From Methanothrix soehngenii GP6 (GTDB taxonomy: Archaea; Halobacteriota; Methanosarcinia; Methanotrichales; Methanotrichaceae): a stretch of 64,000 bases of DNA. The notes under the pieces were generated by a model. That model was not told the DNA's origin and searched no databases. It saw only the letters and a program-made list of their open reading frames with translations. Positions 1 through 64,000 of this stretch are shown here, in pieces (the stretch's first letter is position 1; every line of letters starts with the position of its first letter). Position numbers and translations under genes: made by a program. The stretch spans positions 310,001 to 374,000 of the forward strand of contig NC_015416.1 of NCBI RefSeq assembly GCF_000204415.1. Direction: 5' to 3'.

Positions 1-5
1 GCTAT

Positions 6-281
6 GTGGTCACCTTTAATCCACCTTTAAGGCCATTTCGCCAGCGTGGGGATGCTCGATCAGGGATCAAGAGGTTTTTGGAGGACATGCTTCGCATAGC
101 CCAGGAGAGGGTGATTATAAGAAGCAGCACCGTTATTCCCCTTCTGCCGGCCGAGTACGATTCGCTCATTGATAGAAGTGGAGAGAATTTTGCGATCTAC
201 AGGGCGGATTGCTATCGTCCTGGCAGTGAGATGTACTCCCAGTGCGAGACTCATTCGATCCCAATCCAATCGACCTCTTAG
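6..281 (+). CDS. Hypothetical protein, possibly 5'-partial
   Basis: Open frame of 91 codons beginning with GTG right at the window edge, so the true start may lie outside. The residues are moderately hydrophilic with no signal peptide, membrane segment or motif I recognise. It ends 27 bases before the shikimate-kinase-like gene on the same strand, so the two could be co-transcribed. A longer open frame on the other strand overlaps it, which lowers certainty. I do not recognise a family; it may also be non-coding sequence before the kinase gene. Confidence 0.3.
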   Translation: MVTFNPPLRPFRQRGDARSGIKRFLEDMLRIAQERVIIRSSTVIPLLPAEYDSLIDRSGENFAIYRADCYRPGSEMYSQCETHSIPIQSTS

Positions 282-308
282 AATTAATCTGGTCATGGTG
301 ATGGAAAC

Positions 309-800
309 ATGAGAAATATTGTCCTTATCGGAATGCCAGGTGCAGGCAAGAGCACGGTCGGGGTTATTCTTGCAAAAGCCCTTGGGATGAACTTTGTCGA
401 CGCAGACCTCGTGATCCAGGAGCGGACCGGGCTGCGCCTGCAGGCGATAATCGACAGGGATGGGCCAGCCGGATTCCTGAAAGCCGAAGAAGAGGCAGTT
501 CTCTCCCTCAGTTGCAGGAATTCGGTTATTGCCACGGGCGGCAGTGTGGTTATGAGCCCCCGGGCAATGGAGCATTTAATATCGGCTGGTACTGTAGTTT
601 ACCTCAAGGTGCCTTTCGAAGAGATAGAAAAGAGGCTTGGCAATATCTCGGGCCGTGGGATTGTTCTTTTTGCCGGCCAGAGCCTCCGCATGATGTATGA
701 CCAGCGTGTCTCCCTGTACGAACAGTATGCCGACATCACAATTGATTGTGCCGGCCTGGATTTCGAGACGGTTGTAGGGCAGGTCCTCCTTTGTATATGA
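309..800 (+). CDS. Shikimate-kinase-like P-loop kinase
   Basis: 163 residues, the usual AroK/AroL length. The N-terminus carries a Walker A motif (GMPGAGKST, residues 8-16). The family signature DAD is at about residue 31 and a glycine-rich ATGGS is near residue 77. Family members phosphorylate shikimate at the 3-OH with ATP in the cytosol. Two key positions are unusual: the FRxxE segment that supplies the shikimate-binding arginine reads FLKAE, and the GGG loop reads GGS, so the substrate may differ. Most archaea use a GHMP-type shikimate kinase instead, so this may be a divergent small-molecule kinase. A purine-rich GGTGATGG precedes the ATG. The gene converges with the metal-transport operon on the other strand. 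Confidence 0.75.
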   Translation: MRNIVLIGMPGAGKSTVGVILAKALGMNFVDADLVIQERTGLRLQAIIDRDGPAGFLKAEEEAVLSLSCRNSVIATGGSVVMSPRAMEHLISAGTVVYLKVPFEEIEKRLGNISGRGIVLFAGQSLRMMYDQRVSLYEQYADITIDCAGLDFETVVGQVLLCI

Positions 801-809
801 TCCCGTAGA

Positions 810-1130
810 CATCCGCCCCCGGGGAATTGGATCATCTGGCGGATACTCAGGAAATTGCCGTGTGTCGCACAGCAGCGAAAACCGGCATCTTCTGCAGACC
901 TTATCATCACCGGCCTGGGAATGAAATCGGGATCGCCCAGCTTGAACTCGGTGATGGACAAGAGCCCCTCCGGGCACAGCACCCGGCGAAGCTACCCCAG
1001 GCAAGCGCTTCTATCCGGCACCTCACCCAGCACCGCCACCAGGAACGCAACATCGAATGATCTCAGTATTGATCGGTCTTTGAAAGATGGTGAATCCAGC
1101 GGCAAAGACTGCAAGAGCGCCCAGGATCAT
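810..1130 (-). pseudogene. Decayed SAM-dependent methyltransferase, last gene of the transport operon
   Basis: An ATG overlaps the ABC ATPase stop as ATGA (1127-1130) and opens with a hydrophobic segment, MILGALAVFAAGFTIFQRPI, as in membrane-anchored class I methyltransferases. The frame then breaks. In another frame, from about 1060 down to 830, one reads the C-terminal half of a class I methyltransferase: FDVAFLVAVLGEVPDR, then LRRVLCPEGLLSITEF, then an AEDAGFR segment. An in-frame TAG separates the first two blocks. The SAM-binding core (motif I, GxGxG) that should lie between anchor and FDVAFL is absent. An internal deletion plus frameshift plus nonsense mutation explains all of this. The family assignment rests on recognised consensus, not a search. 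Confidence 0.7.
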
Positions 1131-1906
1131 TTCAGCATTGCAACACATACTTTCCTTTTTATATCCTCTATTTCCCTTACCGCCACATTTACCCCATATA
1201 CGGAGGACATTATCTCACTGTTCACAACTGCTGCAACTTCGTCTACCGCAAGAAGTCTTCTATTGCATAATGCAGCGGCCCTGCTGCCAACTAAGAAAGC
1301 ATGATCAGGCATGTGGGTGTTCATGACAATTGATATTCCCGAAGATGCCAGTTTCTGCACTGCTTCCAGCACAAGCACCTGATTTCCAAAATCAAGGTGT
1401 GCCGTTGGCTCATCCAGCAAAAGCAAAGTTGGTTCCTGGGCAAGGGCACGGGCTATCAGAACCATCTGGCGCTGCCCGCCGCTGAGACTGCCAAGCGTTC
1501 TTTCTGCAAGGTCTCCAATGCCAACCATTTCAAGCGATTCTCTGGCAATTTTCATGTCCTTTGCGCCCGGAGATGCGAATATGGAAATGTGGGGTGTACG
1601 GCCCATTACCACAAAATCCAGAACCGTAAAGGGAAAAACCACTTCATTTTGCTGAGGCACGTATCCTATGCGCCGCGCGATTTTTCCTGCCCCCAGGGAT
1701 GCTGTATTCTCTCCCATGATATGGACCGAACCTGTAGCAGGCTTGAAGATGCCTGCAATGCATTTGATGAGTGTGGATTTTCCTGATCCGTTAGGGCCGA
1801 GGATGCACATGACCTCGCCACTTCTCAGGGAAAAGGACACGTTTTCGAACACATTTTCCTTTCCGTAGGAGTAGCTGAGAGAATCAACCTCCAGGATCAG
1901 TTCCAT
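1127..1906 (-). CDS. ABC transporter ATP-binding protein, iron/cobalamin (FecE/BtuD) type
   Basis: 259 residues, typical of the FecE/BtuD class that drives metal-chelate or corrinoid import on the inner face of the membrane. Walker A GPNGSGKST is at 37-45, the Q-loop at about 85, the signature LSGGQRQ at 141-147, and Walker B LLLLDEPT at 161-168, with a switch histidine in the NTHMPDH segment. All catalytic elements are intact. Its start overlaps the permease gene by 10 bases and its stop overlaps the decayed methyltransferase by 4, so it is translationally coupled on both sides. The substrate cannot be read from the ATPase itself. Confidence 0.93.
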   Translation of the reverse strand: MELILEVDSLSYSYGKENVFENVSFSLRSGEVMCILGPNGSGKSTLIKCIAGIFKPATGSVHIMGENTASLGAGKIARRIGYVPQQNEVVFPFTVLDFVVMGRTPHISIFASPGAKDMKIARESLEMVGIGDLAERTLGSLSGGQRQMVLIARALAQEPTLLLLDEPTAHLDFGNQVLVLEAVQKLASSGISIVMNTHMPDHAFLVGSRAAALCNRRLLAVDEVAAVVNSEIMSSVYGVNVAVREIEDIKRKVCVAMLK

Positions 1907-2916
1907 CCCATGCGCCCCCTCTTTATAAGATATGCAAATATGGGAGCACCTACTAGAGAGGTTATTATGCCCAGGGGTATTTCCGTTACACTAACAGTTC
2001 TTGCCAGATCGTCTACAAGCAACATGAAAGATGCGCCGCATACCATGCTCATGGGCAGCAGGCGGTTGTAATTGGGGCCCACTATCATCCTTGAAATATG
2101 GGGCACCACCAGTCCCACCCAACCAATGACCCCGCTAATACTGACTGCCGCCGAGGTCACAAGGGTTGCACAGATAATGATTATCAAGCGCATTTTGTCC
2201 ACATTTACTCCCAGGGATCTGGCTTCCTCGTCGCCCAGTGAGAGGATATTGATGCGCCATCTGAGAAGGAACAATACAAGCATTCCAATGAACATGGGTA
2301 CAGTTATCCAGATCAGATCGCTGTACCTTATGCTGGAGAGGCTTCCCATAAGCCAGAAAACTATCTCAGGAAGTTCGTCATAAGGATCTGCGGCATATTT
2401 TGCCAGTGATATGAGGGCAGTGAAAATAGAACTCACAATTATTCCGGATAGAACAAGCACCAGAGTTCCGGTTCCCTTGCTAGCTTTATCCATGCTGATA
2501 GCAGCGAACATTGCCAGAAGTCCGAAAATAAAAGCCAGCAGCTGAATCATGATGTGGTTGTCGAATAATAGTATCCCCAGGCATGCACCAAAACCTGCGC
2601 CTGAACCCACACCCAGTATATAAGGCGATACCAATGGATTGCGAAACACACCCTGAAATGAGACACCAGCTACAGAAAGAGCGCAGCCTACGAGCATGGC
2701 TGCGAGGATCCTCGGCAATCTCACGCTGAACAATACTGTGTGATGAGTTGATGCTGGAATAGCAGTGCCAAAAAATAAAGCAGTGATAGTATTCATGATG
2801 TCATCTATTAAAACCGATACAGGTACCTGGTATCTTCCCATAAAGAGAGAAACTATGAGCATCAAGAAAGGCAATAAATACATGACAGTGGTGCCATGGT
2901 GCCTGCTATCAGGCAT
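1897..2916 (-). CDS. FecCD-family ABC transporter permease
   Basis: 339 residues with about ten hydrophobic segments from residue 12 to the end, matching the BtuC/FecCD permease fold used for iron-siderophore, haem and cobalamin uptake. Family-typical blocks are visible: RLPRILAAMLVG near 68, the PLVSPYILGVGSGAGFGA stretch near 94, and the GVIGWVGLVVPHISRM block near 262, which is the coupling region that contacts the ATPase. It overlaps the radical SAM gene upstream by 8 bases and the ATPase gene downstream by 10, which implies stoichiometric co-translation. It is the only permease in the operon, so it probably acts as a homodimer. Confidence 0.93.
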   Translation of the reverse strand: MPDSRHHGTTVMYLLPFLMLIVSLFMGRYQVPVSVLIDDIMNTITALFFGTAIPASTHHTVLFSVRLPRILAAMLVGCALSVAGVSFQGVFRNPLVSPYILGVGSGAGFGACLGILLFDNHIMIQLLAFIFGLLAMFAAISMDKASKGTGTLVLVLSGIIVSSIFTALISLAKYAADPYDELPEIVFWLMGSLSSIRYSDLIWITVPMFIGMLVLFLLRWRINILSLGDEEARSLGVNVDKMRLIIIICATLVTSAAVSISGVIGWVGLVVPHISRMIVGPNYNRLLPMSMVCGASFMLLVDDLARTVSVTEIPLGIITSLVGAPIFAYLIKRGRMGWN

Positions 2917-4681
2917 GAGTGCACTCCATCATATGCCCTGGCCACCCACTGGACGATGGCCTGTGGAAAGACCTGTTAGGGCTGGCATCCTCAAAGGACA
3001 TGCCATAAAAACGCCTGTAGAATTCATCTGCCTCCTTTTTAATGTCAATCCCAAGCTTTCCGGGATGGATTTTGTCCGCAATATAGAGAAGACCTAATAT
3101 CCAGCGAGGACTGCCGAAATCCCAGATTGGTGGTATCACATAGACCCTCTGCTCTTTTACCGCATCCGCTTCTATGCCATAATACCTGCACAGGCCATAG
3201 AACTCATCGAGCGGACGAGAGAGAAAACCGGAAATAAATATGGTTTGGGGATTATGTTCATTTATAAATGCAGGGGATACATTCACACCGGGTTTTCCTT
3301 CCCTCTGAAGCACTTTATTAATGCTCTTTCCTCCAGCAAAGGTCACAAGGTTGTTCTCCATTCTTCCTGCATTCAGGGCAAAAAGGGGTGAGCCCATACA
3401 GTAATAGACTGAATGATCGCTGTTCTCTGCCGCAAGGCTTAGAACTGATTCCATGCGCTTGCCGATAAAGGATGAAAGTTCCTCTCCCTGATGCTCTGCA
3501 CCTGCCTTTTTGGCGATCAGCCTGATAAACTCGAGATATGAGCATGGCTGTTGTATCAGGCGATGCATTTTCATAAGCGTTTCAGCGTCAGAGACCTCCC
3601 GCCAGACCTCAAGCAGTTTCCCTTCGTCAAATATTCCCATGCATATGAGCGCTGCATGTACCATACCAAAAGCCCGGCTTATCCTGTAACCACCCATGAA
3701 TCCGGCCTCACTGAAATTTTCACTGGCAGCAGTTCCCTTTACCTGGACATTATGCCCACAGCGGCAGGCATAGTCCGTCCAGGGCTTCAGAAGCCTGCAT
3801 CCCATGGGGCCGTGAAACTCCCTTTCTGCAAGCAGGCTCCCACATTGCGGACAGTAGGTATGCAATAATTCCGTGCCCGGAGAATTGAACAGATATACGT
3901 GATCCATGTGCTCGCGTATTGCCCTGCACAATCTTTCAGCATCCCCTATGGAGGGTTCCTGTTCAAGAGGTGTATCCCCGAATGGAATGAATCTCATCAG
4001 CTGTAAGGGGATCTCAGAGGAGACCTTAGATAGTGTTCTTGCAGCCTGCAAGACATCGGCTTCATTTCTCCTGGAATACACTACCGACGTCTCTACGTGT
4101 ACGCCCATTTCAAGAAGCCCGGCAATATTCCTAAAAACAGGAGTCGAGGATTTAGCACCACATGTCCTGTAAATACTATTGGAATATCCTTTGACCCCCA
4201 CGTTCACGAAATCTATCAGACCTCCAAGCTCTTCAAGCGTCTCTTCAGTGAAATAGCAATTTGTAGAGCAGCCAACAAGCAGGCTATTCTCCTTTGCCTG
4301 AACTGCAAGCTCCCTGAAAATGTAATAGTTGGCAGCCGGTTCATTAAGTGTCGAAACCACGCCCTGGCATTCCTGCTCCAGTGCTTTTGCGACTACCTGG
4401 GTTGGGCTGAGCGTTGGCCAGCCAAAAGACCGGTTGGATGCCAGCAATCTTGCCACACATCCCTGGCATTCAAAATTGCAGCCGGTACTGAAAACCTGCA
4501 GGAACTTTGCCGAGGGATGAAAATGCAGCATTGGTATGGTTTCCACAGAAATGGGATAGCCACCCATGTAGCCAATTTCAGGAGATTGAATTATGCTGCC
4601 GCCTTTCTTCACATAAGTCCCGCATCTACCTCTGCTATGCTCGTTGATCTCACAACCGATCTCGCATACTTTGCACTGCAT
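2909..4681 (-). CDS. Radical SAM enzyme fused to a substrate-binding-protein-like domain
   Basis: 590 residues. A cysteine cluster at the N-terminus (C3, C6, C10, C20) resembles that of PflA-like and AmmeMemo-type radical SAM proteins. The radical SAM motif CxxxCxxC is C68-C72-C75. A further group of cysteines (CPQCG near 285, CRCG near 315) could bind another Fe-S cluster or zinc. From about residue 430 the sequence changes to a TroA/FepB-like helical-backbone binding fold (a FAGG block near 440, then TIFISG, RVYVIPP and KLGIDIKKEADEFYRRFYG). That fold resembles the operon's own binding protein but has no signal peptide, so it should be cytosolic. Neighbours point to processing of an imported metal, corrinoid or metallophore. 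The reaction is unknown; the two-domain fusion is the notable point. Confidence 0.8.
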   Translation of the reverse strand: MQCKVCEIGCEINEHSRGRCGTYVKKGGSIIQSPEIGYMGGYPISVETIPMLHFHPSAKFLQVFSTGCNFECQGCVARLLASNRSFGWPTLSPTQVVAKALEQECQGVVSTLNEPAANYYIFRELAVQAKENSLLVGCSTNCYFTEETLEELGGLIDFVNVGVKGYSNSIYRTCGAKSSTPVFRNIAGLLEMGVHVETSVVYSRRNEADVLQAARTLSKVSSEIPLQLMRFIPFGDTPLEQEPSIGDAERLCRAIREHMDHVYLFNSPGTELLHTYCPQCGSLLAEREFHGPMGCRLLKPWTDYACRCGHNVQVKGTAASENFSEAGFMGGYRISRAFGMVHAALICMGIFDEGKLLEVWREVSDAETLMKMHRLIQQPCSYLEFIRLIAKKAGAEHQGEELSSFIGKRMESVLSLAAENSDHSVYYCMGSPLFALNAGRMENNLVTFAGGKSINKVLQREGKPGVNVSPAFINEHNPQTIFISGFLSRPLDEFYGLCRYYGIEADAVKEQRVYVIPPIWDFGSPRWILGLLYIADKIHPGKLGIDIKKEADEFYRRFYGMSFEDASPNRSFHRPSSSGWPGHMMECTHA

Positions 4682-4692
4682 TTCTGCCCCCT

Positions 4693-5310
4693 CTATTTGC
4701 TCAATACCACCCAGAACCCGGAATCATCCCGGACCGTATGGCAGACGAGGTCGGTCTGCTCTGCTGCTTCTTCTATGACCTTCTGGTTTTCCGGGCTGAG
4801 GCGTTCCTTGGAATTGTTCTGCCACTGGGGATTGATAGCGGCCATTTTTTCAGATATCTGTTCTCTCAATTCCTTGGTGCCAAAACCTCCGCCTATCCAT
4901 GCCTGCCCGCCGGGCGCAAGAACGCGGGCTATTTCATTAAAGGCAGCAGGAAGATCATTCCAGAAAAACACGGAACCACGGCTCACAATGAGATCGGCGC
5001 AGCCATTTTGGAAGGGAAGCACATGTACATCAGCAATCAAAGGAACAACCTTGTCCGCTATCCTGTGATGAAGAACTTTCTCCTGTGAAAGCCTGCACAT
5101 CTCTCTTGAGAGATCAACGCCATAGGTCCGCATTTCTGTGATCTGGGCAATGGAAATCCCCAGGGATGCTATGCCGCATCCCAGGTCCAGGCATCTGCCG
5201 CTCTTAATCCCGCTCTCTGTGACTATATGGTTTGCTATGACTGGATAAATGGGAGCAAAGATATGCTCCGCAATATAAGCAAAACCCGGGGATTTGCCAT
5301 TTTCTCTCAT
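4693..5310 (-). CDS. Class I SAM-dependent methyltransferase
   Basis: 205 residues with the seven-strand methyltransferase core: motif I LDLGCGIASLG at 41-51, an acidic post-I residue in YGVDLSREM near 67, DVHVLPF near 94, and RVLAPGGQAWIGGG near 128. It transfers a methyl group from SAM to an unknown acceptor. The start codon overlaps the stop of the binding-protein gene as ATGA, and the radical SAM gene follows after 11 bases. This places it inside the transport operon and suggests action on the same cargo or on a small molecule derived from it. It is complete, unlike the second methyltransferase at the operon's far end. Confidence 0.85.
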   Translation of the reverse strand: MRENGKSPGFAYIAEHIFAPIYPVIANHIVTESGIKSGRCLDLGCGIASLGISIAQITEMRTYGVDLSREMCRLSQEKVLHHRIADKVVPLIADVHVLPFQNGCADLIVSRGSVFFWNDLPAAFNEIARVLAPGGQAWIGGGFGTKELREQISEKMAAINPQWQNNSKERLSPENQKVIEEAAEQTDLVCHTVRDDSGFWVVLSK

Positions 5311-6395
5311 TTCGTTATCTTGGCCTCAGGATGCAATAGCATGTCAAGATCGCTATCTTCGAGAGCATAGTGGAAGAATTCCGAATAGAATTCACCGGTC
5401 AGGCTGTCTAGATCCATATCGGCAAAGAGGTCAGGATATAGCATCTTCGCAGTCCAGGCCGTTCCGATGATGAGGTGAGGGCCCTGCGGCCTATCTATCC
5501 AGCAGAACGGATTCTGCGGTGCCAGATATACTCGTTTGTTCTGTACAGCTTCGACGCTTGTCCAGATAGGATCGGAGTATACTGTTTTATAGAACTGCGG
5601 GCTGGAAGTGATTATTGCTTCTGGGTTCCAGTTCATAACCTGCTCTATGGATACCTGCGTCATGCCGTTTCCTGGAGTAAGGGGACAATCAGCAACGTTG
5701 ATGCCGCCACAGATGTCGATCACCTGGGAGTGCTGCGAACCAGATGGATCTGTCGCCAGTCCTGTGGGACCTTCGGCATAGTAAACGCGCACTTTTTCGT
5801 CCTCTGGGATATCTTTTACTGTCTCATTGATCTTTGTCAGGATTGAACTGCGGAATTCGAGCAGCTTTTCTGCCTGATCCTTGCAATCAAGCAACTTCCC
5901 CACATACTCGATGGTGGGATCGGATTTCGTAACGAAGATGATGGAGCCATCGATAGCTACAACCGGGATGCTGCCAAATTTTTCCTGCCTGCGGTTGATA
6001 GTTTCCTGGACTTCGCCGTCTGTAGTGTAACCTTCTATTACAATGTCGGGACTCATGTTAATCATAGTCTCATAATTCCCGGTTTGTGTCCCATACCAGC
6101 CTCCTATTACCGGCAGGCTCTGATAATTTTCATCCATTAAAGTATGGTTAAAATTATTTATGAAATTCCAGCCTGCAAGTTTGTCGGGTGCGAGCATGTA
6201 TACAAGAATTGTGGACGGGGGAGACGTAGAGATAACAGAGCTAATGTTTTCAGGAACGGTTAATTGCCTGCCCAACATGTCGGTGATCTGTACGGTGCCT
6301 GATGCCTGTTGAATTTCTTGTGCCATGCATTCACAGGCATTCATAGCCAGGAATAGCATAAAAATCAGAACAATTATGCTCCTTTTTTCATTCAA
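5307..6395 (-). CDS. ABC transporter substrate-binding protein, iron/cobalamin type
   Basis: 362 residues. A hydrophobic signal segment (IIVLIFMLFLAM, residues 7-18) ends in a cysteine-containing stretch, so the protein is exported and possibly lipid-anchored. The mature part is a TroA/BtuF-type fold: an ITDMLGRQLTVPENI opening near 37, MSPDIVIEG near 114, a second-lobe GGINVADC near 230, and the closing block WNPEAIITSSPQFY near 253. It is the first gene of the operon and delivers the ligand to the FecCD permease. The ligand may be an iron chelate, a corrinoid or another metal complex; sequence alone does not decide. A TATA element lies about 35-45 bases upstream. Confidence 0.9.
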   Translation of the reverse strand: MNEKRSIIVLIFMLFLAMNACECMAQEIQQASGTVQITDMLGRQLTVPENISSVISTSPPSTILVYMLAPDKLAGWNFINNFNHTLMDENYQSLPVIGGWYGTQTGNYETMINMSPDIVIEGYTTDGEVQETINRRQEKFGSIPVVAIDGSIIFVTKSDPTIEYVGKLLDCKDQAEKLLEFRSSILTKINETVKDIPEDEKVRVYYAEGPTGLATDPSGSQHSQVIDICGGINVADCPLTPGNGMTQVSIEQVMNWNPEAIITSSPQFYKTVYSDPIWTSVEAVQNKRVYLAPQNPFCWIDRPQGPHLIIGTAWTAKMLYPDLFADMDLDSLTGEFYSEFFHYALEDSDLDMLLHPEAKITK

Positions 6396-6427
6396 GGTAT
6401 CAACCCGCTGAATTGAGATATCGCAGC

Positions 6428-6440
6428 ACTATAAATAGTT
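6428..6440 (-). promoter_or_regulatory. TATA element of the transport operon
   Basis: On the minus strand the sequence reads CTATTTATAGTG, a good archaeal TATA box. It lies about 35-45 bases before the ATG at 6395, which leaves room for a leader of roughly 10 bases. No other gene starts nearby on this strand, so it should drive the six-gene operon. Confidence 0.55.
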
Positions 6441-6576
6441 AGTTGAGCTAAAATATGGCTCTTGGCCAGACTTTTCTTAAATTTATGAATCAAACTGCCC
6501 ACTGCCACCCTGCCCTAAAAATACCTGTATTTTTAGAAAAAATTCGATAAATGGAACCCCGTTGCTCGGCCCGAGA

Positions 6577-7488
6577 TCACCTCTCTTTTCTATATGGAAT
6601 CTGGATCTCAGTCAACAGCTCCTCCTCTGCCGTCTTGCAGGGATCACTAAGGTACAGCTCCCGGATCGGTCCGGCTACTTCCAGACCGGCCCCGGCCATG
6701 TACTTGAAGACGGACTGGTAGGACTTGTGCAGGGTAGGATAGCTGCCCTTGTGGATCATCGAAAGCATTCTGGCAGCCGGCAGGCTCTTGACCTCGATTC
6801 CTGAACCTTCACCCTCCACTTTTCCCGCAATGGGAAGGGCGACCTCGATGCTGACCTCCTTCTCCGACCAATCGGAGATAGCCTCGGCCTCAACGCTGAC
6901 ATGCTCGTCTCCTCTTTCTCTATCATTCTCATTCCCTTTCGCACAGTCCTCATGGTAGATGGCGATGACTGGACCGATAACCTTCAACTGATTTCTCTTG
7001 CTGGCTGGGAGATCGACAAAAGAGAATAGCTCTCCGATCAGCTTTTCGATGGTTGGGCTGAGAATTCCCGTCTCCTTCCGGCAGATGACTCGCAGTGCCG
7101 GTACATCTTTTACCGCAGGCTCTGTTAATGCCATTCCTATCAACTCCGTTCGTTCCTCTTTCAGCAAGGCCTCGATCCTCTTCAGCCGCAAGATCTCCAA
7201 CCGGACGGCAGAGAGCCGTCCCTCCATGAGACTATCAACAGTATCCCAATCGCCGCAAGCCTCGGCTTGCAGGTATGTCTTCAAGTCCTCAAGTGAGAAG
7301 CCTAGGCTGCAGATGGCTTTGATCTTCACCCCCAGTTCCATCTGGGAGGATGTGTAGTACCTATAGCCGGTGAAGGGATCCCTTGCCTCCGGTACCAGGA
7401 TTTCCAATCGGTCGTAGTAACGCAGCGCCCTCTGGGATATCCTGGTGATGGCTGAGAACCTGGCTATCGGTATTCGATCGGCTGGCAT
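6577..7488 (-). CDS. MerR-family regulator with GyrI-like effector domain
   Basis: 304 residues from the ATG at 7488. The N-terminus is a MerR winged helix (IPIARFSAITRISQRALRYY, then RDPFTGYRYYTSSQM), followed by a dimerisation helix to about residue 130. The C-terminal part (IEVKSLPAARMLSMIHKGSYPTLHKSY and on to TEIQIPYRK) is a GyrI/BmrR-type small-molecule-binding domain. The open frame extends 32 codons further upstream, but an A+T-rich TATA element sits about 30 bases before 7488, so I prefer the internal ATG and a leaderless mRNA. Such regulators sense drugs or other hydrophobic compounds; the inducer here is unknown. The neighbouring genes on both sides lie on separate transcripts. Confidence 0.85.
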   Translation of the reverse strand: MPADRIPIARFSAITRISQRALRYYDRLEILVPEARDPFTGYRYYTSSQMELGVKIKAICSLGFSLEDLKTYLQAEACGDWDTVDSLMEGRLSAVRLEILRLKRIEALLKEERTELIGMALTEPAVKDVPALRVICRKETGILSPTIEKLIGELFSFVDLPASKRNQLKVIGPVIAIYHEDCAKGNENDRERGDEHVSVEAEAISDWSEKEVSIEVALPIAGKVEGEGSGIEVKSLPAARMLSMIHKGSYPTLHKSYQSVFKYMAGAGLEVAGPIRELYLSDPCKTAEEELLTEIQIPYRKER

Positions 7489-7512
7489 TGCTGATTGATA
7501 TGGTCCCACCGG

Positions 7513-7523
7513 TAAATAAATAG
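7513..7523 (-). promoter_or_regulatory. TATA element deciding the MerR gene start
   Basis: The minus strand reads CTATTTATTTA, centred about 30 bases before the ATG at 7488. This spacing is what a leaderless archaeal transcript shows and argues against the longer upstream start. Confidence 0.5.
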
Positions 7524-7651
7524 GCTGGCAGTCTGCCCCGGCAGAAGGTTTGAAATGAACCCGTCTGCATAGAGACGAAAGCAATGGCCTTAAAGCGTTT
7601 GCCCGCTCAGCAGATCCAATCGGATGGCTGCTACAGCTCGAAGGCAGCGAT

Positions 7652-9277
7652 TCAATCTACCTTCATTTCCGTCTCTTCCGAAAGCGTGCAATTGAGCGCC
7701 ATATCCCAGGCAGCAATGCGGCATCGCACATTCTGGCCTCTGTACTCCGCAAGGTCGATCGCCACTCTTCCACCATTAAGATTGTCGAAGATCCGCTGCA
7801 CAACAGTCCCATTTACCAAAAGATCGATCCTCGCAAGCTTGTGGATGCAGGGGGTAGGCTCTGATGCCGTGTATTCGAACATATAACCAGTGCCCTCTCT
7901 CTTGCAGGATACTTTTACGTCCACGGGGGCATTGAAGTCATCCTGGATCTTTGCATTTCCCCATCCATTCTCGAACGGATAACTCCCGGTCATGCAGCCT
8001 GAATAATGCTCACGCAACCATTGCTTGTGATTGGCAAACGCATCGAATCCCAGCAGGTCGATGTGAGCAGGCTTATTGATCCCTATCCCATCCCGGAATG
8101 CTGATTCCAGGAGGGGAACCGAATCCAGCTGGTATCCGCTAAGAAGCGTCTCAACAGTGTCGATTGCCACGGAATCTCTCGAACAGAGAATTGCGTTCAC
8201 GAGAATGAAATCGGTCTTGGCATCCTTATCTTCCACTTTGTTCGCCGGGCCGCTCCGGTTTCCAGTGAGTGCATCCATGATCACCAGGTCGAATCCTCTT
8301 GCACGGTTCAGCGCACACAGGTAATCAAGGAACATCCGGATGTCCCCTGTACCGAATCCATATCCGGCATGCTCCTGCTTTTCAAGGAGGCCGAGCATCG
8401 ATCCCCAGTGGAGTTTTAGTGCTCCTGTCGTGCCGCAAAGTCCATGGCTTTTCAGAATGGGTATCCCGATATAAACATCGCAGTATTCTGACTCACCTTG
8501 TGCCTGATCCTTTGTCCGCAGGAACTTGGGGAGCCAAACCTCAGACCGTCCCCGTATAGGCTCATCGACAACAGCAAGGAACCGGTCTGACTTCTGAACG
8601 GAATCGAGGTTGACGAGCTTGGCCCCGGACCCTCCATCGAGAATACCATCGGCATCATAGTCATAACAGATATCGTTTGCCTCGACGGAATTTCCTGCAC
8701 TTCGCTGCAAACGGGCATAATAAAAACTTTGAGGATTATTTTTGTCGGATGGATTCTTTTCGGGAGTGAATGTTGCGTCGATTACCTTAAGATCCGCACT
8801 GCCGTCAAATCCGATGATCTCTCGCACCTTTCCGGCAACATACCTTACGATCCTCGGATCGGATATGATCCCCCTGCCTTTCTCGCCTGGAAGACCCTGG
8901 CTTGGCCCGACGACGTTGACCTTGATGACGACCCTGTCGCCCCTCTTGATGATCTCTGAAAGGCCTCGTGGGCCCAGCACCTGGGCGATAGCGTCATCAA
9001 CAAGATGAGGTATCTCGTCGTCAGCAGGTTCCCTGGTCATGCATGAAAAACCCACAGTTGGCAGGGGATTATCTGGGGGAATTTTTCGCCTGGTGCTCGT
9101 ATTGGCGTAAACCGCGGAAATGTCTGTCCCTTGCACACCGGAAACCTGGATTTGTCTCATGTCCGCGTTGATCTTTTCCCATCGACGGCTGATATCGCTG
9201 GAGTAGTGGATGCCGACCGCGGGAGATAACTTCTCATCAGCACAGGTGGAAGAGACAGAATTATCAGAGTTATTCAT
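7652..9277 (-). CDS. DUF362 domain protein
   Basis: 541 residues. The central part is the DUF362 domain: GDRVVIKVNVVG near 113, ISDPRIVRYVAGKVRE near 136, PILKSHGLCGTTGALK near 277, and a DLVIMDAL block near 330. DUF362 proteins are a family of unclear biochemistry, often found with ferredoxin domains in anaerobes. No Fe-S cysteine motif is visible here. The last 90 residues look like a beta-rich add-on domain (YTASEPTPCIHKLARIDLLV and following), which may bind a partner or sugar. There is no signal peptide, so it is probably cytosolic. A GAGG lies about ten bases before the ATG. It is divergent from the membrane-protein gene at 9371 and shares that upstream region. Confidence 0.8.
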   Translation of the reverse strand: MNNSDNSVSSTCADEKLSPAVGIHYSSDISRRWEKINADMRQIQVSGVQGTDISAVYANTSTRRKIPPDNPLPTVGFSCMTREPADDEIPHLVDDAIAQVLGPRGLSEIIKRGDRVVIKVNVVGPSQGLPGEKGRGIISDPRIVRYVAGKVREIIGFDGSADLKVIDATFTPEKNPSDKNNPQSFYYARLQRSAGNSVEANDICYDYDADGILDGGSGAKLVNLDSVQKSDRFLAVVDEPIRGRSEVWLPKFLRTKDQAQGESEYCDVYIGIPILKSHGLCGTTGALKLHWGSMLGLLEKQEHAGYGFGTGDIRMFLDYLCALNRARGFDLVIMDALTGNRSGPANKVEDKDAKTDFILVNAILCSRDSVAIDTVETLLSGYQLDSVPLLESAFRDGIGINKPAHIDLLGFDAFANHKQWLREHYSGCMTGSYPFENGWGNAKIQDDFNAPVDVKVSCKREGTGYMFEYTASEPTPCIHKLARIDLLVNGTVVQRIFDNLNGGRVAIDLAEYRGQNVRCRIAAWDMALNCTLSEETEMKVD

Positions 9278-9370
9278 AACAATAATCCTCGAGATTCAAT
9301 TGGAGCAGAATGATTAATATCTTTCGACTATCAGTAATTCGTTCATGGAGATTGATGGTGGCGGATTAAA

Positions 9371-10690
9371 TTGAACAACGGGAAACTCCAGCCGGACTCT
9401 TTGGCTCAACAGCAGTTGCAGTCCAATATCATGAAAAAAGCCCAGATCGACCTATCCATCGAAGTGGTTCTCCTGATAGTCGGAGGGGTCTTTTTTCTCC
9501 TATTTGGAGCGCTCCTTTTCCTGATCGATAGAGGAATGCTGCCCTACAGTGAGGGGAGCATGTACGGGATTTTCGTGGTTCTCGTATCGATGCAGATCAT
9601 CACAATGGGAAAGACGCCTTTCGGAGACGTCCTCCGCTCATGGTTGGTCGTAGTCATTGGGCTTTTGGCGGCGATGCTCGGAACCCTGGCCATCTTCTAT
9701 CCTGTCCACCTGAACGCGACGATCCGTATAATTGCAGGCTTAATGGTCCTTATCGCTGGGACCGTGGGGATGCTGCAATTGTTCATTTCAGAGGACAAGG
9801 CCAGAGTGTGGATGAAGGTTCCCGGTATCCTCCAGCAACTGACGGTCGCCTGCGCCCTTGTATATGGAATCGAGATAGTATTAGGGATTATCACTCTTCT
9901 TCCGGGCATCATGCCCAATCCTCTGACAGCAGTTTTTCTTCTCCTCTTTGGGGCAAGCCTGCTCTTCCTTGCCCGGTGCATCCATATGGCAGCTCACCAA
10001 TACCGCTCAACAGAAGCGAAGAGAGTGCTGGAGCCATCCACAACAAAACGCGGGTTCTTCCTGTTAAAAGAGACGTCTTTAACGGTGGGAAACTCCTTCA
10101 ACATCTACCAGGGATATCTCCTGATACTGCTCGGAATCCTGGTTCTATTAATGATTCTTGGAATAATACCCTCTTTTAATTCCGATGGCCAGCTCGGCCT
10201 TCTGCTGGTGCTGACCTCCCTTCAATTGCTCGCCCTGGGAGAGTTCATGGGAAAAGAGATGAGCAGATCATGGCCAGCGATAGCTTTAGGGATACTGTTT
10301 GCTGCCATAGGGTTTTTCTCTTGTATTGTTCCGGGAATCCTGACCGGTGTGATCCAGCCGCTCATCGGGCTCCAGAACATCATCTCAGGAGTGCTGCTCC
10401 TCGCCACCAAGATCGTCGGTCCAAGGGTGTATCAGATCAGCCATCCTCCTGCGGAATCGGTTGCCCTCCCCCCTATCGTCAAGCAACTAACCCTCGTGCT
10501 GACGGTAACCGGGATCGTGACCATCCTCTTTGGCATCAACATGCTTGCACCCTTGCTCCTTCCCGGCCTTTTCGGGATGATCGCTTATGCCCTGCTCCTT
10601 CCTCTACTCATCATCATCATGGGATTAATGGTGCTGATTTTGGTCGCCATCACCCAAAAATTAAATGGTATGTCCATGCCTTCTCCATAG
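9371..10690 (+). CDS. Integral membrane protein with internal duplication (DUF308/HdeD-like)
   Basis: Up to 439 residues from a TTG start; an ATG at 9431 is an alternative and would remove 20 mostly polar residues. About ten to twelve hydrophobic segments are visible. The two halves align with each other: FVVLVSMQIITMGKT near 69 against LLVLTSLQLLALGE near 278, each followed by RSW and a set of glycine-rich helices. This resembles the repeated three-helix units of HdeD/DUF308 proteins, whose function is poorly known outside acid stress in enterobacteria. It stands alone, divergent from the DUF362 gene and convergent with the SDR gene. Confidence 0.75.
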   Translation: MNNGKLQPDSLAQQQLQSNIMKKAQIDLSIEVVLLIVGGVFFLLFGALLFLIDRGMLPYSEGSMYGIFVVLVSMQIITMGKTPFGDVLRSWLVVVIGLLAAMLGTLAIFYPVHLNATIRIIAGLMVLIAGTVGMLQLFISEDKARVWMKVPGILQQLTVACALVYGIEIVLGIITLLPGIMPNPLTAVFLLLFGASLLFLARCIHMAAHQYRSTEAKRVLEPSTTKRGFFLLKETSLTVGNSFNIYQGYLLILLGILVLLMILGIIPSFNSDGQLGLLLVLTSLQLLALGEFMGKEMSRSWPAIALGILFAAIGFFSCIVPGILTGVIQPLIGLQNIISGVLLLATKIVGPRVYQISHPPAESVALPPIVKQLTLVLTVTGIVTILFGINMLAPLLLPGLFGMIAYALLLPLLIIIMGLMVLILVAITQKLNGMSMPSP

Positions 10691-10705
10691 CGCGTCTTCC
10701 TCGGG

Positions 10706-11524
10706 CTACACGACCCACTCACCGCTCCTGCGCTTGCGTGCCACATCGAGCAGATATGCGTCCATACCCTCAGCGGCCTTGGGATTGAAGCAGTTGGTCG
10801 CGCCTTCGACATCAGCATCATCGCCCAGCACGAGACGGTCTTTCCTTGCTACTCCTTCCAAGATCCTCTTCGCCGACTGCTCGGCAGTCTGAGCGCCTTT
10901 CGGTGGCTCAATGCCTCCTGCTGCCCAGATACCAGTTTTCGTTGTGCCAGGCGTTGCCGAGGTGAAGCAGATATTCTCATCCCAATACTCATAACGAAGG
11001 GCCAGAGTTAAACCGTTCAATGCGGCTTTTGTCGCAGAATACATCGACTGCTGAGCCATAGGGGAAAACGCTATGCCTGATATCACATTTATGATATGGC
11101 CGCCGCCTTGTGCTCGCATGATTGGAATTGCGGCACGTATGCCGTAGATGGCGCTATAAAAGTTGATCGCAAAAGCCTTCTCCCAGATCTCATTGGTCTG
11201 TTGCTCAAATAGACCACTCAAACCCACTCCTGCGTTGTTGAAGAGTATGTCTATACGCCCTTCGCCGAAGGCTGCAGATTTGGCGATCAAATCCTTTACG
11301 CTTTCCTCGCTGGTAACGTCACACATCAGGCCGAGCACTCTGCCCGGATATTCTACTTCGAGCCGGGCCCTCTCCCGATCGAGCTTCTCCTTATTGATGT
11401 CGGCCAGGATGACCTTGTTGGCGCCCGAGGCCAGCATCGCCTCGCAGAGAGCCAGCCCAATTCCCGATGCGCCACCGGTAACCACGGCTACCTTGTTCTC
11501 GTAGTACTTTTTCGTCTCACTCAT
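10706..11524 (-). CDS. SDR-family NAD(P)-dependent oxidoreductase
   Basis: 272 residues, a classical short-chain dehydrogenase. The cofactor loop TGGASGIG is at 16-23, an acidic residue follows the second strand (ADIN, 41-44) and hints at NAD preference, NNAG is at 96-99, the catalytic serine is near 149, and the YSATK motif gives Tyr162 and Lys166. It would oxidise an alcohol or reduce a ketone. It is the last gene of a three-gene operon with an acetoacetate-decarboxylase-like protein and an Old Yellow Enzyme-type flavoprotein, 27 bases after the former. The specific substrate is not evident. Confidence 0.93.
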   Translation of the reverse strand: MSETKKYYENKVAVVTGGASGIGLALCEAMLASGANKVILADINKEKLDRERARLEVEYPGRVLGLMCDVTSEESVKDLIAKSAAFGEGRIDILFNNAGVGLSGLFEQQTNEIWEKAFAINFYSAIYGIRAAIPIMRAQGGGHIINVISGIAFSPMAQQSMYSATKAALNGLTLALRYEYWDENICFTSATPGTTKTGIWAAGGIEPPKGAQTAEQSAKRILEGVARKDRLVLGDDADVEGATNCFNPKAAEGMDAYLLDVARKRRSGEWVV

Positions 11525-11551
11525 TCTCTCTCCTCCCTTCGAAAATCGCTA

Positions 11552-12421
11552 TTAGTATTGTCCATAACGCTGATGGCCCGTGCTGATGGTCGAGCGGTCG
11601 TAACGACCGGCGAACAGGTAGCTGAATAGGTCATCAGACTCCTTTTCCTCGAATCTCGCCAGTACATGCATCCCTCGAACCCAGTTGGAATTGATGGAGT
11701 ATGCGGCACCCAATGGCTTGATGACGACCAGCTCCGACCAGGGGTCGTCCAGCGACGGCTCCATAGAAATCGATTTTATGCTGGCAGCCTCCCAGCTCCT
11801 GTAGTCAGTAACGCTGTCGTATCCGAGGAGGGTGGCGTTTTGCAGGATCACATTGTCGTCTTTGCCAGAACATATGTCGTATTTGAATAGAAAACAGTAG
11901 CCGTCTGCGCTCGCACCGGGGACGAGGTCTGTGAATCCAGCCTCCATTATCGGCTCGTTATAGCTTCCAATCTCTATCTCGGCCTCGAAGATGCGCCTGC
12001 CCTTTGCCTCTACCACTACGTGTGCGATATCGTCATTTCGCTCAACAACGATCTTCTCGCACATCTTCTTGGGAAGCCCCGACATCTCCCGACCGGAGAG
12101 CAGCCCCATCTGCGCGCCCGGCCCGCTCAGTTGCAGGTTGCAGAAATACAGGCCTGTATGCTCCTTGTACCGAGCACCAAGTATTCCGATACCGGCCTCC
12201 ATATACCATGGGGCGAAGGTTGGTTCCCTGATGTTAACGAAGTAGGAGTAGACTTGAGGATGCTCGGGATCGATCAATTCCAGTTGCGGCGGCAGCACAC
12301 GTCGCGCGACCTTTGGATCGGTCTCCCAGAAGATGTAGAGCCCCTCCTCCTCGTTCATCGCAGCCCCCTTCATAAAAGCATTGAGCTTTTCTCGTTCGAT
12401 GAAATAGCTTCCGTTCTTCAT
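11552..12421 (-). CDS. Acetoacetate decarboxylase family protein
   Basis: 289 residues. The conserved block GREMSGLPKK at 110-119 contains the lysine expected to form a Schiff base with beta-keto acids in acetoacetate decarboxylase. EAEIEIGSYNEP follows near 153. Family members decarboxylate acetoacetate, but many relatives act as hydratases, aldolases or decarboxylases on other keto acids. It is the middle gene of an operon, 36 bases after the flavoprotein gene and 27 before the SDR gene. The set suggests stepwise reduction and cleavage of a carbonyl compound rather than acetone formation, but that is inference. Confidence 0.85.
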   Translation of the reverse strand: MKNGSYFIEREKLNAFMKGAAMNEEEGLYIFWETDPKVARRVLPPQLELIDPEHPQVYSYFVNIREPTFAPWYMEAGIGILGARYKEHTGLYFCNLQLSGPGAQMGLLSGREMSGLPKKMCEKIVVERNDDIAHVVVEAKGRRIFEAEIEIGSYNEPIMEAGFTDLVPGASADGYCFLFKYDICSGKDDNVILQNATLLGYDSVTDYRSWEAASIKSISMEPSLDDPWSELVVIKPLGAAYSINSNWVRGMHVLARFEEKESDDLFSYLFAGRYDRSTISTGHQRYGQY

Positions 12422-12457
12422 TACAGACCCTCTTTAGTTTTTCCATTCCAGGAATGG

Positions 12458-14401
12458 TCAGGATTCAAAGACGAATGCCTTGCCATATGCTTCCTGTGTC
12501 GCCTCAAGAATCCTTCCTCCGCGGTTTGCATCCCCGATGATATGCGCCTGTGGAAAAGCATCCCTGAAGGCCTTCAAAACCTCTTTTCGGGGTTGAACTC
12601 CGAGCGCCAAGATGATCGTCTCGCCATTGACGAAGACCTTTTCTCCATCAGCTACGCGCTCCAAGACAACTCCATCCTCGGCTATCTCCAAGGCCTTATG
12701 TCCGAGCATATAAGCCGGCCCATATTCTGACAGCCGCCGTTTGATATCAATTAGGACCATGATGGGTACGCCCTGGCCGATTTCATGCAGCATGTCGACA
12801 ATCGTTGTCCGGTGCCCGGCCTTCAGCACAACCTCCGCTGTCTCAAGTCCCGTCATTCCCGAGCCGAGGATAATGCAATCGCCTTTGAGCTGGGCTTTTC
12901 CGATGAGCACATCCTCGGCAGTGACGACATTTTTTCCATCGATGCCAGGGATGGGCGGCATCGAGGCTATAGCACCACAGGCTACGAAAATCCCGCAGGG
13001 CGATAGGGCTTTGACCTTCTCGACGGTTGCCTCCTCTCCCATCCGCAGCTCGATATCGCTCGCAGAAACCTGCGCAATCAATCCGTCCACTAGCCTTGTT
13101 ATCTTCTCCTTGCCCACGCCCTTGTCGGCGATGTTCAGAGTGCCTCCTAAACGTTTTGCCGGATCGAAGAGCACGACATGAAACCCGCGACTATCGAGAA
13201 GCAACGCTGCCTCGATGCCGGCCGGTCCACCACCGACGACCACGACCGTTCGCCCTTGGCCGTTATATTTGGGATTCTCGAACTCCCGCTCCCGTCCCAG
13301 TTTTGGATTTACTGCGCATTTGACGTGGCGTTGGCTCTCTATCTCCTGGAAGCAGGAGAGGCAACCAATGCATTTGCGGATTGTCTGGGCTTTTCCCGCT
13401 TGGGCCTTGTTGCACCATTCTGGATCTGCCAGATGGCCACGGGCCACTCCGATGAAATCGCAGCATCCTTCGACAAGTATCTCTTCGGCTACATCGGGCT
13501 CTTTGATATTGCAGACCGCAATAATTGGAATGTTCACGTGCTTCTTTATCTCAGCTGCCATATATCTCTTCCAACCCTGCTCGTAGGTGCCGGGCTCTAT
13601 GCATGCGCAGACCTCAGGGCTTCCTGGAATGGTGCAGCTCACATCGATGAAGTCGACTCCTGCCTCCTTCAACACCTCGCAGATCCTGCAGCTTTCCTCG
13701 AGGTCATTCCCCTCTTTTCCCAGGAACTCCTCGACGGAAAGCCGCACGCCTATCGGGAAATCGCCTCCGCACTGCTCGCGGATGCCTCTGATAATATCAA
13801 GCAGAAAACGCATTCGGTTCTCCAAGCTTCCACCGTAGTCGTCAGTTCGTTTGTTCAGATACGGCGAAAGAAAGCTGTTGATCAAATAGCCGTGTGCACC
13901 ATGCAGCAGGACGCCGTCAGCTCCTGCCATCTTGGTGAACAATGCACCGGAGATGAAGGCGGATTCGATTTTTGCTATTTCTTCGACCTGGAGTGCGTGT
14001 GGTGTCTCATAAGCAGTAGGTGATTTGACTGCCGATGCAGCGACTATAGGCTCGCCGCCGATGGCAGATGATCCCTGGCCACCGGGGTGATGGAGCTGGA
14101 TGAATATCTTTGTGCCGTACTTGTGCACGACATCAACGAGGCGTGCCAATCCAGCAACGTCAGCGAGGTTTCGTGCTGCCAGCTGGCAGGTCATGGCCGC
14201 TCCAGCACCATTGAGCACACGGCAGAGCTCACTCTCGATAAGACCGACACCACCTTTAGCCCGCGCCTCATAGTAGGCGATGATGTCGTCGTTGACGCCT
14301 CCCCCTGGAGCTGCAATCACCGTACCCATCGGCGTCATCACAACTCGGTTCTTGATCTCGATCCGCCCAATGCGCCCCGTGCTGAACAGTCTCTCGTACA
14401 T
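12458..14401 (-). CDS. Old Yellow Enzyme-type FMN/Fe-S/FAD oxidoreductase (2,4-dienoyl-CoA reductase family)
   Basis: 647 residues from the ATG at 14401, the usual length of FadH/BaiCD-type enzymes. Domains in order: an FMN-binding TIM barrel (residues 1-340) with HHPGGQGS near 103 and HGAHGYLI near 167; a 4Fe-4S ligand cluster CIGCLSCF plus a later CAVNP near 350-370; then an FAD/NAD module with VVVVGGGPAG near 385 and CIILGSGMTGLETAE near 510. These enzymes reduce C=C bonds next to a carbonyl using NAD(P)H. The frame extends 4 codons further to GTG at 14413, but a TATA element about 26 bases before the ATG supports a leaderless ATG start. It is the first gene of the operon. Confidence 0.92.
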   Translation of the reverse strand: MYERLFSTGRIGRIEIKNRVVMTPMGTVIAAPGGGVNDDIIAYYEARAKGGVGLIESELCRVLNGAGAAMTCQLAARNLADVAGLARLVDVVHKYGTKIFIQLHHPGGQGSSAIGGEPIVAASAVKSPTAYETPHALQVEEIAKIESAFISGALFTKMAGADGVLLHGAHGYLINSFLSPYLNKRTDDYGGSLENRMRFLLDIIRGIREQCGGDFPIGVRLSVEEFLGKEGNDLEESCRICEVLKEAGVDFIDVSCTIPGSPEVCACIEPGTYEQGWKRYMAAEIKKHVNIPIIAVCNIKEPDVAEEILVEGCCDFIGVARGHLADPEWCNKAQAGKAQTIRKCIGCLSCFQEIESQRHVKCAVNPKLGREREFENPKYNGQGRTVVVVGGGPAGIEAALLLDSRGFHVVLFDPAKRLGGTLNIADKGVGKEKITRLVDGLIAQVSASDIELRMGEEATVEKVKALSPCGIFVACGAIASMPPIPGIDGKNVVTAEDVLIGKAQLKGDCIILGSGMTGLETAEVVLKAGHRTTIVDMLHEIGQGVPIMVLIDIKRRLSEYGPAYMLGHKALEIAEDGVVLERVADGEKVFVNGETIILALGVQPRKEVLKAFRDAFPQAHIIGDANRGGRILEATQEAYGKAFVFES

Positions 14402-14423
14402 ATGCTTCAACACCTATAGTGGA

Positions 14424-14431
14424 ATTTATTG
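14424..14431 (-). promoter_or_regulatory. TATA element of the flavoprotein operon
   Basis: The minus strand reads CAATAAAT, centred about 26 bases before the ATG at 14401, which fits a leaderless archaeal transcript. Confidence 0.4.
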
Positions 14432-14724
14432 AGTATTTTGCGATGAAGAATTGGTATGCTGTCTTGGTTCTGTGATCTATTCGAGGCTAATTCTCGAAAT
14501 TTTGTAATCTGCATCATGACATAATCCATCATATGTTCTTCAATTCATAATAGATTAGCTTGTCGATTATATTATGAAATCGGGTGTTGAATAGGCAGGC
14601 GTGTGTAGGCAAGCAGATAGCTGCGATGCGAAAAGCTGTTGTAGCTTGGGCTTCCTAAGCTAAGTTTCATTGATATGTACCTTGACACTCCTATTTTCAT
14701 CTCCAGCCTTCTGATTGCCGGGGA
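14432..14724. other. Intergenic region between divergent genes
   Basis: About 290 bases without a convincing open frame, visibly A+T-rich around 14500-14580. It separates the flavoprotein operon from the HTH gene. Apart from the promoters at its two ends I see no structure that I can name. Confidence 0.5.
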
Positions 14725-14756
14725 AAACTATAAATTGTCAACTTGCATAGGTTGAC
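14725..14756 (+). promoter_or_regulatory. TATA box followed by a palindromic operator candidate
   Basis: AAACTATAAA at 14725-14734 is a strong TATA box, 28 bases before the ATG at 14759. Between them lies an inverted repeat, GTCAAC at 14737-14742 and GTTGAC at 14751-14756, separated by 8 bases. In a leaderless promoter this covers the transcription start. A dimeric regulator bound there would block initiation. The adjacent HTH gene makes autoregulation the simplest reading. Confidence 0.6.
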
Positions 14757-14758
14757 GC

Positions 14759-15205
14759 ATGAACTGGTTAACCAACGGAAAGCAGTTCGAGTTCTGGAAG
14801 CTGAGACGTGCCAGGATGTCCAATAAGGCGATAGCGGTGAGCTTTGGGATCTCCAGGCAAGCGGTCTCGAAAGCCCTTCTCAAGGCAGATGAGAAAGTCG
14901 AGATTGCTCTTCGAGATATGGCAACAGCAAATAGAATCGCCATCATGAAGATCAATCCAAAGTTAGGCGTTCTTCTCGGTCGTTCGGTCCCGCTGGGTGT
15001 GGATGCCATCGTCTTCATCTCCGGCAAACATGGCCTGCAGGTCTGGTACGAACACGATGGCGATTGCGGGTCGTGCGATGAGTACGCAAAGTGCATAGAG
15101 CTGCTCTGGGATTACGCTGGCGAGCTGGGCATAGTGCTTAACCGGACGGCTGATCCCACCAAGATGGCTGAGGAATTATTCGCTAGAGTTATGGGGATGA
15201 TCTGA
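14759..15205 (+). CDS. HTH transcriptional regulator with a cysteine cluster
   Basis: 148 residues. Residues 13-45 form a helix-turn-helix (FWKLRRARMSNKAIAVSFGI, then SRQAVSKALLKAD), like Tfx- or sigma-type HTH domains. The C-terminal part is a small alpha/beta domain ending in CGSCDEYAKC near 101-110, three cysteines that could sense redox or bind a metal. The ATG directly follows a palindrome overlapping the presumed start site, so autoregulation is likely. The next gene starts two bases after its stop, so the pair is probably one transcript. No precise family name is certain. Confidence 0.7.
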   Translation: MNWLTNGKQFEFWKLRRARMSNKAIAVSFGISRQAVSKALLKADEKVEIALRDMATANRIAIMKINPKLGVLLGRSVPLGVDAIVFISGKHGLQVWYEHDGDCGSCDEYAKCIELLWDYAGELGIVLNRTADPTKMAEELFARVMGMI

Positions 15206-15207
15206 CC

Positions 15208-15990
15208 GTGAATGTCTCTGAGATCATTGAGCACTGGATGGGATGGTGTCCAAAGAAGCAGAGAGCGAAGATGGTTTCAGGAGCTGTTTTTCTATCTGGG
15301 GAGATGTCCATGAAAACACAAAAGGGAATCAGCAGCAGGATAAAAGGCATAGCAGTAGTTGTACTGGTATTGGTTGCAGCTCTGGCTGGAATGCGTTTGG
15401 AGTTTGGCAGCTTGCAGTCACCAGACTGGATCCTGAGAGACAGCAAGGCAGTAGAAGGCTACCAGTGGATGGCCAACAACACCGAGAGCGATGCCACTGT
15501 TCTGGCCTGGTGGGATTATGCTGATGGGATAACGGGGGTTGCACACCGCCAGGCGGTGATAGCCGAGGCCTCTCGGGAGATCAGGAATACTATTGGTGGC
15601 TATACCGATCCAAGCAAGCCTTGGCATAAGATAGAATATGCTCTGTGGTATCCCTTTGAGCCTGAAGAGAGGGTCCGGGATGTTGCAGATTTCTTTATAT
15701 CAGATAATCCTACATCGGCCATGCAGATCGCAGAAAAATATGGAGCGGATTATGCGCTGGTCATGGCCGACGATATGGGCAAGTATTTCTCGTTGATAAT
15801 GGCGGCTAAAGAAAACCTAAGCGACTACCTGAGCGTTCAAGTCAACCAGACTTCCAGAACAAGATCGTACCCAAGCAAGGAGACCATCTTCACCAGAATG
15901 GTCGGCGGCGAGGAAATCGAAGGATTCTCCAAGTCGTTTGACAACGGGCGGATGAGGATTTATAAGCTGGAGAAAACGGCTGCGGTTTAG
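15208..15990 (+). CDS. STT3/AglB-like C-terminal domain protein, with a fused DUF1673-like start
   Basis: 260 residues from GTG. Residues 1-30 contain HWMGWCPK, a motif typical of the start of methanogen DUF1673 proteins. A single membrane segment follows (IAVVVLVLVAALAGM, about 46-61). Then comes a soluble domain with AWWDYADGI near 95, matching the WWDYG acceptor-peptide motif of oligosaccharyltransferase STT3/AglB, and RDVADFFISDNPTSAMQIAEKYGADYAL, which matches the same C-terminal domain. The twelve or so membrane helices and catalytic loops of real AglB are absent, so it cannot transfer glycans by itself. An ATG at 15310 with GGGGAG seven bases before it could be a second or true start. 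It may bind glycoprotein acceptors or be a gene fragment under decay. Confidence 0.65.
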   Translation: MNVSEIIEHWMGWCPKKQRAKMVSGAVFLSGEMSMKTQKGISSRIKGIAVVVLVLVAALAGMRLEFGSLQSPDWILRDSKAVEGYQWMANNTESDATVLAWWDYADGITGVAHRQAVIAEASREIRNTIGGYTDPSKPWHKIEYALWYPFEPEERVRDVADFFISDNPTSAMQIAEKYGADYALVMADDMGKYFSLIMAAKENLSDYLSVQVNQTSRTRSYPSKETIFTRMVGGEEIEGFSKSFDNGRMRIYKLEKTAAV

Positions 15991-16083
15991 CATCCATCGA
16001 TAAGACGGCCCATCAGCGCGGCTGCTGCTCGAGGGATGCAGGAAGGGCGCCCTGGGCGTCAGGTCCAGGGCGAAGCCAATGAA

Positions 16084-16299
16084 TCATTCGATCTTATATC
16101 CCGCAGCCTCCACCGCTCGCCTGAAGTCCTGCTCGGACAGCTTTGCGGAATCATACTCTACGTAGGCGGTCTTCTGTCCTAGATCGACCCTGGCACTGCT
16201 GACACCGTCAAGACCAAAGAGGGCTCTTTCCACCGCAGCCGAACATCCGCCGCAGGCCATACCAGAGATCTTCAGTTCGATCTTCTTATTTCCCGACAT
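16084..16299 (-). CDS. Heavy-metal-associated (CopZ-like) chaperone
   Basis: 71 residues, exactly one HMA domain. The metal site is GMACGGCSAAVERAL near 13-27, an MxCxxC variant, followed by the usual VSSARVDLGQKTAYVEYD strand pair. Such proteins carry Cu(I) to P-type ATPases in the cytosol. No copper ATPase gene is in this window, so the partner lies elsewhere. The gene is single and flanked by a flavin reductase pseudogene. Confidence 0.92.
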   Translation of the reverse strand: MSGNKKIELKISGMACGGCSAAVERALFGLDGVSSARVDLGQKTAYVEYDSAKLSEQDFRRAVEAAGYKIE

Positions 16300-16483
16300 A
16301 TCAAATCAGACCTATTTTCGGTTTCTTTCGATTGCATATCTGGCAGGCTGCTCCCATTTATGGCCTTTGCTGGGAGGAAGTGGAAAGGAACATCTCCCTG
16401 TAATCCGCATGCTTTCCGGAAAAGGATGGATAGGTGAAGTGCAAACCCCCATGCCCCAGAATAGCCCCCAGCGGCCTTGCCCC

Positions 16484-16830
16484 TTAGAAGTCCATTTCGC
16501 CTTCGGAATTGAAGAACTTATCGTCAGCTTCCAGATGAACCACCTTTCCGATCACCAGCACGAACTTTTCTCCTGCTATCTCCTCTTCCAGGGTGCACTC
16601 GGCCCAGGCCAGACAGCCCTCGACACCGGGTGCCCTGACCTTCAAGGATTATCTGGGTGCAATCCCGGCTGCCAGAAACTCGTCCACCTCTGGGGGGATA
16701 GCTCCTGGCGCTGACCATGACCGCATCCTCCATCCCTGCAGGTGGAACGTTCACCACGAACTCGCCCGTCTGGCGGATGTTCTCATACGTTTTTTCTCCG
16801 TCTCTACAGTGCTGGGGCGCAGGGGTAGAG
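16484..16830 (-). pseudogene. Flavin reductase family pseudogene, truncated by a mobile element
   Basis: Reading the minus strand from about 16830 gives DGEKTYENIRQTGEFVVNVPP, then a PAGMEDAVMVSA block, a clear flavin reductase (DIM6/NTAB, split-barrel) segment. A C-run (G-run at 16692-16697 on the plus strand) shifts the frame, which resumes as PEVDEFLAAGIAPR. An in-frame TAA (16649-16651) follows, then LKVRAPGVEGCLAWAECTLE and a VLVIGKVVHLEADDKFFN block to a normal stop at 16484. The 5' half is missing: the reading ends where the left end of the TnpB element begins. The element insertion or a linked deletion removed the start, and the rest has decayed. An intact flavin reductase of the same fold is at 24.5 kb. 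Confidence 0.8.
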
Positions 16831-16915
16831 AGGGCTCCGGTCTTTAGGCCGGAGATGAATCGTACCCCGCCCTACGCTATGAACCTTAATATACTATAAC
16901 AGCGTAGAACTGTAC
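16831..16915 (+). mobile_element. Left end of the TnpB-type (IS200/IS605-like) element
   Basis: Non-coding 5' end of the element. A hairpin is visible in CTCCGG-TCTTTAGG-CCGGAG (about 16830-16850), of the subterminal type seen in IS605 relatives. The tnpB start codon follows at 16916. No tnpA (Y1 transposase) gene is present, so the element needs one in trans or is immobile. The exact boundary is not visible. Confidence 0.5.
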
Positions 16916-16954
16916 ATGCTTAAGGCTTACAAGTTCAGGCTTTATCCCACAAAG
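16916..16954 (+). pseudogene. tnpB: Detached 5' end of tnpB
   Basis: Thirteen codons from ATG read MLKAYKFRLYPTK, the standard N-terminus of TnpB proteins. The frame is then interrupted by the IS110-type element. It resumes at 18464 with K-SQITKMERTL, so removing 1512 bases (16955-18466) restores an uninterrupted tnpB gene exactly. Confidence 0.9.
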
Positions 16955-17019
16955 AGCCCATGATCCTCAGGCGGGGATCATGCCCAAAGCATGAAAAACC
17001 CATAGAGCCATAGGCAAGG

Positions 17020-17162
17020 CTGATATGGGCAGTGAAGGTTGATCTGTGACCTGAGACATGATCTCGACACAAAGACAACCATGATCTCGTGGATGCCCAA
17101 ATGCGTCTTTGAACGCGTATGTGAAGTTGCACGCACGAGTGATCATCATCTGCCCATATCAG
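17020..17162 (+). ncRNA. Candidate bridge RNA of the IS110-type element
   Basis: A perfect 13-base inverted repeat, CTGATATGGGCAG at 17020-17032 and CTGCCCATATCAG at 17150-17162, closes a 117-base interior just before the transposase gene, where IS110-group elements encode their bridge RNA. Inside it are matches to the insertion site. CTGAGAC (17051-17057) is the reverse complement of the right flank GTCTCAG (18466-18472). CACAAAG (17068-17074) is identical to the left flank (16948-16954). ATGTGAAG (17119-17126) is identical to the element's right end (18459-18466). The first pair would be the target-binding loop and the third a donor-loop guide. A good second donor guide is not visible (only TCTT). 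This is a prediction from sequence. Confidence 0.6.
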
Positions 17163-17174
17163 GCAAGTGAGACG

Positions 17175-18428
17175 ATGGACTCAGATAAGGAAATAGTTTG
17201 CGGAGCAGATATCCACAAGGATTTTCTTATTGCTACAATGATATCCCGAAGTGGATTGAAGCTCCAAGAACGTTTTAATATGAACCAAGATGGCCTCTTG
17301 GCATTCAGATCCTGGATAATAAACCACAGATGCCAGAGGCTGGCTGTAGAATCCACGGGAGGTTTTTGGTATCCTATCTTCACCATTCTAGAAGGTCATG
17401 TCGAATTTATCCTGGCCAATGCATATCAGATCCGGAATATTGAGCACAAGAAAACCGATAAACTTGATTCGGAACGAATCGCGATATATTGTCTCAATAA
17501 TCTCATCACGCCCTCCAGAATCTATCCAAAAGACTACCGAGATCTAAGAAGCATAACTCGTGCTCGTGAGACACTGGTCAATGCAAGGTCCAAAATCAAG
17601 AACCAGATTCATCAATCACTTTCGACCTGCTGCATCAAGCTCTCCTCAGTCATATCCGACTCTTTTGGCAAATCTGGAAGATATATCATTGATAGGCTTC
17701 TGGAAGGAAAGACGATCGATCAGATCATATCTGGAATACCTTCGAAGAGGATTCGGAAAAAGGAGGACGAACTCAGAGAAGCCATCAAGAATGGATTAGA
17801 TCCCGTTCAGGTATTTTTGATCAAGGCAAATCTTGATGTCATAGATGATATTAGCAAGAAGATAAAAATTCTGGAAGCTGAGATCGCCGAAAAAGTCAAA
17901 CCCTTCGAGGATGATTTGAAAATTATTTTGTCTGTTCCAGGTGTTGGATTCATTTCGGCAGCTACCATTATTGCAGAAATGGGAGATTACAGGGACTTTC
18001 CGAGTGCGGATAAGATGGCAAAGTACTTCGGTATTGTGCCTTCGGTCTACCAATCGGCAGGGAAGCTGCGAACTGGGAAGATCACTAAGACGGGATCTAA
18101 GCATATGCGAAGGATCTTGGTGGAAGTTGCAAAAGCCATATCCAGGACCAAGAAGAATTCAAGGTTAATGAGATTCTTCCAGAGGATATTGGCAAGGTGC
18201 GGAAAGAAGAATATTGCAACCGTTGCGCTCGCCAGAAAAGTGCTCTGCATCATCTATCATTTGCTTATGAATCACGAGAATTATCAAGAACCAGAGGTCA
18301 CGAAAACCAAACCAAAAATTCCCAGCTCTGTTTCGCCCATAAGAATGATGGATATCGACGAGATGATAAAGATCATCAGTCAGGCAGGATACTTGGTGGA
18401 GAAAGATTTGAAGGAGGGATGCGGATGA
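17175..18428 (+). CDS. IS110-family transposase (bridge-RNA recombinase)
   Basis: 417 residues from the ATG at 17175. The N-terminal RuvC-like DEDD domain shows GADIHKD near 9, VESTGG near 60 and KKTDKLDSERIA near 96. A coiled coil spans about 170-260. The C-terminal Tnp_20 domain has SVPGVGFISAATIIAEMGDY near 254 and SAGKLRTGKITKTGSKHMRR near 292, the latter holding the presumed catalytic serine. All domains are intact, so the element could be active. An open frame runs 22 codons further upstream into the candidate bridge RNA, but the internal ATG matches family starts. Enzymes of this family excise and insert the element using a guide RNA. Confidence 0.92.
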   Translation: MDSDKEIVCGADIHKDFLIATMISRSGLKLQERFNMNQDGLLAFRSWIINHRCQRLAVESTGGFWYPIFTILEGHVEFILANAYQIRNIEHKKTDKLDSERIAIYCLNNLITPSRIYPKDYRDLRSITRARETLVNARSKIKNQIHQSLSTCCIKLSSVISDSFGKSGRYIIDRLLEGKTIDQIISGIPSKRIRKKEDELREAIKNGLDPVQVFLIKANLDVIDDISKKIKILEAEIAEKVKPFEDDLKIILSVPGVGFISAATIIAEMGDYRDFPSADKMAKYFGIVPSVYQSAGKLRTGKITKTGSKHMRRILVEVAKAISRTKKNSRLMRFFQRILARCGKKNIATVALARKVLCIIYHLLMNHENYQEPEVTKTKPKIPSSVSPIRMMDIDEMIKIISQAGYLVEKDLKEGCG

Positions 18429-18460
18429 TCCGCAGCATCTTGTTTTTTTAAGTTTTTCAT

Positions 18461-19558
18461 GTGAAGTCTCAGATAACCAAGATGGAGCGAACGCTGGACT
18501 TGTGCCGATGGACATACAACCAGACTCTAGCATACAGAAAGAACGCCTGGGAGAATGAAGGCAAATCAGTTTCCAAATATGAAACGAACGCTCTTCTTCC
18601 TGGTTGGAAAGAGGATAAACCCGAACTGAGAGACGTATATGCTCAGACCCTTCAGAATGTTCAGGAGCGGGTAGATCTAGCCTTTAAAGCCTTTTTCAGA
18701 AGGATTAAGGCGGGAGAAGAACCCGGATATCCCAGATTCCGAGGGAAGGGTTGGTACGATTCATTTACTTATCCACAACCTGAGAAGGGCGGCAATCTTG
18801 TTAACGGCATGGTACGTCTTCCCAAGATAGGCGATATCAAGATCAAGCTCCATCGCCAGATAGAAGGCAAGATCAAACGGCTGACCGTCAGAAGGACAGC
18901 CACAGGCAAATGGTTTGCATGCTTCTCCGTCGAAACGGAAGATGTTCCTCTCCCCCCCTGGAAAGATGGGGCTGTAGTAGGTATTGATGTCGGCCTTGAG
19001 AGCTTCGCCACCTTTTCCAATGGTGAGACGATAGCTAATCCTCGATTCTTCCGAGAAGAAGAACACGAGTTAGCTAGAGCCCAAAGGAAACTCTCTAAGG
19101 CTCCTAAAGGAACTCCAGATCGCAAGAAAGCTCTTAAGGTTGTTGAGCGAGTCCATGAGCGGATAGCTAACAAGCGATATGAGTTTGCCCATCGGGTTAG
19201 TCATAACTTGGTAGATAGATTTGGTCTAATAGCTTTTGAAGATCTTAACATCAAAGGCATGGTTCATAATCATTGCCTGGCTAAAAGCATCTCAGACGTA
19301 GCTTGGAACATGCTAGTGACTTTAACCTCTTACAAGGCTGCAAGTGCCGGTTCGGTGGTGGTCCTGGTAGATCCAAGGAATACGTCTAAGATGTGTTCCA
19401 GGTGTGGTACTCTCATTGAAAAGTCGCTGTCCGATAGAGTCCATAACTGCACTCTGTGCGGGCTGTCGATGGACCGGGATTGGAACGCAGCGATAAATAT
19501 TCTCAGATTGGGATTGCAATCTGTCGGCACAGGAAGCCGTGGAAGCCCTGCTATTTAG
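18461..19558 (+). CDS. tnpB: TnpB, RNA-guided nuclease of an IS605-type element, 5'-truncated by IS110
   Basis: 365 residues from a GTG supplied by the right end of the IS110 element. It keeps all functional parts of TnpB: the helical N-lobe, RuvC-I VGIDVGLESFATF near 170, RuvC-II FEDLNIKGM near 263, a zinc ribbon CSRCG...CTLCG near 310-333, and RuvC-III DRDWNAAINIL near 336. The native first 13 residues are replaced by Met-Lys. Known TnpB proteins cut DNA next to a short TAM using an omega RNA from the element's 3' end. Whether this version is expressed and folds without its first strand is open, since residues near the N-terminus are part of the beta barrel. Confidence 0.9.
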   Translation: MKSQITKMERTLDLCRWTYNQTLAYRKNAWENEGKSVSKYETNALLPGWKEDKPELRDVYAQTLQNVQERVDLAFKAFFRRIKAGEEPGYPRFRGKGWYDSFTYPQPEKGGNLVNGMVRLPKIGDIKIKLHRQIEGKIKRLTVRRTATGKWFACFSVETEDVPLPPWKDGAVVGIDVGLESFATFSNGETIANPRFFREEEHELARAQRKLSKAPKGTPDRKKALKVVERVHERIANKRYEFAHRVSHNLVDRFGLIAFEDLNIKGMVHNHCLAKSISDVAWNMLVTLTSYKAASAGSVVVLVDPRNTSKMCSRCGTLIEKSLSDRVHNCTLCGLSMDRDWNAAINILRLGLQSVGTGSRGSPAI

Positions 19559-19585
19559 GGCGGGGAGCAGTCACTTCACGAAAGA
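19500..19585 (+). ncRNA. Right end of the TnpB element with probable omega RNA scaffold
   Basis: The 3' end of tnpB and the bases after it contain a hairpin GCCCT-GCTATTT-AGGGC (19543-19562 region) followed by GGGGAGCAGTCAC, of the type at the right end of IS605-like elements. In related elements this stretch is transcribed as the omega RNA, and the guide is the sequence just outside the element. Boundaries are approximate. Confidence 0.45.
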
Positions 19586-19639
19586 AACTAAAAGGCTCTT
19601 CGCTGAATTATGGGGGTGAGTTCAGGCAGAGAATATGGC

Positions 19640-19699
19640 CTCTGTTCCTCTGTGTCTCGGTTGGGTCAGTGCATCGCGGTTCACCACAGAGGAACAGAG
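19640..19699. repeat. 15-base perfect inverted repeat
   Basis: CTCTGTTCCTCTGTG at 19640-19654 is the exact reverse complement of 19685-19699, with a 30-base loop. It lies in a non-coding gap between the TnpB element and a secreted-protein gene. The motif resembles dispersed repeats found in many prokaryotic genomes. It could also end transcription of the convergent genes. Confidence 0.7.
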
Positions 19700-19752
19700 A
19701 ATTTCTGATTCAAGTCCACCCATACCAAATAGCAGGGAGCCAACTAAAAAAA

Positions 19753-20151
19753 TTAAAATAGCACTCCTTTGGGCTTGGAGATCAGTGCTACAGGACGGCC
19801 TGAGAGCTGGGCGGTCAGCCATGGGTCAAGGCCTGTATTGTCTGCTGTCTGCTGGCCGTTACCTGCATTGCTATTTATGATGATGGGCGTGCTATTGGCG
19901 GCATAATATGGATGGTACCATGATGGTGCATATCCTGGTGGGTAGACTGTGCCATTATAAATCTCAAAGCCCTTTGGCGCGCTCCCCCAGTTCCAGAGAT
20001 TATTGCGAGTCTCCTCGATTTTTGGCTCTTCGCCGTGCTCTTTCAGCCATGAGGCCCCATATTCTCCTCCCACATCCAGAAAAGACTGAGCTGATTGTGG
20101 GAAGATGATCATAAGGCTAATGCAGATCATTATTGACAGCATCGTCTCCAT
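19753..20151 (-). CDS. Small secreted protein with WGSAPK motif
   Basis: About 132 residues from the ATG at 20151 (a GTG lies two codons upstream). A signal peptide (MLSIMICISLMIIFPQSAQS) is followed by a proline/tyrosine-rich mature part with NWGSAPKGFEIYNGTVYPPG near 60. There is no known domain. The next gene upstream shares the rare WGSAPK motif, so the two are probably related exported or surface proteins. A strong GAAGGGAT lies just before the start codons. Function unknown. Confidence 0.65.
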   Translation of the reverse strand: METMLSIMICISLMIIFPQSAQSFLDVGGEYGASWLKEHGEEPKIEETRNNLWNWGSAPKGFEIYNGTVYPPGYAPSWYHPYYAANSTPIIINSNAGNGQQTADNTGLDPWLTAQLSGRPVALISKPKGVLF

Positions 20152-20205
20152 ATGCACATCCCTTCAATTCTTTTCATGATTTCAATAAATTGCTGTTGCT
20201 CCCTC

Positions 20206-20592
20206 TTAATACCCCATGTGGTTCATCCTCAATATCTCGATGGTCCTGGCATTACTGGAATCGGGTGCTTGCGGGATTTTTTTGGGAGCAGATCCCCACA
20301 TGGAGAGGTTAGCATAGGCTCCGGTTTCATTGGTGACATTGGTGGTGTTCACAATGTCTTTAAGGAGCATTTGCCCCTCATGGCCTGAGATATCCACGGA
20401 CTGCGCGCTTTGCGAAAGGTTGATGGTCTTATTCTCATCTGAGGCGGAAAGGGATGAATTGTTGGCAAGGTTATCGGATAGCTCTGCCAATAGCATATCG
20501 CCATTAGTGCCACTGATATTGATTGGTGATCTGCTCTCCGCAAAGAGGACAAGGGCCATCAATATGGCTAGAATTAGAATCGTGCACTTCAT
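20206..20592 (-). CDS. Small secreted protein with WGSAPK motif
   Basis: 128 residues from the ATG at 20592 (TTG at 20601 is an alternative). The signal peptide is CTILILAILMALVLFAES. Two similar segments follow, INISGTNGDMLLAEL and VDISGHEGQMLLKDI, which look like an internal repeat of about 45 residues. Several NxS/T sites suggest glycosylation. It ends with SMWGSAPKKIPQAP, sharing WGSAPK with the gene downstream. A TATA-like CGTATTTAAG lies about 33 bases before the ATG. Function unknown. Confidence 0.65.
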   Translation of the reverse strand: MKCTILILAILMALVLFAESRSPINISGTNGDMLLAELSDNLANNSSLSASDENKTINLSQSAQSVDISGHEGQMLLKDIVNTTNVTNETGAYANLSMWGSAPKKIPQAPDSSNARTIEILRMNHMGY

Positions 20593-20851
20593 ATATCCCA
20601 AAAGGTCTGATTCATCGCCGGCTTAAATACGCTTTGCTGCCCGTTTGCAATATAGATCTGGGAAATCATGCTAATGCCGCAAGATTGATAACGTTGTGAG
20701 TAGAAACTCATATGAGTCAGCAAAAGGGGGCTGCAAACAAAGCCTTATATCGCAGTCTCATTGCCAGCGATGAGACTTGTGAAAAATTGCGGCATTACAC
20801 AGGGAATGGATCGATTAATCGCAAAGAATGTTTCGGATCAAGGGATGAAAG

Positions 20852-21094
20852 ATGTCTGATGAAGAAAAATCCACTGCAAAGCAATCCTCGCCTCAATTCA
20901 TACCCAAATTAAAGGGCAAAAGGGTATTGATCCGTCTGACCTCCGGAGGTCAGCCGGTTACTGGGACTATTGAGTCATTCAACTCATATGAGATCCTGCT
21001 CCAGACTGCAAAGGGAGAGCTACTGGTATTCAAGCATGCTATTGCCACCATCGAGGTCGTGGACGAGCCCAGAGGGTATAGGCCTGCCGTATGA
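20852..21094 (+). CDS. Hfq/Lsm-fold RNA-binding protein
   Basis: 80 residues: a polar tail of about 20 followed by one Sm fold. KGKRVLIRLTSGGQPVTGTI gives strands 1-2, IESFNSYEILLQT gives Sm1, and LLVFKHAIATIEVV matches the YKHAIS Sm2 signature of bacterial Hfq rather than the archaeal Lsm IRGDNV motif. Hfq hexamers bind A/U-rich small RNAs and mRNAs. Archaeal Hfq-like proteins are known but uncommon. It is a single gene downstream of a 250-base non-coding stretch. GATGAAAGATG precedes the start. Confidence 0.8.
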   Translation: MSDEEKSTAKQSSPQFIPKLKGKRVLIRLTSGGQPVTGTIESFNSYEILLQTAKGELLVFKHAIATIEVVDEPRGYRPAV

Positions 21095-21204
21095 TGACGA
21101 TAGCAGTAGACATCTCAGTGCATCTTGGTGATCGACATCTTTGCCGGCAACGCAGCAAGTTTTGCTCACTGAAGGGCTGCAAATAGAATCATCCTCTCCT
21201 ATTT

Positions 21205-22584
21205 TTAACAGATTCTCTTTATTTGTCTTCTTGCCAGCCACCTCTCCAGCCAGCTTGCTGCAAAGAGAATCACCGCAGAGGCCGTCATGCCTAGCAGTGG
21301 ATAGCTCTGGCCCAGAATGATGGCAATGAACCCTCCTCCTGCAATGGCCGAGAGAGCTCCATTACATGTAAGCCCGAGTCTATCTTTATAGAATCCGGCG
21401 AGCACAGGCATGAGAAGGCCGCTGGTGAATACTGTGTAGGCGATGAGCAGGGTTTTGATGATATCGGGATTGGAGACTGCAAGAATTAGAGCAGATGCTC
21501 CTATTGCCACTACTGCTATCCTGGAGACCTTCATCATATGGTCCTGAATGGCGTTTGGATCTGCGTTGCTCCTCACCCTCCTGTACACCTCTCCATAAAT
21601 ATCGAAGGTGAGGATAGATGTGGCAGTCATGAGGCAGGTATCGGCTGAGGACATAAAGGCGGCCAGGAGAGCTGCGGCCACCAAGCCCACAATCGCTGGC
21701 GAGAGGAGCCCTGCCATCAGGGATGGAATCGCCTGCTCTGGGGTGATTGTCGGATAGAGATATCTGGAGAATATTCCCAGTGAGGTGATCAGAAATGCCA
21801 GGGGTATCAGGAGGACCGCGGAAATGAATGCAGACGCCTTCGCCCCTTTTGAGCTGCGGGAGGAGAATATATGCGAATACATATCCGGGCCAATAAGGTA
21901 AGCTGAACCTACGACCAAAATCATGGAGATCACTTCCCAGCAATTCATTTCAGCAGATGTGGGAAAGCTCAGCTGGATGAGGGGCAAGGGTCCCGCGGCC
22001 TTCAAGGCTTGCCAGAAAAGGGCTATCATTCCAAAAATTATTATCAGGATCTGAAACATGTCAGTTCTTATGACGGAAACTTTTCCTCCATATGCAGTAT
22101 AGAGAACGAATACCATAGTGCAGGCAACCATGTAATGGGATATATCCCCACCAAAGACCGCTAAAAGGATATTTCCAGAAGCTATGATCTGAACGGCGAT
22201 CACGCCTATCCAGGAAATGGCGATGAGAATAGATGCAGCAGCCCTTGCTCTCTCCCCCCAGAAGGAGCCGACAAGCTGGGGCAGAGTGCTACATCCGGTG
22301 GCTCTTATCTTTTCAGCCAGAAGAACAGACAGCAACAGCATTCCTATTGTGCCCGAGAGCAGCCACCAGGAACCGGGAAGCCCCCGGCTGTATCCCAGGC
22401 CAGCCATTCCTATGGTTGTGGAGGCTCCCATTATCGTTGCACAAAAGGTGCCTGTGAGGGCTATAGTCCCCTGGTTTTTGCCAGCAAGATGGAAGTCCGC
22501 CAGCCCTTTCAATCGATGGCGCCAAGTTCCTATGATAAAAATGGCCAGCATATAAACTGCTATCGCTATGACCGCGTGATTCGT
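21205..22584 (-). CDS. Sodium:solute symporter family protein
   Basis: About 459 residues, with some 12 hydrophobic segments; this is the SSS (LeuT-fold) family that couples Na+ entry to uptake of a solute. Family-typical blocks are FHLAGKNQGTIALTGTF near 35 and FMSSADTCLMTATSILTFDIY near 320, the latter carrying the serine/threonine of the Na2 site. The first ATG in frame is at 22551, which would cut the first helix. Eleven further codons are open upstream and read N-HAVIAIAVY, the expected helix start. Five bases before them is GGAGG, and the codon in the start position is ACG (22582-22584). I therefore place the likely start at that ACG. The substrate (amino acid, acetate, proline or other) is not evident. 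Confidence 0.85.
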   Translation of the reverse strand, partial: TNHAVIAIAVYMLAIFIIGTWRHRLKGLADFHLAGKNQGTIALTGTFCATIMGASTTIGMAGLGYSRGLPGSWWLLSGTIGMLLLSVLLAEKIRATGCSTLPQLVGSFWGERARAAASILIAISWIGVIAVQIIASGNILLAVFGGDISHYMVACTMVFVLYTAYGGKVSVIRTDMFQILIIIFGMIALFWQALKAAGPLPLIQLSFPTSAEMNCWEVISMILVVGSAYLIGPDMYSHIFSSRSSKGAKASAFISAVLLIPLAFLITSLGIFSRYLYPTITPEQAIPSLMAGLLSPAIVGLVAAALLAAFMSSADTCLMTATSILTFDIYGEVYRRVRSNADPNAIQDHMMKVSRIAVVAIGASALILAVSNPDIIKTLLIAYTVFTSGLLMPVLAGFYKDRLGLTCNGALSAIAGGGFIAIILGQSYPLLGMTASAVILFAASWLERWLARRQIKRIC

Positions 22585-22751
22585 AAATCCTCCTGGAAAG
22601 CATATGGCTGATTACGTCTCTTGTATTGCATTCCTGGACAATGTGGGACTGCAGTTATAAGGCTGGTCATCTTTCTGGATCTCTCCGGGGGAGTTCTGCC
22701 GGAAGAAATTTAAATATCTTGCGCGTAGTTGTCATTCAAAAATTATCGTGG

Positions 22752-23174
22752 ATGGTGAAAACAATGAAAAAATTCGGAATGGCTGTGCTGATCATGCTGA
22801 TGGCGGCATTATCGCTGACCGCGATTGCTTATTCATTGGACGGCGTTGAATATCGGCCTGCTGAAAAAGCGATGGAGAAACTCTTCGAAAAGGGTATTGG
22901 CGGTCCATGGGTGGGCGGGGACCCATTCACATCCGACATCTTCAAGTCCGATGGGACCCAGATGGGTCAAAAGCAGATGACTTCAATCCAGTTCCCACTT
23001 TCAAGTTGCCAGCTGATGGGATTCTTAAAGACTGACAGCGGGCTGATAATCGCTTCCGACAAGGATAACAGCCTCAAGCTGAGTCCCGGTCCCGGCAACT
23101 ATCCTGTCTATGGATGCTTCGAGGATGGCAAATTGATGGGTCTCTTTATTGATTTCAGATTCTTATCTATCTGA
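22752..23174 (+). CDS. Secreted protein of unknown function
   Basis: 141 residues from the ATG at 22752. The signal peptide is MKKFGMAVLIMLMAALSLTAIA. The mature part has two cysteines (SSCQLMG, VYGCFED) that could form a disulfide, and a beta-rich pattern. A TTTAAATA box at about 22709 fits transcription starting some 15-20 bases before the ATG. The longer upstream frame is rejected because it would place the signal peptide internally. I do not recognise a family. Confidence 0.65.
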   Translation: MVKTMKKFGMAVLIMLMAALSLTAIAYSLDGVEYRPAEKAMEKLFEKGIGGPWVGGDPFTSDIFKSDGTQMGQKQMTSIQFPLSSCQLMGFLKTDSGLIIASDKDNSLKLSPGPGNYPVYGCFEDGKLMGLFIDFRFLSI

Positions 23175-23225
23175 GGGTCCGTTCCGGGCTCTCGCATAGC
23201 TTTTTATGATGCAAGGCATTCCCTC

Positions 23226-23807
23226 ATGACAGGCATGGACACAATACCCAGCGTTTGGCGATATGGTCTTGCCCTGTTGATTGTGATTGCAGGATTCGCC
23301 GCATTTACCTGGTATCTAACCACCGGAATATCAAGCTCTTTCGGCGGCCTGAGCCAGATGGCCGCACCCGGTGAGCTGGAGCTTGATCTCAAGGAGCCTG
23401 GGGAGTATACCATCTTCTACGAGAATAAGAGCTACTTCAATGGCAGCTTCTATATGACCGTTGAGCAAATACCAGGCCTTCAGATTGTGGTGATGGAAAA
23501 GTCTTCTGGCCGAAGGCTCCAGACCTATCCCGCACCAACCGGCTCAACCTATTCCATCGGTGGGCGCTCTGGCCAGTCCTTCATGGCTTTCCGAGCGGAA
23601 GATGCAGGAATCCATGTGATAAATGCGTCCTACCCATCTGAGCCCGGGCCGAAGGTTATCCTGGCAGTGGGAAATGAGGTCCTGGAGGGTTTGCTTCGTA
23701 TGATAATGGTCTCTATGACCTTGATCTTGGTCTCGCTGTTGATTGCCGCCATTATCACCTACACAACCTATAAGGGGAGAAAGAAAGCGCTTGAGGCGGA
23801 AAGATAA
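23226..23807 (+). CDS. Membrane-anchored extracytoplasmic protein
   Basis: 193 residues with one membrane segment at each end (YGLALLIVIAGFAAFTWYL near 13-31 and MVSMTLILVSLLIAAIITY near 160-180) and a short basic cytosolic tail. The middle, about 120 residues, is beta-rich (LDLKEPGEYTIFYENKSYFN and following) and likely faces outward. No enzyme motif is seen. It follows the secreted-protein gene by about 50 bases and may be co-transcribed. Function unknown. Confidence 0.65.
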   Translation: MTGMDTIPSVWRYGLALLIVIAGFAAFTWYLTTGISSSFGGLSQMAAPGELELDLKEPGEYTIFYENKSYFNGSFYMTVEQIPGLQIVVMEKSSGRRLQTYPAPTGSTYSIGGRSGQSFMAFRAEDAGIHVINASYPSEPGPKVILAVGNEVLEGLLRMIMVSMTLILVSLLIAAIITYTTYKGRKKALEAER

Positions 23808-24118
23808 AAAAAGAGGAGAAAATAATTAAGTTCGAACTGCATGCGTCCGACCCGTTCTAAAAGCGGAATGTGCTTAGGGCCGCACGCTTCTGCCTTCTGG
23901 AATTTTAAGATACTATCTTCTTTATTGCATCGGTCCCTCTGATCTGCCTCAAGCTTAGAATAGATGTAATCAAACTGAAGCGGCGCAGAACACATGAATT
24001 TCAGAAATTCTATTTTATCTTGACTTATCCCGGCGCATCTCCTCAATCTGCTTCGATCCATCTTCTCCCCGCTAATAGCAGGTATCCCAAGGATACTGCA
24101 GCTCTGAATGGTCGAAAA
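23808..24118. other. Gap without a convincing gene
   Basis: About 310 bases. A minus-strand frame of 97 codons (23768-24061) exists and has a purine-rich stretch before its ATG, but it overlaps the end of the upstream gene, resembles no family I know, and its C-terminus is an artefact of that gene's complement. I do not call it. The last bases before 24175 hold a promoter (TAATAAATAATC). Confidence 0.5.
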
Positions 24119-24174
24119 ATTAATAAATAATCATTACGTATATGACAAGAAACACATTTTGCGAGGTGAAGAGA

Positions 24175-24486
24175 ATGACAAAGTATCTCATTAAATGGCA
24201 AAAGAACGAGTCATTGATGCCAGCGGATCCTGCTATGATGGCTAAGTTACAGTTATCATTGCTCGAAGTGGCAAGGGCAAATTTGAAATCTGGTAAGATG
24301 ATTGACTGGGGATCGTATTGTGATGCATCTGGCGGATACTGCATTGTGGAAACAAATGAATCTGAGCTATTCGATCAAATACTGAAATGGTATCCATATA
24401 TCTCATTCGATGCAAAGCCGGTTCTTAGTGTGGATCAAGTTATAGGAGCAATCGATAAAGCTATGATTGAATCGAAGCCAAAGTAA
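24175..24486 (+). CDS. Small protein, DUF3303-like ferredoxin-fold barrel
   Basis: 103 residues from the ATG at 24175, with GAGGTG eight bases upstream. The sequence MTKYLIKWQ...GKMIDWGSYCDASGGYCIVETNESELFDQI...PYISFDAKPVL follows the pattern of dimeric alpha/beta-barrel proteins of the DUF3303 type: strand, helix, strand around a tryptophan, then strand-helix-strand. Function of that family is unknown. An A+T-rich TATA-like stretch lies near 24120-24131. The frame continues 11 codons upstream but with no better start. Confidence 0.6.
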   Translation: MTKYLIKWQKNESLMPADPAMMAKLQLSLLEVARANLKSGKMIDWGSYCDASGGYCIVETNESELFDQILKWYPYISFDAKPVLSVDQVIGAIDKAMIESKPK

Positions 24487-24534
24487 TTTATATAAATGAG
24501 ATCGAATGGCATAGATGGGTGATGAAAGATCATC

Positions 24535-25101
24535 CTAAATCATTCTTCCCATCTGGAAGGCACTGCCCAGGAATTTTCCCACCCCGTGATATTTGCGCCC
24601 CTCAGGCGAGAACAGAAGCGGCCTTATCTTCTCGATATCCGGAAGGCCATCGGGACCCACGCAGCTCTCTTCCGCTTTGACATCCAGAATCTCTCCTATG
24701 AATTCCGTGTGCAGACCGATCTGGACAGAGGAGTGCAGGCTGCATTCCAGGGCGAGGGGGAACTCTTTTACAAAAGGAGCGTCAACCAACTCCCCCTTTA
24801 CTGGGGTGAGCCTTGTCCTGGCGAATTTGTCCTCGTCCCTCCCGGAGGCCATGCCGAAATAGTCCGCCTGATGAATGTATTCCTCAGAGGGCAGGCTCAC
24901 AGTGAAAGCTTTTCGCTCCAGGATATTTCCATAGGTGTAAGTTGCCTTGCGAAGAGAGACGGCAATGCATGGCGGGCTGGAGCAGCAGATGCCTGCCCAG
25001 GCAGCGGTCATCACATTCGGCTTTCCAGCATGGTCATAGGTCCCAACCACGCAAACCGGCGCAGGATACAGCAAGGTCTTCTTTCCCAGAGATATCTTCA
25101 T
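24535..25101 (-). CDS. Flavin reductase family protein
   Basis: 188 residues with the FMN-binding split-barrel of the flavin reductase/DIM6 family. [25 protein letters not shown] opens the fold; [23 protein letters not shown] near 50 is the flavin-binding block; the C-terminus has [19 protein letters not shown]. Methanogen members bind FMN and transfer electrons or reduce flavins, sometimes linked to oxygen defence. It is followed on the same strand by nothing close, and a nitroreductase gene lies 45 bases upstream, so the two flavoproteins may form one transcript. A decayed relative is at 16.5 kb. Confidence 0.88.
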
Positions 25102-25146
25102 ACGAACTCCTCGTTCATCATTTCCCGATCATATCCGATGATCTCT

Positions 25147-25656
25147 CTACCATTGGTTATAATGCACCCTCTCCTCCTTGTATCTTTTGGAGGGGGCCGG
25201 TTTTTCGTTCGGGTAGCCCAGAGCGATCAGGGCAAATGGTGTGATCTCATCCGGAAGGGCAAATAGTCTCCTGAATCCCTCTATCCTGTCCTTCATAGGA
25301 TAGACTCCAGCCCATACCGCTCCCAGGCCCAGGGCATGCGCAGCCAGCAGAATGTTCTCCACAGCAGCAGAGCAGTCCTGCACCCAGAAATCTGGATATC
25401 TCTCATATCTGCTGTCCCCGCAAACCAGAATAGCCAGAGGGGATTGCCTGCACATTGCCGCAGTGGGGCAGATCAGGGGAATCTGATCCAGAATCCTGCG
25501 GTCGTCTATCGCCACAAATTGCCATGGCTGCTCGTTTCCGGCAGAGGGGGCAAGCATGGCCGCCTCAAGCAGCTCTCTATAGATCTCTCTGGGGATATCT
25601 TGAGGCTTGAATTTTCTGATGCTTCTGCGAGTTTTTATTGCTTCCAGGGCTTCCAT
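25147..25656 (-). CDS. Nitroreductase family protein
   Basis: 169 residues, a short nitroreductase. FMN-contact blocks are present: IKTRRSIRKF at 7-16, LEAAMLAPSAGNEQPWQFVAI near 30-50, and LAAHALGLGAVWAG near 104-117. These dimeric FMN enzymes reduce nitro groups, quinones or flavins with NAD(P)H. The flavin reductase gene follows 45 bases downstream, so they are likely co-transcribed. The ATG is preceded by GGAGGTG. Physiological substrate unknown. Confidence 0.92.
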   Translation of the reverse strand: MEALEAIKTRRSIRKFKPQDIPREIYRELLEAAMLAPSAGNEQPWQFVAIDDRRILDQIPLICPTAAMCRQSPLAILVCGDSRYERYPDFWVQDCSAAVENILLAAHALGLGAVWAGVYPMKDRIEGFRRLFALPDEITPFALIALGYPNEKPAPSKRYKEERVHYNQW

Positions 25657-26051
25657 AGATACACCTCCAATGAGATAACAGTGTCTTAGTTCTTTATAAA
25701 TTTGTTTGGCGATTGCGATCCAGCAGTATCTTATTCAAGCGAGATGAATAGCGCTTCTGGGCGAGGGGATCTGGTTAGCCAATACGATATGGCTAATTCT
25801 TCATCTGGCTAATTCCGGAATTCTCGCCTATGCATCAACTGAATCCACTGGGCGAATTGCCATAACGATCGTTATCGGCGAGACGTATTCAAAGCTTCGG
25901 ATAAACTTAAGTAGCATTGTATCCTCCAAGAAGGCGGATTATATCATGAACGGCACTGGCGTTATGTCTCGGACAGTATGGGTGTTGTATCATGGTTTGG
26001 TCGCGGGTGAATACGCGGATGAACCCTTAAATTATAATGAATTTATGAGGC
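25657..26051. promoter_or_regulatory. Divergent promoter region with a 14-base palindrome
   Basis: 395 bases between nitroreductase (minus) and the MCR-activation operon (plus). ATAACGATCGTTAT at 25862-25875 is a perfect palindrome. The sequence GGCTAATTC occurs twice (about 25789 and 25806). A TATA-like AAATTATAATG lies at about 26030-26040, close to the atwA start. I see no gene here. Confidence 0.5.
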
Positions 26052-27662
26052 ATGATAAATTTGGCACCTTTTATCGAGATTAAGGATCTGACAGTTCGAT
26101 TCGGCGAAGTTGTAGCTCTTCGCAATGTGAATCTGGTCATTGAGGAGGGAGAGTCGGTCGGCATTTTGGGAAGGAGCGGTTCAGGCAAAAGCGTCTTGAT
26201 GCATGTCTTGCGTGGCGTAGAATCATTCCAGGATATATCTGGCAGTGTGATCTACCACGTCGCCAGATGCAGCAAATGCCATCATGTAGAGCCGCCCAGC
26301 CATGTGGGAAGAAGCTGCAAGTGTGGGAGCACTCTGGAGCCATTTGATGCCGATTTCGTATCTCTGGATATAAACGATCCTCTCAGGCGCGACGTTGTGA
26401 AGAGGATTGCCATAATGTTGCAGAGGACCTTTGCACTTTATGGAGACGAGCGGGTGATCGTGAACGTGATGCGCGCGGTGGAGGAGACAGGAGACACTAT
26501 GAGCGTCCATGTAGCTGCAGACCTGTTGGATGAGGTCAATCTATCTCATAGGCTGATGCATGTCGCCCGAGAGCTGTCTGGGGGAGAGAAGCAGCGCGTT
26601 GTCCTGGCCCGTCAGCTGGCCAAATCTCCCATGATCCTGCTGGCAGACGAGCCAACGGGAACTCTCGACCCAGCCACAGCCAGAGTGGTTCACGATTCCA
26701 TAAAGCGAGCGGTCAACGACTTCAAGATGACCCTGATCATCACCAGCCACTGGGAAGATGTCATGGTCGAGCTGACCCAAAGGGCTATTTTGCTTGATCA
26801 GGGAGAGATCAAGGCAGAAGGCAAGCCAAAGGATGTAGCCGCTCAGTTCCTGGCCATGGCTGGAACTTTAGCCAAGCGGGAAGAGGTCGAGCTGGGCGAG
26901 CCGATGATCAAGGCCAACGGCCTTTCGAAGAGATACATCAGCATAGACCGGGGCGTGGTAAAAGCGGTGGATGAGGTCAGCCTGGAGGTCAATGAGGGCG
27001 AGATCTTCGGTCTGGTGGGCATCTCTGGGGGCGGCAAGACCACTCTCTCCAAGATGATCAGCGGCATTCTTACTCCCACCGGCGGCAGCATCTCTGTGCG
27101 GGTGGGGGACGAATGGGTGGATATGACCGTCCTCGGTTCCAACGGTCGAGGTCGCGCCACCAAATACATCGGCATCCTCCATCAGGAATATACCCTCTAT
27201 CCTTCTCGCAGCGTTATCGAGAACCTGACGGAAGCCATAGGCCTCTCTCTTCCCTTCGAGCTGGCGGAGAGGAAGGCCATTCACACTCTGGAGACGGTTG
27301 GATTTTCTGAGGAGCAGGCAGAAGCAGTGCTGGAGAAGATGCCCCATGAGCTCTCTGAGGGCGAGAGGCACAGGGTTGCCATGGCGCAGGTCTTAATAAA
27401 AGAGCCGAGGATAGTGGTCCTGGATGAGCCCACGGGAACAATGGACGCCATCACCAAGATCGAGGTCACGAATTCCATCCTCAATGCCCGCGAGGAGCTG
27501 GGCGAGACGTTCATTATCGTGAGCCATGACATGGATTTCGTGAAGAACGTATGTGATCGGGCCATGCTCATGCGTAATGGGAGGGCTATATTCACCGGCC
27601 TGCCGGACGAGGTTTTGAGCAGGATCACAGAAGAAGAAGAGAAGGAGATGCTGGGGAGTTAA
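26052..27662 (+). CDS. atwA: Methyl-coenzyme M reductase activation component A2
   Basis: 536 residues with two ABC ATPase modules in one chain. Module 1 has Walker A GRSGSGKS at 40-47, an inserted cysteine-rich segment (RCSKCHHVEP...SCKCGS, about 73-97) that may bind zinc or Fe-S, LSGGEKQRV near 177 and LADEPTGTLD near 197. Module 2 has GISGGGKTT near 324, LSEGERHRVA near 440 and VVLDEPTGTMD near 457. There are no membrane segments. A2 uses ATP to help reduce the F430 nickel of methyl-coenzyme M reductase to Ni(I). It opens an operon with methanogenesis markers 3, 6, 5, 15, 17 and 7, consistent with assembly of the activation complex. Confidence 0.95.
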   Translation: MINLAPFIEIKDLTVRFGEVVALRNVNLVIEEGESVGILGRSGSGKSVLMHVLRGVESFQDISGSVIYHVARCSKCHHVEPPSHVGRSCKCGSTLEPFDADFVSLDINDPLRRDVVKRIAIMLQRTFALYGDERVIVNVMRAVEETGDTMSVHVAADLLDEVNLSHRLMHVARELSGGEKQRVVLARQLAKSPMILLADEPTGTLDPATARVVHDSIKRAVNDFKMTLIITSHWEDVMVELTQRAILLDQGEIKAEGKPKDVAAQFLAMAGTLAKREEVELGEPMIKANGLSKRYISIDRGVVKAVDEVSLEVNEGEIFGLVGISGGGKTTLSKMISGILTPTGGSISVRVGDEWVDMTVLGSNGRGRATKYIGILHQEYTLYPSRSVIENLTEAIGLSLPFELAERKAIHTLETVGFSEEQAEAVLEKMPHELSEGERHRVAMAQVLIKEPRIVVLDEPTGTMDAITKIEVTNSILNAREELGETFIIVSHDMDFVKNVCDRAMLMRNGRAIFTGLPDEVLSRITEEEEKEMLGS

Positions 27663-27663
27663 T

Positions 27664-29187
27664 TTGAGAGTCTTAGTTGACGGCAAAGAGATTGAGCTGG
27701 CAGCTGGAGCTTGCCTGGCGGATGCCCTGCAAAAAGCAGGCAGCAATCCCGCTAAAGGCGCTATCGTGGGGATGGTCAAAGGCCGGGGCGAGAAATCGCG
27801 TCAGACCAACTCTTATTGGCTCAACACGACCAAGGGCAAAATCAGAATTGAGCTTTTAGAAAATGATCTGCAGAAGATCTGGCATGAGGTCGTGGAAAAG
27901 ATCTCTGGCTCTCAGGTGAGATGGGCTTCAGCAGACGGTATAGCCTTTGGGCCGTTCTCATCCAGAATATCTTTTGCCAGGGATGCGCATGAGTACAATC
28001 GCTGGGAGGTGGTCTTAGGCGCGGCTGGCTTTGATGCAGATAACACTCAGCTGATATTCATGCAAAGAAGGCATTCAGCTGTTTACGGCACGCCCAAGGA
28101 TGGAGGGGTGTTTGCCCATGTCGTAGGAGGCAAGAACACCCTTGACCGGCTGGAGATTGGGGACAGAATTGAGTCTATAGAGCCAATTGTGGAATGGCAG
28201 GACCTGACTGAGAAGATGTCCACCCTGGATCTAACTCTGCCCGTGGAGGAGGGCATGGAGATCTATACTCGGGTCCAAGCAGAGCTCATCGAGGACGCGC
28301 CACTTGGTGCGGAGTTCTTCCTCGCTTTGACCAGAGACGGCACTTTCAGGGTTGATTCCGTATCCAGCTCTTATATCTCATCCGACCATCTTCTGACGGA
28401 GCACGTTGCATATGAGCATCGTGAGCCCCGTCTGGAGGGCGTGGTCACGGTCAGAACGACCGGACGGGGTCTGGGTAGGATCTTCATCTACAAGCATGAT
28501 CGCACCTCGAATCCCAGCCATTCTGTAGTGGCGAGGGTAATCAAAGGCATGGACATGGTCAAACTGGCAAAGCCCGGCCAGATGATAACATTTGATGTAA
28601 CCCCTGAGCGCATAATGCTACTGGGCAAGTTCCTGGAGGATGCCAGGCAGGAGATGGAGCAACGAGGAATTGAGGCCGAGGTTGAGGGCTATGAGGGCGA
28701 GGATGCAGTGGTGGTCAAGCAGGAGCCAGGTGCCACCATGGAGATTCTGAAAGCAAAAAAGGTGCGGATCTCATCCCTTCCTTCCAGCCGCCTTATTTCT
28801 ATCCAGCTTTATTATGACCTGGCGCCCAAGAGCCTGGACTATTTCCGCCATGTCACCGGCCTCAAAGAAAAGCCTGTTGGGCCATTGCCTGTCTACTTCA
28901 CCTATGAGAACACCCTGCTCTTCAAGCCGGAGGTCGAGGCGGTGAGCTACAAGGAGCTACTTCCTGAGAACAAGCCAACTGGGCCCGTGCCTGCCGGCTC
29001 GATAGGCATCTCTAACCAGGTCTCAAAGAAGATAGGTCTGGTTGGCATCCGGCTGGAAGAGGACAAACGATATGGGCCCTCGGGCGAGAAGTTCGAAGCT
29101 ACGAACATCATCGGTCGGGTTTTAGAGCCGGATAAGCTCAGAGATGTGAAGGAAGGAGAGACGATCTACATTCGGGAGGAACGGTAA
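27664..29187 (+). CDS. mmp3: Methanogenesis marker protein 3
   Basis: 507 residues from TTG, one base after the atwA stop, with GGGGAG about nine bases upstream. The N-terminus (MRVLVDGKEIELAAGACLADAL) has a beta-grasp look. The rest is characteristic of the methanogen-only marker 3 family, with GPFSSRISFARDAHEYNRWE near 97 and cyclophilin-like strands near 220-280. Marker 3 has been reported as a subunit of the ATP-dependent complex that activates methyl-coenzyme M reductase. Its position directly after A2 fits that role. No catalytic motif can be assigned from sequence alone. Confidence 0.93.
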   Translation: MRVLVDGKEIELAAGACLADALQKAGSNPAKGAIVGMVKGRGEKSRQTNSYWLNTTKGKIRIELLENDLQKIWHEVVEKISGSQVRWASADGIAFGPFSSRISFARDAHEYNRWEVVLGAAGFDADNTQLIFMQRRHSAVYGTPKDGGVFAHVVGGKNTLDRLEIGDRIESIEPIVEWQDLTEKMSTLDLTLPVEEGMEIYTRVQAELIEDAPLGAEFFLALTRDGTFRVDSVSSSYISSDHLLTEHVAYEHREPRLEGVVTVRTTGRGLGRIFIYKHDRTSNPSHSVVARVIKGMDMVKLAKPGQMITFDVTPERIMLLGKFLEDARQEMEQRGIEAEVEGYEGEDAVVVKQEPGATMEILKAKKVRISSLPSSRLISIQLYYDLAPKSLDYFRHVTGLKEKPVGPLPVYFTYENTLLFKPEVEAVSYKELLPENKPTGPVPAGSIGISNQVSKKIGLVGIRLEEDKRYGPSGEKFEATNIIGRVLEPDKLRDVKEGETIYIREER

Positions 29188-29600
29188 TGTTGGTCACTAA
29201 ATACTTAATAATGTCCTCTGAGTCCAATATTCTCCCCTCGGATATCGCCATGAAGATCTATGGTTCAGGCTACGATATCCTGGTCAAGGAGACCTGTTTC
29301 GGCGTTATTATCCACGGGGAAGAGGAGATTATAGAGAAGCTTCTCGAGGAGATTCGCAGTCTGGATCCAGCCGGCATATTCGTCAAAGATCGGGGATTTC
29401 CACCAGGCGACCCAAGGCGCTGCCGCGGTCGCAGAGGCGGAGGAGCCAGGCCAGGCTTCTACATGATCGAGTCTGAGTCAAAGCTGCTGCCTATGATCTC
29501 CAGGGCTCTAGCCTCGGAGGAGGAGTGTGAGCCTGTTCCAGAAAAGAAGGTGCGTCCCATTCCTCTTGAGAGGCTGGAAGAGATCGCAAAAGAAGATTAA
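29187..29600 (+). CDS. mmp6: Methanogenesis marker protein 6
   Basis: 137 residues; its ATG shares one base with the stop of the marker 3 gene, so translation is coupled. The visible core is a small alpha/beta fold with ETCFGVIIHGEEEIIEKLLE near 34-53 and a basic, arginine-rich strip KDRGFPPGDPRRCRGRRGGG near 68-87 that is typical for the family. It is found only in methanogens and relatives and clusters with the MCR activation genes. Its exact role is not known. Confidence 0.93.
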   Translation: MLVTKYLIMSSESNILPSDIAMKIYGSGYDILVKETCFGVIIHGEEEIIEKLLEEIRSLDPAGIFVKDRGFPPGDPRRCRGRRGGGARPGFYMIESESKLLPMISRALASEEECEPVPEKKVRPIPLERLEEIAKED

Positions 29601-29615
29601 TTCTGAGGTAAATCA

Positions 29616-30053
29616 ATGGCAAAAGTAATCGTTTATCCTCCCACCAGCATGATCCTCTCGGACCTTGTGGACAGGATGGGCCACAAGGCGCTTGTAGTTC
29701 CCGAAGTGGTGAGAAAGCTCGCAACCGATAATAATCTCGCCTCACCGCCTTTGAATGTCACTTCTGAGGAACCCAAGAAAGGGCTTCGCTATGCTGCAGT
29801 CGATGTCCCCTCAGGGATCCGGGGCAGAATGGCCCTGATTGGCCCGATAATCGAGGAAGCCGAGGCTGCGATCATCGTCCAGGATCCGGGGTGGCTCACA
29901 GGATGCGCGGGATGCAACAGGACCAATGAGTTGGTCAGGCTGCTGATCAGGACCAAAGGAGTTCCCATTCTGGACCTCTCTTACCCCACCAATGATGCCG
30001 AGGCCAGGGATTTCGTGCAGAAGATCAAGAATTTCTTGGGGGATTTAAAGTGA
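29616..30053 (+). CDS. mmp5: Methanogenesis marker protein 5
   Basis: 145 residues, 15 bases after marker 6. It starts [20 protein letters not shown] and has the cysteine pair [17 protein letters not shown] near 97-113 and [15 protein letters not shown] near 121. The GCAGC motif may bind a metal or Fe-S cluster. The next gene starts with GTG overlapping this stop codon. The family is restricted to methanogens; function unknown but linked by context to methyl-coenzyme M reductase maturation. Confidence 0.93.
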
Positions 30054-31276
30054 TTCGCATTGCACAGCTCTCCTGTGGCGCAGAGTACAGCGGCATTCAA
30101 AAAGAGATCGAAAGGGCGGCAGAGACCGTAGGGGCCAAGATAGTCTTCCCGGAGGTCTCTTTAGATGACATGCTCAATGTGGAAGAGAAGTTCGGGGTAC
30201 GAGTGGCTTCTGGAGATCTCAACCTGGCCATAGCTCGAGCAGTGAGAATTGTGGAGAACCCAGACCTCGCCGATGCTGTGGTGGTCATGACCTGCTTCCG
30301 ATGCGCTGAGGCGGCCATCATACGCTCGGAGATCCGAAAGTACATCCACGAAAACTCCAAGATTCCCGTCTTGAGCTACTCATTCACCGAGAGGACCACA
30401 GCAGAGACGCTGCTTACCCGTATGGAAGCTCTGGTTACCACGGTCAAGTACAGAGGCCTCCTGGCCCGGGAGAAGCAGAAGGGCCTCACCGCGGGAATCG
30501 ACTCTGGATCCACCACCACCAAGTCAGTGGTGATGAGAGACAATAAGGTGATAGGCACTGGCTGGGTTCCCACCACAGAGGTCTTGAAGAGCGCAGAGGA
30601 TGCTTTTCAGGAGGCTCTCAAGGCCGCAGGGGTCAATAAAGAGGATATTCAAGCAGTGGGCGTTACTGGGTACGGTCGATTTCTGGTGGGCAAGCATATC
30701 AATGCCAAGCTCATCCAGGAGGAGATCACCGTTAACTCCAAGGGAGCAGTCTTCCTGGCAGATGCTCAGAGGGGGCCGGCAACAGTTATCGATATCGGCG
30801 GCATGGACAACAAGGCCATATCGGTCCAGGACGGAATTCCCGGGGGCTTTACCATGGGCGGAATATGCGCTGGTGCATCCGGCCGGTTCCTGGAGCTCGC
30901 CGCCCGCCGCCTGGGAGTCGACATCACCGAATTGGGCAAACTGGCCCTGAAGGGAGACTACAGGAAAGTGGCCATGAACAGCTACTGCATAGTCTTCGGC
31001 ACTCAGAGCCTGGTCAACAGCCTTTCCATGGGAAATAAGCCCGAGGATGTGGCTATGGCTGCCTGCCACTCCGTTGCTGAGCAGGTATATGAGCAGCAGC
31101 TGCAGGAGGTAGAGGTTAAAGAGCCGGTGATCATGGTAGGCGGAACCTCGCTCATCGAAGGCCTGCCCAAAGCGATGGAGGAGCTATTGCAGGTCAAGGT
31201 GACCGTTCCCCCTTATGCCCAATATATCGGGGCTGTAGGCGCAGCTCTCCTGGTATCGGGGCTGCTGGAGGGCTGA
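30050..31276 (+). CDS. mmp15: Methanogenesis marker protein 15, BcrAD/BadFG-type ATPase
   Basis: 408 residues. An N-terminal domain of about 140 residues holds [18 protein letters not shown] near 84-100. The rest is an acetate-kinase/Hsp70-fold ATPase of the BadF/BadG/BcrA/BcrD family: [13 protein letters not shown] near 149, [10 protein letters not shown] near 204, [12 protein letters not shown] near 247 and [13 protein letters not shown] near 271. Related proteins are ATP-driven activators that inject low-potential electrons from a bridged 4Fe-4S cluster into dehydratases or into corrinoid enzymes. A similar job for an MCR-related redox step is plausible. Start GTG overlaps the marker 5 stop. 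Confidence 0.94.
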
Positions 31277-31277
31277 G

Positions 31278-31850
31278 ATGGACCCAATGGAGGTCTTCAA
31301 GATAGAGGTGACCGGCGGGGAGGAGTACGGAGCCAAGAAGTACCGAGAGATAATAATGGACATTCTGCAGGACCTGGGTCTGATCAGGTCCATTGGCAGG
31401 CTTTATGTCTATGTCGACATTTCAGTTCCAGTCTTCGCAGTCTACGGCCTCCTCCGTTCCGGCATACCGCCCCTTACGATCAAGGATGTGGGAGATGTGA
31501 TGAAGGTCGGAGGCGGCTACCAGATCAAGATCAATGATGAAGAGCATATGGCAGACCTCCTTAAGGCTTTGTGGAAGCGATACGGGCGGGAGAGGGTGGA
31601 ACAACCGGCAAGGGACATTGTGATCATTGCCTCAGATTCCTCGCCTGCCGATCTGATGGTTACGGATATGGAGGCGGAGTTTCTGCAGGATCTGACCGAT
31701 GCCCTGGTCAGAGTAGTGCCAGAAGGATTTCGCAACCGTCGAAACATCATGACCAAAGACAGCTTCTTCTTCGTCGCTGCTGAGGAGTCGATCAAGCCGG
31801 AGCTGATATCAGAGATCGAAGAGAAGATCCGGGAGATGGAGAATGCTTGA
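31278..31850 (+). CDS. mmp17: Methanogenesis marker protein 17
   Basis: 190 residues, one base after the marker 15 stop. Family-like blocks are FKIEVTGGEEYGAKKYREII near 5-24, RLYVYVDISVPVFAVYGLLR near 41-60, and MTDMEAEFLQDL near 122. No cysteine-rich motif or membrane segment is present. Marker 17 has been reported with markers 3 and 7 in the MCR activation complex. Its last 8 bases overlap the marker 7 gene, so the two are translated together. Confidence 0.92.
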   Translation: MDPMEVFKIEVTGGEEYGAKKYREIIMDILQDLGLIRSIGRLYVYVDISVPVFAVYGLLRSGIPPLTIKDVGDVMKVGGGYQIKINDEEHMADLLKALWKRYGRERVEQPARDIVIIASDSSPADLMVTDMEAEFLQDLTDALVRVVPEGFRNRRNIMTKDSFFFVAAEESIKPELISEIEEKIREMENA

Positions 31851-32766
31851 GCCTGTGATGTTCACCGGAGGGTTGTACAAGCACGACCTGGTATTGGAGC
31901 TGGTGGAAGACCTGGGCGGCTACATCCTGCAGAAGAATGTTACTCAGACGGAGATCATACTTTTATTGCTGGTTCCTTCAGAGGACATGAATGCACTGGA
32001 GATCCTGAGCCGAGATCTCAGAGGAGAGCTGGTAAGGGCGCCGCTGGCGGGAACAGAGGTGGCGGTGGTCACACCCACCCTGGCCATTCATCATCTGCCC
32101 CATGTGGCCTGCGATATTGCCGAGTATCTGCGCAGGCATGGCTCCAAGACCAATATGATTGGCATGGCTCGGGGTGTGGGCAGGGAGATCGCCCAGATAA
32201 ATGAGTATGAGACCGCTCTGATAAACGAGCATGATGCCGCAGTCTTCATCTTCGGCAACTTCGAAGACTGCATCAAGAAGAAAGAGGACCTCTACCGGAA
32301 TATCGGCGTGCCTGTCATAATTACCGGTGGGCCGAAGATAGATCCAGAAGAGCTGCCCTATGCCTTTGGCTATGTGCCGTCCATCGGCCGGATGGCCCAC
32401 AGGACCCGCAAGGCCACGGAGATTGGATCCCTGGACAATATCGTCGAGATGGTAGGACGGGCGCTGGACAAAACCCGGGAAGCAATCGCCAAGGATCCTC
32501 TGACCACCTCTCCGCCCAGGGTGATGGATGCGGTACGAGAGCAGGTTCCGGAGGTCGAGTTCTCCTATTCTCCTCTGCCAATTGCCCTCAATCTAACCGG
32601 GGTGCGGGTGAAGCTTCCTTATGCGGGCTATCGGGATAAGGTGGCAGCAGTGACCTTCGATGAGGGTGTGAAGCTGGGCGAGGTGGCCACCATCAGGCCC
32701 TCTAGGATGAAGGATTATATACTGGTGAGGATACTGCCCAGTTCGGAGACTGGATTCGTCTTCTGA
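31843..32766 (+). CDS. mmp7: Methanogenesis marker protein 7
   Basis: 307 residues. Visible features are LAIHHLPHVACDIAEYLRRHG near 84, RGVGREIAQINEYETALI near 107, AVFIFGNFEDCIKKKEDLYR near 130, and VPVIITGGPKIDPEELPY near 151. The family occurs only in methanogens and relatives; it has been reported in the MCR activation complex together with A2 and markers 3 and 17. The conserved histidines and single cysteine may be cluster ligands, but that is inference. It ends the coupled part of the operon. Confidence 0.93.
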   Translation: MLEPVMFTGGLYKHDLVLELVEDLGGYILQKNVTQTEIILLLLVPSEDMNALEILSRDLRGELVRAPLAGTEVAVVTPTLAIHHLPHVACDIAEYLRRHGSKTNMIGMARGVGREIAQINEYETALINEHDAAVFIFGNFEDCIKKKEDLYRNIGVPVIITGGPKIDPEELPYAFGYVPSIGRMAHRTRKATEIGSLDNIVEMVGRALDKTREAIAKDPLTTSPPRVMDAVREQVPEVEFSYSPLPIALNLTGVRVKLPYAGYRDKVAAVTFDEGVKLGEVATIRPSRMKDYILVRILPSSETGFVF

Positions 32767-32816
32767 TTCCAGGCTATTGCGGAGCCAGGGCGAAGAGGCT
32801 ACAGGGGTCTGATATC

Positions 32817-33269
32817 ATGAGCTTTGAAGATGAGCTGGATGCCATTTTGGTCAAGGGAAAGGACAAAGCAGCCAAGGACATTTTAAAGGCGGTGGAGAGT
32901 ACCTATGGCGAGGTGCCCTATATCTTTCAGTTCATGGAGGATGACTCAGAGCTGCTCATCACCAAGGTGTTGCACAATAATGCCATCTTGAGGAGTTCTA
33001 ATCTGGATGCAAAGACGGTGGAGCTGATCTCGGTGGCCGTGTCTGCAGCATTGCGGTGCAGCCACTGTCTGAGGCTGCACATCCGGCTGGCCGGAAGCCT
33101 GGGGGTGCCGGATGATCAGGTTGCTGCGGCCATATTTCTCGCCGGGAACCTGGTGAACGCCAGCGTGCTTGCGACCGCGGCGCGTAATCTGGATGAGGAG
33201 CGGGAGATCTGCCGGTCCTGCGAGATAGCAAGCGAGACCTGCGAGATCAATGGAAGGGGAGAGGATTGA
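32817..33269 (+). CDS. Carboxymuconolactone decarboxylase (AhpD-like) family protein
   Basis: 150 residues. The all-helical CMD core carries the CxxC-type redox motif RCSHCLRLHIRLA near 80-92, with the histidine three residues after the second cysteine as in AhpD. The tail has a further CRSCEIASETCEI cluster. Such proteins act as thiol-based peroxidases or disulfide relays. The gene starts 50 bases after marker 7 on the same strand, so it probably belongs to the MCR activation transcript and could protect the oxygen-sensitive complex; that role is inference. Confidence 0.88.
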   Translation: MSFEDELDAILVKGKDKAAKDILKAVESTYGEVPYIFQFMEDDSELLITKVLHNNAILRSSNLDAKTVELISVAVSAALRCSHCLRLHIRLAGSLGVPDDQVAAAIFLAGNLVNASVLATAARNLDEEREICRSCEIASETCEINGRGED

Positions 33270-33281
33270 GCCTCTCCTTCC

Positions 33282-33566
33282 TTGAGCTTCATCCGGGATA
33301 ATCCCATTGACTTTTTATCTCTTCTCGATATGACCTCAATCGATATGACCTCAATCGATATGACCTCAATCGATATGACCTCAATCGATGTGACCTCAAT
33401 CGATATGACCTCAATCGATATGACCTCAATCGATATGACCTCAATCGATATGACCTCAATCGATATGACCTCAATCGATATGACCTCAATCGATATGACC
33501 TCAATCGATATGACCTCAATCGATATGACCTCAATCGATATGACCTCAATCGATGTGATATCATGA
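33282..33566 (+). other. Open frame across the repeat array (possible pentapeptide-repeat peptide)
   Basis: A frame from TTG at 33282 to a stop that overlaps the next gene's ATG reads a short leader followed by about 15 copies of Asp-Met-Thr-Ser-Ile. The 15-bp unit also leaves several other frames open, so openness is not evidence of coding. The start has no clear ribosome-binding site. I record it because the ATGA overlap with the following gene would allow translational coupling. Confidence 0.2.
33327..33551. repeat. Tandem array, 15 copies of a 15-bp unit
   Basis: The unit GATATGACCTCAATC repeats head to tail 15 times; one copy (33387-33401) has G for A at the fourth base, and a partial degenerate copy follows to about 33562. 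The near-perfect identity implies recent expansion. The junctions form ATCGAT every 15 bp, so the sites lie about one and a half helix turns apart. The array ends just before the ATG of a winged-helix gene and could be a cluster of binding sites for it. Confidence 0.95.
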
Positions 33567-33883
33567 CCTATGACGTCTCCAATAGTCCTGATGGCCGATC
33601 TTCCGGTGACGCGCCAGAGCCAGCCTGGTGGTGGACAGCAGAAGAACATCGCAATGCTCTGATTGTCCTGCAGCTCCGGCTGAGGAGGGATATTCTCAAG
33701 TTCATCTCCAGCGGACCGAAAAGCTCAGAGCAGATATGCCAAAGGTTTGACCTCAGCCCGGAGAAGGCAGACTATCACCTCTCTATGCTGGAGACGGCTC
33801 TGGTGATCGAAAGGTGCGGAGAGATTCTGGATATCACTCCCACCGGCATCCTCTACCTGGAAAATGTTGAAGCCAGGCGCTGA
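33563..33883 (+). CDS. Winged-helix (ArsR-like) transcriptional regulator
   Basis: 106 residues. After a polar N-terminal stretch there is a winged helix: LRRDILKFISSGPKSSEQICQRF (42-63), DLSPEKADYHLSMLETALVIE as recognition helix, and ILDITPTGILYLENV as wing. No metal-binding cysteine pair is visible, so it is probably not a metal sensor. It directly follows the 15-bp repeat array and a terminator-like hairpin lies downstream. It may regulate the operon before it by binding the array; that is inference. Confidence 0.8.
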   Translation: MTYDVSNSPDGRSSGDAPEPAWWWTAEEHRNALIVLQLRLRRDILKFISSGPKSSEQICQRFDLSPEKADYHLSMLETALVIERCGEILDITPTGILYLENVEARR

Positions 33884-33938
33884 TCTTATTTAGGGATACT
33901 GATTTTGCGGGATTGCTAAGGCATAGCGGGACGCACCC

Positions 33939-33968
33939 ATCCACCGCGGTGGATCAACGTTTTTTTTT
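33939..33968 (+). terminator. Hairpin plus T-run terminator
   Basis: ATCCACCGCGGTGGAT (33939-33954) is a perfect 16-base palindrome and is followed five bases later by nine T residues. It lies 56 bases after the winged-helix stop and looks like an intrinsic terminator; T-runs end archaeal transcription. Confidence 0.7.
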
Positions 33969-34126
33969 GAGCTTATTATATTATTAACATATTCTATTAT
34001 TACTATCTATGATCCTCATATGGAGACCTTGGGTGGATTAATGGTGGATTAATAGTTATCATCGATAGTATTATGATATATGTTGAGAGGATATCTGCAT
34101 AGAAAGGATCCTGAGGTCGAGAAGAC

Positions 34127-34867
34127 ATGAATAAGGATATGCTGATTAGACTATTGGCTTTGAACCTGGGCATTGCCGCTGCCAACATAGCTGTCTTCTC
34201 CTCTGGATTGCTTGCTGTGGATCTCTTTGGGTCTGCTCTGGAAAAAGCCTTTGGCAGCGCATTTCTCGTATTAAGTGGCTCGGGGCTAGTCTATGGCAAC
34301 TACAAGCTCCTTTCTGAGCCGGAGAAGGCCATACCAATCGGCGCTAAAAGCACAAAAGAAGATTATGTAGAGGCGCTGAATGAACATCGGGGGCTTGAGA
34401 CATTCGAGAGAAACATCGACCTCCTGCTCGATCAGATTGAACGGCTGCAGAAAAAGAATAAGACCATTCGGGATATTCTTCTGCAGATCTTTAACGCTTC
34501 TGAGATCAGCTACCAGAAGTTTGATGCGGTTATTGCAGAGGTAGAGAATATATTTTTCAAGAATATCCGCAGCATCATTAACAAATTGAATGCATTCGAT
34601 GAGGATGACTACAATTTTATCAAAAAACAACGCAATTCAGGAGCCTTTTCTGAGGAGATTATGGAGGAAAAATTTAATGTTTATAATGAATATATAAGAT
34701 TTGTGAAGGAAGCGACTGAGGATAATGAACAGATCCTGCTTAAGCTGGATAAGCTGTTGCTGGAGATCTCAGGCTTAAACTGCATCGAGAGTGGCGAGCT
34801 GGAGCAGATGGCCGGCATGATCGAGATCGATAATCTGATCAAACAGGCAAAATATTATAAAGATTAA
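34127..34867 (+). CDS. Membrane protein with coiled coil, XpaC-like
   Basis: 246 residues. Two membrane segments lie near 7-30 and 41-60, followed by a long cytosolic helical part with coiled-coil spacing (ERNIDLLLDQIERLQKKNKT near 99 and onward). The position before VWA and TelA genes and the topology match XpaC-type proteins (named for 5-bromo-4-chloroindolyl phosphate hydrolysis), which pair with TelA in Bacillus. I assign that by context and layout, not by strong motif. The region upstream is A+T-rich and holds the promoter. Confidence 0.6.
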   Translation: MNKDMLIRLLALNLGIAAANIAVFSSGLLAVDLFGSALEKAFGSAFLVLSGSGLVYGNYKLLSEPEKAIPIGAKSTKEDYVEALNEHRGLETFERNIDLLLDQIERLQKKNKTIRDILLQIFNASEISYQKFDAVIAEVENIFFKNIRSIINKLNAFDEDDYNFIKKQRNSGAFSEEIMEEKFNVYNEYIRFVKEATEDNEQILLKLDKLLLEISGLNCIESGELEQMAGMIEIDNLIKQAKYYKD

Positions 34868-34890
34868 TAATTCATGGGAGGGAGCATAGC

Positions 34891-36546
34891 ATGCTGGACA
34901 AGAAAAACAAGAATGTGCTTTTAAAGATAGTGGGATTAGCAGTTGCGGTATTTCTCTTGGTTTATATTGGAACAATTTTTATGGGTGGTGGCGGAGAAAA
35001 AACACTGGACGGGATAGTCAAAGAGATCGATGTGACTGAAATGCCGCCAACCAAAGGCCTGGTCGATATCTCAGGCATAGACATCGCTGCCACATTGCCC
35101 GATATCTCCAAATACCCACCGCAGGTTAATAGCAGCACATCCAGCTATATCGAGATATTCTCATCAACGGAAAAGGCGGGCGGCGGTACTGATGGCTGGC
35201 TGACAGAGGTGGCCAGAGACTTCAATAATGCGAAGATAATGATCGACGGCAAACAGACGTCTGTCAGGCTCAGAGGAATCGCTTCCGGCCAGGGTGCCGA
35301 TTATATCACCTCCGGGAAGTATTTGCCGGATGCCTATACTCCATCCAATGAACTCTGGGGAGAGATGCTCATCTCCCGGGGAGTAGATGCCAGGTTGGTG
35401 CAAAAAAGACTGGCAGGAAATGCGGCCGGAATTCTGATCACTAAATCTAAGAAAGCTGAGCTGGAAGCCAAATATGGGGCGGTCAATGTCACAACAGTAA
35501 TCGATTCCGTGGCAAACAACGAGCTGCAGATGGGTTACACCAATCCCTTCGCCAGTTCAACCGGGCTGAACTTCTTGATCTCCACACTGCAGGCCATTGA
35601 TGCCAGTAACCCGTTGAGCAATAAAGCAATAGCGGGATTTGATCGCTTCCAGGAGAATATTCCCGTGGTCGCTTATACCACTCTGCAAATGAGAGAAGCG
35701 GCTAAATCAGGGGTCCTGGATGCTTTTGTCCTGGAATATCAGACTTATGTCAATACGCCTGATATCAGGTCCTATGAATTCATTCCCTTTGGGGTCAGAC
35801 ATGACAGCCCGATTTATGCGATCGGCAAGCTTTCTCCTGAGAAGACAAAAATCCTGGATGAATTCATCAAATTCTCTCAGCAGGAGAATTATCAGAACCT
35901 GGCTACTAAATATGGTTTTAACGGACTTGATGAATATCGGTCAGAATTTGTTCCTGCCAGTGGCGATGTTCTCATCCAGGCCCAAAAGCTCTGGAAAGAA
36001 AAGAAAAATGCCAATATCTGTGCAGTCTTCGTGGCCGATGTATCGGGCAGCATGGACGGCGAGCCGCTGAATAATTTGAAGAAATCTTTGCTCGAAGGCC
36101 AAAAATACATTGGCAAGGACAATCTTATCGGCCTGGTATCATACTCTGACGATGTTTATATAAATCTGCCAATCTCCCGGTTTGATTTGAACAACAGGTC
36201 TTATTTTGTGGGTGCGGTTGGGGGATTGCAAGCCGGAGGAGCCACGGCAACCTTCGATGGGATTGCAGTGGCCATGAAGATGCTCGAAGAACAGCTGGCG
36301 CTTGATCCTAAGCTGAAGCCCAAGATCTTTGTTCTCAGCGATGGCGAGACCAACAGAGGTCATTCATTAAATGATATCAGGAAATTAGTGGAAGAATCGG
36401 GAATACCCATATACACAATAGGCTACAATGCAGATATCAAAGCTCTGGAGGAGATATCCCTTGTCAATGAGGCTGCCAGCATTAACGCCGATACTGAGGA
36501 TGTTGTGTATAAGCTGGCTAATCTGTTCAATGCGGAGCTAGCATAG
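34891..36546 (+). CDS. Substrate-binding-like domain fused to a von Willebrand A domain
   Basis: 551 residues. One membrane anchor (LLKIVGLAVAVFLLVYIGTI near 10-30) leads to a periplasmic type II binding-protein-like domain (about 80-350, with IEIFSSTEKAGG and AAGILITKSKKAEL). A VWA domain follows from about 375: MIDAS DVSGSM near 382, a threonine in AGGATATFDG near 449, and VLSDGETNRG near 481, all metal-ligand positions present. The GGGAGGGAG before the ATG is strong. It sits between the XpaC-like and TelA genes. VWA proteins with TelA occur in tellurite or phage-stress clusters; here the ligand of the binding domain is unknown. Confidence 0.85.
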   Translation: MLDKKNKNVLLKIVGLAVAVFLLVYIGTIFMGGGGEKTLDGIVKEIDVTEMPPTKGLVDISGIDIAATLPDISKYPPQVNSSTSSYIEIFSSTEKAGGGTDGWLTEVARDFNNAKIMIDGKQTSVRLRGIASGQGADYITSGKYLPDAYTPSNELWGEMLISRGVDARLVQKRLAGNAAGILITKSKKAELEAKYGAVNVTTVIDSVANNELQMGYTNPFASSTGLNFLISTLQAIDASNPLSNKAIAGFDRFQENIPVVAYTTLQMREAAKSGVLDAFVLEYQTYVNTPDIRSYEFIPFGVRHDSPIYAIGKLSPEKTKILDEFIKFSQQENYQNLATKYGFNGLDEYRSEFVPASGDVLIQAQKLWKEKKNANICAVFVADVSGSMDGEPLNNLKKSLLEGQKYIGKDNLIGLVSYSDDVYINLPISRFDLNNRSYFVGAVGGLQAGGATATFDGIAVAMKMLEEQLALDPKLKPKIFVLSDGETNRGHSLNDIRKLVEESGIPIYTIGYNADIKALEEISLVNEAASINADTEDVVYKLANLFNAELA

Positions 36547-36557
36547 GAGGTGTTAAG

Positions 36558-37697
36558 ACGGCTTTCACCATGGAAGTTCCCGATGAAGGGGCGATCAAGG
36601 ACGAGGTGATAGAGCAGGTCAAACCGGTGCCCGAAGAGGTCGCTCAGCTTCAGAAGGTAGCGGAAAGCAATGTGGCCGAAATTCTGACCCTGGATATCGA
36701 TGAGTTAGCCAAAAAGAGGTACATTCTCAAATCAGTAGAGTCTTTTGGGGCCGAGTCTATGAAACGCTCGGCTGCTAAAAATTCTATACTTCAGGCGACT
36801 GTGGGAGACCTGTCTAAAAACGGGGATGATGGCGGGGTGGTGGCAAAGGGCCTAATGGAACTGACCCGAGAGCTCGAAGACCTTGACCCCAGCCTGATCG
36901 ATTTCACTAAAACCGGCATTCTGGGCAAGCTGTTCGATCCCGTCCGGAATTATTTTGCCCGATACCAGAGGGCAGACTCGGCAATAGCGGATATCATTGT
37001 CTCCTTGGACAAAGGCAGGACAATTCTGAAAAACGACAATACCACCCTGGAGATCGAGCAGCAGTCACTGCGCGATTTAACCAGAAAGCTGATGAAAGAG
37101 GTCCAGCTGGGCGCTCTGATGGACGAATCGATCGAGAGGCAGATCGAAGAGGCCCGGGCCAGGGATGAGGACCCGGAAAAGGTCAAATTCGTCAGCGAAG
37201 AGGTCCTCTTTCCCCTCCGGCAGAGGATCATGGATCTGCAGCAGATGATCGTGGTCAATCAGCAGGGGGTAATGGCGACAGAGGTTGTGATCAGAAACAA
37301 TCGGGAGCTTATGAGGGGGGTAGAACGGGCCAAGACGGTGACGATATCCGCTTTGCGGACCTCAGTGATGGTTGCCAGCGCTCTGTATAACCAGAAGATC
37401 GTCTTGAAGAAGATTCAGATGCTCAACGAGACCACCAATGATCTGATCACCAGCACCTCGCGTATGCTGAAAAACCAGGGGGCGGACATTCAGAAACAGT
37501 CGATGCAGACCAATGTATCTGCTGAGGACCTGAAGACCGCTTTTGCCGATGTCATGGAGGCGCTGGATTCGATCAACAGCTACAAGCAGGAAGCTCTGCC
37601 CAAAATGAGGGAGACGATCGAGCAGTTCCGGGAGCTGGCCGCCAAAGGCGAGGAGCAGATTCAGCAGCTGGAGAAGGGCCATAAGCTGGATCTTTAG
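36558..37697 (+). CDS. TelA/toxic anion resistance family protein
   Basis: 375 residues from ATG 36570, or 379 from the ACG at 36558. TelA-type all-helical, coiled-coil-rich protein: SVESFGAESMKRSAAKNSIL near 54, the long MDLQQMIVVNQQGVMATEVV segment near 224, and ISALRTSVMVASALYNQKI near 258. TelA relatives confer resistance to tellurite, nisin or other agents by an unknown mechanism. The upstream GGAGG at 36546-36550 is seven bases before ACG GCT TTC ACC ATG, whose product MAFTMEVP is a typical TelA start, so a non-AUG start is likely. It is third gene of the operon. Confidence 0.85.
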   Translation, partial: TAFTMEVPDEGAIKDEVIEQVKPVPEEVAQLQKVAESNVAEILTLDIDELAKKRYILKSVESFGAESMKRSAAKNSILQATVGDLSKNGDDGGVVAKGLMELTRELEDLDPSLIDFTKTGILGKLFDPVRNYFARYQRADSAIADIIVSLDKGRTILKNDNTTLEIEQQSLRDLTRKLMKEVQLGALMDESIERQIEEARARDEDPEKVKFVSEEVLFPLRQRIMDLQQMIVVNQQGVMATEVVIRNNRELMRGVERAKTVTISALRTSVMVASALYNQKIVLKKIQMLNETTNDLITSTSRMLKNQGADIQKQSMQTNVSAEDLKTAFADVMEALDSINSYKQEALPKMRETIEQFRELAAKGEEQIQQLEKGHKLDL

Positions 37698-37706
37698 GCC
37701 AGGCCG

Positions 37707-38186
37707 ATGATCCTCAGAATAATAGCAGTCGGGCGCTTGCGGGAGAGCTACTGGCAGGATGCTGCCGCAGACTACATCCGCCGCCTCCGTCCTTACGCCC
37801 GTCTGGATATGGTGGAGGTGGCCATCAGCTCGAAGGAGGCTGCAACTCCTGGGGCAGAGATCAGGGCTATGGAGGCGGAAGGAGCCGCGATTCTCGATAA
37901 GCTCAAGCGCCATTCGGGTCCGGTGATAGTCCTGGACAGGACAGGAGATGCCCTTAACTCGCAGCAGCTGGCGGAAAGGCTGCAGGATTTGATCCTGGAA
38001 GGAAGATCGGAGGTGGCCTTCATCATAGGCGGCCCCCTGGGTCTGTCGCCAGCGGTATTAGACCGGGCGGATCTGCTTTTATCCTTCTCTCCGATGACCT
38101 TTCCTCATCAGCTGATGCGGGTGATCCTCCTGGAGCAGATATATCGCAGCTTCAGAATAATGCATCATGAGCCTTATCACAAGTAA
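37707..38186 (+). CDS. rlmH: 23S rRNA m3-pseudouridine-1915 methyltransferase
   Basis: 159 residues, the normal RlmH length. It has a SPOUT (knotted) methyltransferase fold: VIVLDRTGDALNSQQLA near 72, FIIGGPLGLSP near 103-113 in the knot, and the family-specific end MTFPHQLMRVILLEQIYRSF, then RIMHHEPYHK. It adds a methyl to pseudouridine in helix 69 of the large ribosomal subunit, using SAM. It starts nine bases after the TelA gene. All signature residues are present. Confidence 0.95.
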   Translation: MILRIIAVGRLRESYWQDAAADYIRRLRPYARLDMVEVAISSKEAATPGAEIRAMEAEGAAILDKLKRHSGPVIVLDRTGDALNSQQLAERLQDLILEGRSEVAFIIGGPLGLSPAVLDRADLLLSFSPMTFPHQLMRVILLEQIYRSFRIMHHEPYHK

Positions 38187-38234
38187 TCATATGATGATAC
38201 GATTATCTGATGATGCAATTTTGTCGTCCTGCTT

Positions 38235-38891
38235 TTAGATGCCTGATTTGCTGGCAGTGATATTTCCGCTTCCTGCCAGGCTCCCGTCTTGATAGATTTT
38301 GTAGCTGCCCTCCATTCTCTCCTCGATGATGGCCAGTTCCAGCCTGTAATCCCTGTCCTGCTCCACCTGCTTCACGTTCAGACTGATAGAATCATTGGAA
38401 GCGATGTGACCGGTGGCAGTCACCGGGATATCTGTGCCTTTCTTGAGAACATTGCCATAGCCCTGCAGCCTGTCGTTGGTCTGAATCAGGATCAGATCCA
38501 GTGCTTCCTGTGTATTCTGCCCATCGATCACTGTATTGAGAATTACCTTCCAATCTCCCTTCAGATCTACAACCGGCTCCTTTATTTCTGGCTCATTTAT
38601 GACCGGCTCAGTTGGCACGGCATCTTCTTTTGGTGCTTTGGCTGTTTCATTTGATGCCGCATCCATTTGGCTTGCGTTCACATCGGCTTGATCATTAGCA
38701 TCTTCTTTGGATTTGCTATCGGGATTCAGCGCTGTAGCATGGCCAGTTGAGGACCTCACAGCATTTTCGTACTCTGCGTCGTAATGATACTCGGTGTTGC
38801 CCCTGATTATCCATGTTCCGCAGCTTGCCCAGGCCGGGCTGGTCAAGAGAGCTGCGATCAGCACCAGACATATTATTGGATGGATCTTCAA
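38235..38891 (-). CDS. Secreted paralogue 1, C-terminal beta domain family
   Basis: 218 residues. Signal peptide IICLVLIAALLTSPAWA; the mature start CGTWIIRGNTEYHYDAEYEN is shared with the neighbour gene. A linker rich in Ala, Asp, Glu and Lys follows (about 55-105). The last 110 residues form a beta domain: GDWKVILNTVIDGQ, LDLILIQTNDRLQGYG, IPVTATGHIASNDSISL, and GSYKIYQDGSLAGSGN. Three genes in a row share this domain. I do not recognise a named family; the pattern suggests a small lipocalin- or calycin-like barrel, which is a guess. Confidence 0.75.
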   Translation of the reverse strand: MKIHPIICLVLIAALLTSPAWASCGTWIIRGNTEYHYDAEYENAVRSSTGHATALNPDSKSKEDANDQADVNASQMDAASNETAKAPKEDAVPTEPVINEPEIKEPVVDLKGDWKVILNTVIDGQNTQEALDLILIQTNDRLQGYGNVLKKGTDIPVTATGHIASNDSISLNVKQVEQDRDYRLELAIIEERMEGSYKIYQDGSLAGSGNITASKSGI

Positions 38892-38968
38892 TATCTCGAA
38901 CTCCTTTTGGTCTTGATTTTGCCTTGATGATTCTTGAGCGGAAGAGTGATGAGGTCAAAATCAGCCTC

Positions 38969-39604
38969 TCAGCTGGAGAGTCTGCTGGCGGTGGCATTTC
39001 CTCTCCCTACCAGCTTCTCGCTCTCATATAGCTCACAGATGCCTTTTAAACCGCCTTCGATGAAGGCCAGGTCCAGCTGATATTCCTTCTTTTGCTCGAC
39101 CAGTGACACGATCAGGCTGACGGAATCATCGGATATGGAGCCGGTAGCCGTTGCCGGTAGATCTGCTCCCTCATCGAGAATGGTGCCATAGCCCTGCAGC
39201 CGATCAACCGTCTGGATGAGGATCAAATCCAGAGCATTTTGCTTATCCTGCCCGTCTATCTTCATCTCGAGCAATACTCTCCATTCTCCTCCCAGGTCTG
39301 CAATGTTTTCCTCTTTTGAAGCGGCATTCTCCTTTATTTCGGCCTCTTTCTGGATTGCCCTCTCATCTGGTTTTTCGTTTTGCGCCTTTTCATTTGCCGC
39401 ATCTTTCTCGCTTGATTCTTTGATTGTGCCGTCAGGATTGAGGGTAGCAGCAGCGCCCGTAGAGGATGCTACCGCCTGATCGAAGTCCGGGTCGGAGAGA
39501 TAATCAGTATCATCCCTGATCACCCATCTGCCGCAGCCCGCCCAGGCCGGGCTAGCCAAGAGGGCAATGACCAGGGCCAGGCATAGAACTGAATGAATCT
39601 TCAA
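38969..39604 (-). CDS. Secreted paralogue 2, C-terminal beta domain family
   Basis: 211 residues with the same plan as its neighbour: signal peptide VLCLALVIALLASPAWA, mature start CGRWVIRDDTDYLSDPDFDQ, charged linker, then the beta domain (GEWRVLLEMKIDGQ, LDLILIQTVDRLQGYG, LPATATGSISDDSVSL, GICELYESEKLVGRGN). The close similarity and tandem position show duplication. Both genes appear to have their own upstream regions of 70-80 bases, so separate transcription is possible. Function unknown; probably cell-surface or secreted. Confidence 0.75.
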   Translation of the reverse strand: MKIHSVLCLALVIALLASPAWAGCGRWVIRDDTDYLSDPDFDQAVASSTGAAATLNPDGTIKESSEKDAANEKAQNEKPDERAIQKEAEIKENAASKEENIADLGGEWRVLLEMKIDGQDKQNALDLILIQTVDRLQGYGTILDEGADLPATATGSISDDSVSLIVSLVEQKKEYQLDLAFIEGGLKGICELYESEKLVGRGNATASRLSS

Positions 39605-39678
39605 TATCTCGTGCTCCTTAGTTCCTGATGCTTATCTATTGGTTCTTCAGCAGTTGAGAACGGTGCAGGATCAGCCCC

Positions 39679-40866
39679 TCAGCTGGAGAATCTGCTGGCA
39701 GTGGCATTCCCCGTTGCCATCAGTTCGTCGCCAGAATATATCTCATAGCTGCCTGAAATGATCCTGTCCGCCTTCTCCAGATACAGGCTTACGCTCTTGT
39801 CGATATCATTTCCAAATTCGTCAATCACCGCGTTTGACTGAAGTCTCATAGAGCTTGAGGTGACTGTGCCCTTAAAGGTCTGAGGGATCTTGGTATTCCT
39901 CTCGATCAAGCTTCCCATTCCCACGATGCTTTCCCCAGTCTGAATGAGATTAGCGTCCAGAGTGCACCCCGAGCCAATTAGGTCAACAGTCCATTTTCCG
40001 CCAACATCCATGGCATCTGATGCTGCCGCGGAAGTATCTTGCATGCTCATGATGGCCCCATCCGACAGGCTGCCTGCGCCATCAGCGCTCCCACTCTCAT
40101 CCGGGGCGAGCTTTGGCTTGCTTATATCGATATTAGCGGTCTTGCCCCCTGGATAGGGATTCAAATCGCTTGAGGCTGCGCTCGACTTGCTGGTAGAGGC
40201 TTCTCCTACTTCATTATCCGCGGTCTTCCCCCCGGGATGTGGATTCAATCCGGATGATGTTGATTTTTCCGTGCTGGCTGCGGCATCTGCCACCTGCTCC
40301 TCAGAGGTGGGGGCGTAAATGGTATAATTCTGTGTTTTTATGTTCTCAGCCTCCCCTGCACCCAGGCGCTTGACCCATACCTGGACCTGATTTTCTCCTA
40401 TATCCTCTTCTGAGGTATTCCAGGTCCAGCTATTCTCGGCAATCCATCCGGTCTTCTCAAAAATTTCGCCGTTGGTTGCAGGTCCCTTCAGGAAGAAATC
40501 ATAGACCAAATCTTCATCATTCGGATTTGTCGTGTTTGCCGTCCAGACGATTACCGATCCTGCCACCTGCGGGCTGATCTTATCGGGATTCAAGCTCTGT
40601 AAGGTCAAATTCCCTTTTGTCTGCTCAACTGAGGAGCCTAAGGGCATAGCTGCTCCTGCCTCACTGGATATAGTTGAGGCGGGAGACACTCCTCCCGAGG
40701 TCGGCAAATTCTGGTTCTTGCTCACATAAAAGTCAGTATCTCCTGATGTGTCTCCCAGGGGATTTACTCCGCATCCATCTGCAGACGCAGTATTCGTCAG
40801 GGAAAAAATCTGCGCTGTTATGCACAAGAGCATAGCTACAGAGATAAACAGTATCTTGAACAACAT
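39679..40866 (-). CDS. Secreted paralogue 3 with Ig-like domain and C-terminal beta domain
   Basis: 395 residues. Signal peptide ILFISVAMLLCITAQIFS. After a Ser/Gly-rich stretch there is an Ig-like domain (SLNPDKISPQVAGSVIVWTA, then ENSWTWNTS, about 70-185) that matches the repeats of the large surface protein at 58 kb. A linker with two PYPGGKTA-like repeats (near 215 and 240) follows. The C-terminal 110 residues are the same beta domain as in the two neighbours (GKWTVDLIGSGCTLDANLIQTGESIVGMG). It is the longest and perhaps oldest member of the tandem trio. Function unknown. Confidence 0.75.
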   Translation of the reverse strand: MLFKILFISVAMLLCITAQIFSLTNTASADGCGVNPLGDTSGDTDFYVSKNQNLPTSGGVSPASTISSEAGAAMPLGSSVEQTKGNLTLQSLNPDKISPQVAGSVIVWTANTTNPNDEDLVYDFFLKGPATNGEIFEKTGWIAENSWTWNTSEEDIGENQVQVWVKRLGAGEAENIKTQNYTIYAPTSEEQVADAAASTEKSTSSGLNPHPGGKTADNEVGEASTSKSSAASSDLNPYPGGKTANIDISKPKLAPDESGSADGAGSLSDGAIMSMQDTSAAASDAMDVGGKWTVDLIGSGCTLDANLIQTGESIVGMGSLIERNTKIPQTFKGTVTSSSMRLQSNAVIDEFGNDIDKSVSLYLEKADRIISGSYEIYSGDELMATGNATASRFSS

Positions 40867-41051
40867 TTTTTCCTATCCTCCGCCATTCTCAGCATGCTTC
40901 GGGTTTCAACGTTTTAAAGTTTCCCCTCAGACGTCATTCGACGAAGGCGATCCTTCTGATATTGGGCATCTTGGTCCCTCGATAGCTTTATCAATCATTA
41001 AAGTTCTTATGGCCGGAGACGGCTTGTGCGCCGTTGGGTGATTGAGCATGA

Positions 41052-42575
41052 ATGTGTGGGATCGATTTATCGGGTAGAATACGATTTCTAGATACTACCT
41101 TACGTGACGGTGAACAGACTCCAGGCGTATCCTTGGGCATGGACGAGAAGCTTGCCATCGCTCAAGGGCTTGATTCTCTGGGGGTGGATGTCATTGAAGC
41201 CGGGTCGGCAATGACCTCTGAAGGAGAACGCCTGGCAATAAAGAAGATTGCAGATTCGGGCTTCAAAGCCGAGATATGCAGCTATGTTAGGGCTTTAACC
41301 GCGGACATCGATACCGCTCTTGCCTGTGATGTGGACTCAGTCCATCTGGTCGTTCCGGTGTCTGACCTTCACATCCAGATCAAGCTGAAGGCCGACCGGG
41401 AGTCGGTGGTGCGCATGGCCGTGGATGTGACGGAGTATGCCAAGGATCACGGCTTGATCGTGGAGCTGAGCGGCGAGGATGCCAGTCGCGCGGACCAGGA
41501 TTTTCTGGCAGGCCTTTACACAGCCGGAATCGAAGCGGGCGCGGACAGGCTGGCCTTTTGCGATACTGTGGGCGTGTTGGTTCCGGAGGTGGCAGCGGAC
41601 ATATTCTCCCGCCTCTCCCGGCTGGAGGCGCCCATCAGCATACACTGCCATAACGACTTTGGCATGGCCACCGCCAATACAGTTGCTGCCCTTCGCGCCG
41701 GAGCCTCTCAGGCCCATGTGACCGTAAATGGAATAGGAGAACGGGCGGGAAACGCGAGCCTGGAAGAGGTGGTGATGGCCCTGGAGTCCCTATATCAGAT
41801 CGATACTGGGATCAGATGCAAGGACATCTACCAGCTCTCAAGGACGGTCTCGCAGATGACCGGCCTTCTGGTGGCCCCAAATAAGGCTATAGTGGGCGAG
41901 AACGCCTTTACCCATGAGGCAGGAATCCATGTGCACGGTCTTCTGGCTGACACCAAGACCTATGAGCCCATGCAGCCGGAGAATGTGGGTAGAAAGAGGC
42001 GGATAGTGTTGGGCAAGCATGCCGGTCGGGCCTCAGTTGAGCTGGCTATGCGCGAGTTTGGCCTGTCTGTCACATCCCAGCAATTGAACCAGATAGTGAC
42101 AAGGGTAAAGGAGCTGGGCGACAAGGGCAAACGCGTCTCGGACGTGGATTTGCAGAGCATAGCGGATACCGTGCTCTCCATCCAGATGGAGCCGAAGGTG
42201 AAGCTGGAAGAGCTGACTGTGGTTGCCGGCAATACCGTAACCCCCACAGCGTCGGTTAAGATCCTTCTCGCCGGAAATGAGAGGCTGGAAGCGGGAGTGG
42301 GCGTAGGCCCTGTGGATGCGGCCATCAATGCCATAAGAAGGGCTATATCAGGCGTGGCTGATGTTCGCCTCGATGAGTATCATGTGGATGCTGTAACTGG
42401 CGGGACCAATGCCCTAGTAGAAGTGTGGGTGACAATGGCAATGGCAGATCGGAAGATTACAGCTCGAGGAGCTGGCGCAGATATTATCATGGCATCAGTG
42501 GAAGCGGTGATTAATGGCATCAACCGTCTGATGCGGCTGGAAGAGGAGGAGATAGCTAGATGTCGAAAGGCATAG
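41052..42575 (+). CDS. 2-isopropylmalate synthase / (R)-citramalate synthase
   Basis: 507 residues. The catalytic TIM barrel has LDTTLRDGEQTPGVSL near 14, the metal-ligand block SIHCHNDFGMATANTVAALR near 196, and GERAGNASLEEVVMALE near 226. The C-terminal LeuA regulatory domain (about 385-495) has VTGGTNALVEVWV. The enzyme condenses acetyl-CoA with either 2-ketoisovalerate (leucine) or pyruvate (citramalate, for isoleucine in many methanogens). Sequence inspection does not decide between LeuA and CimA. Its position before ilvB, ilvN and ilvC fits either. The gene overlaps ilvB by 16 bases. Confidence 0.93.
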   Translation: MCGIDLSGRIRFLDTTLRDGEQTPGVSLGMDEKLAIAQGLDSLGVDVIEAGSAMTSEGERLAIKKIADSGFKAEICSYVRALTADIDTALACDVDSVHLVVPVSDLHIQIKLKADRESVVRMAVDVTEYAKDHGLIVELSGEDASRADQDFLAGLYTAGIEAGADRLAFCDTVGVLVPEVAADIFSRLSRLEAPISIHCHNDFGMATANTVAALRAGASQAHVTVNGIGERAGNASLEEVVMALESLYQIDTGIRCKDIYQLSRTVSQMTGLLVAPNKAIVGENAFTHEAGIHVHGLLADTKTYEPMQPENVGRKRRIVLGKHAGRASVELAMREFGLSVTSQQLNQIVTRVKELGDKGKRVSDVDLQSIADTVLSIQMEPKVKLEELTVVAGNTVTPTASVKILLAGNERLEAGVGVGPVDAAINAIRRAISGVADVRLDEYHVDAVTGGTNALVEVWVTMAMADRKITARGAGADIIMASVEAVINGINRLMRLEEEEIARCRKA

Positions 42576-44359
42576 CCCGAACGGGCACAGATAAAAATCG
42601 AGATACGCCCCATAAGATGACCGGCGCCCAGGCGGTGCTGGAAAGCCTGAAAAGAGAAGGAGTGGATGTAGTATTCGGGCTTCCTGGTGGGGTACTCTTA
42701 CCTCTTTACGATGCCATATACAAATCAGACATCCGCCATATTCTGGTGCGCCATGAGCAGGGTGCAGCCCATATGGCAGACGGCTATGCCAGGGCTACGG
42801 GCAAGGTGGGAGTATGCATCGCCACCTCCGGGCCGGGAGCCACGAACCTGGTTACCGGCATCGCGAACGCCTACATGGACTCGGTGCCCATGGTGGCCAT
42901 TACCGGTCAGGTGAACACCTGGCTGATAGGAAAGGACGCCTTCCAGGAGGCGGATATTACCGGCATCACTCTGCCCATTACCAAGCATAATTATCTGATC
43001 CGCAGCGCAAAGGAGATTCCTGGGGTATTCAGGGAGGCCTTCTACATCGCCCGCACCGGTCGGCCTGGTCCAGTTCTGATCGATCTCCCCAGGGATGTGA
43101 CTGTGGATGAGCTGGTCTTCACCTGGCCGGATGTGGACCTGCCGGGATATCATCCCTCCTTCAAGGCTCATGAGATGCAGATCAAGAAGGCGGCGAAGGC
43201 TTTAATGGAGGCTGAAAGGCCGGTCATCTATGCCGGTGGCGGTGTGAGGTACGCCTCTGCTCATAAGGAGCTCTTTGAGCTGGCGAGAAAGGTCAATGCT
43301 CCGGTGACCACCACCCTCATGGGCGTGGGCTGCTTCCCCGAGGACCATCCGCTCTCTTTGGGAATGCTGGGAATGCACGGTACTAAATATGCCAACTATG
43401 CCATCCAGGAGTCGGATCTGCTAATGGCCATAGGAGCCAGGTTTGATGATCGGGTGACGGGTAAGATCTCCAGCTTCGCTCCCCATGCCAGGATCGTTCA
43501 TATCGATGTCGATCCGGCAGAGGTGGGAAAGAACGTGCGAGTGGACATACCGGTGGTGGGGGATGCGCGCAATGCCCTGCAGGGGCTGCTTAAAGAGGTC
43601 TCGCCCAAACCTAAAGGCCCCTGGCTGGAAAAGATCGATGGCTGGAAGAAGGATCATCCCATGCGCTATATTCCGGACATGAACCTGATCAAGCCTCAGT
43701 ATGTGATCGAGAAGCTCTGCGAGCTGGCCCCCGATGCCATCATCACCACAGAGGTCGGACAGAACCAGATGTGGGCAGCGCAATTCTTTGTGCATAAGGA
43801 TCCGCAGAGGTTCATATCCTCCGGCGGCCTGGGGACGATGGGGTACGGATTCCCGGCGGCCATCGGCGCCAAGATGGGCCGGCCTGAGTGCACGGTCATC
43901 GATGTCGCCGGGGACGGCAGCTTCCTGATGAACAGCCAGGAGCTGGCAACGGCAGTGGTCAACGACATCCCGGTCAAAGTGGCGGTGCTGAACAACGGCT
44001 GTCTGGGAATGGTGCGGCAGTGGCAGGAGCTGTTCTTTGAGAAGAGGTACTCGGCCACTATTCTTGGCCGGACCAGTCCGGATTTCGTTAAGCTTGCCGA
44101 GGCCTATGGAGCGGTGGGGTTGAGGGCCACAAAGCCCTCTGAGGTCGAGGATGTGATTCGCAGCGCTCTGGCAACAGATCGGCCCTGCGTGATGGATTTC
44201 ATCGTCAATCCGGCAGAGAAGGTCTCGCCTATGGTCCCGGCGGGAGCTACTTTGAGCGAGATACTGGAGCTGGAGTGGTGCGACGAGGCTCAGTGCGGTC
44301 ACCTGGAGAGGATTTATGCCGAGGAGAGGAAAGGAGTTCTGGGCGAGGAGGGCTACTAG
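42560..44359 (+). CDS. ilvB: Acetolactate synthase large subunit
   Basis: 599 residues, complete. The first domain holds FGLPGGVLLPLYDAI and VRHEQGAAHMADGYARATGK with the catalytic glutamate; the middle domain carries the FAD-site block GARFDDRVTGK near 293; the last holds the thiamine-diphosphate motif VAGDGSFLMNSQEL...LNNG near 450. It condenses two pyruvates, or pyruvate and 2-ketobutyrate, as the first common step for valine, leucine and isoleucine. The start could lie some residues later, as the first 20 are not conserved. The stop abuts the ilvN start. Confidence 0.96.
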   Translation: MSKGIARTGTDKNRDTPHKMTGAQAVLESLKREGVDVVFGLPGGVLLPLYDAIYKSDIRHILVRHEQGAAHMADGYARATGKVGVCIATSGPGATNLVTGIANAYMDSVPMVAITGQVNTWLIGKDAFQEADITGITLPITKHNYLIRSAKEIPGVFREAFYIARTGRPGPVLIDLPRDVTVDELVFTWPDVDLPGYHPSFKAHEMQIKKAAKALMEAERPVIYAGGGVRYASAHKELFELARKVNAPVTTTLMGVGCFPEDHPLSLGMLGMHGTKYANYAIQESDLLMAIGARFDDRVTGKISSFAPHARIVHIDVDPAEVGKNVRVDIPVVGDARNALQGLLKEVSPKPKGPWLEKIDGWKKDHPMRYIPDMNLIKPQYVIEKLCELAPDAIITTEVGQNQMWAAQFFVHKDPQRFISSGGLGTMGYGFPAAIGAKMGRPECTVIDVAGDGSFLMNSQELATAVVNDIPVKVAVLNNGCLGMVRQWQELFFEKRYSATILGRTSPDFVKLAEAYGAVGLRATKPSEVEDVIRSALATDRPCVMDFIVNPAEKVSPMVPAGATLSEILELEWCDEAQCGHLERIYAEERKGVLGEEGY

Positions 44360-44851
44360 ATGAAGCATATCATCGCCGTCATTGTGGAGAACAAGTCCGG
44401 GGTGCTCACCCGCATCGCCGGCCTCTTCAGCCGCCGGTCTTTTAATATCGATAGCCTCTCTGTAGGGGCTACCGACAATCCGGATTATTCCCGCATGACC
44501 ATCTCCGTTCAGGGGGACAGGGATGTCCTGGAGCAGGTGATAAAGCAGCTGTCCAAGCTGATCAATGTCATCCGGGTGAGCGAGCTGGACCCGGTCGAAT
44601 CCCTGGAAAGGGAGCTGGCCATCATCAAGGTGAGCGTGGACCGGGAGAGCAGAAGCGAGGTCATGCAGATCGTGAACATCTTCCGGGCCAAGATCATCGA
44701 TGTCTCCCAGAGGTCGATGATCATCGAGGTCACGGGAGACGAGGAGAAGGTCGAGGCCATAATTCAGCTTCTGCGCCAGTTCGGCATAAAGGAGCTGGCC
44801 CGCACCGGAAAGGTCTCGATGGTTAGAGGCACGAGGGTCATCAAGGTTTAA
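44360..44851 (+). CDS. ilvN: Acetolactate synthase small regulatory subunit
   Basis: 163 residues, the normal IlvN/IlvH size. It has an ACT domain at the N-terminus (IIAVIVENKSGVLTRIAGLF, then RRSFNIDSLSVG) and the family C-terminal domain (RESRSEVMQIVNIFRAKIID). It stimulates the large subunit and mediates feedback inhibition by branched-chain amino acids. It follows ilvB directly with no gap and shares its transcript. Confidence 0.95.
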   Translation: MKHIIAVIVENKSGVLTRIAGLFSRRSFNIDSLSVGATDNPDYSRMTISVQGDRDVLEQVIKQLSKLINVIRVSELDPVESLERELAIIKVSVDRESRSEVMQIVNIFRAKIIDVSQRSMIIEVTGDEEKVEAIIQLLRQFGIKELARTGKVSMVRGTRVIKV

Positions 44852-44875
44852 TTTTTAATTTAGGAGGAATAAAAT

Positions 44876-45871
44876 TTGGTGAAGATATACCATGATCAGG
44901 ATGCAGACTTGAAGGCATTGTCGGACAAGACCATCGCCATAGTGGGATGGGGAAATCAGGGGCACGCCCAGGGAGAGAACCTGAAGGACTCCGGCCTGAA
45001 CGTGATAGCGGCCGATATTCCCGGATCCCGGGCCTGGAAGAGGGCGGAGGCGGACGGAGTGAAGGCCATGAGCGTTGCCGATGCGGCACGAGCGGCTGAC
45101 TACATTCAGATCCTCCTGCCGGATGAGTATCAGGGCAAGATCTACCGGGACGAGATCGCTCCAAACCTTGAGGAGGGCAACGTCCTTGGATTCAGCCACG
45201 GCTTTAATATCCGCTACTTCCAGATCGTTCCGCCTGAGAACGTTGATGTGGTCATGGTAGCTCCCAAGGGTCCTGGCGACCTGGTGCGCCGGACCTACCA
45301 GGAGGGCAAGGGGGTTCCGTGCCTGGTGGCAGTGGAGCAGGACCACTCCGGCGAGGCCAAAAGGAAGGCTCTAGCCTATGCCAAGGGCATTGGCGGCACC
45401 CGGGCTGGGGTAATCGAGACCACCTTCACTGAGGAGACGGAGACCGATCTCTTCGGGGAGCAGGTGGACCTGTGCGGCGGGGTGACGGAGATGATCAAGG
45501 CGGCCTTCGAGACCCTGGTGGATGCAGGATACCAGCCTGAGATCGCCTATTTCGAGGCCTGTCACGAGCTGAAGCTGATTGTGGATCTGATCTACGAGGG
45601 CGGATTCATGCGCATGTGGAACAATGTATCCAACACCGCTGAATACGGGGGCATGACCCGGGGCCACAGGATAATCAATGAGCAGTCTCGTGAGGAGATG
45701 CTGGACATCTTGGCGGAGATCCAGTCAGGCGAGTTCGCCCGAGAGTGGATCCTGGAGAGCCAGGCCGGCCTTCCGGTGAAAAAGTCCCTGGAAAAGATGG
45801 AGTCCGAGCACCCCATCGAAGAGGTTGGTGCCCAGCTGCGGGCCATGATGCCCTGGCTGGAGAAGAAATAG
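44876..45871 (+). CDS. ilvC: Ketol-acid reductoisomerase
   Basis: 331 residues, a class I enzyme. The cofactor-binding block is [20 protein letters not shown] near 24-43; [17 protein letters not shown] near 78; [13 protein letters not shown] near 101; and the helical domain has metal-ligand blocks [14 protein letters not shown] near 182 and [19 protein letters not shown] near 220. It converts acetolactate to dihydroxyisovalerate with NADPH and Mg2+. AGGAGG lies about eight bases before TTG 44876; GTG at 44879 is an equal start choice. It ends the operon. Confidence 0.96.
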
Positions 45872-46142
45872 GTGCAAGAGCAGAAGTAAGCTTTATATCA
45901 TGGCAGGTTGTAGCATGTTGCGGACGGGCGCGGGTGCCCCGTGCTCGGACGCAGCGCCATGATCTATGGCCTCGAGATAAACGATTATCAAAAAAGCCAA
46001 AAGAACTACATCACAGGAGGGAGGAGCAGTTTCAGAAGCGCGGCCACCTGGCCGCGTTTCGGAAGCTGTATTTTATTCATTTCAGCAGCAATTTCATAAA
46101 TTCAAATGGGATTGCCTCTGGATGGGCTGCATTGCCTATACA
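45872..46142. other. Intergenic region with a GC-rich hairpin
   Basis: 271 bases after ilvC without a convincing gene. CGCGGCC-ACCT-GGCCGCG at 46039-46056 is a perfect 7-base stem with a 4-base loop, followed by TTTC. It may end or protect the ilv transcript. Frames that cross the region are complements or continuations of neighbours. Confidence 0.5.
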
Positions 46143-46612
46143 TCATACAACCAGTTCCTCCACCGCTTCCTGCCTTTTGCTCCATAAAATCGGATAGACC
46201 TCGTAGCTGTTGAGAGCGTCCATGACCGAAGAGGAGACCAGCCTTTCCGAATCATTGGGCAGGGCATAAGCTCTGGAGTCAGAGGCCCGCACCTCTCTGG
46301 TATCGATCCAGGCAAAAGCCGTCGCCCCTGCCTCATCCCTGCTCGGGCGGTTTATCGCCTGGAGAATCCTTTCCGGTCGCTTCTTTGACTTGGGGATCAC
46401 AAAGTCGAATAGGTGGTCGTAGCCGCTTTTGCCCGTAAATTTCACATTTGGAGTATAACGGATCCCATTTTCATCCAGCCAGGCAACGACATCCTCTAGA
46501 AATAGGCTCGATACCATTGGCGAAGCCAGATAAAATAGATCATTTACCGCCAGCATGGCTTGAACAAGGTTATGCTTGCGCAGAGGGAAGTCGTCTTTGG
46601 ATGCTCTGACCA
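46143..46612 (-). pseudogene. 5'-truncated DUF1828/DUF1829 gene
   Basis: The longest frame from an ATG (46556) gives 137 residues beginning [11 protein letters not shown], then [20 protein letters not shown], which is the C-terminal DUF1829 part of a protein normally about 250 residues long. Upstream codons stay in frame back to about 46612 and read [17 protein letters not shown], still family-like, then hit a stop. The DUF1828 half and the true start are gone. Family members are often found in mobile or defence-linked regions. The remaining protein might still be made, but I treat it as a remnant. Confidence 0.7.
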
Positions 46613-46788
46613 GTTAAAGATCAGGCTACTGCGATAACGGTTATAACCACTAAATTGATCTATGAGGAGTACGGCCGTGAAGTTGAAAGATCATTTGAAT
46701 CAGGATGATAAATCTCGATTCAAAAGGAAATGCGCAGGTCAGGGGACGGCCTGACTGCAGTTGGTTTATCTTAAATTGGGATTGGCTG

Positions 46789-47673
46789 CTATAAAAGCCA
46801 ATCGACTTCAGAATCTCCTGTCTCATACCGTTCAGAATCCATATCCATAGCCTGGTAGAATGCCGCTTCCGCCTCCTGATATCTGCCTAAAACGGTTAGC
46901 GCCTCAGCCTTTATGCTCAGTGCATCGAGGTTATCGGGCTGTATTGAAAGCGCCCGGTCCAGAGCAAAAAGCGCCTCCTCTGTCCGTCCCATTTCCAGCA
47001 GGAGGATGCCCCTGTCCAGCCAGGCCTGCCCGTAGCCAGGATCTATCTCAACTGCTTTATCTGAGGCCTTCAGGGCTTCATCATGATCTTTTAGACCAGA
47101 ATATGCGAGAGCTCTTCCCCGCCAGGCCTCGGCATCATCCGGATCCAGATCCAGAGCCCTCTGGAACGCCTGCAGCGACTGATCGTATATGCCATCCAAT
47201 TCAGTAGTATTGCTCCCTACGGTGCCGTTTTCTGCTTCACTGCTTTCTGCTATGCTTTTCTCTGCTATGTTGATAAGGGAGAAGCCCTTGATCTTCCAGG
47301 CCTTGAGATTCTCTGGGTAGCTCTTTATAGTACTGTCCAGAGTGCTTATGGCCTCATCAAACCTCCCCAGCTTAACAAGAAGGAGGATCTTCTTATTTGT
47401 GGCATTTAAAGTGGCATTAATGTCGCCAGGCCTTGTGGCTATCGCCTGGTCGTAGATCTGGAGGGCCTTCTCAAAGCTCTCGTTGGCCTGAGAGAATGAG
47501 CCCTTCCACATCTGCTTGTATCCCTCTTTGATCCAATGATCTGCATCTTCTTCCATAGTACTGGCCGATGCAGATATGCACAGACAGGCAAATGCTGCCA
47601 GGAGAAGGATAATACCAGTGCAACTGCGCACTCTGTGCTCATCCTCCAATTGCTTAGACCTCGTAAGTCTCAT
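46789..47673 (-). CDS. Secreted or membrane-anchored TPR protein
   Basis: About 294 residues from the ATG at 47673 (the open frame reaches 47763, but those residues precede the signal and lack a good start context). The signal/anchor is GIILLLAAFACLCISASAS. Then come about six tetratricopeptide repeats, e.g. GSFSQANESFEKALQIYDQA, FQRALDLDPDDAEAWRGRAL, and LDRALSIQPDNLDALSIKAE. TPR repeats mediate protein-protein contacts, here outside the membrane. Single gene; partner unknown. Confidence 0.82.
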   Translation of the reverse strand: MRLTRSKQLEDEHRVRSCTGIILLLAAFACLCISASASTMEEDADHWIKEGYKQMWKGSFSQANESFEKALQIYDQAIATRPGDINATLNATNKKILLLVKLGRFDEAISTLDSTIKSYPENLKAWKIKGFSLINIAEKSIAESSEAENGTVGSNTTELDGIYDQSLQAFQRALDLDPDDAEAWRGRALAYSGLKDHDEALKASDKAVEIDPGYGQAWLDRGILLLEMGRTEEALFALDRALSIQPDNLDALSIKAEALTVLGRYQEAEAAFYQAMDMDSERYETGDSEVDWLL

Positions 47674-47944
47674 TTCCTCATCCTCATGCATTGGGATTAT
47701 ATCAGATCGAATTTGGCGAAGGGCGGATGATACAATCGGGAATGGCTTCCCTGTCACCGCCACCTTTGTCGTATTCGTTAACGCTATTTGACGTAGTCGG
47801 TGTATCTCATTAACTTTGCGCTGGCCAGGGGTTCGTCATCTAGGAAAAGAGAGCATCCCGTAGCCGAACACGGCAAAATACAGCAGCACAGAATGCAGTC
47901 CAATAGAAAAGTCTATAAATGTTTGGTTTATTATATTTCATCCT

Positions 47945-48499
47945 ATGCTCAACATTCTGCAGCTATCTGAGAGCCAGATCTACGTAGAGAGCGAGCGCTG
48001 GCAGTGCAGCTTCGGCCATGGAAGGCCCGTCAAGCTTGGCCTGGTACTGGAGGCTGTAGACCTTGATGAAGAGGATGATAACGGCTTTTCAATCGTCATC
48101 GATGCCAGCCTGCTGCCCCAGCTGGAGTGCCTGGACGGGGAGATATTGGAGGAGGCGAGGGCCGAGGGCCTGGAGGCGAAAGAGGAGCAGATACTCTATG
48201 CCTACGAGTCTTATGGTGGAGTGCCGGTGAACATAGATGCTGTCCAGCCTCCCAAGGCCTCATGCGGATTCTCCAGCTTCGTGGCGGACAGCACGATCAG
48301 GAGCACGGAGATAGCCGGCACGGGCGAGTCGATGGAGACCCGCCATTTTCAGAATGTGGATGAGGCTATGTCCTTTGCTCGCGACTTCTATGCGGTTTAT
48401 GCTCCTGTCATCTTTGGATTCATCGATATGGTGCTCGACCATCCCCTCCGATCGGGAGGCACGGGCTGGGACAGAATCAGCCGGATGGCGAGAAGATAG
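47945..48499 (+). CDS. Hypothetical protein
   Basis: 184 residues, acidic, no signal peptide or membrane segment. Recognisable only as an alpha/beta protein: GRPVKLGLVLEAVDLDEEDD near 25, a helix after VVEAMSFARDFYAVYAPVIF-like segment near 140. A TATA-like TCTATAAATG lies about 30 bases before the ATG, with a further A+T-rich stretch right before the start, so transcription may be leaderless. I do not recognise a family. It converges with the large NTPase gene. Confidence 0.65.
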   Translation: MLNILQLSESQIYVESERWQCSFGHGRPVKLGLVLEAVDLDEEDDNGFSIVIDASLLPQLECLDGEILEEARAEGLEAKEEQILYAYESYGGVPVNIDAVQPPKASCGFSSFVADSTIRSTEIAGTGESMETRHFQNVDEAMSFARDFYAVYAPVIFGFIDMVLDHPLRSGGTGWDRISRMARR

Positions 48500-48601
48500 G
48501 GAGCGGAAAACAGAGGATGATTTTGCTATCATGGAGGCTAATGCCGTAAGGCATATTATAAGAGATAGCAGAAATAAACAATGTTTTCCTATATCATGTA
48601 G

Positions 48602-51600
48602 CTACCTTAGGGATGTATTTATAACAAATATTTTCATATTAATATCATTTTGAGATAACTTGGCCGCTTGTGCATTAAGCAGTTTCATCAATTCATCAAT
48701 ATTTAACTTTGAAGCTTTCTTCCTATAATCTTTGTTATCCCATTGATCGCAATTGAACCAACCCACGAGATAAAGACCATTGTTACAATCGCTATCTTTT
48801 AAGTATCTATCAGCAAGTTGAGTATCCATAGCCATATCCAGCTCTGGATTCCAGCAACCTTTTACTTCAATAACAGCTTTGATTGCATCATACTTCTCGC
48901 GACCCTGTCCGGGAATTATAGCATCTACATGAATATCAGTTCGCTCCCCTGGTGTTGAGCCTACACCTCGGCGGATTTCGACTTCACGATTAACTATAAT
49001 ACTTCTTTGATTAAGATCTATTTCAAAGTGACTTTTTACGTAATCAGACAGCCTATTTTCATCCCTTGGCCTATATGTCTTAGATTCCCATGAATAGTCC
49101 CATAAATCAATTGCACGTGATGTATGTCCTTGAAGTTTCGATTCTAAACGCCCAAGTGATTCTATTAATACATCTAGAAGCTGGTCTCCGTTTTGAACTA
49201 AATGCGCTTGTTGGCTATGCCCCAAAGCAATAATGTCAGATGGATTCAACTCCCTCCATGTTTTTTGCCGAAATATGATCTGTGCCTCATATAAAGTCCA
49301 TTTTAACCAATCCAGTTCAGGTAATTCCTTGGCAATCCGTTTGATAGCATCGCATGCTTCTTGAGTGCCTTTCTGTTTCAATCGATTTAATATTGAATCT
49401 CTAAAACTTGCGATATCATCCCTTGGTCCAGGAGTAAAAACCATATCATGAGTTATATCTTCCTTATGAGGATAACTACATGCGAGCCATATAAATAAAT
49501 CTGCTAACTGATCTTCCCTTAGGCTTAACTTCATGGTTTTTTGTATACCATAATAATTATGCGATGCTGAAACGATAACTTCTTTGCCGAACTCTGAATC
49601 ATGTTGAATAGCAGGCCACACTGAGCTCCAACCAGCATCTTCTGCATGGTTGATTAGAACACTGGCAGCAATAACTGCTTTGTGTCGCCAATCTCCTTTC
49701 AGCGAATCGTATGAGGAGATAAGAGATTCGGCAAAATCCTTAGCCTCTTTAACGTTATGATCAAGAAGTTCGGCAAGCAATTTGCCCATGAATGCAGGCT
49801 TCAATTCTTCTTCCATTGCCTTTTTTAACATGCTAGCTGAAAGTTGATCATCCCAGCAATCTTCAATTCGAGAAGTTATAAAAATATTTCCAAATTTTTG
49901 GTTTTCATCATCAATAAGGGACATTAACGTTTGGATGATCTCTTTTTTAGCATGTTGATATGCAGTCTTGACTAATTTCTGCTGAATAATTTCGTTTTTC
50001 TCGTTTCCACTGAAGCCTACAGGTAGTGGAAAAGCTATGATAATTGGCGCCCAATTCTTCCATATCCCATGTGGGATACTTGAGATTTCATAGGGTGCTT
50101 CCTGGTATAATAACTGTAAGGCCCTATATCCTGCAAGTGCTGGATGATGATAAACGTCCTGACCTAGCCACTTAGAGGTTTCTGCATTATGCTCTAATAT
50201 ATACTTCTTTGCCGCATTTATTATTCTGGCTTTAGTTTTAGCATCGGCTGACTTCCATCCCGGAAGAATGGTTAAATCTGGTTCGTGGAAGTCTCCATAA
50301 CAAACACTATCTGGTTCAAGGGAAAGTTGTAGATTTAGGTCCCACCAAGCATTGTGATCGCCAGATTCAAATTTATCCAAAAGTGTTGCAATACGTTTAA
50401 TGGGAGGGGGTTCTAATAAATGTTTTTCATCTTTTTTAGCTTGATATTTTTGTTGTCTTTGATATATTTCTCTTAATTTATCTGCTTCGGCAGATTTTAA
50501 ACCAATTGGTCTTGTATACTCTTTAAATTCCTCAGATAACTCGATACCGGACTCTTGGGCTAAAAGAATAGATTCTATCTGCATGGCATCATTTATATTA
50601 AATATATATCTGACTGCCCTTGCCCAGCGTTTTTTCATTTCAGGGCACTCAGATGGTGTAATGTGATTAATGGCCCAATCAAAATCTTTATCTAAAATTA
50701 GTGGTGGATTTGAACAAGCCATATCGCCAATAGAATCAACATCAGAAAATAAAGGCAGCATCATCTCAAAAAGATGTCTACGTTTTTCGTCATCTTTGCT
50801 AATAGCATCTTCGAACTCTGAGTTTCTTTTATAGCTTAGATAGAATCCATTTTCTTCATTTAGCCGGGAAAGTAGGATTATCGCGAAATCGCTAAGTATT
50901 ACTGGGTCATCCAAGCAATCCCATGCTTTCAACATTATATTATCTACTAGATCGGTAAAACAATCTATGTGACCAAATTTCTTTTTCCGGCTCTTAATCC
51001 AATTTAATGCGGTAGGTAAATCTGATTGTTTGAGATTTTTTGCAAGCTCATACTTGATAAAAATCCAATAATTTCCCAGCCAAGATGGTTTTTTAAGAGG
51101 CGTAAGAAGCGAAAATAATTCTTCTGCACTAATGTTGTCAGGCCACAATCCTCGAAGACCAATACCCTTCAATTCGTCTTCGGTATCGTCCCCGGCGTCT
51201 CCTGTGGCTAATGGCCTTAGTTTAGCTTTTGTCTCATTATCTCCAACAACGCATAATGCATGAGCGGCTATTGCTCTGATATGCATCAATTGTGTCTGAT
51301 CAAGGGCTATATTTGCTAATGCGTCTTGAAGCGGTTGTAACCTGCAGGCTTCTGCTATAGAGATGGCAACTCGTCTAACGATTTCCCCCTTGGTTTTATT
51401 GCTGATATAGGGTTTAAGCTGTTCCTCAAGATTGGAGTGGGATAGCTTTCCATACATTCTTCGAATATCCCAATCTAAATCTAACAAAGTCTCTTCTTCA
51501 TATTTTCTGAGCAATGAATTAACCAAAGAAGCCCGATCGGATTCCTTCATTATCTCTAATTCACTTCGGAGCAATATCTCTGGATCAACATCCATAATTC

Positions 51601-52867
51601 TCTTAAAAACCTCGGGTGCACTGTTTGATATCCATACTGCGACTCCATGGAACTGAGGTGTTAACCTGCCTCGGGAATCAAAGGGATGGACTAATAAGCT
51701 CATTATTTGATCTGTCTTCATCTTGTTTTGAATAAGATATCTAGCAGCAAGGAACTCAGCAAAAGTTTGATGGGCCCAACCCATTCGATCAGGTCCACGA
51801 GAAGAAAATAGCCCTGTCGCTCTAATCGTTTCTTTTATTACATCGTCATTGATTTGAAAATTATCTCCATTAACATTCTCGCATCCACCACATAGATCTT
51901 GTATTGTCACATATTCACTTGGAACATTGCCTTGATCAACATCGGTCCAAATGGTATATCGCTTAGTAAATGTTGTAACAGCAGCTATTCGAGCGGCTGC
52001 AGCCATTCGTTGAGAGGCGGTAAAGTAGCCTGTGAGCCCTGTTTCACGACGCTTCCTATCTGTCTCTTCACAAAGCAGGTTGCATCCTTTGATATAAAGC
52101 TCAACTTGGTTTTGTGGCAAAGAATGAGTAGCTAGATAAATATTTATCAACAGATTAAGTGTGACTGGTTTAATAGCAAGTGCAACAACATTCTTCTGAT
52201 TAATTTCCTCTAAAAATTCATTCACGTTAAATTCATTTGCTCTTGCTGCTTCAATAACATCCTTTTTACGCAATGGCACCAATTCATAGATTCCTATAGG
52301 TCTATCATTCCATAGTTGTCTTAGCTCCTTTTCAAAGCTAATAGGCCACATGCCGGTGCGACAAGCGATATAGAGCTTAAGTCGTTGAGTTGGACGCTTT
52401 TTTAATTCATCAATCAACAGCGAAGTAATCGTATCAACTCGTAATATACCTTCATCTAAATTATCCAAAAATATATGAAGCTTATTATCGCCCTTCTGCC
52501 AGGATGCAAAAGTCTCATTTTCAAATAGGTCGCGAATCAACTTATCTTCGCTTCCAGATCTTCCAAGATCTAGCCAAAGAGTTCGATCCCCCTCATCGGA
52601 TTTGCCTTCGATGACTTTCTTTGCTCCCTTCATGGCATGTGTTTTGCCAATTCCAGGTTCGCCTAATATAATTACGCAGGGAAAGTCGGCCAGTGCTTCA
52701 AAATGTACTACTTCGGGATTATACACCTTCCCCCACTCAGACTCAGGATCGTATAAGTATCCGCCGTCAGATAAACTAATGTTGCCTTCTCTAGGACAAA
52801 AAAATCGTTCCCAGTTGTAGACTAGATCCCTCCTTCCATAAGCACTAAGGCCCTCCATGGCAGCCAC
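48602..52867 (-). CDS. Large STAND/NACHT-like NTPase with C-terminal PD-(D/E)XK-type nuclease domain
   Basis: 1421 residues. The P-loop module is at the N-terminus: Walker A GEPGIGKT at 69-76, Walker B LHIFLDNLDEG at 130-140, then ACRTGMW near 185 (sensor-like) and a winged-helix/ARC-type region ending with MGWAHQTFAEFLAARYL near 390, a standard NACHT/NB-ARC boundary. Residues 400-1290 are helical repeats, typical of a ligand-sensing scaffold. The last 110 residues contain ERTDIHVDAIIPG near 1308-1320 and KAVIEVKGCW near 1330, giving D...ExK of a restriction-type nuclease. The usual Avs proteins carry their effector at the N-terminus, so this order is different. Base composition is visibly more A+T-rich than neighbours. 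Start GTG with GGAGG upstream. Confidence 0.8.
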   Translation of the reverse strand: MAAMEGLSAYGRRDLVYNWERFFCPREGNISLSDGGYLYDPESEWGKVYNPEVVHFEALADFPCVIILGEPGIGKTHAMKGAKKVIEGKSDEGDRTLWLDLGRSGSEDKLIRDLFENETFASWQKGDNKLHIFLDNLDEGILRVDTITSLLIDELKKRPTQRLKLYIACRTGMWPISFEKELRQLWNDRPIGIYELVPLRKKDVIEAARANEFNVNEFLEEINQKNVVALAIKPVTLNLLINIYLATHSLPQNQVELYIKGCNLLCEETDRKRRETGLTGYFTASQRMAAAARIAAVTTFTKRYTIWTDVDQGNVPSEYVTIQDLCGGCENVNGDNFQINDDVIKETIRATGLFSSRGPDRMGWAHQTFAEFLAARYLIQNKMKTDQIMSLLVHPFDSRGRLTPQFHGVAVWISNSAPEVFKRIMDVDPEILLRSELEIMKESDRASLVNSLLRKYEEETLLDLDWDIRRMYGKLSHSNLEEQLKPYISNKTKGEIVRRVAISIAEACRLQPLQDALANIALDQTQLMHIRAIAAHALCVVGDNETKAKLRPLATGDAGDDTEDELKGIGLRGLWPDNISAEELFSLLTPLKKPSWLGNYWIFIKYELAKNLKQSDLPTALNWIKSRKKKFGHIDCFTDLVDNIMLKAWDCLDDPVILSDFAIILLSRLNEENGFYLSYKRNSEFEDAISKDDEKRRHLFEMMLPLFSDVDSIGDMACSNPPLILDKDFDWAINHITPSECPEMKKRWARAVRYIFNINDAMQIESILLAQESGIELSEEFKEYTRPIGLKSAEADKLREIYQRQQKYQAKKDEKHLLEPPPIKRIATLLDKFESGDHNAWWDLNLQLSLEPDSVCYGDFHEPDLTILPGWKSADAKTKARIINAAKKYILEHNAETSKWLGQDVYHHPALAGYRALQLLYQEAPYEISSIPHGIWKNWAPIIIAFPLPVGFSGNEKNEIIQQKLVKTAYQHAKKEIIQTLMSLIDDENQKFGNIFITSRIEDCWDDQLSASMLKKAMEEELKPAFMGKLLAELLDHNVKEAKDFAESLISSYDSLKGDWRHKAVIAASVLINHAEDAGWSSVWPAIQHDSEFGKEVIVSASHNYYGIQKTMKLSLREDQLADLFIWLACSYPHKEDITHDMVFTPGPRDDIASFRDSILNRLKQKGTQEACDAIKRIAKELPELDWLKWTLYEAQIIFRQKTWRELNPSDIIALGHSQQAHLVQNGDQLLDVLIESLGRLESKLQGHTSRAIDLWDYSWESKTYRPRDENRLSDYVKSHFEIDLNQRSIIVNREVEIRRGVGSTPGERTDIHVDAIIPGQGREKYDAIKAVIEVKGCWNPELDMAMDTQLADRYLKDSDCNNGLYLVGWFNCDQWDNKDYRKKASKLNIDELMKLLNAQAAKLSQNDINMKIFVINTSLR

Positions 52868-53026
52868 CAGTTGATCTCCTCCAAACCACTTAATCTACGC
52901 ATATAATGAAAAAGTTTTTGGGCCAGTTGTTTGATTGTCATATTATAATTGCTTTTATCTCCCAAGTTTTCTTGATATGATTCCTTATAGGGAGAGTATA
53001 GTGCCACGAATACCTTGACCATCTTA

Positions 53027-53385
53027 TTCAGGGCTTTCGACGCTTCTTCTTTTTCTTATTTTCATTAGCCGAGCCTTCATCAAGGCAGACTTGAGTATGG
53101 AATCATGTGGTATATGCCTTCCATATTTGTGCCCAATTATTTTTTTCCAGGCGCCTGGCCCCAGATTTTTGCTCTTCGTAGATTTCTACAGTAAGGCTTA
53201 TATCTGACTCGCTTAGAGTTCTTTTTGGGTGCCCAAATTTCTTTGGCGCCCATGGCTCTTTGTTTTTCATTCAGCGACTCCAGACACGATTTACCGTTTG
53301 GATGCTCACTTTAGTCTCTGCAGCAATGATTTTAGATCCAATGTTATTGTTTTTTGCTCGAATTATGTACTTAACCTTGGCATGA
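53027..53385 (-). pseudogene. Decayed integrase-like transposase fragment
   Basis: Minus-strand reading gives HTH-type text typical of archaeal rve transposases: AKVKYIIRAKNNNIGSKIIA, an in-frame stop, then RTLSESDISLTVEIYEEQ, GARRLEKIIGHKYGRHIP and HDSILK, a frameshift, then LDEGSANENKKKKKRRKP, then a stop. The catalytic DDE domain is missing. It lies directly upstream of the large NTPase gene and marks the edge of an accessory block. Confidence 0.7.
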
Positions 53386-53493
53386 GTATTTAAATACCAA
53401 GCTTTTAGGGACTCTACATATGCAAAATGCAAACCGAACAAAACCTAAATTAGATGGAATACGAGAGATAAGTATTGAGATGAGGTTTTGAAA

Positions 53494-53913
53494 ATGTCAG
53501 CAAAATTGATGGAGTACTTCAACCGGCAGCCGAGGCTTGGCATTCTTGGCACTGCGAGCAAGGATGGAATAGTGGATGTGGCAGTTATGGGCTCGCTTCA
53601 GATGATCGATGAGAAGACGATCACCGCGGCGTTTGCTCGGGGTCGCACATTTGCCAACCTGCAGGAGAACCCAAATGCGGTCTATATGATAATGAATCAG
53701 GGCTCGGAGATCCTTGATTGGAAAGGGATTCGGGTCTATCTGCGGATGAGAGAGTATGTCACGTCCGGGCCGCAGCTGGAGAGCTACAAGAGCCAGGTGG
53801 CCAAGGTCGTTGGCGAGCAGGCGGCGGAGATGGTCCATGTGATGGTCACATTCGATCTGACGGAGGTCCGGCCTCTGATAGACGCCGGCCAGGGCTGGGA
53901 GAAGTCCATCTGA
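53494..53913 (+). CDS. Pyridoxamine 5'-phosphate oxidase-fold protein
   Basis: 139 residues from the ATG at 53494 with GAGGT seven bases upstream; a TTG two codons earlier is also open. The split-barrel reads RLGILGTASKDGIVDVAVMG, ITAAFARGRTFANLQENPNAVYMI and VRPLIDAGQGWEKS. Family members bind FMN, F420 or haem. In methanogens such small proteins are often FMN/F420-dependent reductases. The DNA polymerase-like gene follows on the same strand after 63 bases. Confidence 0.85.
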   Translation: MSAKLMEYFNRQPRLGILGTASKDGIVDVAVMGSLQMIDEKTITAAFARGRTFANLQENPNAVYMIMNQGSEILDWKGIRVYLRMREYVTSGPQLESYKSQVAKVVGEQAAEMVHVMVTFDLTEVRPLIDAGQGWEKSI

Positions 53914-53976
53914 TCTATTCAGACACATTCGCCCCCCGCACTCCACACCCATATCTCCCTGCAGTGTAAGATCCAG

Positions 53977-55998
53977 ATGATCCGAAAGATGCCGGGCAGG
54001 CCCGACCATCTTTCCGGAAGGAAGCGCTGGATGTGGATCTTCGACTCGTATTATAAGGGCACAGTGGAGCTATGGGGCAGAGAAAACGGCCCGATAAAGG
54101 TCAGCCTTCCTTTTCCCAATTCATTTTATATGCACCTGAGAGATCCTCCCGCCTACAGGGAGATGCTCGCCGCATTGGAAGGCCTCTACCGGGTGGAGGA
54201 GTGTGATTTCAAGACCATCTTCGGCCCTCTGGAGGGCTACAGGATCTTCGCCGGCCGCAAAGTGGCGGAGAAGATCGAGATCCAGACCCGCTACTCTGCC
54301 CAGCTTTACAATGTGGACATAAGGAATGATCAGTGCTACCTTGCCGAGCACGACCTCTTCCCCTGCGGGGAGAGTGAAGAATCCCGTTTCTCTCCGGATT
54401 TCGCAGTCCCCCTGACCCGTCTGGAGGTGGAGGTAAAGGCAGTGGGCGCAGGGGGCGCCTCCCTCCGGCCCGGGACGGAGATCTCCTCCATCCAGATCTG
54501 CAGGGATAGAACGAGAAGTCTGAACGGACCGGAGAGGACGGTCATTGCCGACCTGATGGAGCTGATCAGCTCCTACAACCCGGACCTGATCCTCTTTCCC
54601 TATGCCGACAGCTGGGTTCCGGCAATGGTCCGCAAGGCGGAAAGGTACGGGCTTGAGCCGGCCTTCAGCCGCAGCGGCTGGTTCAAATCGATGGCCTCCA
54701 AATCCTACTGGAGCTATGGCCGGGCCAACCACAAAGAGGGCGCACTCATTCCTGAGGGGCGGGTGCTCATAGACACCGCCAAAAGCTTCGTCTATCGGGA
54801 AGGTGGGCTGAAGGGAGTGCTGATGGCCTCCAGGCTCTCCGGCCTCTCTCCGAACCTCACCTCTCGCTTCACCCCCGGCACTCTGATCTCCAGCTATGAG
54901 GTCTTTGAGGCCCTGCGCCGGGGGATGGTCGTCCCCTTCCGGAAGAGCGATGTGGAGAGCGCAAGGAAGATCACCGATCTGAAGGCCTGTGACCGGGGTG
55001 GTATGATGTTTCAGCCCGATCCCGGGGTTTATGAACAGGTCCACCAGATCGATTTTACCTCACTATATCCGTCCATCATCGTGAAGTACAATCTCTCCCC
55101 GGAGAGCCTGGATCATCCGGAGGTGAAGGGCTTTCTCGCAACAGTGATCACTTCGTTGCTCAACCTTCGAATTGAGACCAAGAGGCGGAAGAAGACCAAC
55201 CCCGAGTACAGAGGAATCGACTCGGTGCTGAAGTGGATGCTGGTGACCTGCTTTGGCTATACCGGATATCGAAATGCCAAGTTCGGCCAGATCCAGGTGC
55301 ACGAGAGGATCACCGCCATCTCCCGGGAGCTGCTCATGGATATCAAGGAGCTGGCTGAGGATATGGATTTCGAGGTCCTGCACGGCATTGTGGACTGCCT
55401 CTGGGTCCGGGGCGGGCCTATTTCGATTTACAAGGAGGCGGTGGAGCAGATGACCGGCATTCTCACCGAGGTGGACAGCTTTGACTGGATAGCCTTCCTG
55501 CCCATGGCCGACGGCTCAGGGTCGTATACCCGCTACTTCGGCCGGCTGGATAAGGGCAGGATGAAGGTTCGGGGAGTGGCTGCTCGGAGAGGAGACACCC
55601 CACGCTATTTGCAAAGAATGCAGATGGATCTGTTCGAGCTTCTGGCAGGGGCAGCGAACAGGGAGGAGCTCCGTCTCTGCAAGCCCCGGGCAGAGGAGGT
55701 CCGCAGAAGGTACGAACGGGATCTCATGGATGCCAGGGTCGCGGTCCGGGAGCTGGCCGTACGTCGCCGGCTGAGCAGGACAAATTACAGCCGCCGCTGT
55801 GCTGAGGCCTCTGCTGTTCAGGCCCTCAAGATCGCCGGACGTCATCCTGCTCCCGGGATGGTGGTCGGATATGTGGTGGCGGATGCCGGACGCTGGGAGG
55901 TCGATTTGGAGGAGGAGGCATCGGAGTATGATGCAGAATACTACGGCAAGCTTCTGGAGAAGGCCTGGGAGGAGGTAGCCTTTGTCTTCAGACCGTAG
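53977..55998 (+). CDS. Family B DNA polymerase, PolB2-like, with degraded active sites
   Basis: 673 residues, shorter than replicative PolB. Motif A is intact: DFTSLYPSIIVKYN near 356-369. Motif B reads KWMLVTCFGYTGYRNAKFG near 420, close to the canonical KxxxNSxYG but with changed centre. Motif C, normally YGDTDS, reads HGIVDC at 469-474, keeping only the second aspartate. The exonuclease motifs are not recognisable: the region where ExoI should be reads LEVEVKAV, and ExoII reads LFPYADSW. PolB2 proteins of archaea show just such losses and are thought to have a non-catalytic or limited repair role. The basic N-terminus and ATG/GTG choice leave the start uncertain by a few residues. Confidence 0.8.
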   Translation: MIRKMPGRPDHLSGRKRWMWIFDSYYKGTVELWGRENGPIKVSLPFPNSFYMHLRDPPAYREMLAALEGLYRVEECDFKTIFGPLEGYRIFAGRKVAEKIEIQTRYSAQLYNVDIRNDQCYLAEHDLFPCGESEESRFSPDFAVPLTRLEVEVKAVGAGGASLRPGTEISSIQICRDRTRSLNGPERTVIADLMELISSYNPDLILFPYADSWVPAMVRKAERYGLEPAFSRSGWFKSMASKSYWSYGRANHKEGALIPEGRVLIDTAKSFVYREGGLKGVLMASRLSGLSPNLTSRFTPGTLISSYEVFEALRRGMVVPFRKSDVESARKITDLKACDRGGMMFQPDPGVYEQVHQIDFTSLYPSIIVKYNLSPESLDHPEVKGFLATVITSLLNLRIETKRRKKTNPEYRGIDSVLKWMLVTCFGYTGYRNAKFGQIQVHERITAISRELLMDIKELAEDMDFEVLHGIVDCLWVRGGPISIYKEAVEQMTGILTEVDSFDWIAFLPMADGSGSYTRYFGRLDKGRMKVRGVAARRGDTPRYLQRMQMDLFELLAGAANREELRLCKPRAEEVRRRYERDLMDARVAVRELAVRRRLSRTNYSRRCAEASAVQALKIAGRHPAPGMVVGYVVADAGRWEVDLEEEASEYDAEYYGKLLEKAWEEVAFVFRP

Positions 55999-56014
55999 AC
56001 ATATTGCCTGAACC

Positions 56015-56431
56015 TCAGATAGGCTGGAAAAGGAGGGGTCCGCTCTTGCTGCTGCTAAGGCTCATATTGCGATCGATGGCAGCGTCAAGCTCATTCATTC
56101 TGATCGGCTTGTTGATGAAGTCGTCCACCCCGGCGCTAAAGCATTGCTCGCGGCAGAACTCTGGATCGAAGGAGGTGATGGCTATTATCTTGGGACCCTG
56201 TTGCCAGCGGCTGCGGATGTGTTTGGTGGCCTCGATACCATCCATCTTTGGCATCTGGATATCCATGAGCACCAGATCGCAAGACTGATTTTCCAGGGCC
56301 CGCAAGACCTCCTGACCATTTGCCGCCAGGTCCGTCCGGTGGCCAAGTCTCTGCAGCATGAGTTGAGCTACCTTCTGGTTCACTGGATTATCCTCGGCGA
56401 TGAGGATGTTCAGGGTGGATCTGATTGTCAT
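56015..56431 (-). CDS. Receiver-domain response regulator (stand-alone)
   Basis: 138 residues, one CheY-like receiver domain: NILIAEDNPVNQKVAQLMLQ with acidic E13-D14, phospho-acceptor Asp57 in LVLMDIQMPKMDGIEA, IIAITSF, and the lysine in DDFINKPI. A short C-terminal tail follows. The sequence style (EDNPVNQKVA) is that of receiver domains at the end of hybrid histidine kinases. No kinase or output domain gene is adjacent, so it may be a phosphorelay sink or an excised kinase C-terminus. Confidence 0.9.
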   Translation of the reverse strand: MTIRSTLNILIAEDNPVNQKVAQLMLQRLGHRTDLAANGQEVLRALENQSCDLVLMDIQMPKMDGIEATKHIRSRWQQGPKIIAITSFDPEFCREQCFSAGVDDFINKPIRMNELDAAIDRNMSLSSSKSGPLLFQPI

Positions 56432-56515
56432 TCTGCCGGGAAGATGACCCTGTTCCTATAAGAATTTCTTTTATAGAAATTTGATGTTCACTGTCGCGGG
56501 TCGTAGAAGCACCCT

Positions 56516-56962
56516 CTATGGCATCCCTAGTCTTGCTTTTATTGCCTGAATATCCCTCTCCATTCTGACGAGCCTATCTTCTCGCAGACTCTCTGCCGTC
56601 TCTGCAGTGTGGCCTTTTATCTCCTGTATTATCGGGATTGCTTTTACAATCTGTCCTGCGGTAAGAATTAAGGCAAAGTCAACCATTCGAGGAACAAACC
56701 CTTCGAAATCCTTGATAATTACATCCGATACTTCTGCGTCATCAGGACGCTTTGTCTGTGCAAAGGTACTGAAAGCATCGAGTGGACCCTTAGATCCTTC
56801 TATGATCACCCACACCTCTTGCTGGCCATTCTTGCCTAGCTGGTTTTGGGCAGCAAAACCATTTACTCCCATAAACATGGCCTGGTTCATCAGAAAGTAC
56901 CTGTAGCCAACTCCATGCACCTTAGGGCCGATGATCTCAATTTTCCTTTTCATCCATCCCAC
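56516..56962 (-). CDS. Acylphosphatase-like protein
   Basis: 148 residues. The first 95 fold like acylphosphatase: IEIIGPKVHGVGYRYFLMNQ has the phosphate loop with its arginine, followed by VNGFAAQNQL and a QEVWVIIEGSKGPLDAF strand-helix. The asparagine normally at the VxN position is less clear. The last 50 residues are a helical extension with a heptad-like pattern (RLVRMERDIQAIKARLG). Acylphosphatases hydrolyse carboxyl-phosphate bonds; the extra helix may aid oligomerisation. Single gene; start preceded by AGTGGGATGG. Confidence 0.75.
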   Translation of the reverse strand: MGWMKRKIEIIGPKVHGVGYRYFLMNQAMFMGVNGFAAQNQLGKNGQQEVWVIIEGSKGPLDAFSTFAQTKRPDDAEVSDVIIKDFEGFVPRMVDFALILTAGQIVKAIPIIQEIKGHTAETAESLREDRLVRMERDIQAIKARLGMP

Positions 56963-57313
56963 TTCTCATCGTACAAAGATAATGATTACCCTATATATAC
57001 ATAGGCAAATAGCAGCAAATGGCCCCTATATCTCTCATGTTATCGATTTTCTTGATTATCATTCTTTCTCTCCTTTTCTCGTCTCAGCCAGATCCTTGAT
57101 TATTTTAGATGAACTCGTGTACCAAGGATTTGCTCATCTTCAGTTCCAAGGCGATATTTTCTGCAGGAGTCCCATCGCCATGAAGCTTTAGAAATTTTTA
57201 TATCTTTTGATGCACTATCACATGATTCTTCGTGTGGACATATCTTCCTCACAATCGAAATACAATCGCAAGGAATTAATCAGATGGCAGTAGTTCCCTT
57301 TTGAGGGGAAAGA
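56963..57313. other. Intergenic region with a small decayed HTH-like remnant
   Basis: About 350 bases. On the minus strand (57190 to 57065) one reads KFLKLHGDGTPAENIALELK, then MSKSLVHEFI, a stop, and after a one-base shift KIIKDLAETRKGEKE, like a helix-turn-helix segment broken by a frameshift. No intact gene is present. A+T-rich sequence near 57195-57220 and GAGGGG just before 57314 serve the exonuclease gene. Confidence 0.35.
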
Positions 57314-58087
57314 ATGCCATCCATGAGAATTCTGTCCTGGAATGTGAACGGCTTGAGAGCCATCTATAAGAAGGGTTTTGTGGACTGGCTTCTTAAAGAC
57401 CGTCCCGATGTGCTCTGCCTCCAGGAGATCAAGGCGACAGAGGATCAGATTCCAAAAGAGCTCAAAGGCCTCCCCGGATACATATCGTTTTTCAGTCCGG
57501 GCGCCAGAAAGGGGCGGGATGGAGTGGCCCTTTTCACTAAGATCAAAACCCTGAGCCTGGAGTACTCATTGGGCCTGCCTGGCTTTGATGATGAGCAGAG
57601 GGCGATTGTTGCCGACTATGGGGATTTTCTGCTATTCGATGTCTACTTCCCCAACGGCAAGGCCTCAAAGGAGAGGTTGAGCTATAAGATGAGGTTCTAT
57701 GATCTGTTCCTCGATCTCATGGACCGGCTTGTGGCCGAGGGCAGAGATATTGTGATCTGCGGCGATGTTAACACCGCCCATAAGGAGATCGATCTCGCCC
57801 GGCCCAAGCCGAATGAGAAGATATCAGGATTCCTTCCGGAGGAGAGGGCCTGGATCGACCGATTGATAGAGCACGGCTTCCTGGACACCTTCCGCCTCTT
57901 TCATCCTGAAGGGGAAAAATACTCCTTCTGGGATATGAAAACCAGGGCTCGCGAGCGCAATGTTGGCTGGAGGATCGACTACTTCTTCGTCTCTTTAGGC
58001 ATGCGGGATCGGGTGAAATCGGCTTTTATCCTCGATGATGTCTATGGCTCCGACCACTGCCCGGTGGGAATCGAGATCGAGTTATGA
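57314..58087 (+). CDS. xth: Exonuclease III (AP endonuclease family)
   Basis: 257 residues. All catalytic blocks of the EEP fold are present: ILSWNVNGLRA with Asn, LCLQEIKATEDQ with the metal-binding Glu, DVYFPNGKA, CGDVNTAHKEIDLA with Asp-Asn, RIDYFF and YGSDHCPVGIEI with the terminal Asp-His. It cuts DNA at abasic sites and degrades 3' ends during base excision repair. GAGGGG lies six bases before the ATG. It is a single gene. Confidence 0.95.
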   Translation: MPSMRILSWNVNGLRAIYKKGFVDWLLKDRPDVLCLQEIKATEDQIPKELKGLPGYISFFSPGARKGRDGVALFTKIKTLSLEYSLGLPGFDDEQRAIVADYGDFLLFDVYFPNGKASKERLSYKMRFYDLFLDLMDRLVAEGRDIVICGDVNTAHKEIDLARPKPNEKISGFLPEERAWIDRLIEHGFLDTFRLFHPEGEKYSFWDMKTRARERNVGWRIDYFFVSLGMRDRVKSAFILDDVYGSDHCPVGIEIEL

Positions 58088-58161
58088 AGAATTCAAGGAA
58101 AAAGGTTTTATTGCTTGTTGCCAAATGGACTTCCAGGCTTTATTAAAGGAGGGATAATGAT

Positions 58162-61107
58162 TTGAGGACTGCCAGGCAGATTCCCTGGTACCTTATCGCA
58201 TCCATTCTGATCTCTTTATCAGCGATTGCTCTGGCTAATCTTTTTGCTCCACCGCTGAAAGAGGCCGGCTCATATCTTGCTTTAGCTCTGGTGATACTGA
58301 TACCCGGCTACCTCGCAGTCCTCTCCCTCTTTCCAGCCGCCGGCGACCTGGATTTGAATAGACGCTTTCTTCTCTCTCTGGGGGCCTCTCTGTTATTGGC
58401 AGGGCTCATCAGTCTGATTCTGTATCTTACCCCCAGGGGGCTCCAGGCGGCATCCCTGGCCACTATTCTCTCTTTTCTTGTGCTATTTCTTGCCGCCCTA
58501 TCCTATCTCCGCTGGTCGGCTATACCTCGCAACAGGAGGTTTGTGATCGGAGCGAAGAGGAGCTATCGCAGTCGCAGGACATCTGGCCGCATCTCATCAG
58601 GCTTCGTCTCCTCCCGGGGCCCTCTTCTGATCGCCCTGGCCGCAGTCCTCGTTCTGGCTGGTCTGGCCCTGGCCTTTTATCATTATCAACCTGGCATGAA
58701 TTTCTTATCCTCTCCCAAGGGCCATACCGATCTGGAGGTCACCTGGCCGAAGAGCGAGCTTGGCGATTCATCCGAAGGGCAATACACGACTCTTGCCGCT
58801 GGCCGCGACCTGGAAGCGCGGGCGAGGATCGACAACCATGAAGGTATTCCGGTCAATTACTCCCTCCGGCTGGCCTTTGACAATTCCACCATCTTCGTCA
58901 AAGGCCTGCGTCTGGCTGATAATGAGACCTGGGAGAGCATGCTGGGCTTTGTGCTTGAGGGACAGCCAGGACAGCAGAGGCTTGATCTCCTCCTATTCAA
59001 AGAAGGGGACAGCACTGCCCCCTGCAAATCTGAGCATCTTCTGGTCGATCTGGTTGATGATCAGTCCGAGGATCAGGAAGAAATGGAAAACAGCACAAAC
59101 GAATCAATGGCGAGCTCTGACGGCTTGCCAGTCTCATTTGAAGAGAAGACAAAGGTCACAGTCCTGAGTGCCGGAGGCGGTGGCAGCTCTGTCGCCCAGG
59201 TTAGCGGATCTGCAGCCTCCAGCTCCTCTTCTGCCAAATCAAAGCCACAATCCGCTGCAACTGAAACGGAAAAAAAGAATGCCACGGAGACGACAGAATA
59301 TCCGCCGCCAGCAAAGGCTGCTGTCGAGACCGGTGCAGTCACTGAGCCGACTGATGCGAGCAGCGGCGAGATAAAAGCCCAGCCCAAGGCCAGCAGCATA
59401 ACCTCTGAGGAAAGCCCTTATCCCGAGGAGGCTGAATCCCTCTCCAGCTCAAATTCCACGAATCAGGCGGCATCTAAGATTTCAGTCCTCCCTGATAATG
59501 CATCTGGCCCTGAGAATGTGTCCTCATCCATCTTCCTATCTACAAATCTATCCACATCTTCCTCTGCTAATCTGTCCTCATCTGCAGCGTCAGATGAACA
59601 GATAAATCCCGTGCCAGAAGATGTCAACACGGTCAAGAATCCAGCAAGGTACGGCACCATCCCCGGTCAGCCCGCAGAAGGAGATTCCATTATCAACCAT
59701 CCGCCGGTTCTGCAGAGCCTCCAATCGAGCATGCCCAGCCCTCAGACAAAGGGCACAGCGATCATCTGGAGAGCAGAGGCTATAGATCCGGACGGTGACA
59801 GGATCCTCTATCGCTTCCTCCTCAATGGTGAAGAGATGAAAAATTGGTCCAGATCCGGCAGCTGGAGCTTTCTCACGCATTATCTGCCCGCGGGCGAATA
59901 TGTCATCACCGTCCAGGCTATGGATGGCCTTCATTCACCGTCGGACTCATTTGATAGCTCTTTGAATGCCACCATGGTCATCCTGGAACAAAACCAGCCA
60001 CCCATTCTGAGGGAGCTGGAGTCTGACCGGAAGAGCCCCAGCCCACAGGGATCCCTGATCACCTGGACCGCCAGCGCAGCAGATCCAGACCTGGATGAGA
60101 TATCATACCGCTTCCTCCTCGATGGCCAGGATATGACCGGCTGGATGCCATCGAATTCCTGGGTATGGAATAGCTCTGGAGTGATGGCAGGAGATCATAA
60201 GATCACCGTTCAGATAATGGACGGCTCTCATGCCAGCCAGAACTCCTTTGACTGCGAGATGAATCGGCCTTACGCCCTGAAGGAATCGACAATAGGCTCT
60301 CCGATCGAATCGTCTGCAGAATCCTCAACTCCTCTTCTTGTAAGCTCTCCTGAAGATCCATCAAAGCCAGCAGATGTTCCCGCGGGCGCATCCTCCACTG
60401 CATCCCTCAATCAGATCCCGATGTTCGCAGAGCTGAAGCCGGATGCAATCAGTCCACTCGAAACAGACGCTATCATAAATTGGACTGCCAGAGCTGCAGA
60501 TCCTGATGGAGACGAGCTATCCTACAAGTTCCTCCTCGATGGCCAGGATATGACCGGCTGGTCCTCTTCCTCTTCCTGGACCTGGGACACATCTGATGCT
60601 CCCCCCGGCACGCATAGGATCACTGTCCTGGCCAGGGACGGCAAGCACGCTCCTACGGACTCTTTCGATGGCTCAATAGATGCTGAATTCACATTAATGG
60701 ACAAAAATCTGCCTCCCGTCCTCTCAAGCCTTGTGCCGGATCTCTCCAGCCCTCGGGTTCTGGGGGAGACCATCGTCTGGAAGGCGGAGGCCATGGACCC
60801 GGACAACGATCCCATCCTTTACAAGTTCCAGCTTGGAGGAAAGGATATGATTAGATGGTCAGAGTCGAATAGCTGGAGCTGGTCGACCCGGGGCCTCTCC
60901 GCGGGCGACTACCAGATCACCGTCCTGGTCAGGGATGGCCGCCACGCATCCGAGTATTCATTCGATAACTCTCTGGCGAAAAGCTTCCGCCTCAAGACCT
61001 CCATAGATCAACAGATAGACCTGCTGATGAGCCAGAGGGGCTTTAATGCCTCAGGAGATACTGAATATAGCTCCTCTGACATCATGCTAAAGGTGGCTGA
61101 TACATAG
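58162..61107 (+). CDS. Large surface protein: DUF1616 membrane domain plus four Ig-like repeats
   Basis: 981 residues from TTG, with GGAGG about ten bases upstream. Residues 1-185 have five or so membrane segments including the DUF1616 pattern (YLALALVILIPGYLAVLSLF). Another membrane segment (LLIALAAVLVLAGLALAFYH) is near 155-175. An extracellular domain follows (about 190-300), then a long Ser/Thr/Ala-rich linker (about 310-500), then four Ig-like repeats of about 95 residues starting near 510, 611, 751 and 849. Each has PP-L-L, a WxAxAxDPD block and a WxW core. Repeats 2 and 3 share an identical stretch of about 32 bases, so exchange between them is likely. Probably a cell-envelope or adhesion protein. 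Confidence 0.8.
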   Translation: MRTARQIPWYLIASILISLSAIALANLFAPPLKEAGSYLALALVILIPGYLAVLSLFPAAGDLDLNRRFLLSLGASLLLAGLISLILYLTPRGLQAASLATILSFLVLFLAALSYLRWSAIPRNRRFVIGAKRSYRSRRTSGRISSGFVSSRGPLLIALAAVLVLAGLALAFYHYQPGMNFLSSPKGHTDLEVTWPKSELGDSSEGQYTTLAAGRDLEARARIDNHEGIPVNYSLRLAFDNSTIFVKGLRLADNETWESMLGFVLEGQPGQQRLDLLLFKEGDSTAPCKSEHLLVDLVDDQSEDQEEMENSTNESMASSDGLPVSFEEKTKVTVLSAGGGGSSVAQVSGSAASSSSSAKSKPQSAATETEKKNATETTEYPPPAKAAVETGAVTEPTDASSGEIKAQPKASSITSEESPYPEEAESLSSSNSTNQAASKISVLPDNASGPENVSSSIFLSTNLSTSSSANLSSSAASDEQINPVPEDVNTVKNPARYGTIPGQPAEGDSIINHPPVLQSLQSSMPSPQTKGTAIIWRAEAIDPDGDRILYRFLLNGEEMKNWSRSGSWSFLTHYLPAGEYVITVQAMDGLHSPSDSFDSSLNATMVILEQNQPPILRELESDRKSPSPQGSLITWTASAADPDLDEISYRFLLDGQDMTGWMPSNSWVWNSSGVMAGDHKITVQIMDGSHASQNSFDCEMNRPYALKESTIGSPIESSAESSTPLLVSSPEDPSKPADVPAGASSTASLNQIPMFAELKPDAISPLETDAIINWTARAADPDGDELSYKFLLDGQDMTGWSSSSSWTWDTSDAPPGTHRITVLARDGKHAPTDSFDGSIDAEFTLMDKNLPPVLSSLVPDLSSPRVLGETIVWKAEAMDPDNDPILYKFQLGGKDMIRWSESNSWSWSTRGLSAGDYQITVLVRDGRHASEYSFDNSLAKSFRLKTSIDQQIDLLMSQRGFNASGDTEYSSSDIMLKVADT

Positions 61108-61159
61108 CTGAATTGCATTAGCTTTAAGTTCGTTGTACTCCCAATATCCGCTCCAATCC

Positions 61160-62212
61160 ATGAAGATCATTCAGGTATCTCCCTATTTTCCCCCTCATCT
61201 GGGCGGGGTTGAGTATCATGTGAAGGAGCTGGCCGACGGCCTGGCGAAGAGGGGCCACCAGGTAACTGTAGCCTCATCATGCGGAAGATGGAATAACGGA
61301 TTCGTCCGCATTCCCAGCATCGACCTTTTTTATGTTCCTATTCCCATCAAGCGGCCCAACCTTGAGGCGGACATATATCATAGCCATGTGCCCAGCCCCC
61401 TGTTTGCCTTCGTGCTCAGAGATTCGTCTCCTCATGTGGTCACCTACCATAACGATGTGGTGATCCCGGGGAACCTGAATGGACACTATCTCCCTCGACC
61501 CGTTGGGGCAGCGGTTGAGGGGGTGAACAGGAAGATCATCCGGCCCATCCTGGACCGGGCAAAAATCGTGATTTCAACCACAAAAAGCTATGCAGAAACC
61601 TCTCCCATCTTGAAGGACTACATTCATAAGACGAAGATAGTGCCCAATGCAGTGGACGTATCCCTTTATCCCCGGAAGAGAGAGAAGAAGGGCTATGTTC
61701 TCTATGCTGGCAGGCTGCTGCACTACAAAGGAATCGAGTCCCTAATCCAGGCCATGAGCGAGGTGCAGAAGAAGGCCGACCTCGAGCTGGTCCTTGTAGG
61801 GGATGGCTACGACCGAAGCCGCCTGGAGGAGATGGCCAGAAGGCTTGATGTCAGGGCCAGGTTCACCGGCAGGCTGGATCGGTCCCGGTTCATCGATACC
61901 CTCTCTCATGCCGAGGTTCTGGTCCTCCCCACCCAGAACCGCCTGGAGGCATTTGGCATCGTCCTTCTCGAGGCCATGGCCTGCGAGACTCCCGTCCTGG
62001 CTTTCAAAACTCCTGGGGTGGCTGAGGTGGCAGGAGAGGGGGGAATGATCTATTCCAGCCCCGGGGAGCTGGGCGAGATGATACTCGAGCTGCATGAGAG
62101 CCCGAACCTGAGGATGAACCTCGGCCGGAAGGGCAGAATGGCGGTGGAAGAGAAGTACTCCTGGCCGCGAGCCCTGGATATGATGGAGTCGGTCTACAGA
62201 GAAGTGGCCTGA
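61160..62212 (+). CDS. GT4-family glycosyltransferase
   Basis: 350 residues from the ATG at 61160. The N-terminal Rossmann domain has SPYFPPHLGGVEYHVKELAD; the hinge region holds IVPNAVDVSLYPRK; the C-terminal domain has VLYAGRLLHYKGIESLIQAM and the donor-site EAFGIVLLEAMACETPVLAF with the EX7E glutamates. It transfers a sugar from a nucleotide donor, probably to a lipid or surface glycan. The first nine codons of the longer frame are less like the family. The flippase-like gene follows on the same strand. Confidence 0.92.
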   Translation: MKIIQVSPYFPPHLGGVEYHVKELADGLAKRGHQVTVASSCGRWNNGFVRIPSIDLFYVPIPIKRPNLEADIYHSHVPSPLFAFVLRDSSPHVVTYHNDVVIPGNLNGHYLPRPVGAAVEGVNRKIIRPILDRAKIVISTTKSYAETSPILKDYIHKTKIVPNAVDVSLYPRKREKKGYVLYAGRLLHYKGIESLIQAMSEVQKKADLELVLVGDGYDRSRLEEMARRLDVRARFTGRLDRSRFIDTLSHAEVLVLPTQNRLEAFGIVLLEAMACETPVLAFKTPGVAEVAGEGGMIYSSPGELGEMILELHESPNLRMNLGRKGRMAVEEKYSWPRALDMMESVYREVA

Positions 62213-62292
62213 GAGCGGTGTCCTGAGAGAGATGGTGTCCTGGGAGAGATCTTCGAGTCAATAAGTATTTACAGAATAGATCTACCTTCCAA

Positions 62293-63273
62293 TTGATGAA
62301 TGAGAGATTGAAGGCCACATTGTTCGCAGCTCTGATGAGCCTGGCCTCCATTATCTTCATTCTCTATTATACCGATGCTGATATAAGTTGGGAGTTGATC
62401 TCCCGGGTCAACGGGTGGTTCCTTCTTCTGGCGGTAGCCCTTCATGTGCTCTCCTGGATACTTTACTCTCTCAGGCTCAAGCTGCTTGCATCCATGGCCG
62501 GTCACCAAATAACCTTCCCTCTCTCCTTCAGATGCACCCTGGCCTCGAACTTCCTTGCCGCTATCACTCCATCCTCTGCTGGAGGAGAGCCCCTGCGAAT
62601 CAAGGTCCTGGCAGATGACGGCATGAGCTATGGTGCTGCGACGGCGGTGGTGATAAGCGAGAGGCTCCTTGATAGCATATTCTTCTTGACCTCACTGGCC
62701 TTTTTCCTCATGGTCTCCGGCTTTTTCGCCGGCTTCGGCCTGAAGGTTGGAGCGATATTCCTGCTCTTTCTCCTGGCTTTCCTGGCATTTCTCAGGCAGC
62801 TCATCATCCGGCCGAAGAGGGTTGCCCGTCTGATGGAGTGGATCAAGAAGAAGACCGGCAACCGAGCCATCGTCCTCACCATAGAGCGGGAGATATGGCT
62901 ATTCAGGGACGCAGGAATTCAGCTTGCTAAAGAGACAATGCGTTGTTTGCCGGTACTGGTGGTGATGACGGCATTAATCTGGTTTAGCGATTTTCTGGTT
63001 CCCTCTGCCTTATTGGCGGGTATGGCTCAGGATCCCAGCATTCTTCTCTCAGTCACCGCCCAGAACATCCTGGCGATAGTGAGCCTCTTGCCGTTGACCC
63101 CTGGGGCCAGCGGCATAGCCGAGCTGGGAATGAGCTACCTTTATTCCACCTTTGTCTCTCCCGCCTTGCTGCTGCCTCTGATCGTCCTGTGGCGTTTGAT
63201 CACCTATTTCTTTAACATCGTCGTAGGTGCAGCTTTCGCCGGAGCGGCCATCAATGGAATGATTAAAAAATAG
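62293..63273 (+). CDS. Flippase-like membrane protein (LPG synthase TM / UPF0104 family)
   Basis: 326 residues with about eight membrane segments. Typical blocks are FLAAITPSSAGGEPLRIKVL near 95-114 (family PSxxGG/EPxR core), VVISERLLDSIFFLTSLAFF near 122, and LLPLTPGASGIAELGMSYLY near 259. It belongs to the family that includes the membrane part of lysylphosphatidylglycerol synthase and archaeal UPF0104 proteins, thought to move lipids or lipid-linked sugars. It follows a glycosyltransferase gene by 80 bases, so a link to surface glycan assembly is reasonable. ATG at 62296 is an equal start. Confidence 0.85.
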   Translation: MMNERLKATLFAALMSLASIIFILYYTDADISWELISRVNGWFLLLAVALHVLSWILYSLRLKLLASMAGHQITFPLSFRCTLASNFLAAITPSSAGGEPLRIKVLADDGMSYGAATAVVISERLLDSIFFLTSLAFFLMVSGFFAGFGLKVGAIFLLFLLAFLAFLRQLIIRPKRVARLMEWIKKKTGNRAIVLTIEREIWLFRDAGIQLAKETMRCLPVLVVMTALIWFSDFLVPSALLAGMAQDPSILLSVTAQNILAIVSLLPLTPGASGIAELGMSYLYSTFVSPALLLPLIVLWRLITYFFNIVVGAAFAGAAINGMIKK

Positions 63274-63349
63274 AGCAAAAATAATTGGCATGCAGACCAT
63301 CTTCCGGCCTGCAGCCGATAACCTCTCCTGATTCCACTTCTTTTTCCGT

Positions 63350-64000
63350 CTAGTGTGTGCCAAGGATGTAGCCTATGATTCTGCCATAGGCAGGCCTGGC
63401 CACCAGCGTTCCTAGGACCACTCCAATGATGATGATCAGGGCGAATCCGGTCAAGGCACCGAATCCCATATAGAGAAGCGGCAGCATGGCCACGATCGTC
63501 GTCGCTGCTGCGCCCAGGATTATGGCAAAGGCCCGGGACAGACGGCTCAAATAGATCTTGCTGGTGGTGGCGGCCACTTTGCCCACGCCCGCCTTATCCG
63601 CGGCCTCCGCCGCTCTCTCCTTTATGCTCCGGTCGGATGCAGCTGGCGCTGCTTCACCTCCTCGGATCACCTCATCGGTGATGATGACCAGCTGATCGAC
63701 GCCCGTCCCTATCACCATGATGATGCCGGCCAGGCTGGCCAGATCGAGCTGCCATTTGGCCAGGGACCAGACGCCCAGCATTATCGCCACCTCGCTCAGG
63801 GAGGTAAAGAGCATGGGCAGAACTATTCTCCTCTCACGGTAGCGGTAGTATATCATGCCCGCAACTGCGAGCAGAGCTATCAGACCGGCTATGACCATCT
63901 GGATCTTGAACTGCTTGCCCAGAGCGGCAGATACCTGGCCTGATCCCACGATCTCCACATTGACCGGCAGAGCGCCCTCTTGCAGGTGAATTTGAAGCTG
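63350..64000 (-). CDS. secD: SecD, protein translocase subunit (3' part)
   Basis: The last 200 or so residues of SecD; the gene runs off the right edge (the frame stays open to 64000). Membrane segments IQMVIAGLIALLAVAGMIYY, PMLFTSLSEVAIMLGVW and FAIILGAAATTIVAMLPLLY match TM helices of the SecDF RND fold, and DLASLAGIIMVIGTGVDQLV with its aspartate is the conserved RND block. An archaeal-style linker (GEAAPAASDRSIKERAAEAA) is present. SecD with SecF aids protein export using the ion gradient. The secF gene should lie just outside. Confidence 0.93.
   Translation of the reverse strand, partial: QLQIHLQEGALPVNVEIVGSGQVSAALGKQFKIQMVIAGLIALLAVAGMIYYRYRERRIVLPMLFTSLSEVAIMLGVWSLAKWQLDLASLAGIIMVIGTGVDQLVIITDEVIRGGEAAPAASDRSIKERAAEAADKAGVGKVAATTSKIYLSRLSRAFAIILGAAATTIVAMLPLLYMGFGALTGFALIIIIGVVLGTLVARPAYGRIIGYILGTH

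What the first reader, a model, noticed from the sequence alone, without database searches (positions are those of the whole stretch)
810..6395. Uptake operon with a radical SAM/binding-domain fusion and methyltransferases
Six tightly coupled genes (overlaps of 4-10 bases or gaps of 11) join a BtuF/FepB-type binding protein, permease and ATPase with a methyltransferase and a 590-residue radical SAM protein. That protein carries a cytosolic binding-protein-like domain at its C-terminus. This suggests import of a metal complex or corrinoid that is handed to a radical SAM reaction inside the cell. I know of no described pathway with this fusion.
Basis: partly seen in the sequence, partly recalled or inferred. 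Interest (0 to 1): 0.7.

Follow-up and report, generated by a model that had tools for sequence, protein, structure and literature searches.

The report
Molybdenum-linked radical SAM uptake operon
In a methanogen, an uptake operon encodes an enzyme that joins a radical-chemistry domain to half of a nutrient-binding protein; relatives in many oxygen-avoiding microbes carry molybdenum-control signals, pointing to an undescribed way of capturing or unlocking molybdenum or tungsten.

Summary
The "sixth" is a broken methyltransferase remnant. The fusion is real: AlphaFold pLDDT 90.7; residues 33-264 match PFL-activase, 334-569 a class III binding protein lacking the N-lobe sheet. It is not archaea-only: methanogens, sulfate reducers and clostridia encode it. 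It probably serves molybdenum/tungsten, not a corrinoid. In Methanosarcinaceae, 26 of 27 distinct operons have an upstream palindrome matching E. coli's modA operator at 16 of 18 positions; the same box precedes modA, fmdE and alternative nitrogenase genes. Molybdenum-cofactor riboswitches lie in 5 of 26 further loci scanned; one relative fuses ModA to the operon's binding protein; 6 of 6 second paralogues sit beside alternative nitrogenase; the nearest solved binding protein with a proven ligand is molybdate-binding MolA. The window operon itself lacks the box, and no ModE was detected in its genome. Most likely mechanism (inferred): import of a Mo/W complex that the radical SAM protein captures and opens. 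Substrate and reaction are unknown.

The parts
5307..6395 (-). secreted class III (Peripla_BP_2) substrate-binding protein, 362 aa, TTG start
   Evidence: PF01497 72 bits; the 28-row family profile A4 hits MolA 3psa at 178.8 bits, BtuF chains at 64.4 or less
4693..5310 (-). class I SAM methyltransferase, 205 aa
   Evidence: Methyltransf_11 64.1 bits; closest solved 3dlc, a putative methyltransferase, E 2.3e-47
2909..4681 (-). radical SAM / half binding-protein fusion, 590 aa
3692..4681 (-). residues 1-330 of the fusion: N-terminal Cys cluster, radical SAM barrel with C68-x3-C72-x2-C75, ribbon-like cysteines C277, C280, C306, C308
   Evidence: PF04055; C68, C72, C75, C277, C280 and C308 invariant in 58 rows, C306 nearly; VIA 3c8f Z 19.1, rmsd 2.8, 222 aligned, residues 33-264
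2966..3682 (-). residues 334-572 of the fusion: helices, then the C-lobe of a class III binding protein; N-lobe sheet absent
   Evidence: VIA 4hn9 Z 20.7, rmsd 2.5, 217 aligned; MolA 3psa Z 17.9, rmsd 3.1, 217 aligned; no strand of 3 or more residues between 298 and 422
1897..2916 (-). FecCD-type permease, 339 aa
   Evidence: PF01032 307.7 bits
1127..1906 (-). ABC ATPase, 259 aa
   Evidence: PF00005 122.6 bits
   Evidence: Pfam score just below cut-off
6515..6536 (.). perfect palindrome CTAAAAATAC-AG-GTATTTTTAG upstream of the operon; role unknown, not the ModE-type box of relatives

Best explanation
This is a molybdenum/tungsten acquisition operon of anaerobes. SHOWN by sequence: a class III binding protein, FecCD permease and ATPase, co-encoded with a methyltransferase and a radical SAM protein ending in half a class III binding protein; in relatives the operon carries Mo-control signals. 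INFERRED: the importer brings in a Mo or W (perhaps V) complex. The half binding-protein domain captures the same or a related complex inside the cell and presents it to the radical SAM centre; with the methyltransferase it alters or cleaves the organic ligand, freeing the metal for formylmethanofuran dehydrogenase, formate dehydrogenase or nitrogenase. The logic is that of anaerobic haem uptake operons, where a radical SAM enzyme opens the imported haem.
For: (1) ModE-type box CGTTATGTT-N6-AACATAACG at 2 or fewer mismatches near the start of 32 of 33 Methanosarcinaceae operon rows (26 of 27 distinct); 0 of 6,800 shuffled windows reach that. The E. coli K-12 modA operator matches it at 16 of 18 fixed positions. 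(2) Same box before modA, fmdE, modD/nadC-like and alternative nitrogenase genes; 118 forward sites against 25 for the control pattern in 18 genomes; ModE_repress-like protein in 17 of 17 of the Methanosarcinaceae genomes tested, all below the curated cut-off. (3) Moco riboswitch RF01055 in 5 of 26 loci, in L134 directly upstream of binding protein-fusion-methyltransferase. (4) ModA in one frame with the operon's binding protein in L037, behind a box. (5) modA within 15 kb of 8 of 34 fusion genes against 0 of 28 AmmeMemo-type radical SAM genes; FecCD genes near the fusion 4 of 29, far from it 3 of 97, p 0.049 (choice of genomes biased, see Tried and rejected). (6) 6 of 6 second paralogues beside alternative nitrogenase. 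(7) MolA is the nearest solved binding protein with a proven ligand (PMC4031551, passages). (8) TonB-dependent-receptor-type genes in 7 of the 63 loci L074-L136 (three scanned with Pfam, four by cluster), implying a bulky cargo.
Against: The window operon has no such box (best 8 mismatches); the two modA loci of its genome have none either (7-8 mismatches); no ModE match in that genome, so Mo control is not shown for this copy. L069 also lacks the box, and in two genomes (G137, G053) total sites do not exceed the control. No ligand or reaction is shown. A transporter is not always beside the fusion (36 of 60 outside Methanosarcinaceae). At FecCD level the modA link is weak (p 0.049). Iron-binding YiuA scores close behind MolA (139.7 against 178.8 bits), and two closer solved proteins (4pag, 4ovk) have no ligand that I know. 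The C-lobe has fewer invariant columns than the barrel (6 of 153 against 22 of 206). DUF364 neighbours also fit iron or vanadium (PMC2954201, passages).
Confidence: 0.5

Rival explanations
1. The methyltransferase and the radical SAM protein MAKE a small Mo/W chelator (a molybdophore); the half binding-protein domain holds substrate or product, and the importer retrieves the loaded chelator.
For: Methyltransferase and fusion are the tightest pair: within 300 bases in 15 of 17 Methanosarcinaceae and 40 of 60 other loci; TonB receptors, DUF364 and a second O-methyltransferase recur, as in a biosynthetic cluster; the DUF364 structure paper proposed chelator synthesis (PMC2954201, passages).
Against: I saw no exporter among the recurrent neighbour clusters that I scanned, but not all neighbours were scanned; a binding-protein half suggests recognition of what the importer brings.
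Confidence: 0.25
2. NifB-like role: the fusion assembles or loads a metal-containing cofactor or cluster from imported Mo/W/V, with the half domain as a scaffold.
For: NifB among the fold matches (Z 16.9); second paralogues next to alternative nitrogenase; NifDKH-like genes in the Desulfosporosinus operon L127.
Against: PFL-activase matches better, and other radical SAM folds score about 14-16; 12 of 30 fusion-bearing Methanosarcinia genomes have no nitrogenase alpha match at E 1e-80 (some are incomplete assemblies).
Confidence: 0.08
3. The cargo is not a Mo/W species but an iron, haem or corrinoid complex; the Mo control reflects demand of Mo-starved cells for that other nutrient (for example iron for Fe-only nitrogenase).
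For: FecCD/BtuC-like permease; iron-binding YiuA is a near relative of the binding protein; BtuB-like match, far below cut-off, of the TonB-type protein in L129 (62.2 of 599.7 bits).
Against: The operon is boxed in Methanohalophilus too, where no nitrogenase alpha was matched; Moco riboswitches, none listed for cobalamin; ModA fusion.
Confidence: 0.1
4. The half binding-protein domain is a sensor or structural leftover; the radical SAM domain modifies a protein or tRNA in response to imported metal.
For: Related radical SAM proteins without the domain (c22) stand in similar operons; the C-lobe has only 6 of 153 invariant columns.
Against: By mean majority fraction the C-lobe is as conserved as the barrel (0.64 against 0.62 over 58 rows).
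Confidence: 0.07

Closest known systems
MolBC-A molybdate/tungstate importer (H. influenzae HI1470-1472)
   Same: class III binding protein with FecCD-type permease; MolA is the nearest solved relative with a proven ligand (PMC4031551, passages)
   Different: MolBC-A has no radical SAM enzyme or methyltransferase partner as far as I recall; binding of Mo/W by the proteins here is untested
HmuW-type anaerobic haem degradation operon (F. nucleatum; PMC10404700, abstract)
   Same: a radical SAM enzyme encoded with uptake machinery opens the imported metal chelate and frees the metal; it is the working analogy
   Different: HmuW is a class C radical SAM methyltransferase; here a PFL-activase/AmmeMemo-type barrel with half a binding protein and a separate methyltransferase
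AmmeMemoRadiSam radical SAM enzyme (TIGR04337)
   Same: aligns over residues 1-313
   Different: 89.6 bits against a cut-off of 220; extra 250-residue binding-protein half; FecCD within 15 kb of 26 of 34 fusion genes against 1 of 28 AmmeMemo-type genes
DUF364/FmdE/FecCD heavy-metal clusters (PMC2954201, passages)
   Same: same neighbourhood types; iron, W, V and Mo contexts listed there
   Different: a search of its main text for 'radical' gave 0 hits
NifB
   Same: radical SAM enzyme of metal-cluster assembly (recalled); fold similar (Z 16.9)
   Different: different C-terminal part; no nitrogenase alpha match in 12 of 30 fusion-bearing Methanosarcinia genomes

Membership tests
MolBC-A type molybdate/tungstate importer | class III binding protein with FecCD permease and ATPase | tested here: met
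MolBC-A type molybdate/tungstate importer | binds molybdate or tungstate | not testable with these tools
   no ligand assay; MolA is only the nearest relative with known ligand (178.8 bits)
ModE regulon | ModE-type operator upstream, in relatives | tested here: met
   26 of 27 distinct Methanosarcinaceae operons; E. coli modA operator 16 of 18
ModE regulon | ModE-type operator upstream of the window operon | tested here: not met
   best match 8 mismatches; no ModE hit in the genome
AmmeMemoRadiSam radical SAM enzyme TIGR04337 | score above curated cut-off | tested here: not met
   89.6 of 220 bits; 103.0, 109.3 and 119.9 of 220 for three relatives
BtuFCD cobalamin importer | scores above curated cut-offs of BtuF and BtuC models | tested here: not met
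   BtuF NF002894 37.6 of 234; BtuC NF007081 232 of 461
HmuW/ChuW/HutW haem-degrading radical SAM | class C (HemN-like) radical SAM family | tested here: inconclusive
   no such family listed for the fusion at E 0.001; absence from a list is not exclusion
NifB | NifB family sequence match | tested here: inconclusive
   not listed at E 0.001; fold similarity only
class III periplasmic binding protein (C-terminal domain) | C-lobe fold | tested here: met
   Z 17.9-20.7 to class III proteins, 217-227 residues aligned
class III periplasmic binding protein (C-terminal domain) | two lobes around a ligand cleft | tested here: not met
   no N-lobe strands in the model; PF01497 match starts at profile position 94 of 235

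The most novel reading that the evidence does not exclude
Anaerobes have a dedicated, undescribed radical-SAM route that makes or opens a molybdenum/tungsten metallophore: an anaerobic 'molybdophore' cycle. Its enzyme uses half of a binding protein as an intracellular receptor for the imported complex, placed against the radical centre where the missing N-lobe would be.
Probability: 0.35. Interest if true: 0.9.

Novelty: new variant of a known kind. Interest (0 to 1): 0.72.

Why it matters
Molybdenum and tungsten are scarce in sulfidic habitats, yet methanogens, sulfate reducers and syntrophs depend on them (general knowledge). How they win these metals there is open. A conserved operon with Mo-control signals (ModE-type operator, Mo-cofactor riboswitch) and a radical SAM enzyme fused to half a binding protein makes that question testable in genetically tractable Methanosarcina. 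It also gives a first metal assignment to a radical SAM family spread over methanogens, clostridia and sulfate reducers.

Tried and rejected
Corrinoid cargo: no cobalamin riboswitch listed in 35 sources; BtuF/BtuC cut-offs missed. Nitrogenase-only role: 12 of 30 fusion-bearing genomes lack a nitrogenase alpha match. Viral carriage: 1 stretch matched a pattern, none a relative; plasmids: no match at E 1e-20. Sixth gene: rejected as a remnant. A box at the window operon: none. Placing the binding-protein half against the barrel: no coordinates available to me. Ten paper searches did not show me a description of the fusion; I read listings and starts of abstracts, only open-licence papers are held, and one search was poor because 'ModE' matched the word 'mode'. 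Passages seen in PMC10390477 (0 hits for 'radical SAM') and PMC9765008 do not treat this operon. In the fold search a family not listed is not thereby excluded.

Bias to tell: the 29 genomes were 29 of 30 handles (L136 was not held) picked out of the 63 loci L074-L136, for long contigs, after I had seen modA-like neighbours in some (L090, L103, L108, L113, L122, L124), and these were all picked. The share of 8 of 34 may therefore be too high for the whole family. The 20 boxed regions were chosen by hand from the listed sites; most 3-mismatch sites were left out, and the list was cut. The 0-of-6,800 null uses simple base shuffles. Rfam was run on 26 of the 63 loci. Rows beyond the listed ones were not seen.
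Full report
WHAT IS THERE. The window lies at 310,001-374,000 of a 3.03 Mb genome whose size fits Methanothrix soehngenii GP6 (recalled, not looked up). On the minus strand five genes follow each other with overlaps of 4, 8 and 10 bases and one gap of 11: secreted binding protein, methyltransferase, radical SAM fusion, FecCD permease, ATPase. Upstream is a MerR/GyrI-like gene, 6577-7584; downstream on the other strand a shikimate kinase, 309-800.

THE FUSION. Pfam sees radical SAM (residues 64-215) in the whole protein and a sub-threshold Peripla_BP_2 match when the C-terminal part is scanned alone (16.5 bits against 27.5). A profile of 58 relatives matches solved class III binding proteins down to E 4.3e-18, all 20 listed matches starting at position 357 or later. 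AlphaFold2 gave mean pLDDT 90.7 and pTM 0.90. VIA-align: residues 338-564 to 4hn9 (Z 20.7, rmsd 2.5, 217 aligned), to YiuA chains (about Z 18) and to molybdate-binding MolA 3psa (Z 17.9, rmsd 3.1, 217 aligned); residues 33-264 to PFL-activase 3c8f (Z 19.1, rmsd 2.8, 222 aligned); NifB at Z 16.9. No strand of three or more residues lies between 298 and 422, so the N-lobe sheet is missing: it is half a binding protein. By mean majority fraction the C-lobe is as conserved as the barrel (0.64 against 0.62), but it has fewer invariant columns (6 of 153 against 22 of 206), and the helices before it are less conserved (0.48). The sequence start (MQCKVCEIGCEI) does not look like a signal peptide, so the domain should be cytosolic (inference).

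DISTRIBUTION. In 149 relatives plus the own genome, 30 of 150 carry the fusion at E below 1e-100; in the window's own family only 1 of 50 does, the window genome itself. A tree of 94 rows places the window inside a Methanosarcinaceae clade of 30 rows (SH-aLRT 100) near Methanosarcinaceae UBA470, which suggests horizontal gain. A scan of the species genomes with the C-terminal alignment gave 117 pattern matches; 110 encode a relative of that part, 80 were kept, and 73 of these 80 show a fusion frame of 560 residues or more: methanogens, Methanolliviera, sulfate reducers, clostridia, syntrophs. Viral contigs: none confirmed.

NEIGHBOURHOOD. Over 101 loci (the window included), clusters of the fusion, methyltransferase, ATPase, permease and binding protein occur in 99, 84, 75, 72 and 71 loci; the next commonest gene is in 9. 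In the 77 of 80 named loci with a frame over 400 bits against the fusion profile: Methanosarcinaceae, methyltransferase within 300 bases in 15 of 17 and the whole set within 9 kb in 16 of 17; others, methyltransferase within 300 bases in 40 of 60, within 9 kb in 47, permease in 36, binding protein in 39, all three in 27 (some contigs end early). So methyltransferase plus fusion is the core, and the importer is a frequent partner. TonB-dependent-receptor-type genes (clusters c72, c73, c175) lie in 7 of the 63 loci L074-L136: L096, L099, L103, L120, L129, L135, L136; one member of each cluster was scanned. They suggest a cargo too large for porins (inference). DUF364, FmdE, ModA, ModB, ModC/WtpC-like genes and an HTH protein with a molybdopterin-biosynthesis-like domain recur.

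MOLYBDENUM, FIVE LINES. (a) Statistics: in 29 genomes, 34 fused genes; modA over its cut-off lies within 15 kb of 8 of 34, against 0 of 28 AmmeMemo-type radical SAM genes (p 0.006). Counted by FecCD genes instead, modA is near 4 of 29 that lie by the fusion and 3 of 97 more than 40 kb from it (p 0.049). DUF364: 14 of 34 against 0 of 28; by FecCD genes 15 of 29 against 8 of 97. By genome, 7 of 29 against a mean of 0.84 and a maximum of 2 in 20,000 random draws of other FecCD genes (the choice of genomes is biased, see Tried and rejected). (b) Operator: near the start of the operon in Methanosarcinaceae sits CGTTATGTT-N6-AACATAACG: 32 of 33 Methanosarcinaceae rows at 2 or fewer mismatches, 26 of 27 after removing six double rows; exceptions are L069 and, outside the family, the window; 0 of 6,800 shuffles. 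E. coli K-12 has CGTTATATTGTCGCCTACATAACG just before modA, annotated two genes from modE, a match at 16 of 18. (c) Regulon: in 18 genomes 118 forward sites against 25 for the control, without excess in G137 (3 against 4) and G053 (2 against 2). In 20 hand-picked regions, genes behind the sites include modA in nine (two scanned: L158 216.4 and L171 107.2 bits, cut-off 62.5; the rest by similarity), fmdE in three (one scanned), modD/nadC-like genes in two (below cut-offs), FecCD or binding-protein genes in three, the anf/vnf region, an S-layer protein and one unknown; in L164 no gene start was called within 400 bases; L161 is counted twice. A ModE_repress-like protein is in 17 of 17 Methanosarcinaceae genomes tested and not matched in the window genome; none passes the curated cut-off. 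(d) Riboswitch: RF01055 in 5 of 26 loci scanned, of 63 (six copies): L134 upstream of binding protein-fusion-methyltransferase, L125 upstream of a BioB/HmdB-like gene and the fusion, L121 just after the fusion, L133 (two, before formate-dehydrogenase-like genes) and L122 7.6 kb away. No RF01055 in the eight archaeal loci or in the window. (e) Fusion and paralogy: in L037 one 691-residue frame holds ModA (SBP_bac_11, 204 bits) and the operon's binding protein behind a box. The second paralogue in six Methanosarcina-type genomes lies within about 6 kb of an alternative nitrogenase alpha gene, 6 of 6; VnfD and VnfK pass their cut-offs in L043.

WHY NOT NITROGENASE ONLY. 12 of 30 fusion-bearing Methanosarcinia genomes have no nitrogenase alpha match at E 1e-80 (some are incomplete), Methanohalophilus among them, yet its operon is boxed. 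All methanogens need Mo or W for formylmethanofuran dehydrogenase (recalled).

MECHANISM. Shown: the parts, the fold, the Mo-control signals in relatives. Inferred from MolA (molybdate- and tungstate-binding, PMC4031551, passages) and from the boxes: Mo/W cargo. Inferred by analogy with HmuW (radical SAM opening of imported haem; PMC10404700, abstract): the fusion processes the imported complex. That the barrel replaces the missing N-lobe, so that the ligand sits between C-lobe and radical centre, is a guess; I had no coordinates to test it. Synthesis of the chelator instead of its opening remains the main rival.

LIMITS. The window copy lacks the box, and no ModE was matched in its genome, so for this organism Mo control is not shown; one modA of this genome lies about 235 kb away beside nitrogenase genes. 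Ligand and reaction are untested. Ten searches of an open-licence library showed me no description of the fusion, which is not proof that none exists.

Noticed in passing
L037 5156-7231: ModA and the operon's class III binding protein in one 691-residue frame in a Methanosarcinaceae MAG: two molybdate-type receptors fused.
   Followed up: partly
L127 1435-10981: Desulfosporosinus operon: binding protein, FecCD, ATPase, methyltransferase, NifD-like and NifK-like (below their cut-offs), NifH, then the fusion; a second NifH-like gene with PII-like genes follows.
   Followed up: partly
L170 2445-3713; L047 9878-11164: An S-layer family protein (PF07752, scanned in L170) stands behind a ModE-type box, and cluster relatives directly follow the operon in several Methanosarcinaceae.
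   Followed up: partly
L125 8092-8955; L117 240-941: BioB/HmdB-like radical SAM protein (both models below cut-off in L125) with a CX5CX2C spacing near the fusion in Desulfosporosinus, behind a Moco riboswitch in L125.
   Followed up: partly
L121 13165-14166; L088, L098, L104: Radical SAM relatives (c22) without the binding-protein half stand in FecCD operons near the fusion.
   Followed up: partly
L079 1468-3345 and 3333-5060: Two convergent fusion genes side by side in Methanoculleus chikugoensis; one is very divergent (branch 1.78).
   Followed up: no
window 6515-6536: Perfect A+T-rich palindrome between the MerR/GyrI-like gene and the operon.
   Followed up: no
window 48001-52000: G+C drops to 0.41 against 0.53 before and 0.51 after.
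   Followed up: no
L155 2751-2774, L160 2966-2989, L161 4090-4113: Zero-mismatch ModE-type boxes before fmdE-like plus polyferredoxin genes in two Methanosarcina-type genomes (fmdE scanned in L155 only), hinting at Mo control of a formylmethanofuran dehydrogenase operon.
   Followed up: partly
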